Shown here: one piece after another, positions 1-63,213 of the stretch
Numbering within the stretch: the stretch's first letter is position 1
How the letters are laid out: each line of letters starts with the position of its first letter
Assembly: GCA_027459505.1 (NCBI GenBank)
Contig: DAIDIE010000030.1
Location: forward strand, 1-63,213
Direction: 5' to 3'
From: Acidobacteriota bacterium
Lineage (GTDB): Bacteria > Acidobacteriota > Terriglobia > Terriglobales > SCQP01
Length of the DNA stretch: 63,213 bases
Notes under the pieces: model-generated
What the model was told of the DNA's origin: nothing
The model's input: the letters and a program-made list of their open reading frames with translations, nothing else
Database searches by the model: none
Position numbers and translations under genes: made by a program

Positions 1-71
1 GGATGCGACCCGAGCGCCGCTGCCGGTCCAAACACGGTTGAGAAAGCGCGGCCAAGCGGTCGCGCCTTCTC

Positions 72-380
72 CTATCTCCGGCGCTGCCGACCATTAACGT
101 AATCCGGCCATAAAATGGTCCAGCGTTTGGGGTCCACCTCAAACATCAGATTCGAGTCACGCACCCTGTTCAGGTCTTGAATTTCCCGCAACCAAATAAC
201 GTCCAGGCGGACGTAGTACTGCCACATATCAGGAAATGCCTGGATGTTGGCGAAGAAGTTATTCCGCTTTGTGCCGTAGTACTCACGGTATTGCGTGGGA
301 ATATAGTCGATCTCGAATTTGTGCAGCAGCTTGTCTGTCTCTTCAAGCGAGTTCGAAGCCGTTGACCCTGTGGAGTTCAT
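72..380 (-). CDS. Hypothetical protein, 102 aa
   Basis: I do not recognise this family. The product is rich in Tyr, Trp, Arg and Asn (for example YYGTKRNNFFANIQAF and KRWTILWPDYV), which reads like a folded protein rather than a shadow frame. It has no signal peptide or membrane segment. The ATG at 380 has no good ribosome binding site. The neighbouring bases 381-600 carry short open frames in other frames, so this could be the 3' part of a decayed longer gene. It lies at the window edge and has no partner gene in view. Confidence 0.45.
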   Translation of the reverse strand: MNSTGSTASNSLEETDKLLHKFEIDYIPTQYREYYGTKRNNFFANIQAFPDMWQYYVRLDVIWLREIQDLNRVRDSNLMFEVDPKRWTILWPDYVNGRQRRR

Positions 381-704
381 GCAAAAAGTCTACGCCCTGC
401 TTCCGCCGCCGCGATGCGTCTTGCTGACTGAAACGGCCCCAAAAAACTCGAAATCTGCCCGCGATGGTCGGTAGTAGGCCAAATTGCTGGGAAAACCGAG
501 CGGAAATCCTCGTAAGCTGAAGTAAACTCTGTTGTCGCCGACCAACCTCCATCTGTTTCACGACACTGCCTGAAGTCCAGTTTGGGGGGGGCCACTACAC
601 CTCACCCGTGGCACTCTCTTCCGCCCGCGCCACACCCGCCTCGCCTCTGATGGCGTCTTCGGTTATTGTGTACTACGGCTGGCGTGAGGGAGACCGCATT
701 CATC
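381..704. other. Intergenic stretch, no convincing gene
   Basis: Short open frames on the minus strand (343-561, 377-595) overlap one another, lack ribosome binding sites and show no motif I recognise. They may be remnants upstream of the minus-strand hypothetical gene. No RNA gene or clear terminator is seen. Confidence 0.4.
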
Positions 705-1907
705 ATGCACCTCGGCGATCAAGCAACATGCGAAACCAGAACCGGCGGAACCCTCCCCCCACCTGCACGCAGGCCGCGCTCGCTCACACGCTGGTCAATA
801 CTAATCTCGGAACTGGATCAGTCCCTACGAGCCTTCATTCTGGCGTTGTTGGCGATCTCTCCCAGTTTTGCCACCTACATCAACGGCGCCCGGGTTACTT
901 CCAGATCGCCGTTGGTGGCCCATCTCATCCTGTGGGCCATTGCTTACCTCTGCATCTACCTGCTCCTCTCCGCCGCAACGTTTCCGCTCGCATTGTCCAG
1001 GCGTTTCCTGGCCTGGAACTTCCTTGGAAGGCGACAAGGCCTGCTTTCGCTCGCCGGCAAATATTCGCTCTACTACATTAAGGTTGTAATCCGCTCCTTT
1101 CCGGGCCGCTGTCTCCTGGTGGTGTACTGGGGCTGGTGCTTAATCGCGTTTCCCCGGGCTTGGTGGCTGGCGGCCGCCGCTGGATCATCTGTGCTTGTGC
1201 TTGGGAAAACTGTCTTCGCTACGATCTGGAGCACCTGGGCAGATCGACGAGGAAAAAGTGCGGACCTCTCCAGGCTCGTCCGGGACCTGTCGGAACGCGT
1301 AGGTGTCGAGGTCCTTTGGGTGAACATAAGACGAGGCTCTCACCCCAATGGCTGGGCCAATGGTTTGGGGCCCCTTCGTGTCGTCACCATTTCGCGCGGC
1401 GCTCTGGAGACGCTTACGCCAGGCGAGTTGAGCGCTCTTGTGCTGCACGAGTTGGCTCACCTGCGGTATCGTCACACGGAACGCCGGTTTGCGGTCGAGA
1501 GTTGTCTGCAGTTCGTGGCATTCTTAATAATCGCTCTGGTCGCCATCCCCGGCGTTACCACGCGAGGCCCTCTAACCGGCGTGAGTGCGCTTCCGGCACT
1601 CTTACTGGGCCTCTTTCTTTTGGACAGCGTTGCCGAACTCGTATTGCTAAGGTTGCGTCGGCAACACGAACGGGCGGCAGACCTGCTCTGCTGGCAGCAC
1701 GTCGAGCAAATCGGTGATTTCGTGAGTATGCTTCGCAAGATCCACTCAAATCTGCTGGAATATGACTCCAACTCCCAATGGCGCTTCAGCCATCCGCCAC
1801 ATGAGGCGAGGATTGAGGCCGCCCTGCGCTGGGCCGAACTGAACCAGAGGGCAATCCTTCCGGAGCCCGCGAACACTAACGTGCCGCTTGCTACCCTGCG
1901 AAACTAA
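705..1907 (+). CDS. M48-family membrane zinc metallopeptidase
   Basis: Predicted integral-membrane zinc protease of the M48 (HtpX/Ste24) type. Residues 248-252 read HELAH followed by RYRH, the zinc and catalytic motif. About 75 residues later HERAAD supplies the third ligand (Glu about 322), as in M48 proteins. Hydrophobic stretches lie at about residues 40-65, 75-105 and 135-160 and again after the HExxH helix, so the active site should face the cytoplasm between membrane segments. I chose the ATG at 705. The frame opens at a TTG at 666 but the extra residues look non-coding. The C-terminus ends in a short soluble tail. BlaR1-type M56 peptidases are the alternative, but the HERAAD spacing favours M48. 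Confidence 0.8.
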   Translation: MHLGDQATCETRTGGTLPPPARRPRSLTRWSILISELDQSLRAFILALLAISPSFATYINGARVTSRSPLVAHLILWAIAYLCIYLLLSAATFPLALSRRFLAWNFLGRRQGLLSLAGKYSLYYIKVVIRSFPGRCLLVVYWGWCLIAFPRAWWLAAAAGSSVLVLGKTVFATIWSTWADRRGKSADLSRLVRDLSERVGVEVLWVNIRRGSHPNGWANGLGPLRVVTISRGALETLTPGELSALVLHELAHLRYRHTERRFAVESCLQFVAFLIIALVAIPGVTTRGPLTGVSALPALLLGLFLLDSVAELVLLRLRRQHERAADLLCWQHVEQIGDFVSMLRKIHSNLLEYDSNSQWRFSHPPHEARIEAALRWAELNQRAILPEPANTNVPLATLRN

Positions 1908-2522
1908 TTCGTTCTCGCCAAGGCCGTCCTCACCGGAAAACCGCTGCACTGGCCGGCATTAAATCGCACAACGACCCCGCTCGTGGCGCGTTTTAGCCTT
2001 AGGAGCGAGCCACCGAGTCCTCCCTGCGGGAGGAAATCGCAGGTGGAGGGCCGCGAGATTCCGAAGGGTGGCCCCCTCGCGCGGGGGAGGAGCCCGGCCT
2101 CGGCGGCTTCACGGTCTCACCGCAGAACGTGCCAGCGACCCAACGGAAAGCAATGCCAGCGGGCGGCTCAGGAGACGAGGCCGTGCCTCCCGCCGAAGAC
2201 CCCAGGCAAAAGAAACAGCCCGGCGTCGCCGACCCCAAAATCAGACAAACTGCGGCCAAAGCCGTCGGCCGCTGATCGGCCGCAAACCTTACAGCCCCAG
2301 ACCATCAGGAGGAAAACAGCGCATCAAATCAAAAGCGGACTGTCCTAGCAGGATAAATCCCCAAGCTCCAACCCCGGGTTCCCAAAGGAGCCAACCCGAC
2401 AACTGCGCTCTTCCCTCCCCCCGGCAACTGACAACTGACAACTGACAACCGTCAACTGACAACCCTCCTCGTTATCCACACCAGTGCTATCGTGGTGAAA
2501 GCTATCCTGGAACTCCAAACTT
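1908..2522. other. 615-bp intergenic region with hairpins and heptamer repeats
   Basis: No credible gene. Near 2072-2087 CCCCC and GGGGG arms form a hairpin, and a CCTCC/GGGAGG pair lies just upstream near 2020-2035. A 7-bp tandem repeat occupies 2425-2464. A TGCTATCGT sequence near 2486-2494 could be an extended -10 for the M13 peptidase gene. The open frames here are Arg/Pro-rich shadows. Confidence 0.5.
2425..2464. repeat. Heptamer tandem repeat CAACTGA, about 5.7 units
   Basis: Consecutive 7-mers read CAACTGA three times, then CAACCGT, CAACTGA and CAACC. The same heptamer family recurs at 57834-57860 and inside the array at 61306-61830, always between genes. The look is that of the short tandemly repeated repetitive sequences known from cyanobacteria, but I do not know this one by name. 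Confidence 0.85.
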
Positions 2523-4730
2523 ATGAACCAGTCCTCCACGCGCATTGCCATTGCTCTGCTGACTGCGGTTGGTTTTTCATCCTTTGGACTGTGCACGGCG
2601 CTGATGGCGCAAACCGCCGCCCAACCCGGCGCCCAGTCGCCGGCAACACCCGCCGCCCAGCACGCCACTGCGCCGCCGGCCTCCGCCAAGCCCACGCCCG
2701 CGCCGGGCGCCGAAGTGGCGCCCTCCGGCCACGCCCAAGCCGCGGCCCATCCCGCGGCGGCCTCCCACGGACCGTCCACGTTCCTCGACATGACCTTGAA
2801 TACCAGGGTCAACCCCTGCGACGACTTCTACGACTACGCCTGCGGCGTGTGGAACAAGGAACATCCCATCCCCCCCGACCAGGCCGCCTGGGGAACCTTC
2901 AGCGAGTTGCAGCAAAACAATCAGCGCGTCCTGCGCGTGCTTGCCGAGTACGCCGAGCACAAGCCCAACCGCTCCCGCGTCGAGCAGGAGGTGGGCGACT
3001 ACTATCACGCCTGCATGGACGAAAACGCAATCGAGCGCGCCGGGGCGGCCCCGCTCAAGCCCGAACTGGCGCGCATTGACGCCATCCACAACCGCCTCGA
3101 GCTGCGCGCGGTCATCGCCTACCTGCAGCGCAAGCAGAACAATGTCGCCTTCGCCATCGGCCAGACCCAGGATTACAAAAACGCCAACATGGTCATCGCC
3201 GACGCCGATCAGGCGGGCCTGGGACTGCCCAGCCGCAGTTACTACCTGAGGACCGATCCGAAATCGGTCGCCTTGCGGCGCAAGTACGTGGCCCACGTAG
3301 CCAAAATGCTGGAGCTGGCGGGAACACCCACCGCTGCCGCCAGCCAACAGGCGGAACAAATTCTGAATCTGGAGACCAGCCTGGCCAAGGTCTCCATGAG
3401 CCGCACCCTGCGCCGCGATCCCAAAAACACGTATCACAAAATGTCGCGCGCGCAGCTCCAGTCGCTTACTCCCGGTTTTAGCTGGACGCGCTACCTGGTC
3501 GAGATCGGCTATCCGGCGGTCACCACCTTTAATGTGGATAACCCCGGCTTCTTCAAAGGATTGAACCAGCAAATCCAGACCGCGCCGCTGCCAGTCTGGA
3601 AGGCCTACCTGCGCTATCACGCCATTGCTCATGCCGCGCCCTTCCTCTCGTCAGCCTTCGTGAAGGAGAACTTCAACTTCACTGGCCGGATCCTGGAAGG
3701 CGCCAAGCAGATGCGCCCGCGCTGGAAGCGCTGTATCGCCTCCGAGGATGGCGCCATCGGCGACGCGCTCGGCCAGATGTACGTTCAGGCGGTATTCCCA
3801 CCTTCCAGCAAGGCGCAAACCCTGCACATGGTCAATGATCTGGAAACCGCGTTGCAGAAGGATATCTCCACCCTGCCCTGGATGAGTCCCGCCACCCGCC
3901 AGCGCGCCATCATCAAGTTGCACGCCATCACCAACAAGATTGGCTATCCCAACAAGTGGCGCAATTACAGCTCGATTGGGATCGTTCCCAATAATTATTT
4001 CCATGACGCCATGGGCGCCGATCAGTTCGAGTTCAATCGCCAGATGCGCAAGATCGGCAAGCCGGTGGACCGCCAGGACTGGGAGATGAGCCCGCCCACA
4101 GTGAACGCCTACTACGATCCACAACTCAACGAGATCGTCTTCCCGGCCGGCATTCTCCAGTCGCCCTTCTATGAGAAGACCGACCTGGCCGCCACCTACG
4201 GCGGCATCGGCGCGGTCATCGGCCACGAGCTCACTCATGGCTTCGACGATCAGGGAAGCAAGTTCGGACCGCACGGCAACATGCGCAACTGGTGGACACC
4301 AAAGGACCGCAAGCAGTTCGATGAACGGACCGCCTGCATTGTGAAGCAGTATGGTTCTTACGTCGCGGTGGGCAACACCAAACTGAACGGCAAGCTGACC
4401 TTGGGCGAGAACACCGCCGACAACGGCGGCCTGCGCATCGCCTATATGGCGCTGCTCAGCATGCTGGCGCACCATCCCGAAGCCAATCAGAGTGAAGCCG
4501 AAACCAGGGGCTTTACCCCGCAGCAACGCTTTTTCCTGGGATGGGCGCATGTCTGGTGCGGCAACTATCGCCCCGCGCTGTCCCGGTTGCTGGCCCGCGT
4601 CGATCCCCACTCGCCGCCGCGGGCGCGGGTGAACGAGACGGTCTCCAACATGCCGGAGTTCCAGCAGGCCTTCCACTGCGGCCCCAAAGCCCCGATGGTG
4701 CGCGGCGCACAAGCCTGCCGCGTCTGGTAA
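2523..4730 (+). CDS. Secreted M13 (neprilysin/PepO-type) endopeptidase
   Basis: Zinc oligopeptidase of family M13, expected to cleave short peptides outside the cytoplasm. The first ~30 residues form a signal peptide (hydrophobic core ending in ALMAQTA), followed by an Ala/Pro-rich linker to about residue 80. The M13 N-terminal domain starts with NPCDDFYDYACGVW. The active site is HELTH at residues 568-572, with NAYYDP and FPAGILQ before it and GENTADNGGL supplying the third ligand. The family C-terminal signature ends in CRVW, so the 735-aa protein is full length. The start is a clear ATG. It stands alone, with a hairpin just downstream. Acidobacteria usually carry several such peptidases, fitting growth on protein-rich matter (inference). 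Confidence 0.95.
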   Translation: MNQSSTRIAIALLTAVGFSSFGLCTALMAQTAAQPGAQSPATPAAQHATAPPASAKPTPAPGAEVAPSGHAQAAAHPAAASHGPSTFLDMTLNTRVNPCDDFYDYACGVWNKEHPIPPDQAAWGTFSELQQNNQRVLRVLAEYAEHKPNRSRVEQEVGDYYHACMDENAIERAGAAPLKPELARIDAIHNRLELRAVIAYLQRKQNNVAFAIGQTQDYKNANMVIADADQAGLGLPSRSYYLRTDPKSVALRRKYVAHVAKMLELAGTPTAAASQQAEQILNLETSLAKVSMSRTLRRDPKNTYHKMSRAQLQSLTPGFSWTRYLVEIGYPAVTTFNVDNPGFFKGLNQQIQTAPLPVWKAYLRYHAIAHAAPFLSSAFVKENFNFTGRILEGAKQMRPRWKRCIASEDGAIGDALGQMYVQAVFPPSSKAQTLHMVNDLETALQKDISTLPWMSPATRQRAIIKLHAITNKIGYPNKWRNYSSIGIVPNNYFHDAMGADQFEFNRQMRKIGKPVDRQDWEMSPPTVNAYYDPQLNEIVFPAGILQSPFYEKTDLAATYGGIGAVIGHELTHGFDDQGSKFGPHGNMRNWWTPKDRKQFDERTACIVKQYGSYVAVGNTKLNGKLTLGENTADNGGLRIAYMALLSMLAHHPEANQSEAETRGFTPQQRFFLGWAHVWCGNYRPALSRLLARVDPHSPPRARVNETVSNMPEFQQAFHCGPKAPMVRGAQACRVW

Positions 4731-4737
4731 ACCAATA

Positions 4738-4770
4738 CGAGGGCGCCCCTCAAGCTGGGCGGCGCCCTCG
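4738..4770 (+). terminator. Strong hairpin after the M13 peptidase gene
   Basis: A perfect 10-bp stem, CGAGGGCGCC pairing with GGCGCCCTCG, closes a 13-nt loop 7 nt after the stop codon. There is no clear T-run, so it may pause or stabilise the transcript rather than act as a classical intrinsic terminator. Confidence 0.55.
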
Positions 4771-4971
4771 CAGCCTTCAGCCCCGCAACAATCTTCGTGT
4801 CGACCGTCTTAGGCTAGGAATTTTCTTAAAGGCGGGACTGGCGGCCACCGGCTGACAACCGGCTTGCCTGCCCTCCCTGACCTCACTACTCCCACGGGCG
4901 CTCGCCCGCGAGTGCCGCTCAAGTCCTCACCTGCCGCAGCCGATAAACCATGGAGAGAGTCATCTCCCTCC

Positions 4972-7900
4972 ATGCCAGCCCTGCTCCAGCTCGAAGCGTT
5001 ATGCACCTTGGAACTCTCGGGAACCTGGGGAGCTGGAACAGGGCTGGATTTTATTTTCCACTCCATTGCGAACACACCCGCCACATCCGCCGTATTAGCG
5101 GCAGTGGTGGCGTTTCTGGGGAGCACGTCTGTGTCGCTGGGCCGCCGGCACCGGTCCGCCCAAAGGGATCTGGCTGAGGCTAAAGCCCGCGAAGGCACGC
5201 TGCGGGAGACCATGCGGCGCGCTGGCGTGATCTATGTCGAGACGGATATGGAAGGGACCATTCAGGCCAGCAATGGGGTCATCGAGGCGGCTCTCGGCTG
5301 CACCGCCGAGGAGTTCCGCACCCGTCCCCTGGCGGAATGGTTATCCCCCGACGCGCCGCGGCTGCCCCTGCCTTCCAGCCTCGATGACCGGTTCGACTAC
5401 GGCGGGGCGTTTGTCTCGCCGGCTGGCCGCGCCATCTATGTGGAAATGCAACTGCGATTGCACCAGGAGCGCGACGGGCGTCTGGTGGTTACCGCGGTGG
5501 GCCATGACCAGAGCCGGCGTGAGGAAGCGGAAAGGGGTCTGCGCCAGAGCGTTCACCGCTTCGAGAGCCTTACCGAGCAGTCTCCCATCCCCAAATGGCA
5601 CGTCGATTTGGATGGCAAGACGCTCTACTGCAATCAGGCGCTCTGTGATTTGCTGCAGATGGAGTCTCCGCAACAAGTGCTGGGCCGCAACTGGCGCGAG
5701 TTCTGTGCCCCCGAGCAGTTGACCCGCATGGAAACGGAGTTCAACAAGCGCAAGCATGGGGAAAACAGCAACTACGAAATCGAGCTGATTACCGCCCGCG
5801 GTGATCGCCGCTTCGTTTCCATCAGCGGCGTCGCCCTGACCGATGAAAACGGGCAGATGGCCAGCAGCCTCGCCACTGTGGTCGACCTCACTGGCCGCCG
5901 CAACATGGAACAGCAGTTGCGCATGAACGAGGAACGCTTCCGCCGCATGTTCGAGGAGGCGCCGGTACCCTACCAGGAGATCGACCGGGAGGGCATCATC
6001 CGGCGCGTCAACCGCGCCGAATGCCGTCTGCTGGGCTACCGCGAAGCGGAGCTGATTGGGCGCCCGGTGTGGGAGCTGGTGTCGAGCGAGCAACGGGAAG
6101 CCACCGCGCAGGCCATCCGGCGCAAGTTGAGCGGCGTGCAGCCGCTGATTCCCTTTGTCCGCGAACTCATCCGCAGTGATGGCCGCCGCGTCACCGTGCA
6201 GGTCGAGGAAAACCTCATCCGCGATGAGAAGGGCCTCCGCCAGGGGTTGCGGTGGGCCATGATCGACATTACCGAGCAGCGGCGCGCCGAGGAGGCCCGC
6301 GATCAGCTACGGCGCAGCACCGACACCATCTTGAACGCGGCCGGTGACGGCATTGCCGGCCTGGACGCCAACGGCCGCATCACGTTCATCAATCCGGCCG
6401 GGGCAGCCATGCTGGGATACCCGGTGGGTGAGCTGCTCGGGCGCTCCTTCCACGCCACCGCGCACAACAAAGCCGGCGAGCCGGAAACCTGCAACTGGCA
6501 AAGCTGCGCGGTCCAGATCACCTTGCGGGAAGGCACCGTCGAACAGGCCTCCGAAGACGTGTTCTGGCGCAAGGACGGCAGCGCGTTTTCCGCCGAGTTT
6601 GCCTGCAATCCCATGTTCGACGAGCAGGGCGCCGTCAGCGGCGCCGTCATTACCTTCCGCGACGTCACTGCCCGCCGTGCCGTCGAACACATGAAAGCCG
6701 AGTTTGTCTCCGTGGTCAGCCATGAACTGCGCACGCCTCTGACTTCGATCCGCGGCGCGCTGGGACTTCTGGCCAGCGAAAAGCTGGGCGAACTGCCCGT
6801 CAAAGGGCGCCGCATGGTGCAGGTAGCCTCGCAGAACACCGACCGTCTGGCCCGTCTGATTAACGACATCCTCGATCTGGAACGCATTGAGTCGGGCAAG
6901 ATCTCACTCGATCCCGCGCCGGTGCAGGCCGCCGAGATTTTGGCGCAGGCGGCCGAGGAAATGCGGCCCTTGGCGGAAAAAAATCAAATCCAGATTGTCG
7001 TCCGGCAGCAGGAAGGCCTGGTGCTGGCCGATCGCGACCGCATTGTCCAGACCTTGACCAACCTGATCGGCAACGCGGTCAAGTTCTCTCCGGAAGGCGC
7101 CAGCATTGAACTCTCCTCCGTAGCCAGCGACAACAACCGCGTGCTCTTCCGCGTCCGCGACCACGGCCGCGGCATTCCGGCCCATCTGCTGGAAACCGTC
7201 TTTGAGCGCTTTCGCCAAGTCGATGCCTCCGATTCCCGGCAAAAAGGCGGTACCGGCCTGGGCTTGAGCATCTGCAGGGCGCTCATCCAGCAACATGGCG
7301 GGGCGATCTGGGCGGAAAACAACCCCAGCGGCGGATCGGTGTTTTGCTTCACCTTGCCGGAACTGGCCCAGGGCGAACTCAAGCAACCTGGCATTAAGGT
7401 TTTGTTTGGCCCCGATGACGCCCTGCTCGACCACAACCGTCCTGAGCTGGAGGCGGTGGGGCTGGAACTCCTGCAGGCCGGCGATCCCGAAGCGGTCTTG
7501 GTTCAGGGTCAGCTTCTGGAACCACGCGCCATTGTGCTCGGTCTGGACCTCATCCGGCAGAACGGCTGGGAACTGGTCCGCGAACTGCAACTGGGCACCG
7601 ACACCCGTCATACCCCCGTCCTGCTGCACGGGGGCGGCAGCCTCCAATCCATCTCCTGGCTTTGGGAAAGCGTCGAGAGCTGTCAGCCCTCCGGCACCCA
7701 CGCTTCGGTGGTGCTGCTCGATCTGGACCCGGCGCTGGGTCTGCTGATAGAGGGCAGTATTGAACCGTTCGCCATGGAACTGGCTCAGGTGCGTTCCTCC
7801 AGCGAGTTGGCCCGCATTTTAAACCGCACCTATCCGGCATTGCTGCTGCTCAACATGAGCCTGCCCGGCAATGAAACCGCCAAGGCCCTGGAGACCGTCC

Positions 7901-8118
7901 GCGCGGCGGCTTCACGTCAGGGCTGCACGATTCTGCTCTACAACTGTTCGCCCGAATGGCTGCGCACCGTCAACCACGAACTGGCCGGCAACGGCGAGGC
8001 GATACTGACGCGCATGCTGAACCAGCCGTGGTCCAACGCGGCGCCCCTGATTGATTGCCTCAAGATCTTGCTACCACCGCTTGCGGCAGAAAAAGCGCTC
8101 GTCGCCGAGCGCGGCTGA
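4972..8118 (+). CDS. Multi-PAS hybrid-like sensor histidine kinase with degenerate receivers
   Basis: Membrane-linked sensor kinase of about 1048 aa. One hydrophobic segment (about residues 26-48) precedes a coiled region and four PAS modules in series, the last ending in TFRDVTARR. The kinase core has the H-box SHELRTPL (His about 584), N-box LIGNAVKFSPEG, G1 DHGRGIP, F-box FERFRQVD and G2 GGTGLGLSI. After the ATPase domain come two receiver-like folds that look decayed: the first has AIVLGLDLI where the acceptor Asp should be, the second LLLLNMSLPG with Asn in place of Asp. I prefer the ATG at 4972, since the upstream TTG at 4864 has no ribosome binding site. A CheY-like gene follows by 25 bp, its likely phospho-partner or cognate output. 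Confidence 0.9.
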   Translation: MPALLQLEALCTLELSGTWGAGTGLDFIFHSIANTPATSAVLAAVVAFLGSTSVSLGRRHRSAQRDLAEAKAREGTLRETMRRAGVIYVETDMEGTIQASNGVIEAALGCTAEEFRTRPLAEWLSPDAPRLPLPSSLDDRFDYGGAFVSPAGRAIYVEMQLRLHQERDGRLVVTAVGHDQSRREEAERGLRQSVHRFESLTEQSPIPKWHVDLDGKTLYCNQALCDLLQMESPQQVLGRNWREFCAPEQLTRMETEFNKRKHGENSNYEIELITARGDRRFVSISGVALTDENGQMASSLATVVDLTGRRNMEQQLRMNEERFRRMFEEAPVPYQEIDREGIIRRVNRAECRLLGYREAELIGRPVWELVSSEQREATAQAIRRKLSGVQPLIPFVRELIRSDGRRVTVQVEENLIRDEKGLRQGLRWAMIDITEQRRAEEARDQLRRSTDTILNAAGDGIAGLDANGRITFINPAGAAMLGYPVGELLGRSFHATAHNKAGEPETCNWQSCAVQITLREGTVEQASEDVFWRKDGSAFSAEFACNPMFDEQGAVSGAVITFRDVTARRAVEHMKAEFVSVVSHELRTPLTSIRGALGLLASEKLGELPVKGRRMVQVASQNTDRLARLINDILDLERIESGKISLDPAPVQAAEILAQAAEEMRPLAEKNQIQIVVRQQEGLVLADRDRIVQTLTNLIGNAVKFSPEGASIELSSVASDNNRVLFRVRDHGRGIPAHLLETVFERFRQVDASDSRQKGGTGLGLSICRALIQQHGGAIWAENNPSGGSVFCFTLPELAQGELKQPGIKVLFGPDDALLDHNRPELEAVGLELLQAGDPEAVLVQGQLLEPRAIVLGLDLIRQNGWELVRELQLGTDTRHTPVLLHGGGSLQSISWLWESVESCQPSGTHASVVLLDLDPALGLLIEGSIEPFAMELAQVRSSSELARILNRTYPALLLLNMSLPGNETAKALETVRAAASRQGCTILLYNCSPEWLRTVNHELAGNGEAILTRMLNQPWSNAAPLIDCLKILLPPLAAEKALVAERG

Positions 8119-8143
8119 TATTTCATGAGGAAGATATTGACCT

Positions 8144-8527
8144 ATGGCCACACGACGCGTTTTGGTAATTGACGACGAAGACGACATCCGGGAGGTCGCC
8201 AAACTGTGCCTGGAGACGGTGGGAGGATGGGATGTGTGCACCGCCCCCAGCGGCGCGGCCGGCATCGTCGAAGCGCGCCGCCTGCAACCCGACGCCATCC
8301 TCCTGGACGTGATGATGCCGGAGATGGACGGTCCCAGCACGCTGCAAAAACTGCAGAACGATCCGGAGACCAAGAATATCCCGGTGGTGTTTCTGACCGC
8401 CAAGATCCAGGCTGCCGACCAGCGCCGCTACGGCTCGCTGGGGGTGGCGGGGGTACTGGCCAAGCCCTTTGACCCGCTGGGTTTGGCCAACGAACTGGCT
8501 GGCTGTTTGGGTTGGGAGACGCTGTAA
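8144..8527 (+). CDS. CheY-like single-domain response regulator
   Basis: A stand-alone receiver domain of 127 aa with no output domain. VLVIDDEDD carries the acidic pocket, AILLDVMMPEMDG the phospho-acceptor Asp (about residue 53), VVFLTAK the Thr, and LAKPFDP the conserved Lys. GAGGAAG lies about 12 nt before the ATG. The gene follows the PAS histidine kinase by 25 bp on the same strand, so the two are probably co-transcribed. Because the kinase's own receivers lack the acceptor Asp, this protein is the natural phosphate recipient (inference). Confidence 0.93.
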   Translation: MATRRVLVIDDEDDIREVAKLCLETVGGWDVCTAPSGAAGIVEARRLQPDAILLDVMMPEMDGPSTLQKLQNDPETKNIPVVFLTAKIQAADQRRYGSLGVAGVLAKPFDPLGLANELAGCLGWETL

Positions 8528-8706
8528 AAAACTTTTTCCGCGCTTTCAGCAACCCTGCTTCTGTGAGCCTGCATCCCACCCTATGCGATGAAGCTTCTGG
8601 CAGCTAGACACCAGAGGCTTCGCGTGGTTCGTGAGCCGCTGCCACCGTTTCAACGGCGGCGACGGCGGCCAACGGAAACCGCGACAACGCGGATTCCACG
8701 CTCAAA

Positions 8707-8748
8707 CAAATACGCGGTCGCAAATACACGGTTGCAAATACACGGTTG
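8707..8748. repeat. 14-bp tandem repeat, three units
   Basis: Units CAAATACGCGGTCG, CAAATACACGGTTG and CAAATACACGGTTG follow directly; the last two are identical. It lies between convergent genes and has no known role. Confidence 0.8.
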
Positions 8749-8834
8749 CGCGCCCTCCACACTGGCCTACCTCAAGCAGTCTCCACGGGCACCGCGAGTG
8801 CCTGAGTCGTGCCCCGCAGTTTCGCTCCGCATTC

Positions 8835-8856
8835 GGCGGGAGGGAAACCTCCCGCC
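8835..8856. terminator. Perfect 9-bp hairpin with GAAA tetraloop
   Basis: GGCGGGAGG, loop GAAA, then CCTCCCGCC. A GNRA tetraloop on a GC stem is very stable. It sits between two convergent genes, so it may end transcription in both directions, although no T-run follows on either strand. Confidence 0.5.
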
Positions 8857-9102
8857 TGCCCGCCTCCCCTAGCCCCAATAACACCACTCCGCCCGCCGCC
8901 CGGCCCGCCCCTTGAATCCTGAGCCGCCAAGCCCGCACAGGAAGGCAACAACAAAAACCTTCCTTACAAAGAAAATGTCAGGGATGTGCCCGGTCTAAAG
9001 TGTCGGGCTTCCGCGCGGCCGCACAAAACCGCACCGCGCGCCGGAGTTGAATGGCCCTTGGGACAGAGCGACCGAAACGGGTGAATCAAGACGCCCTGCG
9101 GC

Positions 9103-10611
9103 CTACTCTCCCATGCCCAGCGCGGTGCGCAGTTGAGCGATGTCTTTGCGAGCCTCTTGCCGGGTACCGCCGGCCGGAGCCAGATCCAAATACAGCCCCT
9201 TGCGGGTCAGGATGTGGAAAGCGCCAATCTTACGCCCTTCCGCGTGGTTGAACCCGATCCCCAGGATGTCGCTGGCCGGAATCACTTGCGGCGCCTCGCC
9301 ACCGCCCGGAGTGAACACCAGCGCGCCCTTGCTGACCGACAGCAAGGCGTGACAGAAGCGCTGGAAATAGGCCGCGTCGCCCGCTTGATAGTGGTCGTGA
9401 ATCACGCGGATGACCGGGACGGCGGCGCCGCGCGTGACCGGTCCCTGACTGTAACCGGATGTTGCTGCGTTGGATGTCGCCCCGTAGGATGTCGCGCCGT
9501 AGGGCCCCGCCGGCGGGTAGTTCGGCGCGGGTCCGTAGCCGCTTTGGGGAGGAGGCTGTTGCCCATAGCCTGGCATCGGCTGGTAGCCGCCCTGCGGCGC
9601 GCTGTAGCCAGGCGAACCTGCCGGCGCCGGCGGATAGCCGCCATTCTGCTGATACTGCGCCGCCTGCTGCGGGTAACCACCTTGCTGTGGGTAGCCACCT
9701 TGCTGTGGGTAACCACCTTGCTGCTGCGGATAGCCACCTTGTTGCTGCGGGTAACCGCCTTGCTGCGGATTTTGCTGTTGCGGGTAGCCACCCTGTTGCG
9801 GCGCCTGCTGATACCCCTGGTTGGGATCCTGCGGATATCCCCCCTGCTGCGGCGTCTGCGGATAACCGCCCTGCTGTTGCGGGTACTGGGGCTGCTGCTG
9901 GTAGCCCTGCTGATTGGGGTCCTGTTGGTACCCACCCTGCTGCGATCCCTGCTGTTCGCCTTGTTGGGGATAGCCCTGCTGCCCGCTTTGCCCGTAACCC
10001 GGCTGCTGCTGGTACCCTTGCTGACTGCCTTGTCCGTAGCCCTGTTGCTGGTAGCCGCCCTGCTGTCCGTAGCCCTGCTGTCCGTACGCCGGCTGCTGCT
10101 GTTGCTGATAGCCCTGCTGCATCTGTTGCTGCTGCATGCGCATCTGCTGATACGCCGAGGCGGCAGCCGCGGCCACGGCGAGAAACTTTGCCAACTTGCT
10201 GCCGGCGCCACGCGTGGTGACTTTGGACTTGGTCAACACGGCCGTGCGCTGCGGCAGCCTGGGATCAAGCGCCAGCGCGAGGCTGCGATAGCGCGCCGCC
10301 CGCGCCGCCTCCGACTGCCGCGCCGCCAGTTCGCCCATGACTTGGTAATAGGCGGCCCGCAACAGCGGCTGATTGGGATAGAACTCCAGCAGCTTGCGAT
10401 AAGCTCGCAGGGCGCTGGCGTCGTTACCCGCGTCGATCGCGGTTTGCGCCTGCTGGCGCAGCCGCTGAATTTGTGCGGTGGGGACCGGAACGCTGGGGAC
10501 CGGATTGGCCGCCACCATCTTCCGGGGAGCCGTGGCGGTTGCGCTCTCCGCCGGTGCTGAAACCACACTGGCGGCCAGAACCGTAGCCAACAAGATGATT
10601 CCCGATTTCAT
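9103..10611 (-). CDS. Secreted Gln/Gly/Tyr/Pro-rich low-complexity protein
   Basis: The function is unknown. A signal peptide (residues 1-24, ending APAESA) leads to a helical, TPR-like segment (about 45-125, with [15 protein letters not shown]). A Gln/Gly/Tyr/Pro-rich tract follows (about 160-385), built from units such as GYPQQGG and QQGYGQ. The last 100 residues are ordinary protein, with [20 protein letters not shown] and [10 protein letters not shown]-like strands, and could form a small PH-like domain. The repeat composition resembles prion-like or adhesive sequences. The gene lies downstream of the CHAT-domain gene on the same strand, separated by 246 bp of structured repeat DNA. A long open frame on the opposite strand is a shadow of the repeat. 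Confidence 0.8.
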
Positions 10612-10644
10612 GATGCGATCTCCTCAGAAGACAAACTCGAACGA

Positions 10645-10860
10645 AACCAGCCAGGGCCGAGTCGAACTGCTTTCGAGTTCGAAATCGCAGTCCGAAGTGA
10701 CAGCAAAGCTTCGGGGTTGCCGTTTAGGTGCCGCTCCTCTGGCGACGCCCGAGTTCGTCTCCAAGCGAGCAGTTGGGACGGAGAGGAGTGCGGCTTTCTC
10801 AACAGGAAAAGCCGCATACCGCCAGGTCTCAGAAGCGCCGTGCGTGGCGAACTCGGGCTA
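10645..10860. repeat. Dispersed structured repeat element, copy A
   Basis: Bases 10645-10746 match, with few changes, the reverse complement of 16114-16213; both contain CCAGGGCCGAGTCGAACTGC and GGGGTTGCCGTT. Copy A is longer. An 11-bp perfect inverted repeat, GCCCGAGTTCG at 10749 and CGAACTCGGGC ending at 10858, encloses an inner hairpin (GCGGCTTT ... AAAGCCGC). Read on the minus strand it would lie in the leader of the Gln-rich gene, but copy B sits in the opposite orientation relative to its neighbours. A mobile repeat or small RNA is therefore more likely than a fixed riboswitch. Confidence 0.7.
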
Positions 10861-13800
10861 GTAAAGCCCGCCCACCATCCGTGAGCTTCGGCCGGAGTCA
10901 GCATCTGCCGGCGCCAACCCGCGCATGGGACTCGCTCCGGAAGCTTCCAGATTCAAGTGACTCGCGCCCGCTGGTCCAGGCTGTAAGTTCGCCAGCCAGT
11001 GTTGCGCTTCCCTCTGGCCCGTGCCCGTCACAATGAAGGGCGCCCAGAAAAACGGTTGCGGGTAGCGCCGCCGTGTCGCCAACTCCGCCGCGCGCAGCGC
11101 TTGGCCTGGACCGCGTCCGTCACGCAGCCCCGCATAAAAGTGTCGCATAAGATAGGAAGTCGATTCATCACTCACCTCCCACAGACTGGAAACAACCGTA
11201 TCCGCGCCGGCGGCCAAAAAGGCGCGTGTCAGGCTGCTCACTTCACTGCCCGGCTGCACCCGCCCCAAACCAGTCTGGCAGGCGCTCAGCACCACCAGCC
11301 GGCTGCGTACGCGCATGTCGAGTAATTCATAGAGCGAGAAGCGATCTGGCTGACCGGCGGCGGGCGCGGTGATCAGCGCGGAAAACAGCGGCGCCTGCTC
11401 GTCCAGCTTTCCGTGCGTGGCGAAATGCACCGCCGCGTCCGTCAGCAGCGCTTGCCGCAGCCGGGCATAGGTAAAATGCGAACCCTCCGCCTCCTGCGCG
11501 CGCGGAAAGAGTTGGTGAATGCCCGCTGCCTCGCGCAACGTTCCCGGCAGCGCCGGGTAGCCGCCGACGCGCACCTGGCCCAGCGCGCCGATAAACAGCT
11601 CCCCGTCCGTCCGCCGCCGCGAAGCATCATGGTGAAGCACCGCCACGACCGCTGCGGAGGGCAACTCGTTGACCGGCCCGCGTTCCAGCAGCGGCTCGCC
11701 CTGCGCATCCGGCAAGGCCGCGAAGGGGACGTAGTTCATCACCCCGGCGGGCACGATCAAAATGGGCCGGCCTCGTCCGTCAGGCGCCCGGGGGGGAAGA
11801 TCGCCAACCAGTGGCCACAGCAACGCCTGGGAAAGTTCCCGTAGCGCGGCCTGCTGTTCCTGGGGCGCAACTCCGGCGCTGGCCAGCTTCTCGTGCAGGC
11901 GCAGAATCCGGCTGCGCAGACGTTTGGGATCGGCCTTCCATGAGCGCAAGCGGAAGCCGTTGCGCCGGATTTCAAAAACCGCCACGCCACGCGGCAGCAT
12001 GGCGTATTCCAGCAACAGGCCGTGGGAGGGCAACGCGCGCTGAACCGCGGCCAGCCGCGGTGAACTCAAATGGGCCAGGGCTAGGCGGGGATCGCGCAGT
12101 TGGGCCAACTGCCGCTCCTGCCGCAGCTTGTCCTGCAGGGTATGCAGTTGAGACTGGAGTTGGCCGGCATCAGCCCCGCTGAGGCGCAGCAGAGCCGGCT
12201 GCCCGAGTTCGACCTGCAGTCCCGCAATGCGCCGCTCAATGGCTTGCGCTGCGGGAGTCTCGCCGAAATGTCCCAGGCGTCCGCCTTCCAGTTGTTCCAC
12301 AAAGGCACGCGCCTGATTGCGCTCCCATACCCGCCAGGCTCCGCGCGGCTGGCTCCGGGCCAACAATCCGGTGAGATGGCGATAAAGCCGTTGTGCCCGC
12401 TGTTCGCTCTGCAACGAGCGCCGCAGGTCACCGGCGGCCAGGTGGCTGCGAATGCCTTCCAGTGTCGCCTCCGCCGCTTGATAGCCGCGAATGGCGCCGG
12501 CGGATTGCCCGGCCGCCTCGGCCAAACGGCCGCGCAAATACTGCACCTGCCACAGCAGCGTCGCATTGCGCAGCGCGCGCGCTTCCCGCGCAGCGGCGCT
12601 GAGCTGCGCGGCGCAGGAATTGCGAGCCTGCGGCAGCTTCTGACCGCCCGCCAGCAAGAGGTAGCGCGCGTAGGCCAGCCGCGATTCCACCACCAGAGTG
12701 GAGTCCTTCTCCCGGCCGGCACGGCTGATCGCCACTTCGTAGTCGGAGGAAACTTGCGTGGCGGAATCGCCACTGGCGCTCTCCGCCCGCGCCAACGCCA
12801 GGTAGATTTCGGCAATCGACGTCGCGCCCACCGGATGGGTTTGCAGTCTGGCCAGCAGAGCGCGCAGTTCATCGCGCGCATCTTCCGGGTCGTCGTCAAT
12901 GACGTCCGCGTTGGCCTTGCCCATGCGGCTCTCCACCACATAGGAGGCAAGCTGCTGTCCGGCAAAGGCGCCGGGCGCCTGCGCCACCTCGCGCGTGACC
13001 TTGTTAAAAGCTTCGCGCGCCCGCTCCGGCGCCCGCAGACGCAGGTAGGCGTCTCCCAGCAGGTTCAGAACCGTGGCCCGCAGCGTGAGCTGCCCAATGC
13101 GAGCTCCGTTTCCGGTGGGCAACGGACGGCTCAGCTGCAGTTGCCGGATCTGCTTCAGCAGATCCACATCGCGCTGCGCATTGCCCAAGGCGCGCTCATC
13201 CGCCGACTGCGTCATAAGGGCGTCGATTTGGGCGTCGATATTGCCCGAGCGCCGCGCCTGCGCCAACTGGCGCGCATCCTCGCGCAGCAACGTGGCGTAA
13301 TTCCCCGCCATGCGCTCCCGCAACCGGATCGCTGCCTGGGCAAAGCTGCCCAGCGGCAGGGGCATTGACGGAAAGTCTCGGGATATTTCCCGGGCCAACT
13401 TCAGCGCCGCTCCATAGGGCAGCGTCTGCTCACTCGCCAGCACGCATTGCAGCAACTGACCGGCAACCTCCCACTGTAGAAACGACTTCCGCGCGGCGGG
13501 GGAGGCGCCTGTCCACGCCTGTCGCAGAGTACGCTCGGCACTCTCGTATTGCTCCTGAGCCAGTTCCAGCCGCGACTGCAGCAGCAGCGCTCTTCCCTTC
13601 CCGGAGGCGTCTGAAGCGGCGCGCAGGTAGCCGCGGACCTCAGTTCCGGCTGCGGCGTACTGCCGCAGGTCCAGCCGCGCCTGCAACAAATCACCGCGCT
13701 CCATCCAGCGCACCTGTAAAGGGAGCTTCGGGTTGGCCAGAATGCCCTGCAGTTCGGGAATTGCCGCGGCGGGCTGGTGAGTGAGCAACAAATCATGAGC

Positions 13801-14283
13801 AAGGCCCATGTGGTACGCGGTCAGGTGATGGGGTGGAGGCGCAAGCTGCGCCCAATGAAGCGCCTCGCGCTCGGCCGCCAGCGCCTTCTGGCCGTCACCC
13901 TCGTGAAGCTGATAAAAGGTGCTTTGCAGGGTGGCGTACTTGGCGGCGTCCTGGTAATCGCCACGCTCCCGCATCAGTTCAATCAGCGCCCGGTAAACGC
14001 GGTGCAACTCCTGCCATTGCGACGCTCCGGCGGTCATGGCCTGATCGGGTTGCGTGAGCGCCAGAAGCAGTTTGGCGGGATGGCGGTTGCGCCAGGCATT
14101 GAATATGGCCGCATCCGCGGGTGTGCCGTGCAATTGCGCCAGCAGCGCGCGCGCGGCGGCAAGGTCAATCGGCTGGGGGGGCCGTACAGAGGCAGTCACT
14201 GGTGGAGCGGAAGCCTGGGGCAAGCTGGCCGCGCTTGCGGTCAGAGCTAGCAGCAACAGAACGAAGGATGGTCGCAGCTTCAC
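10858..14283 (-). CDS. Secreted TPR/CHAT-domain (caspase-like) protein, 1141 aa
   Basis: Large exported protein with a C-terminal CHAT peptidase domain. I chose the GTG at 14283 because it begins a clean signal peptide (KLRPSFVLLLLALTASA); the open frame continues to 14793 but those residues are not protein-like. A long helical Ala/Leu/Arg-rich region with TPR character fills about residues 80-750. The CHAT domain occupies the last ~300 residues: AVHFATHG carries the catalytic His and VLSACQTGLG the catalytic Cys, followed by the family pattern FLAAGADTVVSSLWEVSD and a final FWAPFIVTG. Cytosolic CHAT proteins include separase-like and Craspase-type proteases; here export points to an envelope or extracellular role. 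The Gln-rich secreted protein gene lies next downstream. Confidence 0.88.
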   Translation of the reverse strand: MKLRPSFVLLLLALTASAASLPQASAPPVTASVRPPQPIDLAAARALLAQLHGTPADAAIFNAWRNRHPAKLLLALTQPDQAMTAGASQWQELHRVYRALIELMRERGDYQDAAKYATLQSTFYQLHEGDGQKALAAEREALHWAQLAPPPHHLTAYHMGLAHDLLLTHQPAAAIPELQGILANPKLPLQVRWMERGDLLQARLDLRQYAAAGTEVRGYLRAASDASGKGRALLLQSRLELAQEQYESAERTLRQAWTGASPAARKSFLQWEVAGQLLQCVLASEQTLPYGAALKLAREISRDFPSMPLPLGSFAQAAIRLRERMAGNYATLLREDARQLAQARRSGNIDAQIDALMTQSADERALGNAQRDVDLLKQIRQLQLSRPLPTGNGARIGQLTLRATVLNLLGDAYLRLRAPERAREAFNKVTREVAQAPGAFAGQQLASYVVESRMGKANADVIDDDPEDARDELRALLARLQTHPVGATSIAEIYLALARAESASGDSATQVSSDYEVAISRAGREKDSTLVVESRLAYARYLLLAGGQKLPQARNSCAAQLSAAAREARALRNATLLWQVQYLRGRLAEAAGQSAGAIRGYQAAEATLEGIRSHLAAGDLRRSLQSEQRAQRLYRHLTGLLARSQPRGAWRVWERNQARAFVEQLEGGRLGHFGETPAAQAIERRIAGLQVELGQPALLRLSGADAGQLQSQLHTLQDKLRQERQLAQLRDPRLALAHLSSPRLAAVQRALPSHGLLLEYAMLPRGVAVFEIRRNGFRLRSWKADPKRLRSRILRLHEKLASAGVAPQEQQAALRELSQALLWPLVGDLPPRAPDGRGRPILIVPAGVMNYVPFAALPDAQGEPLLERGPVNELPSAAVVAVLHHDASRRRTDGELFIGALGQVRVGGYPALPGTLREAAGIHQLFPRAQEAEGSHFTYARLRQALLTDAAVHFATHGKLDEQAPLFSALITAPAAGQPDRFSLYELLDMRVRSRLVVLSACQTGLGRVQPGSEVSSLTRAFLAAGADTVVSSLWEVSDESTSYLMRHFYAGLRDGRGPGQALRAAELATRRRYPQPFFWAPFIVTGTGQREAQHWLANLQPGPAGASHLNLEASGASPMRGLAPADADSGRSSRMVGGLY

Positions 14284-14682
14284 GCTTGTGTCCAATGACT
14301 TCCGAGGAACGGATCGTAATCCGGCGACCGTTCTCCCCACACGGCAGGGTCGAAAACTTTGCAATTTGCCAGATTCCGCGTCATCTAAGAATATCGGCTG
14401 CCAGCTGAAAAACATGATGCTCGCGCATCGCCAGGGGCAGACGATCCCTTTGCCCCAACAGCACTGCATCGCGTTATTGGCACTCGCGCGCCAGGTTGCT
14501 AGCGAATGACCTGGATTTTGAGCCCGATTTATCCAACCGGCTCCAGGCGACATCGGCAGTCCAGAGCACAGCATTTCGGGAAAGGGCCAGAGGCAAGCAG
14601 GCCCGATCCCCAAGCGACAGTCCCAAGCGGCGTGTTTGCAGAACAAGGTCGCCACTGCCTTTGAACTGCTATAAAGGGAGGT
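14284..14682. other. Divergent promoter region
   Basis: This separates the CHAT gene (minus) from the metallophosphoesterase gene (plus). TGC followed by TATAAA at 14667-14675 forms an extended -10 whose hexamer ends 7 nt before the ATG at 14683, predicting an essentially leaderless mRNA even though GGGAGG also lies in that spacer. Nothing else is recognised. Confidence 0.5.
14667..14682 (+). promoter_or_regulatory. Extended -10 promoter placed for a leaderless transcript
   Basis: TGCTATAAA gives a TGn extension plus a near-consensus -10. The usual 6-7 nt to the start site brings transcription to within a base of the ATG at 14683. The GGGAGG lies only 1 nt from the ATG, too close to act as a normal ribosome binding site. 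Confidence 0.5.
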
Positions 14683-15405
14683 ATGTTCTTTGGGGCGATC
14701 TCCGACGTTCACGGAAATGTCTGGGCGCTGGAGGCGGTACTGAACGCGCTCAGCCGCCGGGGGGTCAAGCAGGTGATCAACCTGGGCGACCATCTCTACG
14801 GGCCGCTCGAACCAGTTGCCACTTTCGGTTTGCTACGCGACTGCTTAGACCCTTGCCTCAGTGGGAACTGCGATCGTTTGCTCCTTGAGACCACCCGGAC
14901 CTCGGAAGCGGGCACGCTGGCGCGCAACCGCGCCGAGATCACTGAGGAACAGCGGCAATGGCTGGGAGACATGCCCTCTACGCTGCTGTGGCATGGCGTC
15001 CGCTTGTGTCACGGCACCCCAGGCCATGACGACGTTTACCTGCTTGAGGATTCGCTGGGAAGAGACTGCAACGATAACGAGTTGGCTGATCGCCTTGGGC
15101 AACACACCGAGTCTCTGGTACTATGCGGCCACAGCCACATCCCGAAAGTAAGGCAGTTGAGGACCGGGGCGCTGGTCGTCAACGTGGGAAGTGTAGGACT
15201 GCAAGCGTATACCGAAGACAGCCCAAGCAGCTACGCCATGCAGTCCGGCAGCCCTCAGGCGCGTTGTTTTGTCTTTGAAAACGTGAGCGGGGAGTGGCAG
15301 TTCGAGCAGCTCTATGTACCTTACGACACCGAAGCCGCAGCCAACTGCGCCTTGAAAAACGGCCGGGCCGACTGGGCCGAATGGCTGCGGACCGGGAGGG
15401 CATGA
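14683..15405 (+). CDS. Calcineurin-like metallophosphoesterase (YfcE/DevT-like)
   Basis: A cytoplasmic di-metal phosphoesterase of 240 aa. All family metal motifs are visible: GAISDVHGN (Asp and His), NLGDHLYGP (Asp), GNCDRL (Asn/Asp), CHGTPG, and CGHSHIPK near the end. The ordering and size match YfcE/YvnB-type enzymes that hydrolyse phosphodiesters or phosphomonoesters; the substrate cannot be read from sequence. It is probably transcribed alone from an extended -10 promoter directly before the ATG. Confidence 0.9.
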   Translation: MFFGAISDVHGNVWALEAVLNALSRRGVKQVINLGDHLYGPLEPVATFGLLRDCLDPCLSGNCDRLLLETTRTSEAGTLARNRAEITEEQRQWLGDMPSTLLWHGVRLCHGTPGHDDVYLLEDSLGRDCNDNELADRLGQHTESLVLCGHSHIPKVRQLRTGALVVNVGSVGLQAYTEDSPSSYAMQSGSPQARCFVFENVSGEWQFEQLYVPYDTEAAANCALKNGRADWAEWLRTGRA

Positions 15406-15429
15406 GCCCAGCCACCAGCCAAGTCAGCA

Positions 15430-16008
15430 TTAAGATTCCAGGTGATCGCCCAACTCTTCCGGATCCTCGCCGTGCACCATGCGCCGAAACCGTTCCTCGA
15501 CCGGCCCCTGCTCGGCGCCGCTAAATACCAGTGGCTGACGTTTCCGGAACCGCGGATCGAAGCCTTCCTGCCAGGGTAAGCGGTTCCGCAGATCCGGGTA
15601 GACGCATTGCAAGGCGGGAAAATTCCTTTTGCCGTAGAACCAGTGGTCGTACCCCATCAGGTCCTTAACCCACGGCGGCGACACCTCACGGAATTCGCAC
15701 TCCACGCCTTCCAGCAGTTCAAAACCGCGCTCTTTCGAGGTGAACACGTGCCCGGCGCTCATTCTGCGAGCGCACTCATTCAAGACCCACTGGGCGGTCT
15801 CCAACTGTAAGCCAATGACGACGATCTCCGGATTGCCAAAGCTTTCGTGGAGCCCCACCGGGTAGTTCCACATCGGGCTGCCGTCACCGTGGACGATGTG
15901 GCAGCCGAACTTCGCCACATCAGCAACAAGCTTGCGGTCAGAATTGGAAAAGCCGCTCTGCTCGTTTTGCAAAAAACGAAAGCGTTCGCTGGGAGGCCGG
16001 CGGGGCAT
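15430..16008 (-). CDS. DUF4262-family protein
   Basis: A protein of 192 aa resembling the DUF4262 family: VADVAKFGCHIVHGDG, then WNYPVGLHESFGNPEIVVIGL, and a middle segment ECEFREVSPPWVKDLMGY. The family is widespread and of unknown function. There is no signal peptide or membrane segment. It converges with the metallophosphoesterase gene with 24 bp between stop codons. Upstream lies copy B of the dispersed repeat. Confidence 0.8.
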   Translation of the reverse strand: MPRRPPSERFRFLQNEQSGFSNSDRKLVADVAKFGCHIVHGDGSPMWNYPVGLHESFGNPEIVVIGLQLETAQWVLNECARRMSAGHVFTSKERGFELLEGVECEFREVSPPWVKDLMGYDHWFYGKRNFPALQCVYPDLRNRLPWQEGFDPRFRKRQPLVFSGAEQGPVEERFRRMVHGEDPEELGDHLES

Positions 16009-16113
16009 GGACCTGAGGGTAGCATGCGCGCGGCCGGGGCGGCAGGGCCGCTTTTATTCCACCCGCTTCGGTGTCCGGCCGAACCTCACGGCGTTGGCCG
16101 CGCTTTACTAGTC

Positions 16114-16213
16114 GCCATCGGTGCGGGACCTAACGGCAACCCCGGACCTTAGCTACGACTTCGGCCTGCGATTTCGAACTCCAAAGCAGTTCGACTCGGC
16201 CCTGGCTCGTAAG
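16114..16213 (-). repeat. Dispersed structured repeat element, copy B
   Basis: Its reverse complement aligns with 10645-10746. The central part can fold as CGAACT, a 7-nt loop and AGTTCG in both copies, and the only loop difference leaves the stem intact. TAGTAAAGC follows the matching block in both places, but copy A carries about 100 extra bases before it. It lies between galT and the DUF4262 gene. Confidence 0.7.
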
Positions 16214-16236
16214 GCTGGCAGGCGCTCTTTGTGGAA

Positions 16237-16277
16237 CAAGCCACAGCGGCTACCCCGAAAAGGGCCGCTGTGGCTTG
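16237..16277 (-). terminator. Terminator-like hairpin after galT
   Basis: A perfect 14-bp stem (CAAGCCACAGCGGC with its complement) around a 13-nt loop lies 28 bp past the galT stop. Only a weak T-rich tail follows on the minus strand. Confidence 0.6.
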
Positions 16278-16304
16278 ACGCATGGCGGTTTGATTGGCTA
16301 ATTC

Positions 16305-17324
16305 CTAGGCGTGCACCGGATTGGCAACCTCGGCTTCACGCAGGAATTTGGCGGCCTCTTCCGGAGGCGTGGGATTGATATAGAATCCGCTGCCCCATTC
16401 GAAACCGGCCACCTTGGTCAGGCGCGGCATGTACTCGATGTGCCAGTGGTAATAGTCGCTGCTGGGCTCCTGCAGGGGAGCGCTTTGCAAAACCAGATTG
16501 AAGGCTGGGTTTTCCAAAACCTGATCCGTCTTGGTCAACAGCAGTTTGAGCGCCTTGGCCAGGTTCTCGAAAGCATGGGTTGGCGAGTTTTCGAAAACCG
16601 ATTCGTGCTCGCGGGGCAAAATCCAGGTCTCGAACGGGAACCGCGGCGCGTAGGGGGAGAGCGTCACGAAATCCTCGTTTTCCGCGATGACGCGGGTGCC
16701 CGATTCCAGCTCCTGCCGGATCACGTCGCAATAGATGCAACGCTCCTTGTACTCGTAGTACTGGCGCGCTCCGTTGAGCTGCTCCAGAATCTCTTTCGGA
16801 ACGATGGGCAAAGCGATGAGCTGCGAGTGGGTATGTTCCAGCGAAGCGCCCGCGGCGCGCCCATGATTTTTGAACACCAGCACGTAGCGGAAGCGGCGGT
16901 CCTTTTTCAGATCGAGCATGCGATCGCGGAAGGCCCACAACACATCCTCGATGCCCTTCTCCGAAAGGTCAGCCAAATTCTTGTTGTGCTCCGGCGTCTC
17001 CACGATCACCTCGTGCGCGCCGATACCGTTCATTTTGTCGAACAGGCCTTCGCCCTGCCGGTCCAGACGGCCTTCAATACCCAGGGCGGGAAATTTGTTG
17101 GGCACAACGCGCACGGTCCAGCCGGAAGTGTTGGGATCGCCTCCGTTGGCGCGGTAGGCCAGAATCTCCGGCGGCGTCTTGGCTTCATTGCCGTAGCAGA
17201 AGGGGCAAAAGCCGTTGCCTTTGATTTCCACTTCTTCCCGGGAAAAATCGCTCGGGCGCTTGCCGCGCTCGGTCGAGATGATCACCCACCGCCCCGTAAT
17301 GGGGTCTTTTCTTAGTTCAGGCAC
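16305..17324 (-). CDS. galT: Galactose-1-phosphate uridylyltransferase
   Basis: Leloir-pathway enzyme that exchanges UMP between UDP-glucose and galactose-1-phosphate. It opens with PELRKDPITGRWVIIS, the typical N-terminus. Zinc-binding pairs are FCPFC and CIYC. The active-site HxHxQ is LEHTHSQLIALP (nucleophile the second His), and a second HIT-like half holds WHIEYMPR near residue 290. At 339 aa it is full length for the GalT type 1 family. The start is GTG at 17324 with GAGGAAAC upstream. It lies 17 bp after the YraN-type gene and is probably co-transcribed with it. No other galactose genes are in the window. Confidence 0.95.
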   Translation of the reverse strand: MPELRKDPITGRWVIISTERGKRPSDFSREEVEIKGNGFCPFCYGNEAKTPPEILAYRANGGDPNTSGWTVRVVPNKFPALGIEGRLDRQGEGLFDKMNGIGAHEVIVETPEHNKNLADLSEKGIEDVLWAFRDRMLDLKKDRRFRYVLVFKNHGRAAGASLEHTHSQLIALPIVPKEILEQLNGARQYYEYKERCIYCDVIRQELESGTRVIAENEDFVTLSPYAPRFPFETWILPREHESVFENSPTHAFENLAKALKLLLTKTDQVLENPAFNLVLQSAPLQEPSSDYYHWHIEYMPRLTKVAGFEWGSGFYINPTPPEEAAKFLREAEVANPVHA

Positions 17325-17341
17325 AGGTTTCCTCGAATTCC

Positions 17342-17878
17342 TTAATTCCGATGCGGGCGCTCGCGCACCCGGAACGCGTCGCGGTAGAGCACCAGCTCCG
17401 GCGTTGGGCCGGCATAGACCGCCACCACATCAAAACGAAACGGCCCCCGGTAGCGGCGGCGCCGCATATACGCCCGGGCCATACGTATGAGATGCAGTTG
17501 CTTGTCCAGAGTGACTGCCGCTTCCGCCGAGGATTCCTCCGCAACTTGGCGGGTTTTCACCTCGATGAAGATCAGTTGCTGGTCCTGCCATGCGATCAGA
17601 TCCAGCTCACCGTGAATACCCGGCGAGCGGAAATTCCGCGAAACGATTGTATAACCACGCTCCCGCAGAAACCAGTAGGCGAGTTCCTCCCCCTGACGCC
17701 CTAAGGCATGTTCAGCCGGCAGGCGAGGGCTTCTCCCCAGCCGCAGAGCACAGCGATCAAGAAAAATTAAGCAGCGGGCAAACCAGGGCGGGCGCGCCGG
17801 GGCGATGTCCACCTGAACGCCCCGCCGCAGCGAACTTCTGTGCCGAAATGGGCGGTGAAAGCGCGCTACGAAGCCCAT
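17342..17878 (-). CDS. YraN/UPF0102-family endonuclease-like protein
   Basis: Predicted nuclease-fold protein of the UPF0102 family, whose cellular role is poorly known. The core is LGRQGEELAYWFLRERGY, SRNFRSPGIHGELDLIAW, and IFIEVKTR: the Glu, Asp and ExK catalytic pattern of PD-(D/E)xK enzymes. I use the ATG at 17878. The N-terminal ~65 residues before LGRQG are longer and more basic than in most members, so a later start is possible. It sits upstream of galT with 17 bp between, suggesting one transcript. Confidence 0.88.
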   Translation of the reverse strand: MGFVARFHRPFRHRSSLRRGVQVDIAPARPPWFARCLIFLDRCALRLGRSPRLPAEHALGRQGEELAYWFLRERGYTIVSRNFRSPGIHGELDLIAWQDQQLIFIEVKTRQVAEESSAEAAVTLDKQLHLIRMARAYMRRRRYRGPFRFDVVAVYAGPTPELVLYRDAFRVRERPHRN

Positions 17879-17970
17879 GGGGGCCACTCTAGCGGGTGGT
17901 TGCGATAAACGCCATCCCACAGCCGGGTGGGGGCGGCACGCGTCAACGCACCCAAGGCTTCCTGTCAGCT

Positions 17971-18696
17971 TTACTCGGAGCGCTGAAACAGCGCCTTACC
18001 GGTAAAAAATGGCCCCAGATTGGCCATGTACTGCGAGGTCTGCCGGGTTTTGCGCATCGCCTGCACACATGACGAGAGCGGGAAAAGCTGCTTGCCGGTC
18101 AGCCCAATGACGAAATCGTTGTCATGCTCGTCCAGGCCAAAGCAGGCCAGCCGGATGTCGGTAGCCCAGCCGGCCTCGCCGTATGAAAAGCCGATAGTTC
18201 CGTGCTCGCGCAGAATCGTCCGCTGTTCTTCCGGCGGCAAAGCCGAGAAGGCGCCCGCGCGTCGCAAGGGATACCAGATCGCCCACGGCGACTCCGGATT
18301 ACAGGCGGCGCGGATGGAGTGGCGCAGCAGCCAGTCTTCCAAATTGGGCTCATGACCCAGAGCGTAGCTGCGGCCAATCATCGTCAGCTCCGGACGGAGT
18401 TGCAGTGGAGCAAAGGCGCTGCCGCGCAGAAAGGTGCGCAGCCGCTCCACAAAAAAAGACGGGTCCTCGCTCCAGGTCAGCAGGGCGACACCCTTCGGAT
18501 CGTTCAGGTCAGCGTAGAGAACGCTCCCAAAGTCCTGATTCTGCAACTCGGCGATAAGGTTGTTCTCGCCCGCTGCTCCGGTAAACACCAGCAACTGCAT
18601 GAACAGGCGGCGATCAGAAAATTGCGGTTCACCGCCGCGCGGGCCTCCCCGCTCGCGCAAATCCAGTTTCGGACGTTCAGAAGGGGGTGTTGCCAT
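17971..18696 (-). CDS. Chlorite dismutase / HemQ-family haem protein
   Basis: Member of the Cld/coproheme decarboxylase family (241 aa). Family features visible are WYPLRR-type sequence around residue 145, ILREHGTIGFSYGE with the His expected to bind haem iron, FGLDEHDNDFVIGL, and the terminal MRKTRQTSQYMANLGPFF. Coproheme decarboxylases carry a Gln, and true chlorite dismutases an Arg, on the distal side. By eye the matching stretch (GWATDIRLACFGLD) has neither, so the exact activity is uncertain. AAGGAC lies before the ATG. It is transcribed divergently from nth. In monoderm and many other bacteria this family completes haem synthesis. Confidence 0.85.
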   Translation of the reverse strand: MATPPSERPKLDLRERGGPRGGEPQFSDRRLFMQLLVFTGAAGENNLIAELQNQDFGSVLYADLNDPKGVALLTWSEDPSFFVERLRTFLRGSAFAPLQLRPELTMIGRSYALGHEPNLEDWLLRHSIRAACNPESPWAIWYPLRRAGAFSALPPEEQRTILREHGTIGFSYGEAGWATDIRLACFGLDEHDNDFVIGLTGKQLFPLSSCVQAMRKTRQTSQYMANLGPFFTGKALFQRSE

Positions 18697-18841
18697 GCAA
18701 AAGTCCTTTCCCCTTTATTCTAGCGGGCGGCGCTTGGCCGTCAGTCGAGTGGCACAATGGAAAGCGTCCGCGGCGAGGCGCCAACTCCAGCTGTTGCAGC
18801 GGATAACGCCACGTCCCTTGATCGCGTCACGAGGTTCTCCC

Positions 18842-19657
18842 ATGCCGCCAGCAACGTCGCGAACCGCAGGCAAGCATTCCAAAGCTTCAGCAGCAGCCAC
18901 GTCCAAGAGCCGCAAAAAAGGCTTGGTCAAAGATGCTGCGGGAACCGCCGCCTCGTCAGGCGCTGCGCGCAAGCGCAAACAACGCACCGCATCTCCAAAA
19001 ACGCCGGGGCGCGGCAGTAAGCCGGACGTGGAGGCGATTCTTCGCGGCCTCAAACAGGCCTATCCGGCGGCGGAATGCGCCTTGGTGCATCACAACGCGT
19101 GGCAGTTGCTGGTGGCCACCATTCTCTCCGCGCAGTGCACCGACGCACGGGTCAACATGGTCACCCCGGAGTTGTTCAAACGCCATCCCACCATTGCCGA
19201 CATGGCGGCGATGCCGCCGGAAGCACTGGAGCCGGAGATTCGCTCGACCGGGTTTTACCGCAACAAAGCCAAGTCGGTCACCGGCGCCGCCCGCGCCATT
19301 ATGGATAAATTCGGGGGCAAGGTTCCCGAGACGATGGAAGATCTGCTGACGCTTCCCGGGGTGGCGCGCAAAACCGCCAATGTGGTTCTGGGGGTCTGGT
19401 TCAAGAAGGCGGAAGGGGTGGTGGTCGATACGCACGTGCAGCGCGTGTCGCAGCGCCTGGAACTAACCAGGGCGACGCAGCCACAGAAGATCGAGCAGGA
19501 CTTGATGAAGCTGCTCCCCCGGCAGGAGTGGATCCTGTTCTCGCACCTGTTGATCGCGCACGGCCGCAAACTGTGTGTTGCCCGCCGCCCGAAATGCCGG
19601 GAATGCCCCATTGAAAAGCTTTGCTACGCGCCTGACAAGACGTGGTCCAGTCATTAG
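18842..19657 (+). CDS. nth: Endonuclease III (DNA glycosylase/AP lyase)
   Basis: Base-excision repair enzyme that removes oxidised pyrimidines and nicks at abasic sites. The helix-hairpin-helix is LLTLPGVARKTANVVLG with the catalytic Lys, followed by VVDTHVQRV with the catalytic Asp. The C-terminus has the four-Cys iron-sulfur cluster loop, spacing C-x6-C-x2-C-x5-C (CVARRPKCRECPIEKLC). The ATG at 18842 gives 271 aa, with a ~60-residue Lys/Ser/Ala-rich basic N-terminal extension that E. coli Nth lacks, perhaps for DNA contact. The frame is open further upstream, into the divergent gene, but that part is not protein-like. Confidence 0.94.
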   Translation: MPPATSRTAGKHSKASAAATSKSRKKGLVKDAAGTAASSGAARKRKQRTASPKTPGRGSKPDVEAILRGLKQAYPAAECALVHHNAWQLLVATILSAQCTDARVNMVTPELFKRHPTIADMAAMPPEALEPEIRSTGFYRNKAKSVTGAARAIMDKFGGKVPETMEDLLTLPGVARKTANVVLGVWFKKAEGVVVDTHVQRVSQRLELTRATQPQKIEQDLMKLLPRQEWILFSHLLIAHGRKLCVARRPKCRECPIEKLCYAPDKTWSSH

Positions 19658-19721
19658 CAGCACCCGTCAACACTGGTATCACGTTTCGCCCACTTGCCGC
19701 ACCTGGCGGAACCGCTCCCGG

Positions 19722-20710
19722 CTACTCGGCCGAGAGAACCCGTACTTCCTCGTCGTGAAGTGCTCCGCCAGTGGTCAGGACGATAGCCGCCCCTAGGATC
19801 ATGGCTCCGCCAAGCCAGGCAGCGGAACCCAGCCGCTCGCCCAGCAGGAGAATACCCAGCACTGAACCCATCGCCGGTTCAATATTGAGGAACACGGCGG
19901 CTCGCGAAGCGGGGACACGATGCAAGCCCCAGTTCCACAGCAACATGCTGCTCGCGGTGCAGAGAACCCACTGCCAGCTGCCGCCAGCCACACCGCGGGA
20001 TGAATGCCGCGCAGCGGGGGCAAACCCTTGCTGGATATCGTCCAGAGATAAAGCATGATGCTCCCTGCCAGAACGCCCCATGCCGTCACGTTAAACGGAG
20101 AGCAACCTTCCGCCATCAGGCGCTTATTCAGCAACACCCAGGCGAGCGCAATGAAAAGCGAGGCGATCACCAGCAAGTCGCCGCGGGTGCTTCCGGACGT
20201 GGCCGAATCGGCGGCCAGTGGACTGCTCCGGACGATCAGGACAATGCCTGCGGTTGAGACAATCAGCGCCAGCCACCCTTTTAACTCCAGCTGCTCGCCG
20301 GCGAACCACGTGGCGCCAGCGGCCAAGATGACCGGCATACTCCCCACCATCAGGGCGGCATGGCTCACCGATGTCAAGCTCAGCCCGTAGAACTGCACCA
20401 TGAACTGCAGCGGAATCCCCAGCGCCGCCGCGATCAACAACAGGCCCCATTGCCGCGCGCTGAAATGTGGATGCCGCATGAACGGCAGCAGCGCCGCGCA
20501 GGCAAACAGAAAGCGGTAGAACAAGTAGTGCTCGACCGTGAACTGGGCAAAGGCGATCTTGCCGAAGAAAAAGCCCAGGCCCCAAAATACCCCGGCCAGG
20601 GCGCAAGCCAGGTACCCAGCCGGCTCAGGCCGGCGACTGGATTGGATGGGTGAGGTCAAAACCTGCGAAGCCTTTAAGCACGTGCCGCCTCTCTTTGTAG
20701 CACGAGACAT
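19722..20710 (-). pseudogene. EamA/DMT-family transporter, interrupted by a frameshift
   Basis: Ten-helix drug/metabolite-type transporter split into two frames. The first (from 20710) carries the N-terminal EamA repeat and the start of the second, through GIHPAVWLAA. The second frame continues with SWQWVLCTASSMLLWNWG and the typical end VPASRAAVFLNIEP ... LLLGERLG. The switch falls near 19975-19990, at a run reading CTGGCGGCAGC, and one missing G in that run would restore a single frame. It may be a real one-base deletion or a sequencing error. All other residues look well conserved, which argues for a recent event or error. Confidence 0.85.
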
Positions 20711-20774
20711 GCAATGCGCGCTTCAAGATGCCAGCTCGCCCCAGCGCCATTCAACTCAGCGGAAAAGTTTCTGT

Positions 20775-23198
20775 TTACCTTGGGAACTGGGTGAACAGAT
20801 CGCGCAGGCTGGTGGCGTTGGCGGCATCGCCGAGGTAGGGGCGCACCGCGAAAATGTCTTCGATCGTGCGCAGCAAAGAGCTATGCGTGTAAAAGATGGA
20901 GTTGCGGTAGCCGGATTTAGCCAAGGGCGACAGGACGAGGATGCCCACCGGACTGGTGTCTCCCACCCCGTCATTTTCATCCCACGTGATAAAGACGACG
21001 CCGCCGTTCAGATACGCGGACGATTGCATGATGAGCGGCATGATATTCGAGAGCCACTGATCGCTATCCGCAAGGCCGCAGGGGAAATGCCCCTTGTGAC
21101 AGAAAGTGCCGACCAGGAAGTTGTATTGCGCGGTAGTTCCGTCCGCCAGGTCTCCGGCTAATTCCGAAAATGGCCGCTCGTGAGCAATGCAGTAGGCGTC
21201 GTTGGGGTCGCGGTTTCCGGTCACGTCGTCAAAGTAGACCGAGGGATTGAAGACGGTGAGGTATGGAAATTGCTTTTCCAGCGGACAATGAGCGCCGCTG
21301 ATGGCTTCGGCATAGACCTTCCAGGAGACGCCAGCATTGTGCAATTGCGTGACCAGGTGCTGGGTGGTCGAGCGGTGGTTCTCCGAAACCGGCCCGTCAT
21401 CGCTAACGCCGAGATTGGAGCCCGCCTCCAGCCAGATGTAATTGGGTTCACTGGGGTGCAGATTGGGAACCGCGTAATAGCCGGTCCCGATGGCAGCGAT
21501 GGGCGCCAGAACGGAATTGATGTAAGGAGCGCTGGGGCTGCCGGCAATGCGCCACCATGGCTCGTTTTCCAGGATGATGACGAAGGCGGTTTTGATGGGA
21601 TGGGGATCTTCGACTGTGACCTGGGCTTGCGCGGACGTACCGCTGTCCTCTTGAGAGACGGCGGTAATCCGCACCTTGGGGTGTTGGGGGACCTGAGCCG
21701 GCGCCGAGTAAACGGCGGTCGCACTGGAGACCCCAACCGCGCCGGAACCGCTGTTGGTGGCCTCGCTCTGCGCGGTGATGGTCCCCAGGCCGGCGTTTCC
21801 GCCGTTATCCCCAGCGACCAGCCAATCCACAGCCGGATTGAAGGCGTTTGCCACCGTGGCGGTAAAGCGCGCCTGGGTGCCGGCCAGCACGCCGGCCGAC
21901 GCGGGGGAGATGGTCACCTGAATGGGCGGGTTGATCGCCACGGTTGCGCTGGCAGTTTGGCCAGGCTCTTCAGCGGCGACGGCGGCGATGGACACAGTCC
22001 CGGCGCTGGGCGCCCGCTCAGGCGCGGTGTAGGTGGCGCTGGCAGTCGCGGAATCGGAAGGAACCGTGTCGCCCACGATGGTTCCCTGCGCACGATTGCC
22101 TCCGGCAATACCCGCCACTTCCCATTGCACTGCCGCGGTGAAGGCATTGCTCATTGTGACCGCAAAAGTCTGCTCTTGCCCGGCATGCATTTGGGCCGTC
22201 GTGGGTGAAATGGCAATTGTGACCGGCGGCTTGAGATTTACGCTCGCGCCGCCACTTTGTTGCGGCTGTTCGGTCGAGGCCGCGGTGACTGTGAGCGGAC
22301 CATCGTCAGGCACCGTTGCGGGTGCGGTGTAGACGCCTTGGGCATCTATTGTGCCGTGAACGCTGTCGCCGCCGTTTACACCATGAACGCTCCATTGCAC
22401 CACCGGAGAGAAGGCGTTGCTGACTTGCGCGACAAACGCCTGCGTCTGCCCAGGGTGCAAGTTGGCCTGCACGGGCGAAACAGCGACCGTAATGTTTGGA
22501 TTGATCCGCACCAGCGCGGCGCCGGATTTGGTCTGATCATCCTGACTCACCGCCGCGACAGTAACACTACCCGAAGGAGGCGGCACCGCGGGAGCAACAT
22601 AGTTGCCTGAAGAGTCGATGGTGCCCACGTCAGCGCCGCCGGCTGGCGTGCCATTCACTTCCCAAATGATTCCCTGAGTGTCGGCGTTGGCGAGTGTAGC
22701 CGAGAAGTTCTGCTTTTGCCCCACATGGAGTTGCGCGCTGGCAGGGATCACCGCAACCGTGATCGCGGGCCGCACCTGAACTTGTGCGGAGGCGGAATGC
22801 GAAGAATCCGCATTGCTGAAAGCCGAAATGGTAAGGCCATAGCTGGAGCCCGCACCGGACGGGAGCTGTGATGGCGCGGTGTAGACCCCATTGCTCGTAA
22901 TCGTTCCCACCTGGGCGTTGCCACCTGCGATGCCCATCACCTCCCAGGTCACGGAGGGGTTGGCGCTGTTTTGCACCTGATCGCTAAAGGCAATGGACTG
23001 TGAAACGTGCACGCTTGCATCGGCGGGGTAGATCTGCACGCTTATGGGAGGCGCACCGCCGCAAGCGTCCAACATGATCGACGCCACCCCCATGGCCACA
23101 CACGCGACGAGCGGCAACCAGCGGCCCGGACATAGTTTGCCGATCCCGAATGGGCGCGAGGGCCCGCTCTCCTGCCTTCCGGAAACACTCAACCACAT
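20775..23198 (-). CDS. Ig-repeat surface lipoprotein with phosphoesterase (AcpA-like) domain
   Basis: Predicted exported lipoprotein of 807 aa. The ATG at 23198 follows AAAGG and begins a signal sequence ending in a lipobox-like IMLDAC. Residues about 40-500 are about five bacterial Ig-like repeats of about 90 aa, each with a pattern like ISPASAQLHVGQ ... WEVNG ... GTIDSSGNYVAPA. The C-terminal ~280 residues are a phosphoesterase (acid phosphatase / phospholipase C superfamily): KTAFVIILENEPW at the start with the metal-binding Glu-Asn, GVVFITWDEND, VGILVLSPLAKSG and YTHSSLLRTIED with the His. A phosphate-scavenging or phospholipid role outside the cell is likely. No operon partner is seen. 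Confidence 0.88.
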   Translation of the reverse strand: MWLSVSGRQESGPSRPFGIGKLCPGRWLPLVACVAMGVASIMLDACGGAPPISVQIYPADASVHVSQSIAFSDQVQNSANPSVTWEVMGIAGGNAQVGTITSNGVYTAPSQLPSGAGSSYGLTISAFSNADSSHSASAQVQVRPAITVAVIPASAQLHVGQKQNFSATLANADTQGIIWEVNGTPAGGADVGTIDSSGNYVAPAVPPPSGSVTVAAVSQDDQTKSGAALVRINPNITVAVSPVQANLHPGQTQAFVAQVSNAFSPVVQWSVHGVNGGDSVHGTIDAQGVYTAPATVPDDGPLTVTAASTEQPQQSGGASVNLKPPVTIAISPTTAQMHAGQEQTFAVTMSNAFTAAVQWEVAGIAGGNRAQGTIVGDTVPSDSATASATYTAPERAPSAGTVSIAAVAAEEPGQTASATVAINPPIQVTISPASAGVLAGTQARFTATVANAFNPAVDWLVAGDNGGNAGLGTITAQSEATNSGSGAVGVSSATAVYSAPAQVPQHPKVRITAVSQEDSGTSAQAQVTVEDPHPIKTAFVIILENEPWWRIAGSPSAPYINSVLAPIAAIGTGYYAVPNLHPSEPNYIWLEAGSNLGVSDDGPVSENHRSTTQHLVTQLHNAGVSWKVYAEAISGAHCPLEKQFPYLTVFNPSVYFDDVTGNRDPNDAYCIAHERPFSELAGDLADGTTAQYNFLVGTFCHKGHFPCGLADSDQWLSNIMPLIMQSSAYLNGGVVFITWDENDGVGDTSPVGILVLSPLAKSGYRNSIFYTHSSLLRTIEDIFAVRPYLGDAANATSLRDLFTQFPR

Positions 23199-23427
23199 GG
23201 CTGCACCTTTATGGCTACACCTTTCCCGTGCCGCAACATGCCGTGCGGTTTGCAAAGGCTTGCGCCGCGCCGGCCGGGTATTGACGAGCGATTTGTCGAT
23301 GGGAAAGCTGGCCCTCAACTCAGGTTGTGCCATTCGGGCTGGTGCGGACGCAACTCAGGAGAAGGCAAGGGGGCAAAGGACGGAGCCGGCGTGATGCAGT
23401 GCGGACTGCAACAGGCGCAAAACGCTT

Positions 23428-23619
23428 TCAGATGGCCCGGATCAGGCGGACCGGCAAAGTGATGATTCCGGCCACCAGTTCCAGTACGCCGGTCACGGCC
23501 ATTCCCAACAGGCGAAAAGGAAGCAGGACTAACCACAGCAGTGGGTAGAGTACCAGCGCCACGAGCGCCAGCGGCCAGCACAACACGAGGAGAATGCACC
23601 AAAGGAGGAATTTGATCAT
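23428..23619 (-). CDS. Small hydrophobic membrane protein, 63 aa
   Basis: Almost entirely hydrophobic, with two membrane helices (about residues 3-30 and 32-58; LLWCILLVLCWPLALVALVL is the first). The family is not recognised. AAAGGG lies about 12 nt before the ATG. It lies upstream of the phosphoesterase gene on the same strand but 230 bp away. Small double-helix proteins like this are common in envelopes and often stress-related; no function is claimed. Confidence 0.65.
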   Translation of the reverse strand: MIKFLLWCILLVLCWPLALVALVLYPLLWLVLLPFRLLGMAVTGVLELVAGIITLPVRLIRAI

Positions 23620-23800
23620 GGCTGCGCGAAGCCCTTTCCCGCATGCTCCAATACGCTTTGCGCCCCAACATGGTTCCAGGAAAGGTTGCCTGCTCCGGCC
23701 TCAAAAGTCCGGATGACTTCACCTGCTGACTTTAATCGTTCCGCTAATCGTTCCGCTGATTGCCGGCGGGACGGGAAAGCGCTAGTCTTAGGGCAGGTCT

Positions 23801-24331
23801 GTGGTGCTGTGTGTCCTGCCTGTAGCAATTGGCAGCCGGCTGCTCGCCGTTTTTGACCGGAGAAGGTTCAGGACCGCTCCCTTGACAATTCGCAACATTC
23901 TGCTTGCGGAAGACAACGCCGAAGAAGCATTTCTTCTGCAACGCGTCTTCAGAAACCTCAATTCCGCCACCCGTCTTCTGCGCGTCAGCAATGGAGAAGA
24001 GGCGGTCGAGTATCTTTGCGGCAGTGGCGAATTCGCGGAACGCGAGCGCTATCCACTTCCTTCTCTTCTGCTGCTCGATGTCAAAATGCCAGGGCGCTCG
24101 GGATTTGAGGTGCTGTCGTGGGTGCGAACCCAGGAAGACCGCGCCATTCAAAACCTGCCGGCGGTCATGTTCACCAATTCCCGCGAAGAAAAAGACGTGC
24201 TGCGCGCCTACTCCCTGGGAGCAAGTTCCTACCTGGTTAAGCCCAGCACGCTCGACGAGTTGCGGAGCATGATGCGGGAATTCGACCATTACTGGATGGA
24301 TCTCAACCAGCCGCCGCCACCGCTCGCCTAA
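23801..24331 (+). CDS. Response regulator receiver protein (Rcp1-like)
   Basis: Single receiver domain of the type found with phytochrome-class kinases. Motifs are ILLAEDNAEEA (acidic pair), LLLLDVKMPGRSGFEVL (acceptor Asp), AVMFTNS (Thr) and YLVKPST (Lys). The inserted segment between helix 2 and strand 3 (CGSGEFAERERYPLPS) is typical of Rcp1-type regulators. The start is uncertain: GTG at 23801 opens the frame, but the receiver fold begins at a TTG at 23882, giving 149 aa. No kinase is adjacent, so it is an orphan regulator. Confidence 0.88.
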   Translation: MVLCVLPVAIGSRLLAVFDRRRFRTAPLTIRNILLAEDNAEEAFLLQRVFRNLNSATRLLRVSNGEEAVEYLCGSGEFAERERYPLPSLLLLDVKMPGRSGFEVLSWVRTQEDRAIQNLPAVMFTNSREEKDVLRAYSLGASSYLVKPSTLDELRSMMREFDHYWMDLNQPPPPLA

Positions 24332-24373
24332 ACATCACCACACGGAATCCCGCCCAAAGCTCACGCCCGTTCG

Positions 24374-24472
24374 TGTGCCCTGGCGATTCCTCTATGGGGC
24401 GATTCCCTCAGGGCACAAAGCCGGGACTTCGAATCGAGGCAGAAAGCTCTTCCCCCCCCATTTGGGGGGAAG
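24374..24472. terminator. Two consecutive hairpins after the receiver gene
   Basis: TGTGCCCTG (24374) pairs with CAGGGCACA (ending 24417), and CTTCCCCCC (24449-24457) pairs with GGGGGGAAG (24464-24472) around a 6-nt loop. Neither is followed by a strong T-run. Together they probably end the receiver transcript before the next gene. Confidence 0.5.
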
Positions 24473-24535
24473 TCAGGAGACCGCCATCACTCCTAAAATA
24501 CCGAGGGAATTAAGCTTCCTTAGTTTCAATGGAGA

Positions 24536-25381
24536 GTGAGCCCGGATTCCATGACGCGGTTGCACCCAACGATTGCCTTATTCCTGCTTGCGGCGCTAGT
24601 CGACGCTTTAGCGATAGCCCTTTTGGCCAAACGCGACTTGCTGCGAGCGCTGGCCCCCGCAGTGGCGCGCCTGTGCTGGGCAGAATTACTGGCGCTTGCG
24701 GCGGTGGCGCGTTGGATAGTCCCGCAAACGGGCGCATGCGTTGGGGACCTGCGACGCGCTTCCCTGCTCCTTGGAGTTGGCTTCTGGCTGTGGATGGTTT
24801 GGGATGCTGAGCGCAAGGTGCATCCCCTGTCCGGAGTGGTCCTGCGTTGGCTGGGAATAGCCACGTTACTGAAACTCCTGCTCAGCGTTTCGTCATCGCC
24901 TCTGACCGGTGGTTTAGGCGTGGTTGTGCTGGTCCTCTGCTGTGGCCGGGTTGCGATTGCGGCGTGGCAGTGGCACGAGGACCCGTGCTGCAAACTGGAG
25001 TGGCTGCCGGACGGGCGCTGCCGCCTGATTCCTCATCCGCACAGCGGCGATTACCTGCTTCGCCACCCGGAACTGCTTCTGCGTATTGTTGCGGTCAGCG
25101 CGCAACCGGATTATGGCCCCGCGCTGCACGCGCTGCTTCAAGAACGCATTCACCACCACACGCATTTCGGTTTGCGCTTTGGCAACTCCGACCGATTCTT
25201 GTGGCGGAGCGGACGCAACCAGAAAACCTCCGCCCGTCACGCCGTTGATCCTGTGCTCGCACCTACATCCATCGCGCCGCCGTTTTACCCCTCTGCGCCC
25301 TGGAAAACAGAGCCTCTCAGCGGCAGTGCTATCGAATCTGGAGAAAGCTCGCCCTCCCCACTGGAACCAGCGGCGCCCTGA
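24536..25381 (+). CDS. Hypothetical membrane-anchored protein
   Basis: The family is not recognised (281 aa). The N-terminal ~145 residues contain four to five hydrophobic helices (IALFLLAALVDALAIALLA is the first). A soluble domain follows, beginning QWHEDPCCKLEWLPDGRCR, with a His-rich stretch ERIHHHTHFGLRFG, then a Pro/Ser-rich tail. The initiator may be GTG at 24536 or ATG at 24551. It converges with clpC. The first soluble segment, with a beta-rich C-x-L-x-W-x-x-D-G-x-x-R-L pattern, recalls the small protein YgfX/toxin CptA-like membrane proteins, but I would not assign it. Confidence 0.65.
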   Translation: MSPDSMTRLHPTIALFLLAALVDALAIALLAKRDLLRALAPAVARLCWAELLALAAVARWIVPQTGACVGDLRRASLLLGVGFWLWMVWDAERKVHPLSGVVLRWLGIATLLKLLLSVSSSPLTGGLGVVVLVLCCGRVAIAAWQWHEDPCCKLEWLPDGRCRLIPHPHSGDYLLRHPELLLRIVAVSAQPDYGPALHALLQERIHHHTHFGLRFGNSDRFLWRSGRNQKTSARHAVDPVLAPTSIAPPFYPSAPWKTEPLSGSAIESGESSPSPLEPAAP

Positions 25382-25461
25382 GCGTGCTGTGCGTTCCACG
25401 GTCGCGTGCATGAGCGTCCCTGTATTGGCACGCCGAGCGCCCCGCCGGCGTTCTTCAGCGC

Positions 25462-25495
25462 AAACAAGAAGGCCCTCTCCGCGGGCGAGAGGGCC
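25462..25495 (-). terminator. Intrinsic terminator of clpC
   Basis: A 9-bp perfect stem, GGCCCTCTC with GAGAGGGCC around a 7-nt loop, followed on the minus strand by TTCTTGTTTG. It lies 28 bp past the clpC stop codon. Confidence 0.75.
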
Positions 25496-25523
25496 CTCCC
25501 TATGAGTTTGCGGCCAGAGCGAT

Positions 25524-27948
<2,425 letters not shown>

Positions 27949-27956
<8 letters not shown>

Positions 27957-28701
27957 GGTCCCTGTGCTTTCCCGGCTGATTAGGAGCGCCGGCAGCCCGC
28001 TCCCCGCCGCCTGCCGGCGACGCGGTATCGGGCCATGCCTCCAGTTGCCCGGCGTGTAGCCGCAGGACGCGGTCACAGCGCTGAGCAAACTGCCAATTAT
28101 GGGTGACGATTAACGAGGTTAAACCATGCTGCCGGTGCAAGTCCCGCAGCAACTCCAACATTTGTTCGCCGGTCGCCTCATCGAGGTTCCCGGTGGGTTC
28201 GTCGGCCATCAGGCACTGGGGATGGGCGACGAGGGCACGTGCCAGCGCGACGCGCTGCTGCTCACCTCCCGACAGTTCACCGGCGCGATGGCCGGCGCGA
28301 TGGGACAAGCCCACCTGCGCCAGCCAGTCCGCCGCCTGGCGGGCCGCCGCGGCTTTCGTCATGCCACCAATGAGCAGCGGCATCAGAACGTTTTCCAGGG
28401 CGGTGAATTCCGGCAGCAGGTAGTGAGCCTGCCACAAATAACCGATTTGGCGGTTGCGCAGACGGGCCAGTTCCGGCTCGTTCAAGCCGGAAAGGGCGTT
28501 GCCTTTGAAGAACACGTCGCCCGCCGAGGGCTGGTCCAGGCCGCTCAACAAGTGCAGCAACGTACTCTTCCCACAACCCGATTGCCCGACAATGGCCGTC
28601 ATTTCGCCTCGCCTCAATGCCAGATTGAGACCGGAAAAGACCTGCACTTGCAGCGGACCAGAGATGTAGGTCTTGCCCAGGTTCTCTGCCCGCAACACCA
28701 C
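27949..28701 (-). CDS. lolD: Lipoprotein-releasing ABC transporter ATPase LolD
   Basis: ATPase that powers release of lipoproteins from the inner membrane. It is 250 aa from the GTG at 28701, chosen because AAGGAG lies 5 nt upstream; the open frame runs to 28995 but the extra part is not protein-like. Walker A is GQSGCGKST, signature LSGGEQQRVALARAL, and Walker B CLMADEPTGNLD. The LolD/MacB-family pattern is clear throughout. The permease gene starts 827 bp away on the opposite strand. The 3' end overlaps clpC by 8 bp. Confidence 0.92.
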
Positions 28702-29528
28702 CTCGTCTCCTTGTTCGATATCCAAGCCTCCGGGCGCTGCGCATTCGACGCCGATCTGAGCGCCGGCCGGGGTAGGCAATGGCGCGAACTTGCTTCCACC
28801 TCCAGTACAGCCTCCTGACCTCTTAGATGCGTCAAGCGCGAACTGGATACGAGCGCGTCGCGGAAGCACCGCGCCCCGGTCTGCCCACAGCCCTCCCCAA
28901 CCCGCCGGACCACACCAACCGGAGCCCCACCAGGGGTCTGGAGGCCGGAGAGCGCCTGCCGGAGCACCGAAAATCAGCCGAGGGCCAAAATCCATACGCG
29001 TCGCCTACCGCCGTGTGCAAAAGCTAACACTATGATAGTCGGCCTGACAACGGCGGACTTCAGCAGATTGCATAAATTCCTTCGGTCCAGTGCTTTACAA
29101 GGCACGGCAACGAAGCAACAGGGCCATGAAGAGGTCCCCGCCCTCCCCTGTCTGAAGGACGGTGGCAGAGCAACGCCGGTTTCCACCGCTGACACCCATT
29201 CCCCTACCCTGCCTCGCATTCGACACGAAACCGCATCTCCTGCTCCCCTGACGATTGCTCCCCGGCCTTGAAACCTTCCCTGGTGGCAGTTCCAGCGTAC
29301 GGGCGGCCCACTCGTCTAGACTCAAAGAGGGATAAAGCATGCCACGGTGATAAACAAGGCATGGCTGCCAAGAAGGGGGTATCCCCGGTTTGTTCGCGGC
29401 AGACAGAAACAGCGGCCCTGAAGGCCTGCCTCTGTCCAGGGTTGCCCAAGGCTACAATCCGGCAGGGCAGTCCACGAGTGACCCCACGATTGCGGTCAAC
29501 GGCCTCCGGGTGAAGCCCAGCACAGCAC
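28702..29528. other. 827-bp divergent intergenic region
   Basis: This separates lolD (minus) from lolC/E (plus). Open frames here are short, without binding sites or recognisable motifs. A TACAAT -10-like hexamer lies at 29453-29458, 70 bp before the permease start. No RNA gene or repeat is identified. Confidence 0.45.
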
Positions 29529-30767
29529 ATGAGCGTTGATACCTTTGTCGCCTTTCGCTACCTGCGTCCCCGCCGCCGCCGTGGCCTGCTGTCGGTGATC
29601 ACCGTGATCGCCGTCGCCGGTTTTGCCGCCGGCGTTGGCGCACTGGTGTTGGCCCTGGCGGTGACCAACGGTTTCCGTGATGCCCTGCAGCAGGAGCTGG
29701 TGGGGGCTACCGCGGAACTCAACCTGCTGCATAAGACCAACATTGAAATCGCCCATTACCCCGCTCTGATCCAGCGGCTGCAGGGGGTGCCTCATGTGAG
29801 GGCGATTGCGCCAGTGGTCTACGACGAGGTTTTTCTCAGCTTCGGCAACCGTGGCGCGGAAGCTACCATCAAGGGCGTCATTCCACAACGCGAACTCCAG
29901 GTTGGCGACATGCTCCGCCACGTGACCGAAGGCAGTTGGCGGCCGCTACAGGAGCGCCCGGCGGAGCACACGCTCCTGCTGGGAGCCGACCTTGCCAGCA
30001 GCCTTGGCGTAACCGTGGGCGATTACGTGGATGTCTATGTTCCCCATGCCATCCTCACGCCCTTCGGCTATGCGGGACGCACCTTGCATTTCGAAATTGC
30101 CGGCATCTTCCGCTCCGGGTTTTCGGATTTCGATGGGCGTTGGGCCTACTGCTCCCTACAGTCGGCGCAAGACCTTCACGCCGAAGGCGGCGGCAACCTC
30201 GATTCCGCCAGTGCCCTGGAGTTCCGCCTTGACGACATCTACGCCGTCGACCAGGTGGCGAACACGGTACGCCGGATCGCTGGCCCCAGCTACGCCACCA
30301 CAACCTGGATTTCACAAAATCGCGCGATCTTTCAAGCCTTGAAAATGGAAAGGCTCGGAACAGTCATTGTCATCGGCCTCATCGTCTTTGTCGCCGCGAT
30401 GAATGTGCTGGTGATGTTAACCATGCTGGTAATGGAGAAGCGCAAGGAGATTGCCGTGCTGCTCAGCATGGGGGCGCGGCGAGCACAAATCCGGCGCATT
30501 TTTATCCTGCAAGGCCTGTTGATTGATGTGATGGGGACGGGGCTGGGGCTGGCTATCGCCTACCTGTTTGCCTGGGGCGCGAACCGCTACCATTGGATTC
30601 ACATTTCCTCGGCCGTCTATGCGATCGACTACGTTCCCTTTCACGCCCAGCTCAGCGACGGCGTTTGGGTCGCGCTGCTCTCTCTCACGGTAAGCTTGCT
30701 GGCCAGCGTCTACCCGGCGCAGCGCGCAGTGCGCATCCTGCCGGTCGAGACGCTACGCTACGAGTGA
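29529..30767 (+). CDS. Lipoprotein-releasing permease (LolC/LolE family)
   Basis: Inner-membrane permease of 412 aa that, with LolD, extracts lipoproteins for transfer to the outer membrane. It begins with the family opening FVAFRYLRPRRRRGLLSVITVIAVAGFAAGV (first membrane helix), then a long periplasmic domain (about residues 50-275), then three further helices (VIVIGLIVFVAAMNVLVMLTM, IFILQGLLIDVMGTGLGLAI, VALLSLTVSLLASVYPA). The end, AVRILPVETLRYE, is diagnostic for the LolC/E C-terminus. One permease gene is present rather than separate C and E copies, as in LolF-type systems. Transcription is divergent from lolD. Confidence 0.92.
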   Translation: MSVDTFVAFRYLRPRRRRGLLSVITVIAVAGFAAGVGALVLALAVTNGFRDALQQELVGATAELNLLHKTNIEIAHYPALIQRLQGVPHVRAIAPVVYDEVFLSFGNRGAEATIKGVIPQRELQVGDMLRHVTEGSWRPLQERPAEHTLLLGADLASSLGVTVGDYVDVYVPHAILTPFGYAGRTLHFEIAGIFRSGFSDFDGRWAYCSLQSAQDLHAEGGGNLDSASALEFRLDDIYAVDQVANTVRRIAGPSYATTTWISQNRAIFQALKMERLGTVIVIGLIVFVAAMNVLVMLTMLVMEKRKEIAVLLSMGARRAQIRRIFILQGLLIDVMGTGLGLAIAYLFAWGANRYHWIHISSAVYAIDYVPFHAQLSDGVWVALLSLTVSLLASVYPAQRAVRILPVETLRYE

Positions 30768-30782
30768 GCCGGAGGCCGGCTC
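30766..30782. terminator. Short shared hairpin between lolC/E and polX
   Basis: GAGCCGG and CCGGCTC with a 3-nt loop overlap the lolC/E stop codon; the convergent polX stop is 27 bp on. It probably serves both directions but lacks T-runs. Confidence 0.45.
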
Positions 30783-30808
30783 GCGCTGGAGAAATCCTCC
30801 GCGCCTGC

Positions 30809-32584
30809 TCAGGAGCGCGGCCGCAGAGCGCGTTCCAGATCGGCGGCGGAGCGGGTGTTGAGAACGTCGCCCGCGGTCAGCCAGCCGCGACGCGCGGTGG
30901 CGATTCCAAAGCGAATGTTGTCCAGATGCCGGGGATGATGGGCGTCGGTGTTGATGATGATTTTTACGCCATGTTGGCGGCACAGACGCAAGTGCTGATC
31001 CTTGAGGTCCAGGCGTTCGGGTGAGGCATTGAGTTCCATGGCGACTCCGTGCCGGGCACAGGCTTTCACCACCGCCTCCACATCAAAGGCATAAGGCTCG
31101 CGCCGCAACAACAGCCGCCCGGTGGGGTGGCCCAGCAGGCGCACGCAGGGATGCTCGACGGCGCGCAACAGCCGGGCCGTCATGCTTTCCGCCTCCTGAT
31201 CAAAGCGGGAGTGCACGCTGGCAATCACGATATCAAGCTGGGCCAGCACCTCGCTGTCCAAATCGAGATGGCCATCCGCCAGGATGTCGACTTCAATTCC
31301 GGAAAAGATGCGGAAGTTCTCCCAGTTGGACTGCTGCCGCAGCCGGCTCTCAGCGGCCCGGATGCGCTGCAGATGAGCGAGGGCGCGCTCCTCATTGAGG
31401 CCATTGGCCATCGCCAGCGCCTGGGAATGATCGGTGATGGCGATGTACTCGTAGCCGCGTTCGCGGGCGGCGGCGGCCATTTCCTCAATGGTGGCGCGCC
31501 CGTCGGTTTCCACCGTGTGCATGTGGATGTCGCCGCGGATTTGGTCCGCCCGAATCAGATCGGGGAGTTGCCCCGTGGCCGCTGCCTCCAACTCGCCGCA
31601 GTCCTCGCGAAGTTCCGGAGGGATACAGGTCAAGTCCAGCGCGGCATAGATCTCCTCCTCGGTGCGGGCGGCCACCAACTCACCCGGTTCGCCGGCCGCC
31701 GCCCCGTCCCGCAGGCGGAACAAGCCGTATTCGTTCAGCGTCATACCGCGGCGCAAGGCGCGCTGACGCAGCGCTACGTTGTGCTCCTTCGAGCCGGTAA
31801 AGTATTGCAACGCGGCGCCGGCGCTGGACTCCGGCAACAGGCGCAGGTCCACTTGCGGACCACGATGCAGACGTATGGAAACCTTGTTGGGCCCGGAGAC
31901 CAGCGTTTCCACGATTGCGGGAAAGCGCAGAAAAGCTTCCACGACGTGTTGGCCGCCACTGGGCAACTCGGGACCGCTGACCAGCAGATCGATGTCCCCA
32001 ACCGTCTCTTTGCCGCGGCGTAATGAACCGGCCGCAAGCGCGGAACTCACCCCCGGAAGCGGCCGCAGCGTCGCCAAAATGGCTTCCGCGATGGCCTCCG
32101 CTTCGGAACGCAGAAAGCGCCCTGAAACACTGCGGTAGGACTGGATGCCGCGCAGGATTTTTTCCTCCGCTTTGGCGCCCATGCGCGGCAGGTCGCGGAG
32201 CTTGCCTTCTTTGGCCAATTGCTCCACTTCATCCACTGAGGCCACCTGAAACTTCTCCCAAATCAACGCGATCGTTTTGGGCCCCAGACCTTGAATATTG
32301 AGCAGTTCCAGCATCCCTGGACGGTATTTGCGCAGCAACTCCTGATGCAGATGGAGCTGACCGTCGCGGAGAATTTCCTGGATGTTGGCCAGCATTCCTT
32401 TGCCAATGCCGGGCAGTTGCAGAATGCGTTGCGGCTCGGCCGCCATGCTTGCCATCGGCGCAGGGCAGCCTTCCACCGCATCGGCGGCTTTGCGATAACT
32501 GCGGGTGCGGAAGACGTCTTCGCCGGCGATCTCCATCAGATCGGCGGTCTCGCGCAGCAAGTGGGCAATGGCCCGGTTGTCCAT
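30809..32584 (-). CDS. polX: DNA polymerase X with PHP domain
   Basis: Bacterial family-X repair polymerase fused to a PHP phosphoesterase/exonuclease, acting in gap filling and base excision repair. I used the ATG at 32584 (DNRAIAHLLRETADLMEIAG), giving 591 aa. Helix-hairpin-helix segments (LPGIGKGMLANIQEIL and IQGLGPKTIALIWEKF) cover about residues 50-110. The polymerase active site GDIDLLVSGPE holds the paired Asp, and QVDLRLL the third. The PHP domain (about 340-590) carries GDIHMHTVETDG, ITDHSQ, GIEVDILADG, ASVHSRF, and NTDAHHPRH. It converges with lolC/E and is divergent from the acyl carrier protein gene. Confidence 0.95.
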   Translation of the reverse strand: MDNRAIAHLLRETADLMEIAGEDVFRTRSYRKAADAVEGCPAPMASMAAEPQRILQLPGIGKGMLANIQEILRDGQLHLHQELLRKYRPGMLELLNIQGLGPKTIALIWEKFQVASVDEVEQLAKEGKLRDLPRMGAKAEEKILRGIQSYRSVSGRFLRSEAEAIAEAILATLRPLPGVSSALAAGSLRRGKETVGDIDLLVSGPELPSGGQHVVEAFLRFPAIVETLVSGPNKVSIRLHRGPQVDLRLLPESSAGAALQYFTGSKEHNVALRQRALRRGMTLNEYGLFRLRDGAAAGEPGELVAARTEEEIYAALDLTCIPPELREDCGELEAAATGQLPDLIRADQIRGDIHMHTVETDGRATIEEMAAAARERGYEYIAITDHSQALAMANGLNEERALAHLQRIRAAESRLRQQSNWENFRIFSGIEVDILADGHLDLDSEVLAQLDIVIASVHSRFDQEAESMTARLLRAVEHPCVRLLGHPTGRLLLRREPYAFDVEAVVKACARHGVAMELNASPERLDLKDQHLRLCRQHGVKIIINTDAHHPRHLDNIRFGIATARRGWLTAGDVLNTRSAADLERALRPRS

Positions 32585-32691
32585 TCCTGAATTTTCTCCC
32601 GTGGAATTGTCGCTGTTTTCCCTGATGAAGCGCGCTCCGGCAGAGCCGCCCCAAGATGTTGTATCATCTATCACTTACGGAGGCTGCTCCC

Positions 32692-32955
32692 TTGGAGTCC
32701 GACGCGCTTACCCAGGAAGTCATCGAAATCATCGCCCGCGAACAGCGGCTACCCGCTGAAAGCATTCAGCCTAATGCGACTTTCGAGGAATTGAAAATCG
32801 ATTCGCTGGACGGCGTCAACATCGTCTTTGCGCTCGAGGAGAAGTACAACCTCACCATTCCCGACGAGACGGCGCGCGACATGAAGAGTGTCGATCAGGT
32901 GGTGGCGGCCCTGCGTAAACAGCTCAACACCCCCTCTCCCGCCCTGCCCTCATAG
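32692..32955 (+). CDS. acpP: Acyl carrier protein
   Basis: Carrier of growing fatty acyl chains as a phosphopantetheine thioester. The attachment motif is KIDSLDGVNIVFALEEKY (Ser about residue 37). I start at TTG 32692 because GGAGG lies 8 nt before it; an ATG at 32656 is open but has no binding site. That gives 87 aa, the normal size. The next gene is fabF, 94 bp downstream, the usual pairing. The Pro-rich last residues are unlike E. coli AcpP. Confidence 0.88.
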   Translation: MESDALTQEVIEIIAREQRLPAESIQPNATFEELKIDSLDGVNIVFALEEKYNLTIPDETARDMKSVDQVVAALRKQLNTPSPALPS

Positions 32956-33049
32956 CAATGAGCCACCATGAACGGCGAAAAAGCTGCGGCCGCTGCTTCC
33001 TGCACCGGATGAGCGGCTTGAGTGCGCGGCCTATTGTCTTCCAACTGTA

Positions 33050-34294
33050 ATGGAACGAGTTGTCATAACCGGTTTCGGCCTTCTGAGCCCCTGCGGCAAC
33101 AGCGCGCAAAGCTTTTGGGAACAGGTTTCCCAAGGCATCAGCGGTCTCGGCCCGGTCACACGTGTGGACGCCAGCCTGCTGGGAAACAATGTCGCCGGAG
33201 AGGTGCGGGGCTTCAATCCCGATGAGCACTTCGGACGGCAGATTGACCTGCTGGACCGCTTCGCCCAACTGGGGCTGGTGGCCGCGCGCCAGGCACTGGC
33301 TGATGCCGGCCTCGCAACGCGTTTGGAAGAGGGCAATGGCGGACCGGCGCCGCACCGGGTTGGCGTACTGACCGGAACGGCCTTAGGCGGCGTCGAGAGC
33401 GAGGACGCCTCCTTTTACCAGCTGTATGGCAAGAAGTCGCCGCGCCTGCACCCCTTCTGCATTCCCCGGATGATGTTCAACGCCGCCAGCGCCCACATCA
33501 GCATGGAGTCGGGAGCGCAAGGGCCCTGCTTTGCCGTCTCCAGCGCCTGCGCCTCCGCAACTCATGCTTTGGGCGAGGCCATGCGCATGGTGCGCAACGG
33601 TACCGCCGACATCATGCTGGCGGGCGGCGCGGATGCGCCGCTGACCTTAGGGGTGTTCAAAGCCTGGGAAGCGATGCGCGTGCTGGCGCCCCCCGAGCCC
33701 AGCGCACAGGCGGCTTGCCGTCCTTTTAGCGTGGATCGCGCCGGTCTGGTGCTGAGTGAGGGCGCGGCAATGTTTGTGCTGGAATCGGAGCGTTCCGCCC
33801 GCCGCCGCGGCGCGCGCATCTACGCCGAACTGGCCGGCTATGGAGCCAGCGCCGACGCCAGCCACATCACATTGCCTTCGCAGCAGGGGCCGCTGCGCGC
33901 CATGCAGCAGGCCCTCCTCGACGCTGGCTTGAACCCCGGCGACATCGATTACATCAATGCCCACGGCACCGCGACGCGCGTTAATGACCCCATTGAATCC
34001 GCCGCCATTGGTAGCCTGCTGGGCGAACACGCTTCCACAGTCGCAGTCAGTTCCACAAAGTCGGTGCATGGTCACGCCATGGGCGCTAGCGGCGCACTGG
34101 AACTGGCGGCGACCTTGCTCGCCATGCAGAACAACTGCGTGCCTCCCACCGCGAACGTGACCGAGGTCGACCCGGAATGCAACCTCGACATCACACCAAA
34201 CCAGCCCAAAGCGAAAACCATTCGCGCCGCGCTGTCGAATTCGTTTGCCTTCGGCGGCCTCAATGCCGTGGTGGCATTGCGACAGTTCAAGTAA
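33050..34294 (+). CDS. fabF: 3-oxoacyl-ACP synthase II (FabF)
   Basis: Condensing enzyme that extends acyl-ACP with malonyl-ACP. It opens with ERVVITGFGLLSPCGN. The Cys-His-His catalytic triad is visible: SSACASATHALGEA (Cys), NAHGTATRVND (His) and SVHGHAMGASGALE (His), with the glycine-rich end SFAFGGLNAVVAL. At 414 aa it is full length. It follows acpP on the same strand. No ribosome binding site stands out before the ATG. Confidence 0.95.
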   Translation: MERVVITGFGLLSPCGNSAQSFWEQVSQGISGLGPVTRVDASLLGNNVAGEVRGFNPDEHFGRQIDLLDRFAQLGLVAARQALADAGLATRLEEGNGGPAPHRVGVLTGTALGGVESEDASFYQLYGKKSPRLHPFCIPRMMFNAASAHISMESGAQGPCFAVSSACASATHALGEAMRMVRNGTADIMLAGGADAPLTLGVFKAWEAMRVLAPPEPSAQAACRPFSVDRAGLVLSEGAAMFVLESERSARRRGARIYAELAGYGASADASHITLPSQQGPLRAMQQALLDAGLNPGDIDYINAHGTATRVNDPIESAAIGSLLGEHASTVAVSSTKSVHGHAMGASGALELAATLLAMQNNCVPPTANVTEVDPECNLDITPNQPKAKTIRAALSNSFAFGGLNAVVALRQFK

Positions 34295-34440
34295 GCGCCT
34301 CTCCGCCAGAGTGGCCCTTGCGTCCCGCCCGTTTTACACGATAAGGAACAAATTTCGTGCTCCGCTGAGCAACCCTGCTCGTAAAGCATGGGTTTTTCAG
34401 GGCTTTTTCGTTTGGCATGCGTTTTGCATGTATTCCGGGC

Positions 34441-34464
34441 GTGAGGACGTTTCCTCACGGAGGG
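34441..34464 (+). promoter_or_regulatory. Hairpin directly before the ribosome binding site of the glycine-zipper gene
   Basis: GTGAGG, 6-nt loop, CCTCAC, immediately followed by GGAGGG and the ATG at 34469. The stem abuts the binding site, so it could modulate translation or RNA stability. Confidence 0.45.
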
Positions 34465-34468
34465 TGTC

Positions 34469-34855
34469 ATGAAATTCCGTCAAATTGCAGTGGGCGCATT
34501 GGCCTGTTGGCTCGGGCTTGCTCTGATGGCGTGCAACAGCCCATCCACTCTGGCATCTGGCACCCAGAATCAACCGGTTGCCAGCACCCCGCAGGCGACT
34601 CAGGCGACAACGTACAGACCGACCTATACCGCGCCGCGGCGCTACGTGCGGGAAGAAACCGTAACCACCTATCGCCCGGTGACCGTGCACAAAAAGCGTA
34701 GCTGGCAGAAGTCGGCGTTGATTATCGGCAGTTCCGCCGGCGCTGGCGCACTCATCGGCGGCTTGGCGAAAGGCGGGAAAGGCGCAGCGGTCGGCGCAGC
34801 GGCCGGTGGCGTGGGTGGCTTCATCTACGACCAGTTGACGCGTAACAAGCAGTAG
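34469..34855 (+). CDS. Glycine-zipper lipoprotein
   Basis: Small envelope protein of 128 aa. The signal sequence ends in a lipobox (LALMAC, Cys 22), so it is likely lipidated and sent out by the Lol system. A Thr/Tyr/Pro-rich linker (residues 35-75) is followed by a glycine zipper (about 84-115: SSAGAGALIGGLAKGGKGAA and GAAAGGVGGFIYDQL) that probably inserts in a membrane. The family resembles YMGG/Rick_17kDa-type proteins. It has a strong GGAGGG site and its own terminator, so it is a single-gene unit. Confidence 0.88.
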   Translation: MKFRQIAVGALACWLGLALMACNSPSTLASGTQNQPVASTPQATQATTYRPTYTAPRRYVREETVTTYRPVTVHKKRSWQKSALIIGSSAGAGALIGGLAKGGKGAAVGAAAGGVGGFIYDQLTRNKQ

Positions 34856-34891
34856 GCCGCGACGGGCCTTGCCAACTAATTGAGCGCTTCC

Positions 34892-34921
34892 GGGGGTGCA
34901 TTCCATGCGCCCCCTTTTTTG
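34892..34921 (+). terminator. Intrinsic terminator of the glycine-zipper gene
   Basis: A 9-bp stem (GGGGGTGCA with TGCGCCCCC, one G-T pair), 5-nt loop, then TTTTTT. It lies 36 bp after the stop. This is the best classical terminator in the window. Confidence 0.9.
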
Positions 34922-35264
34922 TTTGCGGCCGTTTGCGCCCGTGTTGTTCCTCCTCCATTGCGGTACGCACAACCAGCACTGACAGCTTTTCGCAACACCA
35001 CGGGACATTTCTATCGAGCTAACGATGGGGACATTTCTATTGAGGTTTGACAGGCCAGCAGTGACTATCTTGACTGTTTTGTATAGATTTGGCATTCTGG
35101 GGTCGCGGTTTTTTCATCGGCGGATCAGCCCTTCGCACCCCTGCGCCTTTGCTGTCAGCGCGCTGCAATCATCACAGTGGGATGTTTCCGGGCGAAGCGG
35201 CGCCGTGTGAACCGGGCCGGTTTGGCCAGCAGCGGCCCTTTGGCTGTATGCGGCAGGAGAAGAG
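34922..35264 (+). promoter_or_regulatory. Leader and promoter region of the suf operon
   Basis: No gene. It contains a 17-bp direct repeat (35002-35018 and 35028-35044), then TTGACA at 35047 and TTGACT at 35070 as candidate -35 boxes. The context of the second, CTATCTTGACTGTTTTGTATAG, resembles one half of the sites bound by IscR-type Rrf2 regulators. The Rrf2 gene at the operon end may act here. Confidence 0.45.
35002..35044. repeat. Direct repeat GGGACATTTCTATYGAG, two units, possible IS end remnant
   Basis: The 17-bp word occurs twice at 26-bp spacing with one base different (C/T). Paired copies of this word are familiar from ends of transposable elements, so this may be the footprint of a lost insertion sequence just before the suf promoter. 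Confidence 0.5.
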
Positions 35265-36713
<1,449 letters not shown>

Positions 36714-36817
36714 AAGCGAGCGGCGGCGCGCCGGTCAAAACGGCAAGCCCACGATTACATAAACGAATTCAGGGCGCCGCGGCCCAGCGCCGCCGCCCAG
36801 GTCAATTCAGAGGACGC

Positions 36818-37570
36818 ATGTTAGAAATCAGGAATCTGCAAGCCAAGGCCGGGGACCGCGAGATTCTTCGCGGCATTAATCTCACCGTGAAACCAGGTGA
36901 AGTGCACGCCATCATGGGCCCCAACGGATCGGGCAAGAGCACCCTGGCGGGCGTGCTGGCCGGGCGCGACAGCTATGAGGTCACCGGGGGCAGCGTCACT
37001 TTTCTGGGCCACGATCTGCTGGAGCTGGATCCGGAAGAGCGCGCCCGCGAAGGCGTCTTCCTCGCCTTCCAGTACCCGGTGGAAATCCCCGGTGTTGGCA
37101 ATATGTATTTCCTGCGCGCGGCTCTCAATGCCATCCGCAAGCATCGCGGGGAGGAGGAACTGGACGCGGTCGACTTCCTCAACCTGGCGCGCAAAAAGAT
37201 GAAGCTGCTGGAGATGGACGACAGCCTGATCAACCGCTCCGTCAACGAAGGCTTTTCCGGGGGCGAGAAGAAGCGCAACGAGATCTTTCAAATGGCGGTG
37301 CTGGAACCCAAACTCGCCATTCTGGACGAGACTGATTCCGGGCTCGACATTGACGCGCTCAAAATCGTCTCCCAGGGCGTGAACGCGCTACGCGACAAGG
37401 ATCGCGGCATCATCCTCGTGACCCATTACCAGCGGCTGCTTAACTACATTGTTCCCGATTTCGTGCACGTGCTCTCTGGCGGACGCATCGTGAAGTCCGG
37501 CGGCAAGGAACTGGCGCTGGAACTGGAAGACAAGGGTTACGCCTGGATTGACGACACCGTGGCGGTCTAG
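36818..37570 (+). CDS. sufC: Fe-S assembly ATPase SufC
   Basis: ABC-type ATPase that drives conformational change of SufB/SufD. Walker A is GPNGSGKST, signature FSGGEKKRNEIFQM (the SufC-specific KKRNEI form), and Walker B LAILDETDSGLDIDALK. 250 aa, normal length. AGAGGA precedes the ATG. It lies 104 bp after sufB, in the same operon. Confidence 0.97.
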   Translation: MLEIRNLQAKAGDREILRGINLTVKPGEVHAIMGPNGSGKSTLAGVLAGRDSYEVTGGSVTFLGHDLLELDPEERAREGVFLAFQYPVEIPGVGNMYFLRAALNAIRKHRGEEELDAVDFLNLARKKMKLLEMDDSLINRSVNEGFSGGEKKRNEIFQMAVLEPKLAILDETDSGLDIDALKIVSQGVNALRDKDRGIILVTHYQRLLNYIVPDFVHVLSGGRIVKSGGKELALELEDKGYAWIDDTVAV

Positions 37571-37634
37571 ACCGGCGCGCGGGCTCGCTGTGCAACGCGG
37601 GGCATCGGGGACCGCACTTAGAGGACACGAAGCA

Positions 37635-38996
37635 ATGGCGGAAGTGAAAAACACAGCCGAACATCAGCAAGCTTATAAGGAGCGCTATGCCGCTCTGGGC
37701 CGCGGGGCCGCCGCTCACTGGCCGGCGCCGGTGCAACAGCGGCGCGCCGAGGCGTGGCAAGCTTTTGGCGCCCTGGGTTACCCAACCACGCGCGACGAGG
37801 ATTGGCAGCAGACCAATCTGGCGCCCCTGACCCACATCGCCTTCAGCGAGGGCCGCGGGCAGGTCGCGCCGGAGCTGCAGCCGCGCCTGCAAGGCCACCC
37901 CTTCTTCGATCTGGGCGGACCCCGTCTGGTCTTCGTCAATGGCGTGTTTTCCGCCGAACTGTCCGCGCTGGAAAACTGCCCGGCAGGGGTCACGCTGCTG
38001 AGCCTTAACGAGGCGCTGGCTTCCGGCCGCCCCACTGCCGCTGCCGTCGCCCGCCACGCGGATTTTCAAAAACAGGCGCTGACCGCGCTGAATACCGCGC
38101 TCTTTCAGGACGGCGCGCTGATCGAAATCGGCCGCCGCGCGGTGGTACCTGCGCCACTGCAGATCGTTTACGTCTCCACCGGCGATCAGGCCAGTTGCGC
38201 CAGTTTCCCCCGCACCCTGATCGTGGCGGCGCCGGAGAGCCAGGCGACCATCGTCGAGACCTATCTCGGCTTTGGCATGGAGCGCTCCTTCACCAACGCC
38301 GTGACCGAGATTGTCGCCGAGGCCAATGCCTGGGTTGAACATTGCCGCGTGCAGCAGGAGGGGCCGGGGGCCATCCATATCTCCGCCGTGCAGACGTATC
38401 AGACGCGCGACTCCCGCCTCAGCACCCACTCGCTGGCCCTGGGTGGCGAACTGGTGCGCAATGGGGTCAACGCGGTCCTCGATGACGAGGGCGCCGAAGT
38501 CGTGCTCAACGGCCTGTATGTGCTCGCCGGACAGCAGCACTGCGATAACCACACCGTGCTGGACCACGCCAAACCCAATTGCCGCAGCCGCGAATACTAC
38601 AAGGGCATTCTCGACGACCAGTCCAGTTCCGCCTTCAACGGCCTGATCCTGGTGCGCAAGGACGCGCAGCATACCGACGCGATCCAGAGCAACAAGAACC
38701 TGATTTTATCCGCTGACGCCACCGCCAATACGCGCCCGCAATTGGAGATCTACGCCGACGACGTGCGCTGCACACACGGCGCGACGGTGGGACAGATCGA
38801 TGCGGAAATGCTGTTTTATATGCGTTCGCGCGGCGTCGGCGAGCAGGACGCGCGCCACCTGCTGACCTACGCTTTTGCCAATGATGTTTTGCAGCGCATC
38901 CAGTCCACCGCGGTGCGGGAACGGCTGGAGGCGGCGCTGTTTGCCCGTTGGAACGAAGCCCAGGCCCAGCGCGCCGGCCAGGCCGCCAAGCTCTGA
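37635..38996 (+). CDS. sufD: Fe-S assembly protein SufD
   Basis: Partner of SufB in the scaffold complex (453 aa from the ATG at 37635). The N-terminal helical part has FGALGYPTTRDEDWQQTNLAP; the beta-helix includes NHTVLDHAKPNC-type sequence and the C-terminal pattern ALFNGLILVRKDAQ / CTHGATVGQIDAEMLFYMRSRG / EARHLLTYAF (here QDARHLL). These are standard SufD features. The open frame extends upstream to 37548 but the AGGAC-like site and homology support 37635. It follows sufC by 64 bp. Confidence 0.96.
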   Translation: MAEVKNTAEHQQAYKERYAALGRGAAAHWPAPVQQRRAEAWQAFGALGYPTTRDEDWQQTNLAPLTHIAFSEGRGQVAPELQPRLQGHPFFDLGGPRLVFVNGVFSAELSALENCPAGVTLLSLNEALASGRPTAAAVARHADFQKQALTALNTALFQDGALIEIGRRAVVPAPLQIVYVSTGDQASCASFPRTLIVAAPESQATIVETYLGFGMERSFTNAVTEIVAEANAWVEHCRVQQEGPGAIHISAVQTYQTRDSRLSTHSLALGGELVRNGVNAVLDDEGAEVVLNGLYVLAGQQHCDNHTVLDHAKPNCRSREYYKGILDDQSSSAFNGLILVRKDAQHTDAIQSNKNLILSADATANTRPQLEIYADDVRCTHGATVGQIDAEMLFYMRSRGVGEQDARHLLTYAFANDVLQRIQSTAVRERLEAALFARWNEAQAQRAGQAAKL

Positions 38997-39017
38997 GACG
39001 TTGGAAAGGGAGAAGCC

Positions 39018-40307
39018 GTGAGCGCCAATCAAGCCCCCATCTCCGCACCCCTGCCGGCGTCCAACGCCGGCGAGCGGAGGCGAGCCAACGCCTATGATGT
39101 GGAGGCCATTCGCCGCGACTTCCCGATCCTGCGCGAACTCATCCACGGCAAGCCGCTGGTCTACCTGGACAACGCCAACACCACCCAAAAACCGGAGCTG
39201 GTGATCGAGGCCGAAGCCGGTTTTTACCGCCACGACTGTTCCAACATCCATCGCGCCGTCTATCTGCTGGGCGAACGCGCCACCGAAGCCTACGAGGGCG
39301 CTCGCCGCAAAGCCCAAGCATTCATCAACGCCGCCCACGAATACGAAATCATCTTCACCCGTGGCACCACCGAGGCGATTAACCTGGTGGCCAGCAGCTT
39401 CAGCCGCATGACCCTGCAGCCGGGCGATGAGGTGCTCATCACAGGCATGGAGCACCACTCCAACATCGTCCCCTGGCAACTCGCCTGCGAATCCACCGGC
39501 GCCAAACTGCGCGTGGTTCCTATTACCAATGAAGGGGAGATTGTTCTGGAGGACTTCGAGCGGTCCATGAACGCCCGCACCAAACTGGTCAGCGTGGTTC
39601 ACGTCTCCAATGCGCTGGGCACCATCAATCCGGTGAAGACTATCGTGGAAATGGCCCACAACCGCGGAATTCCCGTGCTGGTCGATGGCGCCCAGTCCAC
39701 GCCTCACCAGCCGATTGACGTGCAGGCACTGGGCTGTGATTTCTTCGCCCTCTCCAGTCATAAGATGTACGGTCCCACCGGCATCGGCGTGCTGTATGGC
39801 CGCGGCGAACTACTGGAGAAGATGCCTCCCTACCAGGGCGGTGGAGACATGATCAGTTCGGTCACCTTCGAGAAGACGCTTTATAACGATCTGCCCTACA
39901 AGTTCGAGGCTGGCACCCCGAACATCGCCGGCACGGTGGCGTTTGGCGCCGCTATCGATTACCTCACCACGATTGGCATGGACCGCGTGGCCGCCCACGA
40001 GGCCACGCTGCTGGAGCATGCTCGCCGGCTCTTTGACGGAATGAAGGGTATCCGCATCATTGGCGCGGCGCGTGAACGCGGGGGCGTCTTCTCCTTCATG
40101 CTCGACGGAGTGCACCCCCATGATGTGGCGACCCTGCTCGACGCGGAAGGCATTGCGGTGCGCGCCGGACACCACTGCGCACAGCCGGTGATGGACCGCT
40201 TCGGCGTTCCCGCTACCACGCGCGCCTCCTTCGGCCTCTACAACACCACCGCCGAAATCGACGCGCTGGCGGACGGCATCGAAAAAGTGAAGGAGATGTT
40301 CCGCTGA
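39018..40307 (+). CDS. sufS: Cysteine desulfurase SufS
   Basis: PLP enzyme that extracts sulfur from cysteine as a persulfide for cluster assembly. The PLP Lys is in ALSSHKMYGPTGIG, the active-site Cys in RAGHHCAQPVM, and the substrate-binding motif is EHHSNIVPWQ. GTG start at 39018 with GGGAGAAGCC before it. 429 aa, with a slightly extended Ala/Pro-rich N-terminus. The stop overlaps the sufU ATG by 1 base (TGATG), indicating translational coupling with its sulfur acceptor. Confidence 0.97.
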   Translation: MSANQAPISAPLPASNAGERRRANAYDVEAIRRDFPILRELIHGKPLVYLDNANTTQKPELVIEAEAGFYRHDCSNIHRAVYLLGERATEAYEGARRKAQAFINAAHEYEIIFTRGTTEAINLVASSFSRMTLQPGDEVLITGMEHHSNIVPWQLACESTGAKLRVVPITNEGEIVLEDFERSMNARTKLVSVVHVSNALGTINPVKTIVEMAHNRGIPVLVDGAQSTPHQPIDVQALGCDFFALSSHKMYGPTGIGVLYGRGELLEKMPPYQGGGDMISSVTFEKTLYNDLPYKFEAGTPNIAGTVAFGAAIDYLTTIGMDRVAAHEATLLEHARRLFDGMKGIRIIGAARERGGVFSFMLDGVHPHDVATLLDAEGIAVRAGHHCAQPVMDRFGVPATTRASFGLYNTTAEIDALADGIEKVKEMFR

Positions 40308-40774
40308 TGTCGCAGCACAGCCTCTACCAGGAGATGATCCTGGATCACAGTAAGCGGCCCCGCAACTTCCGCGCCCTGGCCGAAGCCAACCGCAAGGCCG
40401 ATGGCTTCAATCGCCTGTGCGGCGACAAAGTAACAGTCTTCGTCCGGCTGGAAGGCGATGTCATTCGCGACCTCAGCTTTCAGGGCTCCGGCTGCGCCAT
40501 CTCCACCGCCTCCGCTTCCCTGCTCACCGAGGTGCTGAAGGGAAAAACGCAGGCCGAGGCCGAGCGGATCTTCCACAAGTTTCATGACCTGGTGACCGGC
40601 AAAAGTCATCCGGAGGCCGAGGAGATGGGCAAGCTGGCGGTCTTCTCCGGCGTCTCCGAGTATCCGGCCCGGGTCAAATGCGCCAGCCTGGCCTGGCATA
40701 CATTGCAGGCCGCGCTGCACCAGGAACCGGCAGCCACCGGAACCGCAGCGCCCCAACCCGTTTCAACGGAGTAG
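40307..40774 (+). CDS. sufU: Sulfur-transfer protein SufU
   Basis: Zinc-dependent sulfurtransferase that takes persulfide sulfur from SufS. The three Cys positions typical of SufU are visible: NRLCGDKVTV, GSGCAISTASASLL and YPARVKCASLAWHTL. At 155 aa it is complete, with an Ala/Pro-rich C-terminal tail. IscU also has three Cys, but the GSGCAIS motif and operon position next to sufS identify SufU. Start codon overlaps the sufS stop. Confidence 0.95.
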   Translation: MSQHSLYQEMILDHSKRPRNFRALAEANRKADGFNRLCGDKVTVFVRLEGDVIRDLSFQGSGCAISTASASLLTEVLKGKTQAEAERIFHKFHDLVTGKSHPEAEEMGKLAVFSGVSEYPARVKCASLAWHTLQAALHQEPAATGTAAPQPVSTE

Positions 40775-40783
40775 AGCCTCATC

Positions 40784-41215
40784 ATGGACTTGAACATCGA
40801 TCCTCTGAATCCGGTCTGGAGTTCCGGCCCCAACACGCCGCGGCCGGCGCAACCGGAAACCGCTCCGGTGGCGGTTCCGGAAAAACCCCAGGTAACTGAA
40901 CCGGTCAGTCCGGAGGAGTTGTTGCCCAGAATCATCGCCGTGGCGCGCACTTGCTACGATCCGGAGATTCCGGTCAACATTTACGACCTCGGCCTGATCT
41001 ACAGAATTGACGTCAAGCCGGACGGCCATGTCGATGTGGATATGACCCTGACCTCGCCCGCCTGTCCCGTCGCCGGTACGTTGCCGGCCGAGGTGCAAGG
41101 CAAGATCGAGAGCGTTCCCGGCGTGCGTGATGTGAACCTGCAGTTGGTCTGGGAACCGACCTGGACGACCGACAAGATGACCGAAGCGGCCAAACTGCAG
41201 CTCGGAATGTTGTAG
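40784..41215 (+). CDS. sufT: SufT-type MIP18/DUF59 protein
   Basis: Accessory factor for Fe-S maturation. The first ~45 residues are a Pro-rich disordered extension; the MIP18/DUF59 domain follows, with CYDPEIPVNIYDLGLIY, MTLTSPACPVAG (conserved Cys) and the end AKLQLGML. 143 aa. Genes of this family close many suf operons. It lies 9 bp after sufU. Confidence 0.93.
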   Translation: MDLNIDPLNPVWSSGPNTPRPAQPETAPVAVPEKPQVTEPVSPEELLPRIIAVARTCYDPEIPVNIYDLGLIYRIDVKPDGHVDVDMTLTSPACPVAGTLPAEVQGKIESVPGVRDVNLQLVWEPTWTTDKMTEAAKLQLGML

Positions 41216-41248
41216 AATGCGCTGGTCCGGCCAGCGCGGTAGTTGTCT

Positions 41249-41824
41249 ATGAAATTCAGCTCTCAAGAAGAGTACGGACTGCGTTGCCTGCTGCGCCTGG
41301 GGCGGGAAGGTGAGCGTGGCAGTCTGACCATTCCGGAGATCAGCCGCGCCGAAGGCATCTCCAGCCATTACGTGGCCAAGCTGATGCGCATCCTGCGGCG
41401 CGGCGGGCTGGTGAAGAGCGCACGCGGCCAGGCCGGCGGCTATGCCCTCACCCGCCCACCCGAAAACATCGTCGTTGGCGAAGCGCTCGCCGTGCTCGGC
41501 GGACGGCTGTTTGAAAGTAACTTCTGTGATCTGCACAGTGGAGACGAGCACACCTGCACACACTCCATTGACTGCTCCATCCGCTCTCTTTGGCGGACCG
41601 TGCAGTTGGCGGTGGATCGCGTACTGGAGCGCACCAGCCTGAAGGATCTGCTGGGCGATGAAGAAGAGATGGCGGTGCTGGCCAACGCGCTGGTGGAGAA
41701 GGAAGTGGCAAAAGAACTGGCGAATGAACTCGCCAGCACCAATGCACTGGCTGGTAAAGAGCTGATCAAGCCGGAAACCCTCATCACCATCACCCCCCAG
41801 GGCGGCGCGCCGCGCTTGAGGTGA
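41249..41824 (+). CDS. Rrf2-family (IscR/SufR-like) transcriptional regulator
   Basis: Winged-helix regulator of 191 aa opening KFSSQEEYGLRCLLRLGRE, with recognition segment ISSHYVAKLMRILRRGGLVKS. Three Cys in the usual Fe-S binding loop (FCDLHSGDEHTCTHSIDC) suggest it senses cluster status. An acidic Ala/Glu-rich C-terminal extension (about residues 130-175) is longer than in IscR. In most operons the regulator is first; here it is last, 33 bp after sufT, so it would be made with the machine it likely controls. Start ATG 41249 (a TTG two codons earlier is also in frame). Confidence 0.9.
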   Translation: MKFSSQEEYGLRCLLRLGREGERGSLTIPEISRAEGISSHYVAKLMRILRRGGLVKSARGQAGGYALTRPPENIVVGEALAVLGGRLFESNFCDLHSGDEHTCTHSIDCSIRSLWRTVQLAVDRVLERTSLKDLLGDEEEMAVLANALVEKEVAKELANELASTNALAGKELIKPETLITITPQGGAPRLR

Positions 41825-41904
41825 AACGGGGACGGGCTGACGCCTCACAATGGAGCTTGTTCCCCCAGGTCCTCGCCTGTTTGCCCCGTCATTATCGCCG
41901 TGGC

Positions 41905-41926
41905 CCATGCTAAAATGGGAACTCCG
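41905..41926 (+). promoter_or_regulatory. Extended -10 before tRNA-Val
   Basis: ATGCTAAAAT gives TGC plus TAAAAT; the hexamer spans 41911-41916, 10 bp before the mature tRNA 5' end. No good -35 is seen at 16-18 bp. Confidence 0.5.
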
Positions 41927-42004
<78 letters not shown>

Positions 42005-42082
42005 TCCTTTTTCAATCATTCCGCAAAGCGAGGGTGCAACGCGGCGCCAAATGCGCCCGCCCTCGACTTGCCCCCGTTCCCT

Positions 42083-42119
42083 CCTCTGCCCCTTCCGGCA
42101 ACAACAACCCCGACACCCG
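42083..42119. repeat. 37-bp direct repeat, left copy
   Basis: Matches 44148-44184 at 35 of 37 positions, both containing TTCCGGCAACAACAACC. The two copies bracket the DUF3800 remnant and hipBA. The right copy lies at the 3' end of the integrase remnant. Confidence 0.85.
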
Positions 42120-42437
42120 TTCAAGGCTTTCCGTGCGAAGAATCCGGGGGCTGGAGCGTACCTCTTGCCACCGTTGTACGAAAACGAGCATGGGTACCTT
42201 ACGCTTCAGGCGGCCGACAACTTGGCTTATGAACTCTACAAGGTGGCGGCAAATGCGGGAACACAGAGACCCTTGCGGACCCCACTGAAACGACGGCCGA
42301 AGACCGGAAACATTCTGCGCACCTTCCGACTTCAATACCGTGAGCTTGAGCTTATGGCGAATGCCCAGGAACATGGAGCACCCGCCGCGAACATTGAGCC
42401 TATCGACGTGCCCCTCAAAGTGCTCGGCGAGACGTAG
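42120..42437 (+). pseudogene. C-terminal fragment of a DUF3800-like gene
   Basis: From 42120 the frame reads as protein: GAYLLPPLYENEHGYLTLQA then ADNLAYELYKVAANAG, resembling the end of DUF3800 proteins, where a final L-Q-x-A-D-x-x-A-Y motif carries an acidic catalytic residue. The upstream part of the frame comes from the 37-bp repeat, so the gene lacks its N-terminal two thirds. DUF3800 proteins are often found in defence or mobile loci. Confidence 0.55.
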
Positions 42438-42484
42438 CGCTGTAGAACAGCGTATAGAACTGTAGTCTTGAAACCGACTACAGT
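42438..42484 (+). promoter_or_regulatory. Two dyad operators before hipBA
   Basis: CGCTGT-AGA-ACAGCG (42438-42452) and ACTGTAGTC, 8-nt spacer, GACTACAGT (42459-42484) are perfect inverted repeats. TATAGT at 42484-42489 is a likely -10 overlapping the second. Placement fits autorepression by the HTH antitoxin. Confidence 0.75.
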
Positions 42485-42492
42485 ATAGTATT

Positions 42493-42861
42493 ATGTACGC
42501 TATGGAGACGACGCACACATCCCGCCGCTTGCCTGTGCCCGCTCTCCGGGCTCTCCGCAAGCTCGGCCAGGACATTCGGGACGCCCGCCGAAGGCGGCGG
42601 ATTCCCGTCGCGCTCCTTGCCGAACGGGCCTCCATAAGCCGCATGACCTTGAACAAAATCGAGAAGGGCGACGGAGGCGTTGCCATCGGCAACTATGCGG
42701 CGGTCTTGTTTGCTCTGGGTTTGATCGATCGGCTTGCCGCTCTTGCGGACCTTGTTCACGATGCGGTTGGGCGGGCGTTCGAAGAAGAACATCTTCCCCA
42801 GCGCATCCGCCTCCCCCGTCCGAGAAAACAGAGTGGCTCCTCGCCAGCAGGTGGGCAATAG
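42493..42861 (+). CDS. HipB-like HTH antitoxin
   Basis: XRE-type DNA-binding protein of 122 aa, paired with HipA. The helix-turn-helix is LLAERASISRMTLNKIEKGD at about residues 40-60, followed by VAIGNYAAVLFALGL. A charged tail (EEEHLPQRIRLPRPRKQ) probably contacts the toxin. The start could be ATG 42493 or ATG 42502; the -10 position slightly favours the latter. The stop codon overlaps the hipA GTG by one base. Two dyads lie directly upstream. Confidence 0.88.
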   Translation: MYAMETTHTSRRLPVPALRALRKLGQDIRDARRRRRIPVALLAERASISRMTLNKIEKGDGGVAIGNYAAVLFALGLIDRLAALADLVHDAVGRAFEEEHLPQRIRLPRPRKQSGSSPAGGQ

Positions 42862-44117
42862 TGGACCGCGAAGTTTTTGTTTACATCGACCTCCAGGGAA
42901 CTCCGCAGTTGGTGGGGACCCTCTGGGCACATGTCCGCAAGGGGCGCGAAAGTGCGACGTTTGAATATGACCGTAGCTGGCTTGCGCACCCGGAACGCTT
43001 TTCCCTGGAACCGGCGCTGACACTTGGCCCCGGCCCTTTCCATGCACCGTCGGGCAAGCCGCTTTTCGGAGCCATTGGCGATTCGGCTCCCGACCGGTGG
43101 GGCCGCGTGCTAATGCGGCGCGCAGAGCGGCGGCGGGCGCAACACGAGGAGCGGACCCCAAGAACCGTCAAGGAGATCGACTACCTGTTGCTCGTCAACG
43201 ATGAGGCGCGGCAGGGAGCGCTACGGTTTACCGAAAAGCTGGGCGGCCCCTTCCTTGCGGATGAGGGCTCCCACAAAATCCCGCCGTTCATTGAGTTGCC
43301 AAGGCTGCTCTCGGCGGCAGAGCACCTCCTGGAAGATAAGGACAGTGACGAGGACCTGCGGCTGCTGCTTGCGCCGGGCTCGTCCCTCGGCGGCGCAAGA
43401 CCGAAAGCTTCCGTGCGGGACCGCAACGGGCAACTCGCGATCGCCAAGTTTCCCAACCAGGGCGATGAATGGAATACGGTAGCGTGGGAAGCGGTGGCTT
43501 TGACCCTGGCGGGAAAAGCTGGGATTGCGATCCCAAAATGGCGGCTGGAATCGATAGCGAAGAAACCCGTCCTGCTGTTGCAACGCTTCGATCGCGACGG
43601 CGCCGCACGGGTTCCGTTCCTCTCCGCGATGAGCATGCTGGATGCCAGGGATAACGAAGTCCGCAGCTATCTCGAATTCGTCGATGTGCTCCGCCAGCAC
43701 GGCGCGACACCCAAACAGGATATGCACCAGATCTGGCGTCGTATCGTCTTCAGCATCCTGATCTCGAATACCGACGACCATCTGCGCAATCACGGCTTCC
43801 TGTGGGCCGGTCCGGCAGGATGGCGGCTCTCGCCGGCTTACGATCTCAATCCGGTCCCGGCGGACGTTCGGCCCCGCGTGCTTACGACGGCGATCAGCTT
43901 GGAAGACACCACAGCATCGTTGAAGCTCGCTTTCGAGGTCGCTTCCTATTTCGAACTCAGCTCAGCCGAGGCTCACGCCATCGCGCGTGAGGTCGGAAAG
44001 GCAGTTGGCACCTGGCGCAAGGAAGCGAAGAAGATGGGCTTGAGTGCAGCAGAAATCGAGCGCATGGCGTCGGCCTTCGAGCATGAGGATTTGCGGGCGG
44101 CTGTTGCCGGGAAGTGA
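42861..44117 (+). CDS. HipA-family Ser/Thr kinase toxin
   Basis: Kinase-fold toxin of the HipA type, which in E. coli phosphorylates glutamyl-tRNA synthetase and causes persistence. N-terminal subdomain to about residue 110 (PDRWGRVLMRR marks the HipA signature), GSSLGGARPKASV forms the P-loop-like region, and FPNQGDEWNTVAWEAVAL the core start. The catalytic loop is ISNTDDHLRNHGFL (Asp and Asn) and the metal motif SPAYDLNPVP. 418 aa. GTG start at 42861, overlapping hipB. Its target cannot be deduced. This longer form lacks the short HipS arrangement. Confidence 0.92.
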   Translation: MDREVFVYIDLQGTPQLVGTLWAHVRKGRESATFEYDRSWLAHPERFSLEPALTLGPGPFHAPSGKPLFGAIGDSAPDRWGRVLMRRAERRRAQHEERTPRTVKEIDYLLLVNDEARQGALRFTEKLGGPFLADEGSHKIPPFIELPRLLSAAEHLLEDKDSDEDLRLLLAPGSSLGGARPKASVRDRNGQLAIAKFPNQGDEWNTVAWEAVALTLAGKAGIAIPKWRLESIAKKPVLLLQRFDRDGAARVPFLSAMSMLDARDNEVRSYLEFVDVLRQHGATPKQDMHQIWRRIVFSILISNTDDHLRNHGFLWAGPAGWRLSPAYDLNPVPADVRPRVLTTAISLEDTTASLKLAFEVASYFELSSAEAHAIAREVGKAVGTWRKEAKKMGLSAAEIERMASAFEHEDLRAAVAGK

Positions 44118-44134
44118 TGGTTCGTACGGCTTGG

Positions 44135-44355
44135 CTGCTCTGCTAGCCCTCTGCCCTTTCCGGCAACAACAACCGCGACACCCGCTGCTGCCCCTGCCGC
44201 TTGGCCGGCATAGATGTCCATCGTGATCCGGATGTTGGCGTTCCGGAGCAGTTCCCGCACTGCCTTCACGCCCTCCCCCTTAGCTCTCAACCGCGTCGAG
44301 TAGGTGTGCAGGAAGGTGTGCCAGCCGATGCGCTTGCGATCATTGTGAAGTCCCG
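44135..44355 (-). pseudogene. Tyrosine recombinase (integrase) C-terminal remnant
   Basis: The minus strand reads RIGWHTFLHTYSTRLRAKGE then VRELLRNANIRITMDIYAG, the end of a phage-type integrase. The catalytic Arg of HTFRHT is Leu here and the His of LL-G/R-H is Asn, while the final Tyr survives; the N-terminal two thirds are absent. It is therefore dead. It overlaps, in another frame, the 3' end of the wHTH gene, so its 5' side marks a recombination joint near 44350. Its 3' end holds the right copy of the 37-bp repeat. Confidence 0.8.
44148..44184. repeat. 37-bp direct repeat, right copy
   Basis: See the left copy at 42083-42119. The enclosed segment is about 2.03 kb. Confidence 0.85.
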
Positions 44356-45000
44356 GCGGACCCTCCACGCTGTGGCGAACGACCCATAGGTTTGCCGGGC
44401 AAGCACGGCGGCGGAGAGACCGGGCTCTGTCTCCAGCGCCGCCCACATATCGGCGCGGTAACTGGGGCCGATGATGATGCGCCACCGGTAGGCGCTATGG
44501 CGGGAGGCCAATTCGGCGGGCTCCAGGACATCGCCGGGACGGTCGCGGAGAAGGTTGGCTGGGACTCGGAGGGCGGAGTTCTTGAAGCGCTCGTCCTCAC
44601 CATGCCGGGCGATCTGAAATTCAGTTCCCACCGGAAGTAAATCGATTGGTGATCCCGAATAGCTTTCGAGCCTGGAGAATCGGTGGTCCGAAGCTTTCCA
44701 GTGCGCGAGTGCCGACCAAAATGCGAGGATGCGCTCAGCGGGCCGCGCTTTAACGAGGTGAATCAAACGGTCGGCGTTGACCCACGGCGAATGAATTCCG
44801 AACCAGGTGACCAGCAGCGCGAGAAGCCGGAAATCAGCCCTCTCCAACGCATCCACCGAACCCGCCATCAACGTGTCCTCGATGTTCGGTTCGATACGAG
44901 GACCGGGGGCGGCCAAGGAGATCCCGATGCCGACCAAATTCGATGTCAGTGCGCCAGCGGTGGTCATTGCCGCGGGCACGGTGACGCGATTAAAGGGCAT
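44287..45000 (-). CDS. wHTH partner of a nucleotidyltransferase (TA-like antitoxin or regulator)
   Basis: Protein of 237 aa, probably a DNA-binding partner. A helical middle (LERADFRLLALLVTWFGIHS) and a winged-helix-like C-terminus (GLSAAVLARQTYGSFATAWR) are visible. In related gene pairs this kind of protein ends soon after such a segment. Here the last ~20 residues (after VRRDF) run into the integrase remnant in a different frame, so the natural C-terminus is lost or replaced. GGGAGG precedes the ATG at 45000, which lies inside the end of the nucleotidyltransferase gene (11-bp overlap). Confidence 0.65.
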   Translation of the reverse strand: MPFNRVTVPAAMTTAGALTSNLVGIGISLAAPGPRIEPNIEDTLMAGSVDALERADFRLLALLVTWFGIHSPWVNADRLIHLVKARPAERILAFWSALAHWKASDHRFSRLESYSGSPIDLLPVGTEFQIARHGEDERFKNSALRVPANLLRDRPGDVLEPAELASRHSAYRWRIIIGPSYRADMWAALETEPGLSAAVLARQTYGSFATAWRVRRDFTMIASASAGTPSCTPTRRG

Positions 45001-45454
45001 ACCCCAGCCTCCCGGCCAAATCGGAGAGCGTGGCCCGGACGTGGGTGGGCCAGTGCGGGTTGCCGTCTGTACCGCGATCGCAAAGCGCGAAGAGTTTGGA
45101 GCAGAGAAGATCGAGGCGGCCCAGCGTGCGCAAGCACAGAGCCTGGCCGTTCAAGAGGTCTTGGAGGCGATCCTGCCACCCTTCCGGCAGGTGCACGATC
45201 AGCGTGGAGGGTCCATTGTTGAGCCAGTCATCGCCCAGTGTCTCTCCCGTGTCTCGCGCTGCCGCCGCAAACAGCTTGGCCTCACGGGCGATCTCTGTAG
45301 GAATTGTGGGAACGAGAACATCGCAATCGCGCGTCGTGCGATGGACGATGCCGAGCAGGTTGAGGGCGGTTCCGCCAATGACTACGACCTCGAAGCGCAG
45401 CTTGCGCTTGGCGAGGTGCTGATCGAAGGCGTGAATGATCTCTGCGGGCCCCAT
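44990..45454 (-). CDS. DUF6036-type nucleotidyltransferase (AbiEii-like toxin candidate)
   Basis: MNT-superfamily nucleotidyltransferase of 154 aa. The catalytic signature is VVVIGGTALNLLG followed by RTTRDCDVLVP (paired Asp). The C-terminal part has LGRLDLLCSKLFALCDRGTD, a conserved family segment. Such proteins, paired with a small wHTH protein, are known or suspected toxin-antitoxin modules that modify tRNA. First gene of a two-gene unit with the wHTH partner; the start codon overlaps a 7-bp dyad. Confidence 0.8.
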   Translation of the reverse strand: MGPAEIIHAFDQHLAKRKLRFEVVVIGGTALNLLGIVHRTTRDCDVLVPTIPTEIAREAKLFAAAARDTGETLGDDWLNNGPSTLIVHLPEGWQDRLQDLLNGQALCLRTLGRLDLLCSKLFALCDRGTDGNPHWPTHVRATLSDLAGRLGYAL

Positions 45455-45476
45455 GGTATCTATTTATATGATACCA
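45454..45476 (-). promoter_or_regulatory. Dyad operator and -10 over the nucleotidyltransferase start
   Basis: TGGTATC (45454-45460) and GATACCA (45470-45476) flank a 9-nt AT-rich spacer that on the minus strand supplies TATAAA. The -10 ends about 8 nt before the ATG at 45454, so the mRNA would be leaderless or nearly so and the operator covers promoter and start alike. Confidence 0.7.
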
Positions 45477-45605
45477 GAGGGAGCGTTGCACAACGTCATC
45501 TTGGTTTCGAGCTTGAAATTTATACCGAAATTATGCCGAAGACATAATTTTGCTAAACATCGAGACCGCCGCTACCGCTGAATGTTGGCGATGAAGCCCG
45601 ACCAT

Positions 45606-46088
45606 TCAATCCGAACCGCGGCGGGCCGCCTCGATGGCAGTTACATCGATTTTGGTCATCGTCATCATCGCCTCAAAGGCGCGCCTGGCTTCGCCTCCGC
45701 CAGCCGCCAGCGCGTCGGTCAGCGCGCGCGGAGTGATTTGCCAGGAGAGGCCCCAGCGATCCCGGCACCAGCCGCACGCGCTTTCCTGGCCGCCATGAGC
45801 GACAATCGCATGCCAGTATCGATCCGTCTCTGCCTGATCGTCGGTCGCGATCTGAAACGAGAACGCCTCGCTATGTTTGAACGCCGGGCCGCCGTTGAGA
45901 CCGAGGCAGGCAACGCCCAAGACGGTAAACTCCACCGTAAGGACATCACCTGCTTTACCGTTCGGGTAATCGGCAGGGGCCCTATGGACGGCAGTCACTT
46001 CGCTGTTGGGAAAGGTTGCGGCGTAGAACTGCGCCGCCTCCAGGGCATCCTGGTTGTACCAGAGGCAGATCGTGTTTTTCGGCTTCAT
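45606..46088 (-). CDS. PhnB/VOC-superfamily protein (3-demethylubiquinone methyltransferase-like fold)
   Basis: Small glyoxalase-fold protein of 160 aa with ICLWYNQDALEAAQFYAATF at the start, the pattern FTVLGVACLGLNGGPAFKHS, CGWCRDRWGLSWQITP and a C-terminal MMTMTKIDVTAIEAA, all typical for the PhnB-like VOC family often annotated as 3-demethylubiquinone-9 3-methyltransferase. True methyltransferase activity is not implied. I used the ATG at 46088; upstream residues in the frame look non-coding. No operon partner. Confidence 0.88.
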   Translation of the reverse strand: MKPKNTICLWYNQDALEAAQFYAATFPNSEVTAVHRAPADYPNGKAGDVLTVEFTVLGVACLGLNGGPAFKHSEAFSFQIATDDQAETDRYWHAIVAHGGQESACGWCRDRWGLSWQITPRALTDALAAGGGEARRAFEAMMTMTKIDVTAIEAARRGSD

Positions 46089-46324
46089 GGGGCGGTTCTC
46101 GCAGAGGGTTACCTTCCAGTTTGCCGGTGATTGTAGCACCCCCGCCGAAGCACCGAGGCTCAAAGAGCTGCCATTAGAAAATCGGCGCGGCGCGGACGAG
46201 CACCCCCCTTTCACAGCCAGGACGGGCCGTCCACGATTTGCGGTTGCCCACAATTCCACCTTTTGCGCCTGTCCGCACCGACAACCCGGTGGCATCGCAG
46301 CCGGTAGACGTTCAGGAGCTCTCC

Positions 46325-47527
46325 ATGCCTTCACTGAAGCTGCAGCCGTCTGCTTCCCCGTTGCCTTGTTCGCCCCAAAAGCACCTTTTTGGATTCCTAC
46401 GCCGGCCTTTTCAGGCGGGCGCGTGCCTCCTCGCGGCTCTGGTACTTGGATACCCGGGCGCCGCTCTGACGCAGACCTTCCACAGCACCGGCGAAATGGT
46501 CACGCCACGCTCATTTCATTTCGCCGTCCGCCTGCGGGATGGGCGTGTCCTGCTTGGCGGAGGCGTCTCCTCGGCAACACCGGGGTCTGTACTCTCCTCG
46601 GCCGAGTTGTATGACCCTGCTAAAGGCGTCTTCACCGGGACGGGCGCGCTGCTGACACCGCGGTATGGGGCAGCGTCGATCCTGCTGCGGGATGGGGATG
46701 TATTGGTTGCCGGCGGCTCCAACAACAGCGGGCCTTATGGCTTCAATCCCTTGCAGTCGGCTGAGTTGTATCACCCGGCCACGAATACGTTCAGCGCCAC
46801 TGGCGAGATGGACGTAGCCCGCGCCAACCCCGTTCTGGTGAAGACCGCAACTGACGCCGTCTTTGTGCTTGGGGATGAAGCCAACTGCCCCAGCTATCCC
46901 TGCACCGAAACCGTGCAGCGCTACGATGAGTCCAGTGGAACCTTTGTTACCGTGGGCGCGCTACTCCTTTCGCGCATCGACCCGGCTGTCTGCACACTGT
47001 CGAATGGAGAGATTCTGATCGTCAGCGGGTACATAACAGGCTCGCCGGCAACCGCTGCCAGCTTCACCGCCGAAGTTTTTGATCCCGCTACCGGAGCGTC
47101 CCGGTTCACCGCGGGCAGCCCGCAAGCAGATGAAGAACACCCTCCCGCGGTCCGCTTACTCTCCGGGCCGGAACGCTCCCTGGTCCTGCTGGCGGGCAAC
47201 CCTCACCACTCGGCGCCGTCCACCATTGCCGAGACGTACGACCCGGCAACGGACAGCTTCACTGCTCTCACCGCGCTGCTGCACGTTCCTCGGGTGAACC
47301 TGACGGCAACCTGGCTGCGCACACACGAAGTCCTGCTGGCTGGCGGCGATGCCACTGGCACGGCGGAGCTCTACCAACCCGTTACCCACGACTTTTCCGC
47401 GCTGATTCCCATGCTTGCCCCGCGCATGGGACACACGGCAACGCTCCTGGATGACGGCGACGTACTCATCGCTGGTGGCGCCGCCAGTGGATCCCCGAGC
47501 GCGGAGCTCTTCGTTCCAGCTCACTGA
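46325..47527 (+). CDS. Secreted seven-bladed Kelch-type beta-propeller
   Basis: Exported protein of 400 aa. ATG 46325 with CAGGAGCTCTCC upstream. After a longish N-region a hydrophobic core (ACLLAALVLGYPGAALTQ) forms the signal. About seven ~50-residue Kelch-like units follow, each shaped like TGALLTPRYGAASILLRDGD, VLVAGG and AELYDPATNTF, enough for one closed propeller. No catalytic residues of galactose oxidase are apparent. Such propellers are frequent in Acidobacteria; a binding role in polysaccharide capture is possible given the neighbouring glucanase genes. It converges with the GH12 gene. Confidence 0.85.
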   Translation: MPSLKLQPSASPLPCSPQKHLFGFLRRPFQAGACLLAALVLGYPGAALTQTFHSTGEMVTPRSFHFAVRLRDGRVLLGGGVSSATPGSVLSSAELYDPAKGVFTGTGALLTPRYGAASILLRDGDVLVAGGSNNSGPYGFNPLQSAELYHPATNTFSATGEMDVARANPVLVKTATDAVFVLGDEANCPSYPCTETVQRYDESSGTFVTVGALLLSRIDPAVCTLSNGEILIVSGYITGSPATAASFTAEVFDPATGASRFTAGSPQADEEHPPAVRLLSGPERSLVLLAGNPHHSAPSTIAETYDPATDSFTALTALLHVPRVNLTATWLRTHEVLLAGGDATGTAELYQPVTHDFSALIPMLAPRMGHTATLLDDGDVLIAGGAASGSPSAELFVPAH

Positions 47528-47712
47528 CCAGCCACACGGCAGCGCCGGAGAAGCGCCAGAACGCACTGAAGTCTTACAGCTTACTCCTTCACTAAAACGA
47601 GCCGTGGGCGCAAAGCGGCCCGCGGCCCCTCCCTATCGAAGAGCCGCGAACCACCCCGCGCCCACTGCGCCGCGTGCCGTCCATCTGTGACACGCTGCTT
47701 TGCCAACCCGGC

Positions 47713-50700
47713 CTAATTCGTGGTGACCGAGAAGCTGTTTACGGCAAGGCCCTGACCGCCCTGCCACACTTCAAAGCCATACTCCACGTCAATCAGATAC
47801 CACGACGGACTCAGCGCCGCGGTTCCAGAGGCGTCGCCTACCGCCTGTTCCTGAGTCGCGTCCGTGAAGATCGGGATCAGGTTCAGGTTGCTCACTGACG
47901 TCACCGGGTTGTTGAGCACGTAGGAGACCACGTTCCATTCCGGAGAGCTGCCAAAGCGGGCAACCCAAACGGTCCACGACATGCCGTCAATGGTGACCGT
48001 TCTGACTGGAGAGCCGCCAGGCTGCGGACAGTTGCTGGCATCGCAGGAATGGTTGATCCAGATCATCACCTCCGTGCCATTGGGCTGGCCGCTGGTGGTT
48101 GGCGTCTGATTGAACCAGATGTCGTAGGCGTCGTCGTTGGCGTAAACATCGCCCTGGGTGTTGATGTTGACGCTCGAGACCGCTGTCTTCAACTGGCTCT
48201 CCTGAATCGGCAAATGCGTATCGGCCGCACTGGTACAGGTGCCCCAATGGCAACCAAAATAGATCGATGCATACGTCTTCGGAGCGGTCGAAGCTGACGT
48301 GTAGTCGTTGGCGCCGAAGTTGGCGTTGAGATTGAAGCCCACCGCCGAGGTGCTCATCACCGCGGTTTGCGGGTCAGTGGAATTCCATTCATCGGATTGG
48401 TAGGTGTAATCGCCGCAGGGGAAGTTGTACGTGCCCCACGGCCCCGAGACGGTGGACCCGTCACCGGCGCAGCTCGCGGTCGAGCTGGTGACGTTGAGCG
48501 TCACACAACTCTGCGCGCTGTTGTAGGTGTTGGTGTCGCTCGGCGTGAACGTGGTGCACAACTGCACGTTGCCGGCGGTGTTCATCACCGTGCCAGCCGC
48601 CGGGTTATAGGCGAAGCTGCCCGCCACCGCGCTGCCATTCACCGTCGCCGTGGCGTCCAACTGCGTCGAACTGAGCGCCGTTCCCACCGGCACAGGCGCC
48701 GGAGTAGGCCAGTTGATCGTAGGTGTCAGCTTGCCGCCACTGACCACGTCAATGCCGCTCACTTTGGGATAGTTGGCCGCTCCCACCGTGAACGCGATGG
48801 TGATGTTCCCATTGCTGTCGGCGGTGGTGGTGAAGCTCTTGACGATGGCGATGTTTTCCCCACCGGCGGCCGCGAAGATGTCGAAATTGGTCAGCACCTG
48901 CTGTCCGTTGATGGAGACGTTGAACTCCCGCTGTCCCGCGGCGGTCCAGTAAATCTCCGCGAAGTGCAGGTTCACGGTGTACGTTGCGCCGGCAGTAAGC
49001 CCCGGCACGGTGTAAGTGAAGCCCGAGCTGCCGTAGCGCTCGGTCTGGTACACCGATTGCGGCGCCGGATTGCTCACCTTGGAGGTGTCGATGGCGCTGG
49101 TGGTCGAGGCAGTGCTTCCCCCGGAGAAGTATTCGTCGGCCGCCCAGGCGCCGCTCGCCCCGCCTCCGGCATTGACGCTGATTTCCGTCGCCGCCGGATT
49201 CACCGTGATCGACACCGAAGCGCTGGCGCTGGTATAAGACGAGGTATCCGTAGGCGTAAATTGCACGTTCAGCGTCTGTGTGCCCACCGGCAACACCGTC
49301 CCCGCCGCCGGATTGTAGCTGAACGTCCCGGGCACCGCCGAGCCATTGCAGGAGGCGGTCGCATCCAATTGCGTCGAACCCAGGGCCGTGCCATAAGTGA
49401 TCGGCGCGGGAGTGGCCCAGTTGATCGTGGTCGTGCATGTCGAACTGGTCGAGGTCACGTCCAGGACCACGCTCCCTGTGGCGCTGTTGTAGTCCACCGT
49501 GTCGCTTGGTGTAAACGTGACGTTGAGCGCCACGTTTCCGGCGGTGTTCATCACCGTGCCGGCGGCTGGCGAGTAGCTGTAGCTGCCCGCAATGGCGCTG
49601 CCGTTCACCGTGGCGGCTGCATCCAACTGTGTCGAACTCAGCGCCGTGCCCACCGGCACGGCGGCTGGCGTGGGCCAGTTGATTACCGGCGTGACTTTTG
49701 CGGATGAGGAGGAGAGCACCTGGATGCCACTGACCACCGGATTGTTGGCGGCGCCGTTTTGGAAGTCAATGGTAATGGCACCGGAACCGCTGGCTGTCGC
49801 GGAGAAGGATTTATCGACTGCGATAAACGCTCCACCCGCGGCGGCCACGATGTCGAAGTTGGTCAGCACCTGCGTACCGTTGATCAGGACGTTGAACTGG
49901 CGCTGTCCCGGAGCGGTCCAGTAGTGCTCGGCAAAATGCAGCACCACAGTGTAGTTCGCCCCTGGCGTGAGGTTGGGAATCGTGTATGTGAAGCTGCCCC
50001 AGCGCTCGTTCTGGTAGACAAATTGCGGCGCCGGATTGGCCACCTGTGAGGTATCGACCACATTGGAGTAGCTCGCCGCGGTGCCGCCGGAATAATCCTG
50101 GTCGGCTGACCACGAGAAGGCGGCGCTGCCGCTGCCGGCGGCAATCGCGTCAACCGTTGCGGGCTGGGCGCCCTGCAGCGCGCGAATCTCGATGCCGCTG
50201 ACTTTGGGCTGGTCCGCCGCGCCCACCGTGAACTGAATCGTTATGCCCCCGCTGCTGCTGGCGGTCGCCGTAAACGATTTCACCACGGCGATGTTCTCGC
50301 CGCCGGCGGCGGCGAAAATGTCGAAGTTGGTCAGCACCTGTGTGCCATTGATCAGCACGTTGAACTCGCGCTTACCCGCCGCGGTCCAGTAAATCTCGGC
50401 GAAGTGCAACCCCACGTTGTAGCTGGCGCCCGGCTCCAGGTTGCTGATGTTGTAGGTGAAAGCGCCATAACGCTCGGTCTGGTAGACCGACTGTGGCGCC
50501 GGATCGGCGACATTGGCGGTGTTGATCGCCGCGGTGGTGGAGGCGGTCGAGCCTCCGGAAATCATTTCATCGGCCGCCCAGGCGCCGCTGGCGCCTCCCC
50601 CGCTGTTGATCTGCAGCACCGGCTCGCCCTGCACCACCTGGATGCCGCTCACCTTCGGCTGGTCCGCCGCGCCGGCGGCGAACTGAATGGCGATGGCGCC

Positions 50701-51180
50701 CGAACTGTTGGCTGTCGCTGTAAAGCTCTTGACGACGGCAATATCCTTGCCGCCAGCGGCGGCAAAGATATCAAAATTCGTCAGCACCTGTGTGCCGTTA
50801 ATCAGCACGTTAAACTGCCGGCTGCCGGCGCTGTTCCAGTAAATTTCAGCGAAATGCAAGTAGACCGTGTAGACGCCACCCGCCGTGAGGTTGGGGATGG
50901 TGTAGCTGAATGCGCCATAGCGTTCGCTCTGGTAAACCGCCTCCGGGGCGGTGCCCGAAACGCTGCTGGTGTTGATGGCGTCAGTGGTGCTGGATACTGA
51001 TCCGCCGGAATAGTAGGCGTCCGCCGCAAAGCTTCCCTGGGCGGCGCCGCCCGCGTTGATGGCGACGGTGGACTGCGCTCGCGCTCTCCCGGAGGTAACC
51101 ATCACCCCCAGCAGCAGCGCCAGCGCCAACAGGCCCGCCCGCCGGCTGCTCTGCCTCAGGCTGCGGAAATGCAACGTCAT
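47713..51180 (-). CDS. Secreted GH12 endoglucanase with four malectin and three Ig-like domains
   Basis: Modular extracellular enzyme of 1155 aa. GAGGAGAACAAT precedes the ATG. Signal peptide residues 1-35. Malectin (CBM57-like) domains 1-3 occupy about 36-490, each with AGG..G.W.AD..YSGG, YQ.ERYG.F.Y.I and LHFAEIYW motifs. Two Ig-like linkers, a fourth malectin and another Ig-like linker lead to a GH12 domain over the last ~250 residues. GH12 residues are GTEVMIWINHS (nucleophile Glu) and YLIDVEYGFEVWQGG (acid/base Glu), ending LAVNSFSV. GH12 enzymes cleave beta-1,4-glucan, xyloglucan or mixed-linkage glucan. The high similarity of the DNA repeats suggests recent domain duplication. Confidence 0.9.
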   Translation of the reverse strand: MTLHFRSLRQSSRRAGLLALALLLGVMVTSGRARAQSTVAINAGGAAQGSFAADAYYSGGSVSSTTDAINTSSVSGTAPEAVYQSERYGAFSYTIPNLTAGGVYTVYLHFAEIYWNSAGSRQFNVLINGTQVLTNFDIFAAAGGKDIAVVKSFTATANSSGAIAIQFAAGAADQPKVSGIQVVQGEPVLQINSGGGASGAWAADEMISGGSTASTTAAINTANVADPAPQSVYQTERYGAFTYNISNLEPGASYNVGLHFAEIYWTAAGKREFNVLINGTQVLTNFDIFAAAGGENIAVVKSFTATASSSGGITIQFTVGAADQPKVSGIEIRALQGAQPATVDAIAAGSGSAAFSWSADQDYSGGTAASYSNVVDTSQVANPAPQFVYQNERWGSFTYTIPNLTPGANYTVVLHFAEHYWTAPGQRQFNVLINGTQVLTNFDIVAAAGGAFIAVDKSFSATASGSGAITIDFQNGAANNPVVSGIQVLSSSSAKVTPVINWPTPAAVPVGTALSSTQLDAAATVNGSAIAGSYSYSPAAGTVMNTAGNVALNVTFTPSDTVDYNSATGSVVLDVTSTSSTCTTTINWATPAPITYGTALGSTQLDATASCNGSAVPGTFSYNPAAGTVLPVGTQTLNVQFTPTDTSSYTSASASVSITVNPAATEISVNAGGGASGAWAADEYFSGGSTASTTSAIDTSKVSNPAPQSVYQTERYGSSGFTYTVPGLTAGATYTVNLHFAEIYWTAAGQREFNVSINGQQVLTNFDIFAAAGGENIAIVKSFTTTADSNGNITIAFTVGAANYPKVSGIDVVSGGKLTPTINWPTPAPVPVGTALSSTQLDATATVNGSAVAGSFAYNPAAGTVMNTAGNVQLCTTFTPSDTNTYNSAQSCVTLNVTSSTASCAGDGSTVSGPWGTYNFPCGDYTYQSDEWNSTDPQTAVMSTSAVGFNLNANFGANDYTSASTAPKTYASIYFGCHWGTCTSAADTHLPIQESQLKTAVSSVNINTQGDVYANDDAYDIWFNQTPTTSGQPNGTEVMIWINHSCDASNCPQPGGSPVRTVTIDGMSWTVWVARFGSSPEWNVVSYVLNNPVTSVSNLNLIPIFTDATQEQAVGDASGTAALSPSWYLIDVEYGFEVWQGGQGLAVNSFSVTTN

Positions 51181-51612
51181 ATTGTTCTCCTCGTGCTTTG
51201 GTGGTTGATCTGAACAGCCACTTTGGCGCGCCCGCTGGAACCGCTCCTTGACGAAAAGGCCTGTTTCCGCTGCCCCTCAGCAGGTGGATCTTTGGCGCGA
51301 GCCAAGCCGCTGCAAACTCCGCTGAGTGTTGAGCGGAAGCACTTCGTGCGGAAGTTAAGGACTGCTAAATTAACACGCAAGCATTGAAAACAAATGACTT
51401 AGACGGGCGCTAAGGAAGCAGGAAAGTCGCTGTTCCCGGCGGCCGGCAGGCACGTAAAGACCCGTTAATCCCACGTAAGCCGCGCCAGAAGGTCGGAACA
51501 GGACGGCAGATGAAGGTGAGCCCAGGGAAAAATCCGCAGATGCCGCCGAGGGCCGCGCCGGCGGTGGAACGAACCGGCGGCGACTGCTTCGAGAGCGGGG
51601 CACGCGCCTGGC
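51181..51612 (-). promoter_or_regulatory. Upstream region of the GH12 gene with a candidate operator
   Basis: No gene in these 432 bp. A 6-bp dyad, TCCGCT, 8-nt spacer, AGCGGA, lies at 51318-51337. An AT-rich stretch near 51365-51385 on the minus strand (TTGCGTGTTAATTTAG) could hold the promoter. If the neighbouring sensor protein binds DNA, this is the first place to look. Confidence 0.4.
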
Positions 51613-53163
51613 TTACTCCGCCTCCACCGAAATCGCGTTCACCAGCGCGTAGTTCACTTCCGGCACAAAACGCAGGTCCAGCTTTCCGCGGTAATCGGGC
51701 GCCAGATTCCGGAAGCGGACCACCACCGCCCGGTGCCCGGCCTGATGCCGCAGCACGTCAAAGCGGGAGAGCAGCGCGGTTCCATTGCAACGGACATCAA
51801 ACTGCCGTGAACCCACACCGCCGAACCCGGAATTCTCTTTTCCCCAGTAGCTCTCGCGCAGCAGAAGGGTCACTTGATAACGGAAGCCTTTCGCCACCGG
51901 TATGTCGTAATCGAAGGTTCCGTAACGTTCATGAGTCAGCAACTTCCCAAAGCCGCTGGCGGGCTGGCCAGGGTCTTCCACATTGCGTCCACCCAACTCG
52001 TAGCGCTCGCTCCGCCAATGACCGCCCTCCGGATCGGTAAACAGCTGCGGCAAGGTGGATATTCGCACCGGATTCGGTCGCGCGCCGCGCTGCGGCAGGA
52101 TTTCAATGCCGCTCAACACGTCCTCTTCCGAGGTGAACTGCAGTCGAATCCGTCCGCTGGCGTCCGGTGAAACGTTGGCATACACCCGCTCGGTGGCGGT
52201 ATCAGTGCCCATGGCATCGGTCACCAGATCGAATGATTCATTGATGCCGTTGACGCTGTAGTTTTCCGTTTTTGTCAGCGCCTCAACGCCAGGCCGCGTC
52301 TCGGCAAACAGCAAATGCACCTCATACCGGCCCGGTTTGACGGGAATAGCGTAGGTAAACTCCCCTTCCCGTCCTGCCTCGAAGAGGGCGGCATCCGAAG
52401 TGCGATAGAGTTGCGCTACTGTTCGCTGGTAGGTGTGCCCACCGGAAAAATAGCGATCGCTCAGCCAGCGCAAGCCATCGGAGTCGACGTAAGCGGCAGT
52501 GGAACCACAGCGGATGCGCAGCCCCTGGGACAACAGGTCGGGCGTCTCCCGCACCCGCGTAAACAGTCCCTTGGCATGCAGACTGCCGCCAACACTGGGC
52601 GTCAACAGCACCCAGGCGCTCTCGCGTGCCCGGCGCACCAGCCACCATCCGGCGCCCATCGCAACAGCGGCCAGCAGAGTGATGGCGGTAGCGAGCGCCG
52701 GCAACCGCCACCGCGCTGCAAGCGCTTTCGCTCCTGCTGGCGCGCCGTCCCTGGCCGCTTGTTCGGCCAGCGCGGCCGCCAACTCTTCCGCTGGCGTCGG
52801 GACAAACTCCGGCGCGTAAGAGCCGGGCGGCAAAACGATGCGCAGCGGGTCGCGCCGCCCCTCTCCGGCGTAATAGGCCTTCAGGCGGCGGCGCAACTGG
52901 TGCAGATCTACTCGGACAATCGCGTCGGCCTGCGGATCAAAATTGGCGGGACGGCCCAGCGCCTCGACCGCGATGTTGTATTCCTTGATGGCCTCTCCAC
53001 GCCCTTCAAACCGCTCGTCACAGAGGTAGCTCAGGATGCGCGACAGCTTGACGGCTTTCTGAAACTGCGATGAGCGCAGAACCCGCTCCAGCGCCTCGCG
53101 CTCCGCCGCTGCGTTTTGCGGGGCGCCGCCCGCATCCCCAATTTCCAGGTGAAGTTCCCTCAT
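51613..53163 (-). CDS. Winged-helix / transmembrane / malectin protein: candidate one-component sugar sensor
   Basis: 516 aa from the ATG at 53163. Residues ~20-120 form a cytoplasmic domain common in Acidobacteria and resembling a winged helix (LSRILSYLCDERFEGRGEAI, IVRVDLHQLRRRLKAYYAGE, PLRIVLPPGSYAPEF). One membrane helix follows (about 150-175, LPALATAITLLAAVAMGAGW). The remainder is two malectin-like domains (RYFSGGHTYQ ... GEFTYAIPVKPGRYEVHLLF and RYELGGRN ... YGTFDYDIPVAKGFRYQVTL), outside the membrane. This is the layout of CadC/ToxR-type regulators with a carbohydrate-binding sensor. It sits between the GH81 and GH12 genes, whose products carry the same malectin fold. DNA binding is inference. 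Confidence 0.82.
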   Translation of the reverse strand: MRELHLEIGDAGGAPQNAAAEREALERVLRSSQFQKAVKLSRILSYLCDERFEGRGEAIKEYNIAVEALGRPANFDPQADAIVRVDLHQLRRRLKAYYAGEGRRDPLRIVLPPGSYAPEFVPTPAEELAAALAEQAARDGAPAGAKALAARWRLPALATAITLLAAVAMGAGWWLVRRARESAWVLLTPSVGGSLHAKGLFTRVRETPDLLSQGLRIRCGSTAAYVDSDGLRWLSDRYFSGGHTYQRTVAQLYRTSDAALFEAGREGEFTYAIPVKPGRYEVHLLFAETRPGVEALTKTENYSVNGINESFDLVTDAMGTDTATERVYANVSPDASGRIRLQFTSEEDVLSGIEILPQRGARPNPVRISTLPQLFTDPEGGHWRSERYELGGRNVEDPGQPASGFGKLLTHERYGTFDYDIPVAKGFRYQVTLLLRESYWGKENSGFGGVGSRQFDVRCNGTALLSRFDVLRHQAGHRAVVVRFRNLAPDYRGKLDLRFVPEVNYALVNAISVEAE

Positions 53164-53296
53164 AGACGATTCATTGCCGCTCAAGTGAAGCCATTGTACT
53201 TGGCCATCTCGGGACCGTCCAGATAGCGGAGGCGTATTTCGCGCGGGCATGCGGGCCTTCGATGGGCGGCTCGCGAACATCAGCTGCTCACCACAC

Positions 53297-53337
53297 AAAA
53301 AGCTGGGGGGCGGCGCCGCGCCGCGGCCCCGCCCCCC
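53297..53337 (-). terminator. Intrinsic terminator of the GH81 gene
   Basis: On the minus strand a GGGGGGCGG/CCGCCCCCC stem with a GC-rich inner loop is followed after three bases by TTTTTGTG. It is about 58 bp after the GH81 stop. Confidence 0.8.
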
Positions 53338-53394
53338 TCGATAAACGCTTACGGCACGCTCGCCGCAAGCCTTGCTTAGACTGCATTGCCGCCG

Positions 53395-56300
53395 CTAATG
53401 GCAGCAGGTATTGGAAGTCCAGATGGCGCTTCCAGCGGAGTTGTAGATCACCATGTTGCCATCCGTTTGAATGGCCAGGTAATCGCCCGGGTTGTTCGAG
53501 GTGTTGGAGGCCCAGTTTGCGCCGGCGTTGGTGTAGGTCACCAGGTTGCCGTCCGCCTGCATGATGGCCGCTACCGTGGACTGTCCGTTCGTGCCGGTCG
53601 CCCACAGCGCGGTGCTCCCCTCATACAGCACCAGGTTGCCGTCGCTCTGCTGCGACAGCGTGAAGCGGCTGTCGCAGGAAAGCTGCGTCTGCCCCGGCAA
53701 CAACTCCTGGTTGGCGGTCATCTTGCCGCATTGGGCGTTGTCCCCGGTCACGGTGAAGCCGCTGATCTTCGGCTGATCCGCCGCCCCCGTGGTCAACTGA
53801 ATCACCACCTGCCCACTCGAGCTGGTGGTCGTGGTGAAGTTTTCCTCGATGGCCTTGTACTGCCCACCCGCCGCGGCGAGGATGTCGAAGTTGGTCAACA
53901 CCTGCACGCCGTTGATCAGCACATTGAACTGCCGCTGTCCCGCGCTGGTCCAGTAGTTCTCCGAGAAATAGAGTTTTACTGTGGCCTGCACGTTAGGCGC
54001 AAACCCGCCCACAGTGTAGGTCGACGGGCCCCAGCGCTCGGTCTGGAAGACGGCCTGCGGCGGCACCGGCGCCGACACCAGCGACGTGTCAATGGCGTTG
54101 CTGGTCGAGGCCGTGTTGCCGCCCGAGTACAGGGCGTCGGCAATAAACGCGCCGCTCGGGCCGCCTCCGCTGTTATCCGAAACGCTGACCGCCTGGCCAA
54201 TCCCCGAACTGGCGGAGTTGGAGGCGGGTTCGACATCGATGCCGCTGATCTTTGGCTGATCCGCCGCACCCACCGTGAATTGAATGACGATCTGGCCACT
54301 GGAGTTGGCGGTGGCCGGGAACGTCTTCACGATGGCCTTGTCGGCCGCTCCCGCGGCGGCAATGATGTCGAAGTTGGTCAGTACCTGCGTTCCATTGATG
54401 ATCACGTTGAACTCACGCTGTCCCGTGGCCGTCCAATAGATCTCGGCGAAGTGCAGGTTGACGTTGTAATTGGCCCCGGCGGTCAATCCGCCGATGGTGT
54501 AGGTGGAGGCGCCCCAACGTTCGGTTTGGTAGACCGCCTGCGGCGCCGGATTGCTCACCAATGAAGTATCGATAGTCGCGGTGGTCGAGGCCGCGCTGCC
54601 GCCGGAGTAATCCTCGTCGGCCACCCAGCTTCCGCTGGCCGCGCCCCCACTGTTGATGAGCGTGCCGCTGGTGCTGCCGCCGCCTCCGCCCGTTCCGCCG
54701 CTGCTGACCGCCTCCACATCGATACCACTGACTTTCGGCTGGTCCGCCGCGCCCACCGTGAACTGCACCACGATCTGGCCGCTGGCGTTGGCCGTCGCGG
54801 AGAAGGTCTTCACGATGGCCTTGTCGGCCGCCCCCGCCGCCGCGATGATATCGAAGTTGGTCAGCACCTGCGTGCCGTTGATCAGCACGTTGAATTCACG
54901 TTGCCCGGTGGTGGTCCAATAGATTTCGGCAAAGTGCAGGTTGACGTTGTAGCTGCCACCCGCGGTGAGTCCGCCGATGGTGTAGGTAAAGGCTCCCCAG
55001 CGTTCGGTCTGGTAGACCGCCTGTGGCGCCGGATTGCTCACCAGCGAGGTGTCAATCGTCGCCGTGGTGGAGGCGCTATTGCCGCCGGAGAAGTCCGCGT
55101 CGGCCAGCCAACTGCCGGAAGCCGAGCCGCCCGCGTTGATCATCACGCTGCTCGCGCTGCCGCCGCCGCTGCCGCCGCCTCCGGTCCCTCCCCCGCCGCT
55201 GCCGCCACCGCTGGTGCCAGTGGTCCCATTGCCGCCGCTTATGGTGAAGCTTTGGTTATCCGTCTGCAGCGTTCCCGGCGCAACCGAAAGGCTCGCGCCA
55301 TCGCTGAAATTCACGGTAATGGTCGTGCTGCTGGGATTAAAGGCCGCGTGCGTCACCGCGCCCGTGCTGGGGTTCTTGAACACGGCGTAGAGCGGCGTAT
55401 TCGCCGTCACCGCCTCGTCCACCTCGCCCAGCTTCTGCAGATTGCTCAGCCAGTAGTACTCGTGCGCCTTGGTCTCGCCGTCAAATACATAGCTGGTGCT
55501 GTTGAATTCATTGAGCGCCGTGCTGGGATCGTAAAAGGCCTGGTACTCTTCCGTGAGGTCGGGCCAATTACTGCTGCTGGTGCTGAAGCTGCCGCCATCC
55601 AGGCTGACAATCTCATTGAAGTTGGTCTGGTTGTAGGCCGGGTCGCGGCCCAGGTACAGCGAGCCGCCGGTGAAGGGCAGGAACTCGATGTCGTGCTCCA
55701 GATCGGGCACCGCGCTGAACCAGGTTCCCGTGTCGCTCTTCGCGTCAAAGACGTTGGCCACTTCCACCCGATTGAAGCCAGAGGGGAAGGTCTTCACCGA
55801 TCCGTCGTTGAACCAGTAGTCGTAAACCGAGTTGATTTCCGTCGTGTAGAGGTAGATACCCTCGTTTTCGACGGCGCTGTTGCCGGTCGCCGCGCCGTAA
55901 AGGATCAGTCCCACCCAGGCGTTCACCGCCTCCGAGCTGGACTCCTCGTTGCCGCCGTCCCCGAATGGCGCCTGCCCCGCCGCCCATGAGTGGCCGCCAT
56001 AGACGTCAAAGTAGCGCAGGTAGGGGAACATGCTGTCGCCGCGCTGGTCTTCCGCGATGTCGCGCCGCAGCAGGTCAATCATGCCTCCGTAATTGCTGGA
56101 GGTGAGGAAGTTCGGGTCAAACATGTCCGCCAATGCGGCGGCGTGAATCCAGTACCCGTAATGGAAGTGGTGATCGTTGAGGCTGGTATCGGTGCCGTAG
56201 CTGGCCGGATAGCCGATCAGCGTGCCCCAGTTGCTGTCGTAATAGAACAGGTCGCTGGTCTTGCCCCCGCCGGCGTTGAACCAGGTCTGGTACTCGCCCT

Positions 56301-57576
56301 CCAGCCCGCTCAGAAAGTTGTTGTAGTCGGTGGTGTCGCCAATCGTCTTGGTGATGGGCAAAAGCTGCGCCATGCGGTTCAACTGCTTGCCCAGGCCATA
56401 GGTCTCGTTGTCGGTGAAGTGGTTCCCTTCCCCCGCCACCGTGTTGATAAAGCCCTGCATGCTGGAGGCGTTGTAGTTCCCCGTCGGCGGCAGGAACGGC
56501 AGCACTCCGGGATACTCCATCGCCGTGGTGAACGAGGTACCGCTCAACACGTCCATGGTTCCACGCGGGCTGGCGTAGGTGTAGCTCGTGTTGATCGAGC
56601 TGCCGGAGAGAAAGCTGTACTGATGGGGGTACAGCGCCATCAGGAACCCGGTGTTGGTCCCCTCCATCGCCTGCGTCGTCACCGTAAACGTGGTCGACAC
56701 CTGCGAAGTCGACTGGTTGTAACTATAGGTCGCCTGCGTATTGGTGGGAAACGAGAAGGCGTAGCCGGCGTAGGTGTTCAGCGCCGCCTGACTCGGCAGG
56801 ATGGCCAGTGAAAAGTAGTTGTGTCCGGAGGGCGGATTGCAGGTCAGGGTCGCCGACCCAATGCCGCTCCAACTCCCGCCGCTGGGGCAGAACAGTCCAT
56901 AGTTGCTGCTGCCGATGCTCACGCCCAGCACGTTGCCGTTGTTGGCAAACACCGTCGGGGTTCCCGAGAAGGTCACCTGCGGCGCGCTGCCGTTGGTGTA
57001 CATGTAGACGAACGGCATGCCGCGCCCGATACGCAGCGTCATTGGTCCCCAATTGAGGTCCACCGTCCAGTCGGAAAAGGCGGAGACGTTGACCGCCGAA
57101 GCGTTCAGGCCCGCCACCCCCAGCGTGAGGTCGTTCTGAAAAGGTTTGTTAAACCACGTCCCGTTGTTGTTGACGCCGTTGAAGTAGCCCATCTCCAGTC
57201 CGTTGGCGTTGGTCTGCACCGAGAGCGGCTCGGGAAACATGTAGTAGGGACCGTTGTTGGAGGTCACCACGCCAAGCGGATTCCAGTTCTTGGCCGTCCA
57301 GAACTTGTGTGTGGCCACCGGACCCGAATAGGTGCGGTAAATGGTGGATTGCGGCGCGGTATTGCCCGCCGGCAGCGCCGTCGTGTAGCTGCCCGCGCCG
57401 ACATTGACCACCTGCGCGGAAGCGCCCACCGCTACTCCACACACCACCAGGAGCAGGGACAGAAGCTTGAAAATGTTACGGGAAAAGCGAGCGGCGTGGT
57501 CTTGCGTCTCGGGCTTGCCGCGGCGAGAGCCGCCCTCAGTCGGGGCGGCGGATGATGCAAGCACAACAGAGGACAT
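53395..57576 (-). CDS. Secreted GH81 endo-beta-1,3-glucanase with three malectin domains and a B-lectin
   Basis: 1393 aa from the ATG at 57576, which has GAGGGA just upstream. Signal anchor/peptide near residues 30-55. GH81 catalytic region about 60-790: DHHFHYGYWIHAAALAD, GGNEESSSEAVNAWVGLILY (catalytic Glu residues) and LEHDIEFLPFTGGSLYLGRD. A Gly/Ser-rich linker leads to three malectin domains of ~145 aa joined by Gly/Ser and Ala/Ser linkers. The last ~110 residues are a bulb-type mannose-binding lectin fold, three copies of Q.DGN.V.Y (QSDGNLVLY, QADGNLVTY, QTDGNMVIY). GH81 attacks laminarin, callose and fungal beta-1,3-glucan. Lectin plus malectin probably anchors the enzyme on the wall of fungi or plants. 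Confidence 0.92.
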   Translation of the reverse strand: MSSVVLASSAAPTEGGSRRGKPETQDHAARFSRNIFKLLSLLLVVCGVAVGASAQVVNVGAGSYTTALPAGNTAPQSTIYRTYSGPVATHKFWTAKNWNPLGVVTSNNGPYYMFPEPLSVQTNANGLEMGYFNGVNNNGTWFNKPFQNDLTLGVAGLNASAVNVSAFSDWTVDLNWGPMTLRIGRGMPFVYMYTNGSAPQVTFSGTPTVFANNGNVLGVSIGSSNYGLFCPSGGSWSGIGSATLTCNPPSGHNYFSLAILPSQAALNTYAGYAFSFPTNTQATYSYNQSTSQVSTTFTVTTQAMEGTNTGFLMALYPHQYSFLSGSSINTSYTYASPRGTMDVLSGTSFTTAMEYPGVLPFLPPTGNYNASSMQGFINTVAGEGNHFTDNETYGLGKQLNRMAQLLPITKTIGDTTDYNNFLSGLEGEYQTWFNAGGGKTSDLFYYDSNWGTLIGYPASYGTDTSLNDHHFHYGYWIHAAALADMFDPNFLTSSNYGGMIDLLRRDIAEDQRGDSMFPYLRYFDVYGGHSWAAGQAPFGDGGNEESSSEAVNAWVGLILYGAATGNSAVENEGIYLYTTEINSVYDYWFNDGSVKTFPSGFNRVEVANVFDAKSDTGTWFSAVPDLEHDIEFLPFTGGSLYLGRDPAYNQTNFNEIVSLDGGSFSTSSSNWPDLTEEYQAFYDPSTALNEFNSTSYVFDGETKAHEYYWLSNLQKLGEVDEAVTANTPLYAVFKNPSTGAVTHAAFNPSSTTITVNFSDGASLSVAPGTLQTDNQSFTISGGNGTTGTSGGGSGGGGTGGGGSGGGSASSVMINAGGSASGSWLADADFSGGNSASTTATIDTSLVSNPAPQAVYQTERWGAFTYTIGGLTAGGSYNVNLHFAEIYWTTTGQREFNVLINGTQVLTNFDIIAAAGAADKAIVKTFSATANASGQIVVQFTVGAADQPKVSGIDVEAVSSGGTGGGGGSTSGTLINSGGAASGSWVADEDYSGGSAASTTATIDTSLVSNPAPQAVYQTERWGASTYTIGGLTAGANYNVNLHFAEIYWTATGQREFNVIINGTQVLTNFDIIAAAGAADKAIVKTFPATANSSGQIVIQFTVGAADQPKISGIDVEPASNSASSGIGQAVSVSDNSGGGPSGAFIADALYSGGNTASTSNAIDTSLVSAPVPPQAVFQTERWGPSTYTVGGFAPNVQATVKLYFSENYWTSAGQRQFNVLINGVQVLTNFDILAAAGGQYKAIEENFTTTTSSSGQVVIQLTTGAADQPKISGFTVTGDNAQCGKMTANQELLPGQTQLSCDSRFTLSQQSDGNLVLYEGSTALWATGTNGQSTVAAIMQADGNLVTYTNAGANWASNTSNNPGDYLAIQTDGNMVIYNSAGSAIWTSNTCCH

Positions 57577-57920
57577 AGTTTCCCTCATTACAGGTATGCT
57601 GGGCTTGCATAGTGCAGAACCATAACAGGGCTGGTGAGGAGATGCAATCCTATACAGAGGTATAGGTGAAGAAATTGCGCCGCCTGCCGCCGCGCAAGAC
57701 GCAGTGTAAAGTCCACATTGCGCATGCGGCAGCATGGAAAGCGGCCAGTGCTACGGCAGCAAAGCGCGGCAACCCTCCTTGCATGGGCCGCCAGGTCGAG
57801 CGCGACATCCAAACAACCGCCACTCCCTACGGACAACTGGCAACGGACAACCGGCAACAGTTTCAGGACAAGCTGTCCGATACTGGCCGCCCCTCCGATA
57901 CTGGCCTTCCCCCTGACGCT
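57577..57920. other. Intergenic region with heptamer and 18-bp repeats
   Basis: No gene. Four heptamers (CAACTGG, CAACGGA, CAACCGG, CAACAG) at 57834-57860 belong to the same family as those at 2425. CCGATACTGGCC occurs twice 18 bp apart near 57889-57918. The GH81 promoter should lie within 57580-57640. Confidence 0.5.
57834..57860. repeat. Heptamer tandem repeat, about four units
   Basis: CAACTGG-CAACGGA-CAACCGG-CAACAG, register and sequence related to the repeats at 2425-2464 and in the 61.3-61.8 kb array. Confidence 0.8.
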
Positions 57921-58874
57921 CTACCGCTTCCCCTCAAATGCGGCAATCTCTGCAATCTCCTCCGCACTCAACCGGAACTCCGCCGCCCCGATCACCCCTT
58001 CCACCTGTTTGGGCGAGCGCACCCCAACAATGGCGGCGGTAATCTCGGGACGCCGCAGCGTCCAGGCAATGGCCACCTCGCCGGGCGTGCGCCCGTGCCG
58101 CTTGCCAATTGCGCGCAGCAGCTCGGCCAGTTGCAGGTTGTGCGTCAACCTCGGTTCCTGAAACGAGACGGTGCGCTTGCGGAAGTCGTCCTCTGGCAGG
58201 CTGGCAATGCGCTCCCGCGTCATCGCCCCGGTGAGCAAGCCCGACTTCATCGGCGAGTAGACGATCACGCCAATGTTGTTGGCTTTTACGTAAGGGAGGA
58301 CCTCGTTCTCGATCTCCGGCGACAGAATCGAGTACGGCGGTTGCAGCGAAGTGACCGGAGCGATGCGTTGCGCCCGTTTCATCTGCTCCACATTGAAGTT
58401 GGAGACACCGATCCAGCGCACCTTGCCCTCGCGCTGCAGTTCGGCCATGGTGGTCCATCCTTCTTCAATATCTTCGTCAGGCTGCGGCCAGTGCACCTGG
58501 TAGAGATCGATCACGTCAATCTTCAGGCGCCGCAGGCTGGCCTCGACCTCACGGCGAATCGATGCGGCCTTCAGCGAACCTCCAATGGTCCCCTGCTCAT
58601 CCCACACGCGCTCGCACTTGGTGAAGACGTAAGGTCTGGATGAACGCCCGGCAAGCGCGCGGGCCACCACCTCTTCGGAATGCCCCAGACCGTACACGGC
58701 GGCCGTGTCAATCCAGTTCAGTCCCTGATCCAGCGCGGCGTGGATGGCGGCGATCGAATCGCGGTCTTCCTGCGGACCCCAGGCAAAGGCCCAGCCGCCA
58801 CCGCCCATGGCCCAGGCCCCAATGCCGATCGGGGTGATACGCAGATCACTATTGCCAAGCGTGCGAAGTTCCAT
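57921..58874 (-). CDS. Aldo/keto reductase
   Basis: NADPH-dependent reductase of 317 aa. MELRTLGNSDLRITPIGIGA starts the family pattern; the tetrad is NWIDTAAVYGLGHSEE (Asp, Tyr), YVFTKC (Lys) and DLYQVHWPQPDED (His). Cofactor-binding C-terminal region IAWTLRRPEITAAIVGVRSP. ATG at 58874 with GGGG 2 nt away; a longer start at 58892 is possible. Located between the GH81 and GH3 genes. Reductases of this group act on aldehydes and sugars, and a role in handling released sugars is only contextual. Confidence 0.92.
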   Translation of the reverse strand: MELRTLGNSDLRITPIGIGAWAMGGGGWAFAWGPQEDRDSIAAIHAALDQGLNWIDTAAVYGLGHSEEVVARALAGRSSRPYVFTKCERVWDEQGTIGGSLKAASIRREVEASLRRLKIDVIDLYQVHWPQPDEDIEEGWTTMAELQREGKVRWIGVSNFNVEQMKRAQRIAPVTSLQPPYSILSPEIENEVLPYVKANNIGVIVYSPMKSGLLTGAMTRERIASLPEDDFRKRTVSFQEPRLTHNLQLAELLRAIGKRHGRTPGEVAIAWTLRRPEITAAIVGVRSPKQVEGVIGAAEFRLSAEEIAEIAAFEGKR

Positions 58875-59050
58875 ATCCCCATTTTGGCGCATTGGCTGCA
58901 GCCCAGGTGCGCATTGTTCAGGCTTCAGGAATCAGGGGGCGCCGGCCAGGAATCAGAATTCAGGGCTAACCCCCTGCTTCTCCCAGCTCTAAGGCTCAAT
59001 CCCGCCCTGTGAACTCCAGCACTGCCTCCGCCCCGGCTCCCCTCCCCCCC

Positions 59051-59068
59051 TGCTACACTGTCCCCGTG
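59051..59068 (+). promoter_or_regulatory. Extended -10 with leaderless GTG start for the GH3 gene
   Basis: TGC plus TACACT (59051-59059); transcription is expected 7 nt after the hexamer, exactly at the GTG at 59066. No Shine-Dalgarno sequence is present before the GTG. Confidence 0.55.
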
Positions 59069-61261
59069 TTGCACAAACTCCTCGCGCCGTCCTTGTGCCT
59101 CGCCACCCTTCTCCTGGCAGCCTGTGGCGGAAGCACGCCTACGGCTAGCCCCAGCCCTATCAACAACACCCCTGACTGTTCCAGCGGCAGCGTCGACAGC
59201 CGCGCCACCTGCTACGAAAGCCAGATGACGCAGGCGCAAAAGTTGCAACTGGTGACCGGCGACTCGTCCGCTGGAACCATGGGCGGCGCCGGCTTCATCC
59301 CCGGCATTCCCAGCCTGGGCATCCCCGATCTGAACTTTGTCGATGGCAGCGTCGGTGTGGGCAATGGCCTGGGACCGGCCACCGCGCTCCCCTCCTCCAT
59401 CGCCAGCGCCGCCACCTGGGACACCAACGAAGCCTACAAATACGGCACGGTCATCGGCAAAGAGATGCGCGCTTACGGCGCCGACGTGAACCTGGGCGGC
59501 AACGTTAACCTGACCGCGGGCCGCGAGCCCCGCGATGGGCGCACCTTTGAAACCAAAGGCGAGGACCCTCTCCTCGCCGGCGCCATCACCGTCGCGCACC
59601 TGCAAGGCATCGAGGATCAACACGTCATCGCCGGCATCAAGCACTTTGCCCTCAACGACCAGGAGTCCGGGCGCACCACGGCCAACGTCATCATTGACGA
59701 GCGCGCCATGCGCGAGAGCGACCTGCTCGCCTTTGAGATCGGCGTCAAGCAATCGGGCGTTCAGTCGGTGATGTGTGCCTACAACCTGGTCAACGGTGTC
59801 TACAGTTGCGAGAACTCCCACCTGCTGACTGATATCCTCAAAACCAGTTGGGGCTTTCCGGGCTTTGTCATGTCCGACTGGTGGGCTACCCACAGCACCG
59901 CCGCTGCCGCCAACGCTGGGCTCGACCAGGAACAGCCCAATAACACTTATTTTTCCCAGTTAGGCGCCGCAATCAGTTCGGGAACGGTACCGCAGACCCG
60001 CCTCGACGACATGGTGCACCGCATCCTGCACGCCATGATCGCCAATGGAGTCATCGACAACCCACCCAGCAAAGGCACACTCGATGTCGCCGGCGACGAG
60101 GCCATTGCGCAGGAAGAGGAGGAGCAGGGCGCGGTTCTGCTGCAGAACAACAACACTCAACTGCCGCTCAACGCCGCCGCCCTGCATAACATTGCGGTAA
60201 TCGGCTCCCATGCGGATGTCGGTGTGCTCTCCGGAGGCGGTTCCGCTCAGGTACAACCGATTGGAGGCGCGGCGCTCAGCTTTAAGCCCCTCTGCCCGCC
60301 CTGCTGGGGTGGCCAGATCTGGGATCCGTCATCGCCGTTGAAAGCGATCCAGGCCGCCGCTCCCGGCGCCACCGTAAGCTTCAATGACGGCAGCGACCCC
60401 ACCGCGGCGGCCACGCTCGCCGCTGGCGCCGACGTGGCCATCGTCTTCGTCAGCAACTGGGAAAGCGAGGGTATGGACCTGCCCGACCTCGATTTCGACG
60501 ACGATCCGGCAGCGGGCATCAGCGGCCAGGATGCGCTGGTCTCCGCTGTGGCCGCCGCGAATCCGCATACCGTGGTCGTGGTTGAAAGTGGTGGCGCGCA
60601 GATCATGCCCTGGCTTAACCAGGTCAACGCCGTTCTGGAAGCCTGGTATCCCGGCCAGGAGGGTGGGCCCGCCATTGCCAACCTGCTGTTTGGCGTGGTG
60701 AACCCCTCGGGCAAGTTGCCCATCACCTTCCCTGCCAGTGTCAGCCAGCTTCCGCGGCCGCAGATTCCGCAGCCGCCCGACAGCAGCACGCCCTTCAACG
60801 TGAACTATACCGAAGGCTACAACGTGGGTTACAAGTGGTTCGACTCGCAAAACCTCACCCCGCTCTTCCCCTTTGGTTTCGGGCTGAGCTACACCACATT
60901 CAGCTTCAGCAACGCCACGTTGACTAACAACCTGAGCGGGTCCAACCCCAACATTCAGATCAGCTTTAATCTGCAGAATACCGGCAGCGTTGCCGGCGCC
61001 GAGGTGGCCCAAGTCTATCTGCAGATGCCGGCTGCGCTCAACGAAGCGCCACGCCGCCTAATTGGCTGGCTCAAGGTCTCGCTGAACCCGGGCCAGACGC
61101 AGAGCGAAACCATCGAGGTTGACGAGAACACGGCGGCGCATCCACTCTCTTATTGGGACCCCACCAGCCAGCAATGGCAGTTGGGCTCAGGAACTTACAA
61201 CGTCTACCTGGGAGACTCCTCGCGCAACACCACTTTGGTGGGCACCTTCCAGGCGCCCTAA
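59066..61261 (+). CDS. GH3 beta-glucosidase lipoprotein
   Basis: Surface or periplasmic enzyme of about 731 aa that releases glucose from oligosaccharide ends. The GTG at 59066 begins a lipoprotein signal (LCLATLLLAACGG). Family 3 motifs are GREPRDGRTFETKGEDP, KHFALNDQE and GFVMSDWWATHS, whose Asp is the nucleophile; the second domain has FVSNWESEGMDLPDL with the acid/base-region Glu. A fibronectin-III-like C-terminal domain (GAEVAQVYLQMP ... GWLKVSLNPGQTQ) completes the usual GH3 layout. The frame extends to 59009 but those residues are not plausible. It fits the end of a beta-glucan pathway started by the GH81 and GH12 enzymes. Confidence 0.94.
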   Translation: MLHKLLAPSLCLATLLLAACGGSTPTASPSPINNTPDCSSGSVDSRATCYESQMTQAQKLQLVTGDSSAGTMGGAGFIPGIPSLGIPDLNFVDGSVGVGNGLGPATALPSSIASAATWDTNEAYKYGTVIGKEMRAYGADVNLGGNVNLTAGREPRDGRTFETKGEDPLLAGAITVAHLQGIEDQHVIAGIKHFALNDQESGRTTANVIIDERAMRESDLLAFEIGVKQSGVQSVMCAYNLVNGVYSCENSHLLTDILKTSWGFPGFVMSDWWATHSTAAAANAGLDQEQPNNTYFSQLGAAISSGTVPQTRLDDMVHRILHAMIANGVIDNPPSKGTLDVAGDEAIAQEEEEQGAVLLQNNNTQLPLNAAALHNIAVIGSHADVGVLSGGGSAQVQPIGGAALSFKPLCPPCWGGQIWDPSSPLKAIQAAAPGATVSFNDGSDPTAAATLAAGADVAIVFVSNWESEGMDLPDLDFDDDPAAGISGQDALVSAVAAANPHTVVVVESGGAQIMPWLNQVNAVLEAWYPGQEGGPAIANLLFGVVNPSGKLPITFPASVSQLPRPQIPQPPDSSTPFNVNYTEGYNVGYKWFDSQNLTPLFPFGFGLSYTTFSFSNATLTNNLSGSNPNIQISFNLQNTGSVAGAEVAQVYLQMPAALNEAPRRLIGWLKVSLNPGQTQSETIEVDENTAAHPLSYWDPTSQQWQLGSGTYNVYLGDSSRNTTLVGTFQAP

Positions 61262-61305
61262 ACCCAGCACACCCCACTGCTAAGGCAGAAAACGCCAAAA
61301 TCGTG

Positions 61306-61830
61306 ACCGGGCGCCCCCATTCAACGCCTTTTGTTGAGTGGGCAACGCGGAGGTTTGAGGCGCCGCGGAGAGAGTGCACACAGTCTGCCACTGCAGCCTC
61401 GAGCACAGCATCCGACGCGTACTCCACTCCCCGCGGACAACTGACAACCGACAACCGGCAACTCGTCAACCCGGACCCCCACTCAACGTATTTTGTTGAG
61501 TGGGCGGCGCGGAGGTTTGAGGCGCCGCAGAGAGAGTGCAAAGGTCTGCCACTGCAGCCTCGAGCACAGCATCCGACGCGTACTCCACTCCCCGCGGACA
61601 ACCGACAACTGACAACCGGCAACTCGTCAACCGGGTGCCCCAGTCAACGTTTTTTGTTGAGTGGGCGGCGCGGAGATTTGAGGCGCCGCGGAGAGAGTGC
61701 ACACAGTCTGCCACTGCAGCCCGAGCACAGCATCCGACGCTCCACTCCCTGCGGACAACTGACAACCGACAACCGGCAACTCCTCAGCGTGACCGGGTCC
61801 CCCACTCAACGTATTTTGTTGAGTGGCCGC
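61306..61830. repeat. 162-bp tandem repeat array with hairpins, 3.2 copies
   Basis: Copies start at about 61306, 61469, 61630 and 61792 (periods 163, 161, 162). Each opens with a variant of ACCGGGTGCCCCAC and a hairpin whose arms are CCCACTCAAC and GTTGAGTGGG around a 7-nt T-rich loop (perfect in copy 2, one change in copies 1 and 3). A shared body (TTTGAGGCGCCGCGGAGAGA, CTGCCACTGCAGCC) and a heptamer tract CAACTGA-CAACCGA-CAACCGG follow. Copy 4 ends after its hairpin. Open frames here are shadows; the ornithine cyclodeaminase frame merely stays open through it. Confidence 0.9.
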
Positions 61831-61872
61831 CGCCGAGGCGAGTACCCAAGCCGCCGTACACCCAACCCCACG

Positions 61873-61935
61873 GTGAACTGTGAACTGTTCACTGTTCACT
61901 GTGCACCGTGCACTGTTCGCTGTAAACTGTGCACT
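61873..61935. repeat. Heptamer tandem repeat GTGAACT type, nine units
   Basis: Nine 7-bp words in register: GTGAACT twice, GTTCACT twice, GTGCACC, GTGCACT, GTTCGCT, GTAAACT, GTGCACT. Same period but a different word from the CAACTGA repeats, so period seems to matter more than sequence. Neighbouring GTGAACT and GTTCACT words include complementary pairs that could fold. Confidence 0.85.
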
Positions 61936-62004
61936 GGTTCCCTCTTTACATCCCACCAGAACCCTGGACCTCTGCATCCCACTCACGCTGGAACCCCAAG
62001 AACC

Positions 62005-62940
62005 ATGCCGGAACTCTACTTTTCCGAAGAGGACGTTGACCGGCTCCTGCCCATGTCGGAGGCAATTGCCGCCGTGGAGCAGGCCGAGTTGGCGCTGGCC
62101 ACCGCGGCTGGCGTCAACCTTCCGCGGCGCCGCCTCTCTGTCCCGCAAGGAGCGGTGCTGCACGATATGTGCGCGGCGCTACAACGCCCCGAGCGCTGGT
62201 ACTTGGGATACAAGATGTACAGCACCAGCCGTTGCGGTGCGCGCTTCACGGTGGGCCTTTTCGATGGACAGACCGGGGAGCCGCTAGCGCGTTTTGCCGC
62301 GGACCGTTTAGGACAGCGCCGCACGGGAGCCGCCTCGGGTGTGGCCACGCGCCTGCTCGCCTCGCCCGAAGCCAGCGAACTCGGCATCATCGGTGCGGGA
62401 TGGCAGGCGGAGAGCCAGGTGGAAGCCATCTGCCATGTCCGCCCGATTCAAAAGGTGCGCGTCTATAGCCGCGACCCAGCGCGCCGCGCCAGCTTCGCCG
62501 CAAAGATGCAAACGCGCCTGGATGTCGAGGTCCTTCCGGTGGACAGCGCAGCGGCCGCCGTGGAAGGCGCCGCAATCGTGGTCACTGCGACCAATTCCAA
62601 AACGCCGGTCTTGCCCGATCAGGCCCTGGCCGAACGCGTGCACATCAATGCGATGGGATCGAACGCGGTTCACCGGCGTGAGCTCGAGTCCGCTACCGTG
62701 CGCCGCGCGGACCGCATTGTGCTGGATTCGCTGCAGCAATGTCTGCAGGAGGCCGGCGACCTGGTCGCGGCCCTGGGCGACGCGCCTCACGGCTGGAGCT
62801 GCGTCGAGGAACTCGGCACTGCTTTGGCCGGGAAGCGCGGCTACAACCCCGAATCGCGCCTGACGATATTCAAGTCCACCGGCCTAGCCATCTGGGACGT
62901 AGCCTGCGCCGCCGTCATTTACGAAAACAACCGCGAGTAA
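62005..62940 (+). CDS. Ornithine cyclodeaminase / mu-crystallin family protein
   Basis: NAD(P)-dependent enzyme of 311 aa. It starts PELYFSEEDVDRLLPMSEAI, with the Rossmann motif LGIIGAGWQAESQVEAI and the family segment HINAMGSNAVHRRELES. Members include ornithine and lysine cyclodeaminases, ketimine reductases and alanine dehydrogenases; the substrate cannot be decided. ATG 62005 fits the family start; the frame is open back to 61153 through repeat DNA, which is not coding. No partner genes nearby. Confidence 0.9.
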   Translation: MPELYFSEEDVDRLLPMSEAIAAVEQAELALATAAGVNLPRRRLSVPQGAVLHDMCAALQRPERWYLGYKMYSTSRCGARFTVGLFDGQTGEPLARFAADRLGQRRTGAASGVATRLLASPEASELGIIGAGWQAESQVEAICHVRPIQKVRVYSRDPARRASFAAKMQTRLDVEVLPVDSAAAAVEGAAIVVTATNSKTPVLPDQALAERVHINAMGSNAVHRRELESATVRRADRIVLDSLQQCLQEAGDLVAALGDAPHGWSCVEELGTALAGKRGYNPESRLTIFKSTGLAIWDVACAAVIYENNRE

Positions 62941-62980
62941 GGAACCGGAACATACCCGGATGCCCCAGTACGTTCAAGAC

Positions 62981-63077
62981 AGACGTGACCGGGTGCCCCA
63001 CCCCACGCCTGCCGCTGCAACAGACATGACCGGGTGCCCCACCCCACGCTTGCCGCTGCAACAGACGTGCCCGGGTG
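62981..63077. repeat. 41-bp tandem repeat, 2.3 units, cut by an IS end
   Basis: AGACGTGACCGGGTGCCCCA begins unit 1 (62981); units 2 and 3 begin at 63022 and 63063. A degenerate unit precedes at about 62950. The word ACCGGGTGCCCCAC is shared with the 162-bp array. Unit 3 stops at the IS3-type left end. Confidence 0.85.
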
Positions 63078-63213
63078 TAGTGGACCCCAAAAACTGGACC
63101 AGGGAATAGGTTAATGTTTTGGCGGTGTCGTAACAAGGGAAAGTATGACGACGACGCGCAAACGGTACAGCCCTCAGTTCAAGGCCAAGGTGGCGGTAGA
63201 GGCGATTCGAGGC
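63076..63213 (+). mobile_element. Left end of an IS3-family insertion sequence
   Basis: TGTAGTGGACCCCAAAAACT followed by GGACCA is a typical IS3-family terminal inverted repeat, and the first gene begins 69 bp in. The rest lies beyond the window. Confidence 0.85.
63145..63213 (+). CDS. IS3-family transposase OrfA, N-terminal part only
   Basis: The first 23 codons are in view: TTTRKRYSPQFKAKVAVEAI, the start of the OrfA helix-turn-helix that binds the element ends. AAGGGA lies 7 nt before the ATG. In IS3 elements OrfB follows in the -1 frame by programmed frameshift; it is outside the window. Confidence 0.85.
   Translation, partial: MTTTRKRYSPQFKAKVAVEAIRG

Follow-up and report, generated by a model that had tools for sequence, protein, structure and literature searches.

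A candidate CadC/ToxR-type transmembrane regulator with tandem malectin domains in Acidobacteriota

What could a membrane protein with carbohydrate-binding folds be doing between two glucanase genes? The question is raised by one gene in a 63,213-nucleotide stretch of DNA from an Acidobacteriota bacterium (hereafter the window), whose product, P0001, was read in a preliminary description as a possible CadC/ToxR-like switch. We consider, with a probability of about 0.85, that P0001 is a single-pass regulator of the CadC/ToxR type, in which a winged helix would act on 11-bp repeats, the distal malectin domain would sense carbohydrate and neighbouring genes would be switched. The predicted fold of the inner domain, matches of two relatives to a known DNA-binding family, the single membrane helix and the absence of a receiver domain all back this reading.

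Genomic setting of the probable regulator gene

The gene occupies positions 51613 to 53163, as previously reported, and lies on the minus strand, where it reads from ATG (53163) to stop (51613) as a protein of 516 residues. The plus strand of the same interval is closed by stops. Upstream lies a gene for a GH81 enzyme with three malectin domains (53395..57735, minus strand), and downstream one for a GH12 enzyme with four (47713..51180, minus strand), so that the Pfam counts agree with the seven malectin domains given earlier for these two neighbours. All three genes run in the same direction. Beyond GH81 come an aldo/keto reductase gene and then a GH3 gene of the same cluster (59009..61261, plus strand). 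The enzyme families suggest a cluster for the breakdown of beta-glucan.

A GC-rich hairpin followed by a run of T, probably a terminator, is found 3' of the GH81 stop (53305..53337, minus strand; the hairpin from an inverted-repeat search, the T run from the sequence), which suggests that the regulator gene is transcribed on its own, apart from GH81. A simple terminator scan did not return this hairpin, and the output of the promoter and terminator scans was at chance level. The stretch that separates the aldo/keto reductase gene from GH81 also contains an 18-bp tandem direct repeat (57876-57911; TCCGATACTGGCCGCCCC, then TCCGATACTGGCCTTCCC), with no further convincing copies within the window.

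Inner domain and membrane helix

No Pfam model matches the first 200 residues of P0001, and thus no DNA-binding model, PF00486 included. The AlphaFold2 model, built from a 41-sequence alignment, nevertheless predicts with high confidence (pLDDT 96) a cytoplasmic OmpR-like winged-helix domain of about 105 residues (17-122; 52798..53115, minus strand), in which two helices are followed by a recognition-type helix and a two-strand wing. When the Foldseek candidates were re-aligned with VIA, ranks 1 to 6 were taken by DNA-binding domains of the OmpR/PhoB family (SaeR, PhoB bound to DNA, ArlR, RpaA), and CadC appeared at rank 10 (Z 5.7). However, Z-scores of 5-7 are within the range of common arrangements and no Foldseek match reached E <0.001. 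Moreover, winged helices of ScpB were first in Foldseek and at ranks 7-9 in VIA, where the OmpR-type domains are ahead by less than one Z unit; the fold by itself is therefore no proof.

The link to the OmpR type is also made by sequence: two family members, L133 and L148, match Trans_reg_C at 31.2 and 30.9 bits (Pfam cut-off 26.2) exactly over the inner domain. A profile of this domain showed only a weak similarity to six OmpR-type domains from the same genome, too faint to carry the assignment alone, and an hmmsearch with it against PDB sequences found nothing. The conserved core reads FDP..D.IVRV...LR..L..YY, and many of the residues invariant in the family fall in the predicted recognition helix (residues 82-99, IVRVDLHQLRRRLKAYYA; 52867..52920, minus strand; placed by the secondary structure of the model and the invariant residues), among them R84, R91, L94 and Y98, which do not vary in 34 sequences. 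The cytoplasmic winged-helix-like domain of the preliminary description is thus upheld by the model and its OmpR/PhoB-type matches, and its concern that residues 20-120 might lack any DNA-binding fold was not borne out by this model or by the two Trans_reg_C matches.

Hydropathy gives one membrane segment only, as had been claimed: the best 19-mer starts at residue 154 with a mean of 1.82, against 0.89 for the best elsewhere. We place the single transmembrane helix at residues 154-176 (52636..52704, minus strand), within a model helix of residues 153-185. Lysine plus arginine amounts to 3.5 per protein on the N-terminal side of the helix and 2.8 on the C-terminal side, a small difference. Malectin folds are usually extracytoplasmic. 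The Pfam scan detected no receiver domain in P0001.

Outer malectin domains and putative ligand site

Two Malectin stretches (PF11721) are the only Pfam matches of P0001, and the full-length model reaches a pLDDT of 85.7. By structure, the outer part resembles the ectodomains of the plant receptors ANX2, ANX1 and FERONIA (Z 17-19 over about 290 residues; for ANX2, VIA Z 19.3 over 290 residues), and its distal domain resembles human malectin (Z 17.0, 144 residues, 1.9 A). Pfam and structure matches therefore concur with the two malectin-like domains recognised earlier.

The two domains differ at the sugar site. The contacts of Xenopus malectin quoted in PMC13335976 include Tyr67, Glu87, Tyr89, Tyr116, Phe117 and Asp186. 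Our mapping relies on sequence alignment with malectin and a constant numbering offset; it places Y414 of the distal domain (residues 364-516; 51616..52074, minus strand) at Tyr89, and Y439 and W440 of this domain at Tyr116/Phe117. These columns are aromatic across the family (Y/F/W in 30, W/Y/F in 28 and F/W/Y in 33 of 34 sequences). In the membrane-proximal domain (residues 211-358; 52090..52533, minus strand; Pfam and column counts), the aromatic site is lost and the Tyr89 position mostly holds E, R, S or T. The distal domain is likely to be the ligand site, because the sugar-site aromatics are kept there and lost in the proximal one. We infer that the ligand would be a product of glucan breakdown.

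Distribution of the family

The genome of P0001 encodes five full-length copies of the architecture, P0001 included. Another four of the encoded proteins combine this inner domain and a membrane helix with different outer parts. Among the named genomes scanned, about 36 full-length fusions were found, all in Acidobacteriota, while the inner domain with other partners was also found in Hyphomicrobiales. The full-length fusion is present in about 38 of 200 genomes of the class. Given the four additional copies in one genome and the recurrence across Acidobacteriota, this architecture is far beyond chance. A single genome may hold as many as 19 copies of the inner domain, almost all of them in proteins with one membrane helix; the outer parts comprise PD40 propellers, TPR, TolB_N, malectin and others to which no domain could be assigned.

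One of the sister proteins (L025:5595-7478, contig C37 of the same genome) bears, beyond the inner domain and its membrane segment, a laminarinase-like GH16 fold with SIGIMQ in place of the catalytic motif EIDIME. The motif is also altered in two orthologues, L176 and L177 (SVSIA, SVDIA), one of which has an ordinary GH16 gene directly upstream. The GH16 outer domain of these proteins is probably a dead enzyme used as a sensor. P0001 is probably one of a large family of regulators in Acidobacteriota that has gone unrecognised until now and is encoded near sugar-uptake and sugar-degrading genes.

Genes adjacent to the regulators

A TonB-dependent transporter is the nearest upstream gene of the malectin-type regulators in 26 cases out of 37, in counts that contain a few duplicates since some loci came from both collections. 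These transporters carry a CarboxypepD_reg domain and are nearly all divergent from the regulator. For regulators with the same inner domain and other sensors, a transporter is upstream in 19 of 36 cases (three genomes). Matches to the TonB-dependent transporter family number at least 58-60 per whole genome, an estimated 2% of genes if a genome holds about 4,000.

The preliminary description called for a search for the fusion beside glycoside hydrolase genes. Part of the family is indeed found next to carbohydrate-active genes, the homologues having as neighbours GH16 and GH44 (L050), GH51 (L046, L064), GH9, GH43, GH3 and esterases, but the commonest neighbour is the divergent transporter. In the genome of P0001, the paralogue L022 (contig C19) adjoins a GH16 gene, and three other family regulators adjoin GH3, GH26 or a transporter.

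A predicted operator of 11-bp GTTA repeats

When words were counted de novo in 73 divergent regions, variants of GTTA came out on top. GTTA occurs 11.7 times per kb in the 70 non-redundant divergent regions (15.2 for the malectin type, 7.4 for the others), and 4.2 times per kb in 171 gaps elsewhere in these loci. Of 167 pairs of GTTA on the same strand, 57 are spaced by an exact multiple of 11 bp, compared with 14.6 expected under uniformity, 2 of 37 in controls and 20 as the largest value of 2000 permutations; the distances peak at 33, 11, 22 and 55 bp. No other tetramer recurs at 11, 22 or 33 bp as often as GTTA (40 vs. 0.8 in shuffles). Such a pair is present in 28 of 38 malectin-type regions and in 23 of 28 regulator-transporter regions; at transporter promoters of regulator-bearing genomes that lack an adjacent regulator, GTTA falls to 3.9 per kb and a pair was found in 1 of 38. 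The motif was found and tested against controls within a single data set, and the operator statistics are non-redundant, unlike the neighbour counts. Examples of the repeats are those of L054 (GGTTACCCTGGGGTTACTGTCGCGTTAACG) and L051.

Sites of OmpR/PhoB-type regulators are direct repeats, and those of PhoP must consist of 7-bp motifs separated by a 4-bp spacer, i.e. an 11-bp period (PMC4832192). The GTTA repeats of the relatives have this geometry and are the predicted DNA target of the family.

These elements suggest the following mechanism for P0001. In the periplasm, the distal malectin domain would bind a carbohydrate; an oligosaccharide derived from the glucan of plants or microbes is the probable ligand. 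Binding would change the dimerisation, pairing or spacing of the cytoplasmic N-terminal domains, whose OmpR-like winged helices would bind direct repeats of 11-bp period and thus be set head-to-tail beside RNA polymerase. A comparable arrangement is thought to apply to CadC and ToxR. The neighbouring genes would then be switched, through activation or repression: the divergent TonB-dependent transporter in most relatives and, in the window, most likely the GH12 and GH81 glucanases.

Candidate sites in the genome of P0001

Upstream of P0001 and of GH81, no GTTA and no clear repeat was found. Upstream of GH12, a weak candidate operator is formed by CGTAA, CGTTAA and CGTAA, 10 and 11 bp apart (51452..51484, plus strand; CGTAAAGACCCGTTAATCCCACGTAAG), with a shuffle p of 0.01 for its own region, 15 regions having been tried. 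A search for three GTTA repeats in the whole genome gave 3 matches vs. 15 in the reversed control. No 11-bp-periodic word stands out in the regulator regions of this genome, and pairwise comparison of its intergenic regions gave no shared 20-mer above shuffles. We speculate that P0001 and its relatives may differ in DNA preference.

Alternative explanations

The inner domain could contact a protein, as in an anti-sigma-like or ScpB-like interaction, rather than DNA, which would make P0001 a membrane scaffold or a carbohydrate anchor. This would fit the ScpB winged helices among the structural matches and the missing Pfam DNA-binding match, but leaves aside that the 11-bp GTTA repeats accompany the regulator and are absent from nearly all transporter promoters without one. 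As OmpR-type domains also score above ScpB in VIA, if by a small amount, two family members match Trans_reg_C and many invariant residues sit in the recognition helix, we hold this explanation to be very improbable. With the inner domain taken as DNA-binding, the nature of the signal can still be debated, since the nearest tandem arrangement is that of ANX1, ANX2 and FERONIA. In such tandem-malectin plant receptors, the canonical sugar-site residues are lost, no binding of ANX1 to the assayed oligosaccharides was observed and RALF peptides bind to FERONIA (PMC6038381). The outer tandem of P0001, whose proximal domain also lacks the sugar-site aromatics, might likewise sense a protein, a peptide or the cell's own wall instead of a dietary glycan. 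Unlike the plant receptors, however, the distal domain keeps its aromatics in nearly all sequences; in addition, the neighbours of the family regulators are transporters and CAZymes, and the outer domain of a sister regulator has a GH16 fold. Sensing of a non-glycan ligand is therefore unlikely.

The targets within the window can also be disputed. Most relatives are paired with a divergent transporter. Here GH81, the regulator and GH12 are co-directional, a terminator-like hairpin parts GH81 from the regulator and GTTA repeats are lacking upstream of both. P0001 could thus control only itself and a distant transporter, GH81 and GH12 being bystanders. Against this stand the paralogue next to GH16, the three other regulators of the same genome that adjoin GH3, GH26 or a transporter, and the weak candidate repeat upstream of GH12. 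We find it somewhat doubtful that the two glucanase genes are bystanders, and we prefer to see in them the likely targets of a carbohydrate-sensing regulator.

Comparison with known systems

P0001 shares with CadC/ToxR-like proteins the N-terminal OmpR-type winged helix, the single membrane helix, the C-terminal sensor, in P0001 only presumed to be periplasmic, and the lack of a receiver, and differs from them by an inner domain invisible to Pfam, two extra N-terminal helices and the tandem malectin sensor. A census of transmembrane regulators was built on Pfam DNA-binding models (PMC10269533), so members similar to P0001 would have been missed; inner domains without a Pfam model are a blind spot of such censuses. 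A literature search found no malectin-containing regulator, in line with the earlier statement that no regulator of this design had been described.

SusR-like proteins of Bacteroidota are also membrane proteins that sense oligosaccharides in the periplasm and control polysaccharide genes, including an outer-membrane transporter, and their predicted operators are direct repeats, placed 67 or 77 bp apart for SusR, which is described as unique to Bacteroidota (PMC3878776). The DNA-binding domain of SusR is C-terminal, whereas the winged helix of P0001 is N-terminal, with malectin at the C terminus. By analogy, P0001 would fill the role that SusR has in Bacteroidota. The anti-sigma factors RsgI of Clostridium thermocellum, which set a precedent for sensing carbohydrates outside the cytoplasm, share extracytoplasmic carbohydrate-sensing modules, a single membrane pass and the control of polysaccharide degradation (PMC6056542, PMC12203970), but they act by releasing a sigma factor and have neither winged helix nor malectin tandem; Pfam found no RsgI N-terminal domain in P0001. 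The CrRLK1L receptors ANXUR1/2 and FERONIA likewise have a malectin tandem as ectodomain, anchored by a single membrane helix (PMC6038381); they are eukaryotic, have lost the sugar-site residues and signal through a kinase, a domain that P0001 lacks. With Malectin/CBM57 modules, the common features are the fold and the aromatic sugar-site positions of the distal domain; elsewhere these modules are soluble or enzyme-bound, while in P0001 the module is part of a regulator.

For Acidobacteriota, which are among the most abundant soil bacteria, the P0001 family provides concrete candidate regulators of polysaccharide uptake and degradation genes, together with their likely partners and a DNA site that experiments can probe. 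Should P0001 sense a glycan, a fold with which enzymes bind carbohydrate would here serve as a sensor at the membrane, and the sister protein with a GH16 fold deprived of its catalytic residues points the same way. More broadly, we think it probable that these proteins form a large OmpR-like transmembrane family, with up to 19 members per genome in Acidobacteriota and others in Hyphomicrobiales, in which sensors are swapped (tandem malectin, dead GH16, beta-propellers, TPR, unassigned domains). Its malectin branch would control TonB-transporter and CAZyme loci via 11-bp GTTA repeats, as the equivalent in Acidobacteriota of SusR/HTCS in Bacteroidota, sensing glycans by the folds of its enzymes.

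Other members of the family

In Hyphomicrobiales (Bosea, Xanthobacter, Microvirga, Kaistia and others; L067-L111), the inner domain is often found with TPR repeats, and in Acidobacteriota it is also carried by beta-propeller (PD40) proteins. Three further regulators of the genome of P0001 (L026:3151-4554, L027:5359-6825 and L028:5275-6633) adjoin GH26, a TonB-dependent transporter and a BNR-repeat protein; the outer parts of the two that were scanned have no Pfam match. Some regulator copies are split or shortened in frame (L064:10196-11553, L062, L065) and are perhaps decaying genes or assembly errors. Finally, two inner-domain regulators flank a single GFO/IDH/MocA oxidoreductase gene in L146:3949-9360.
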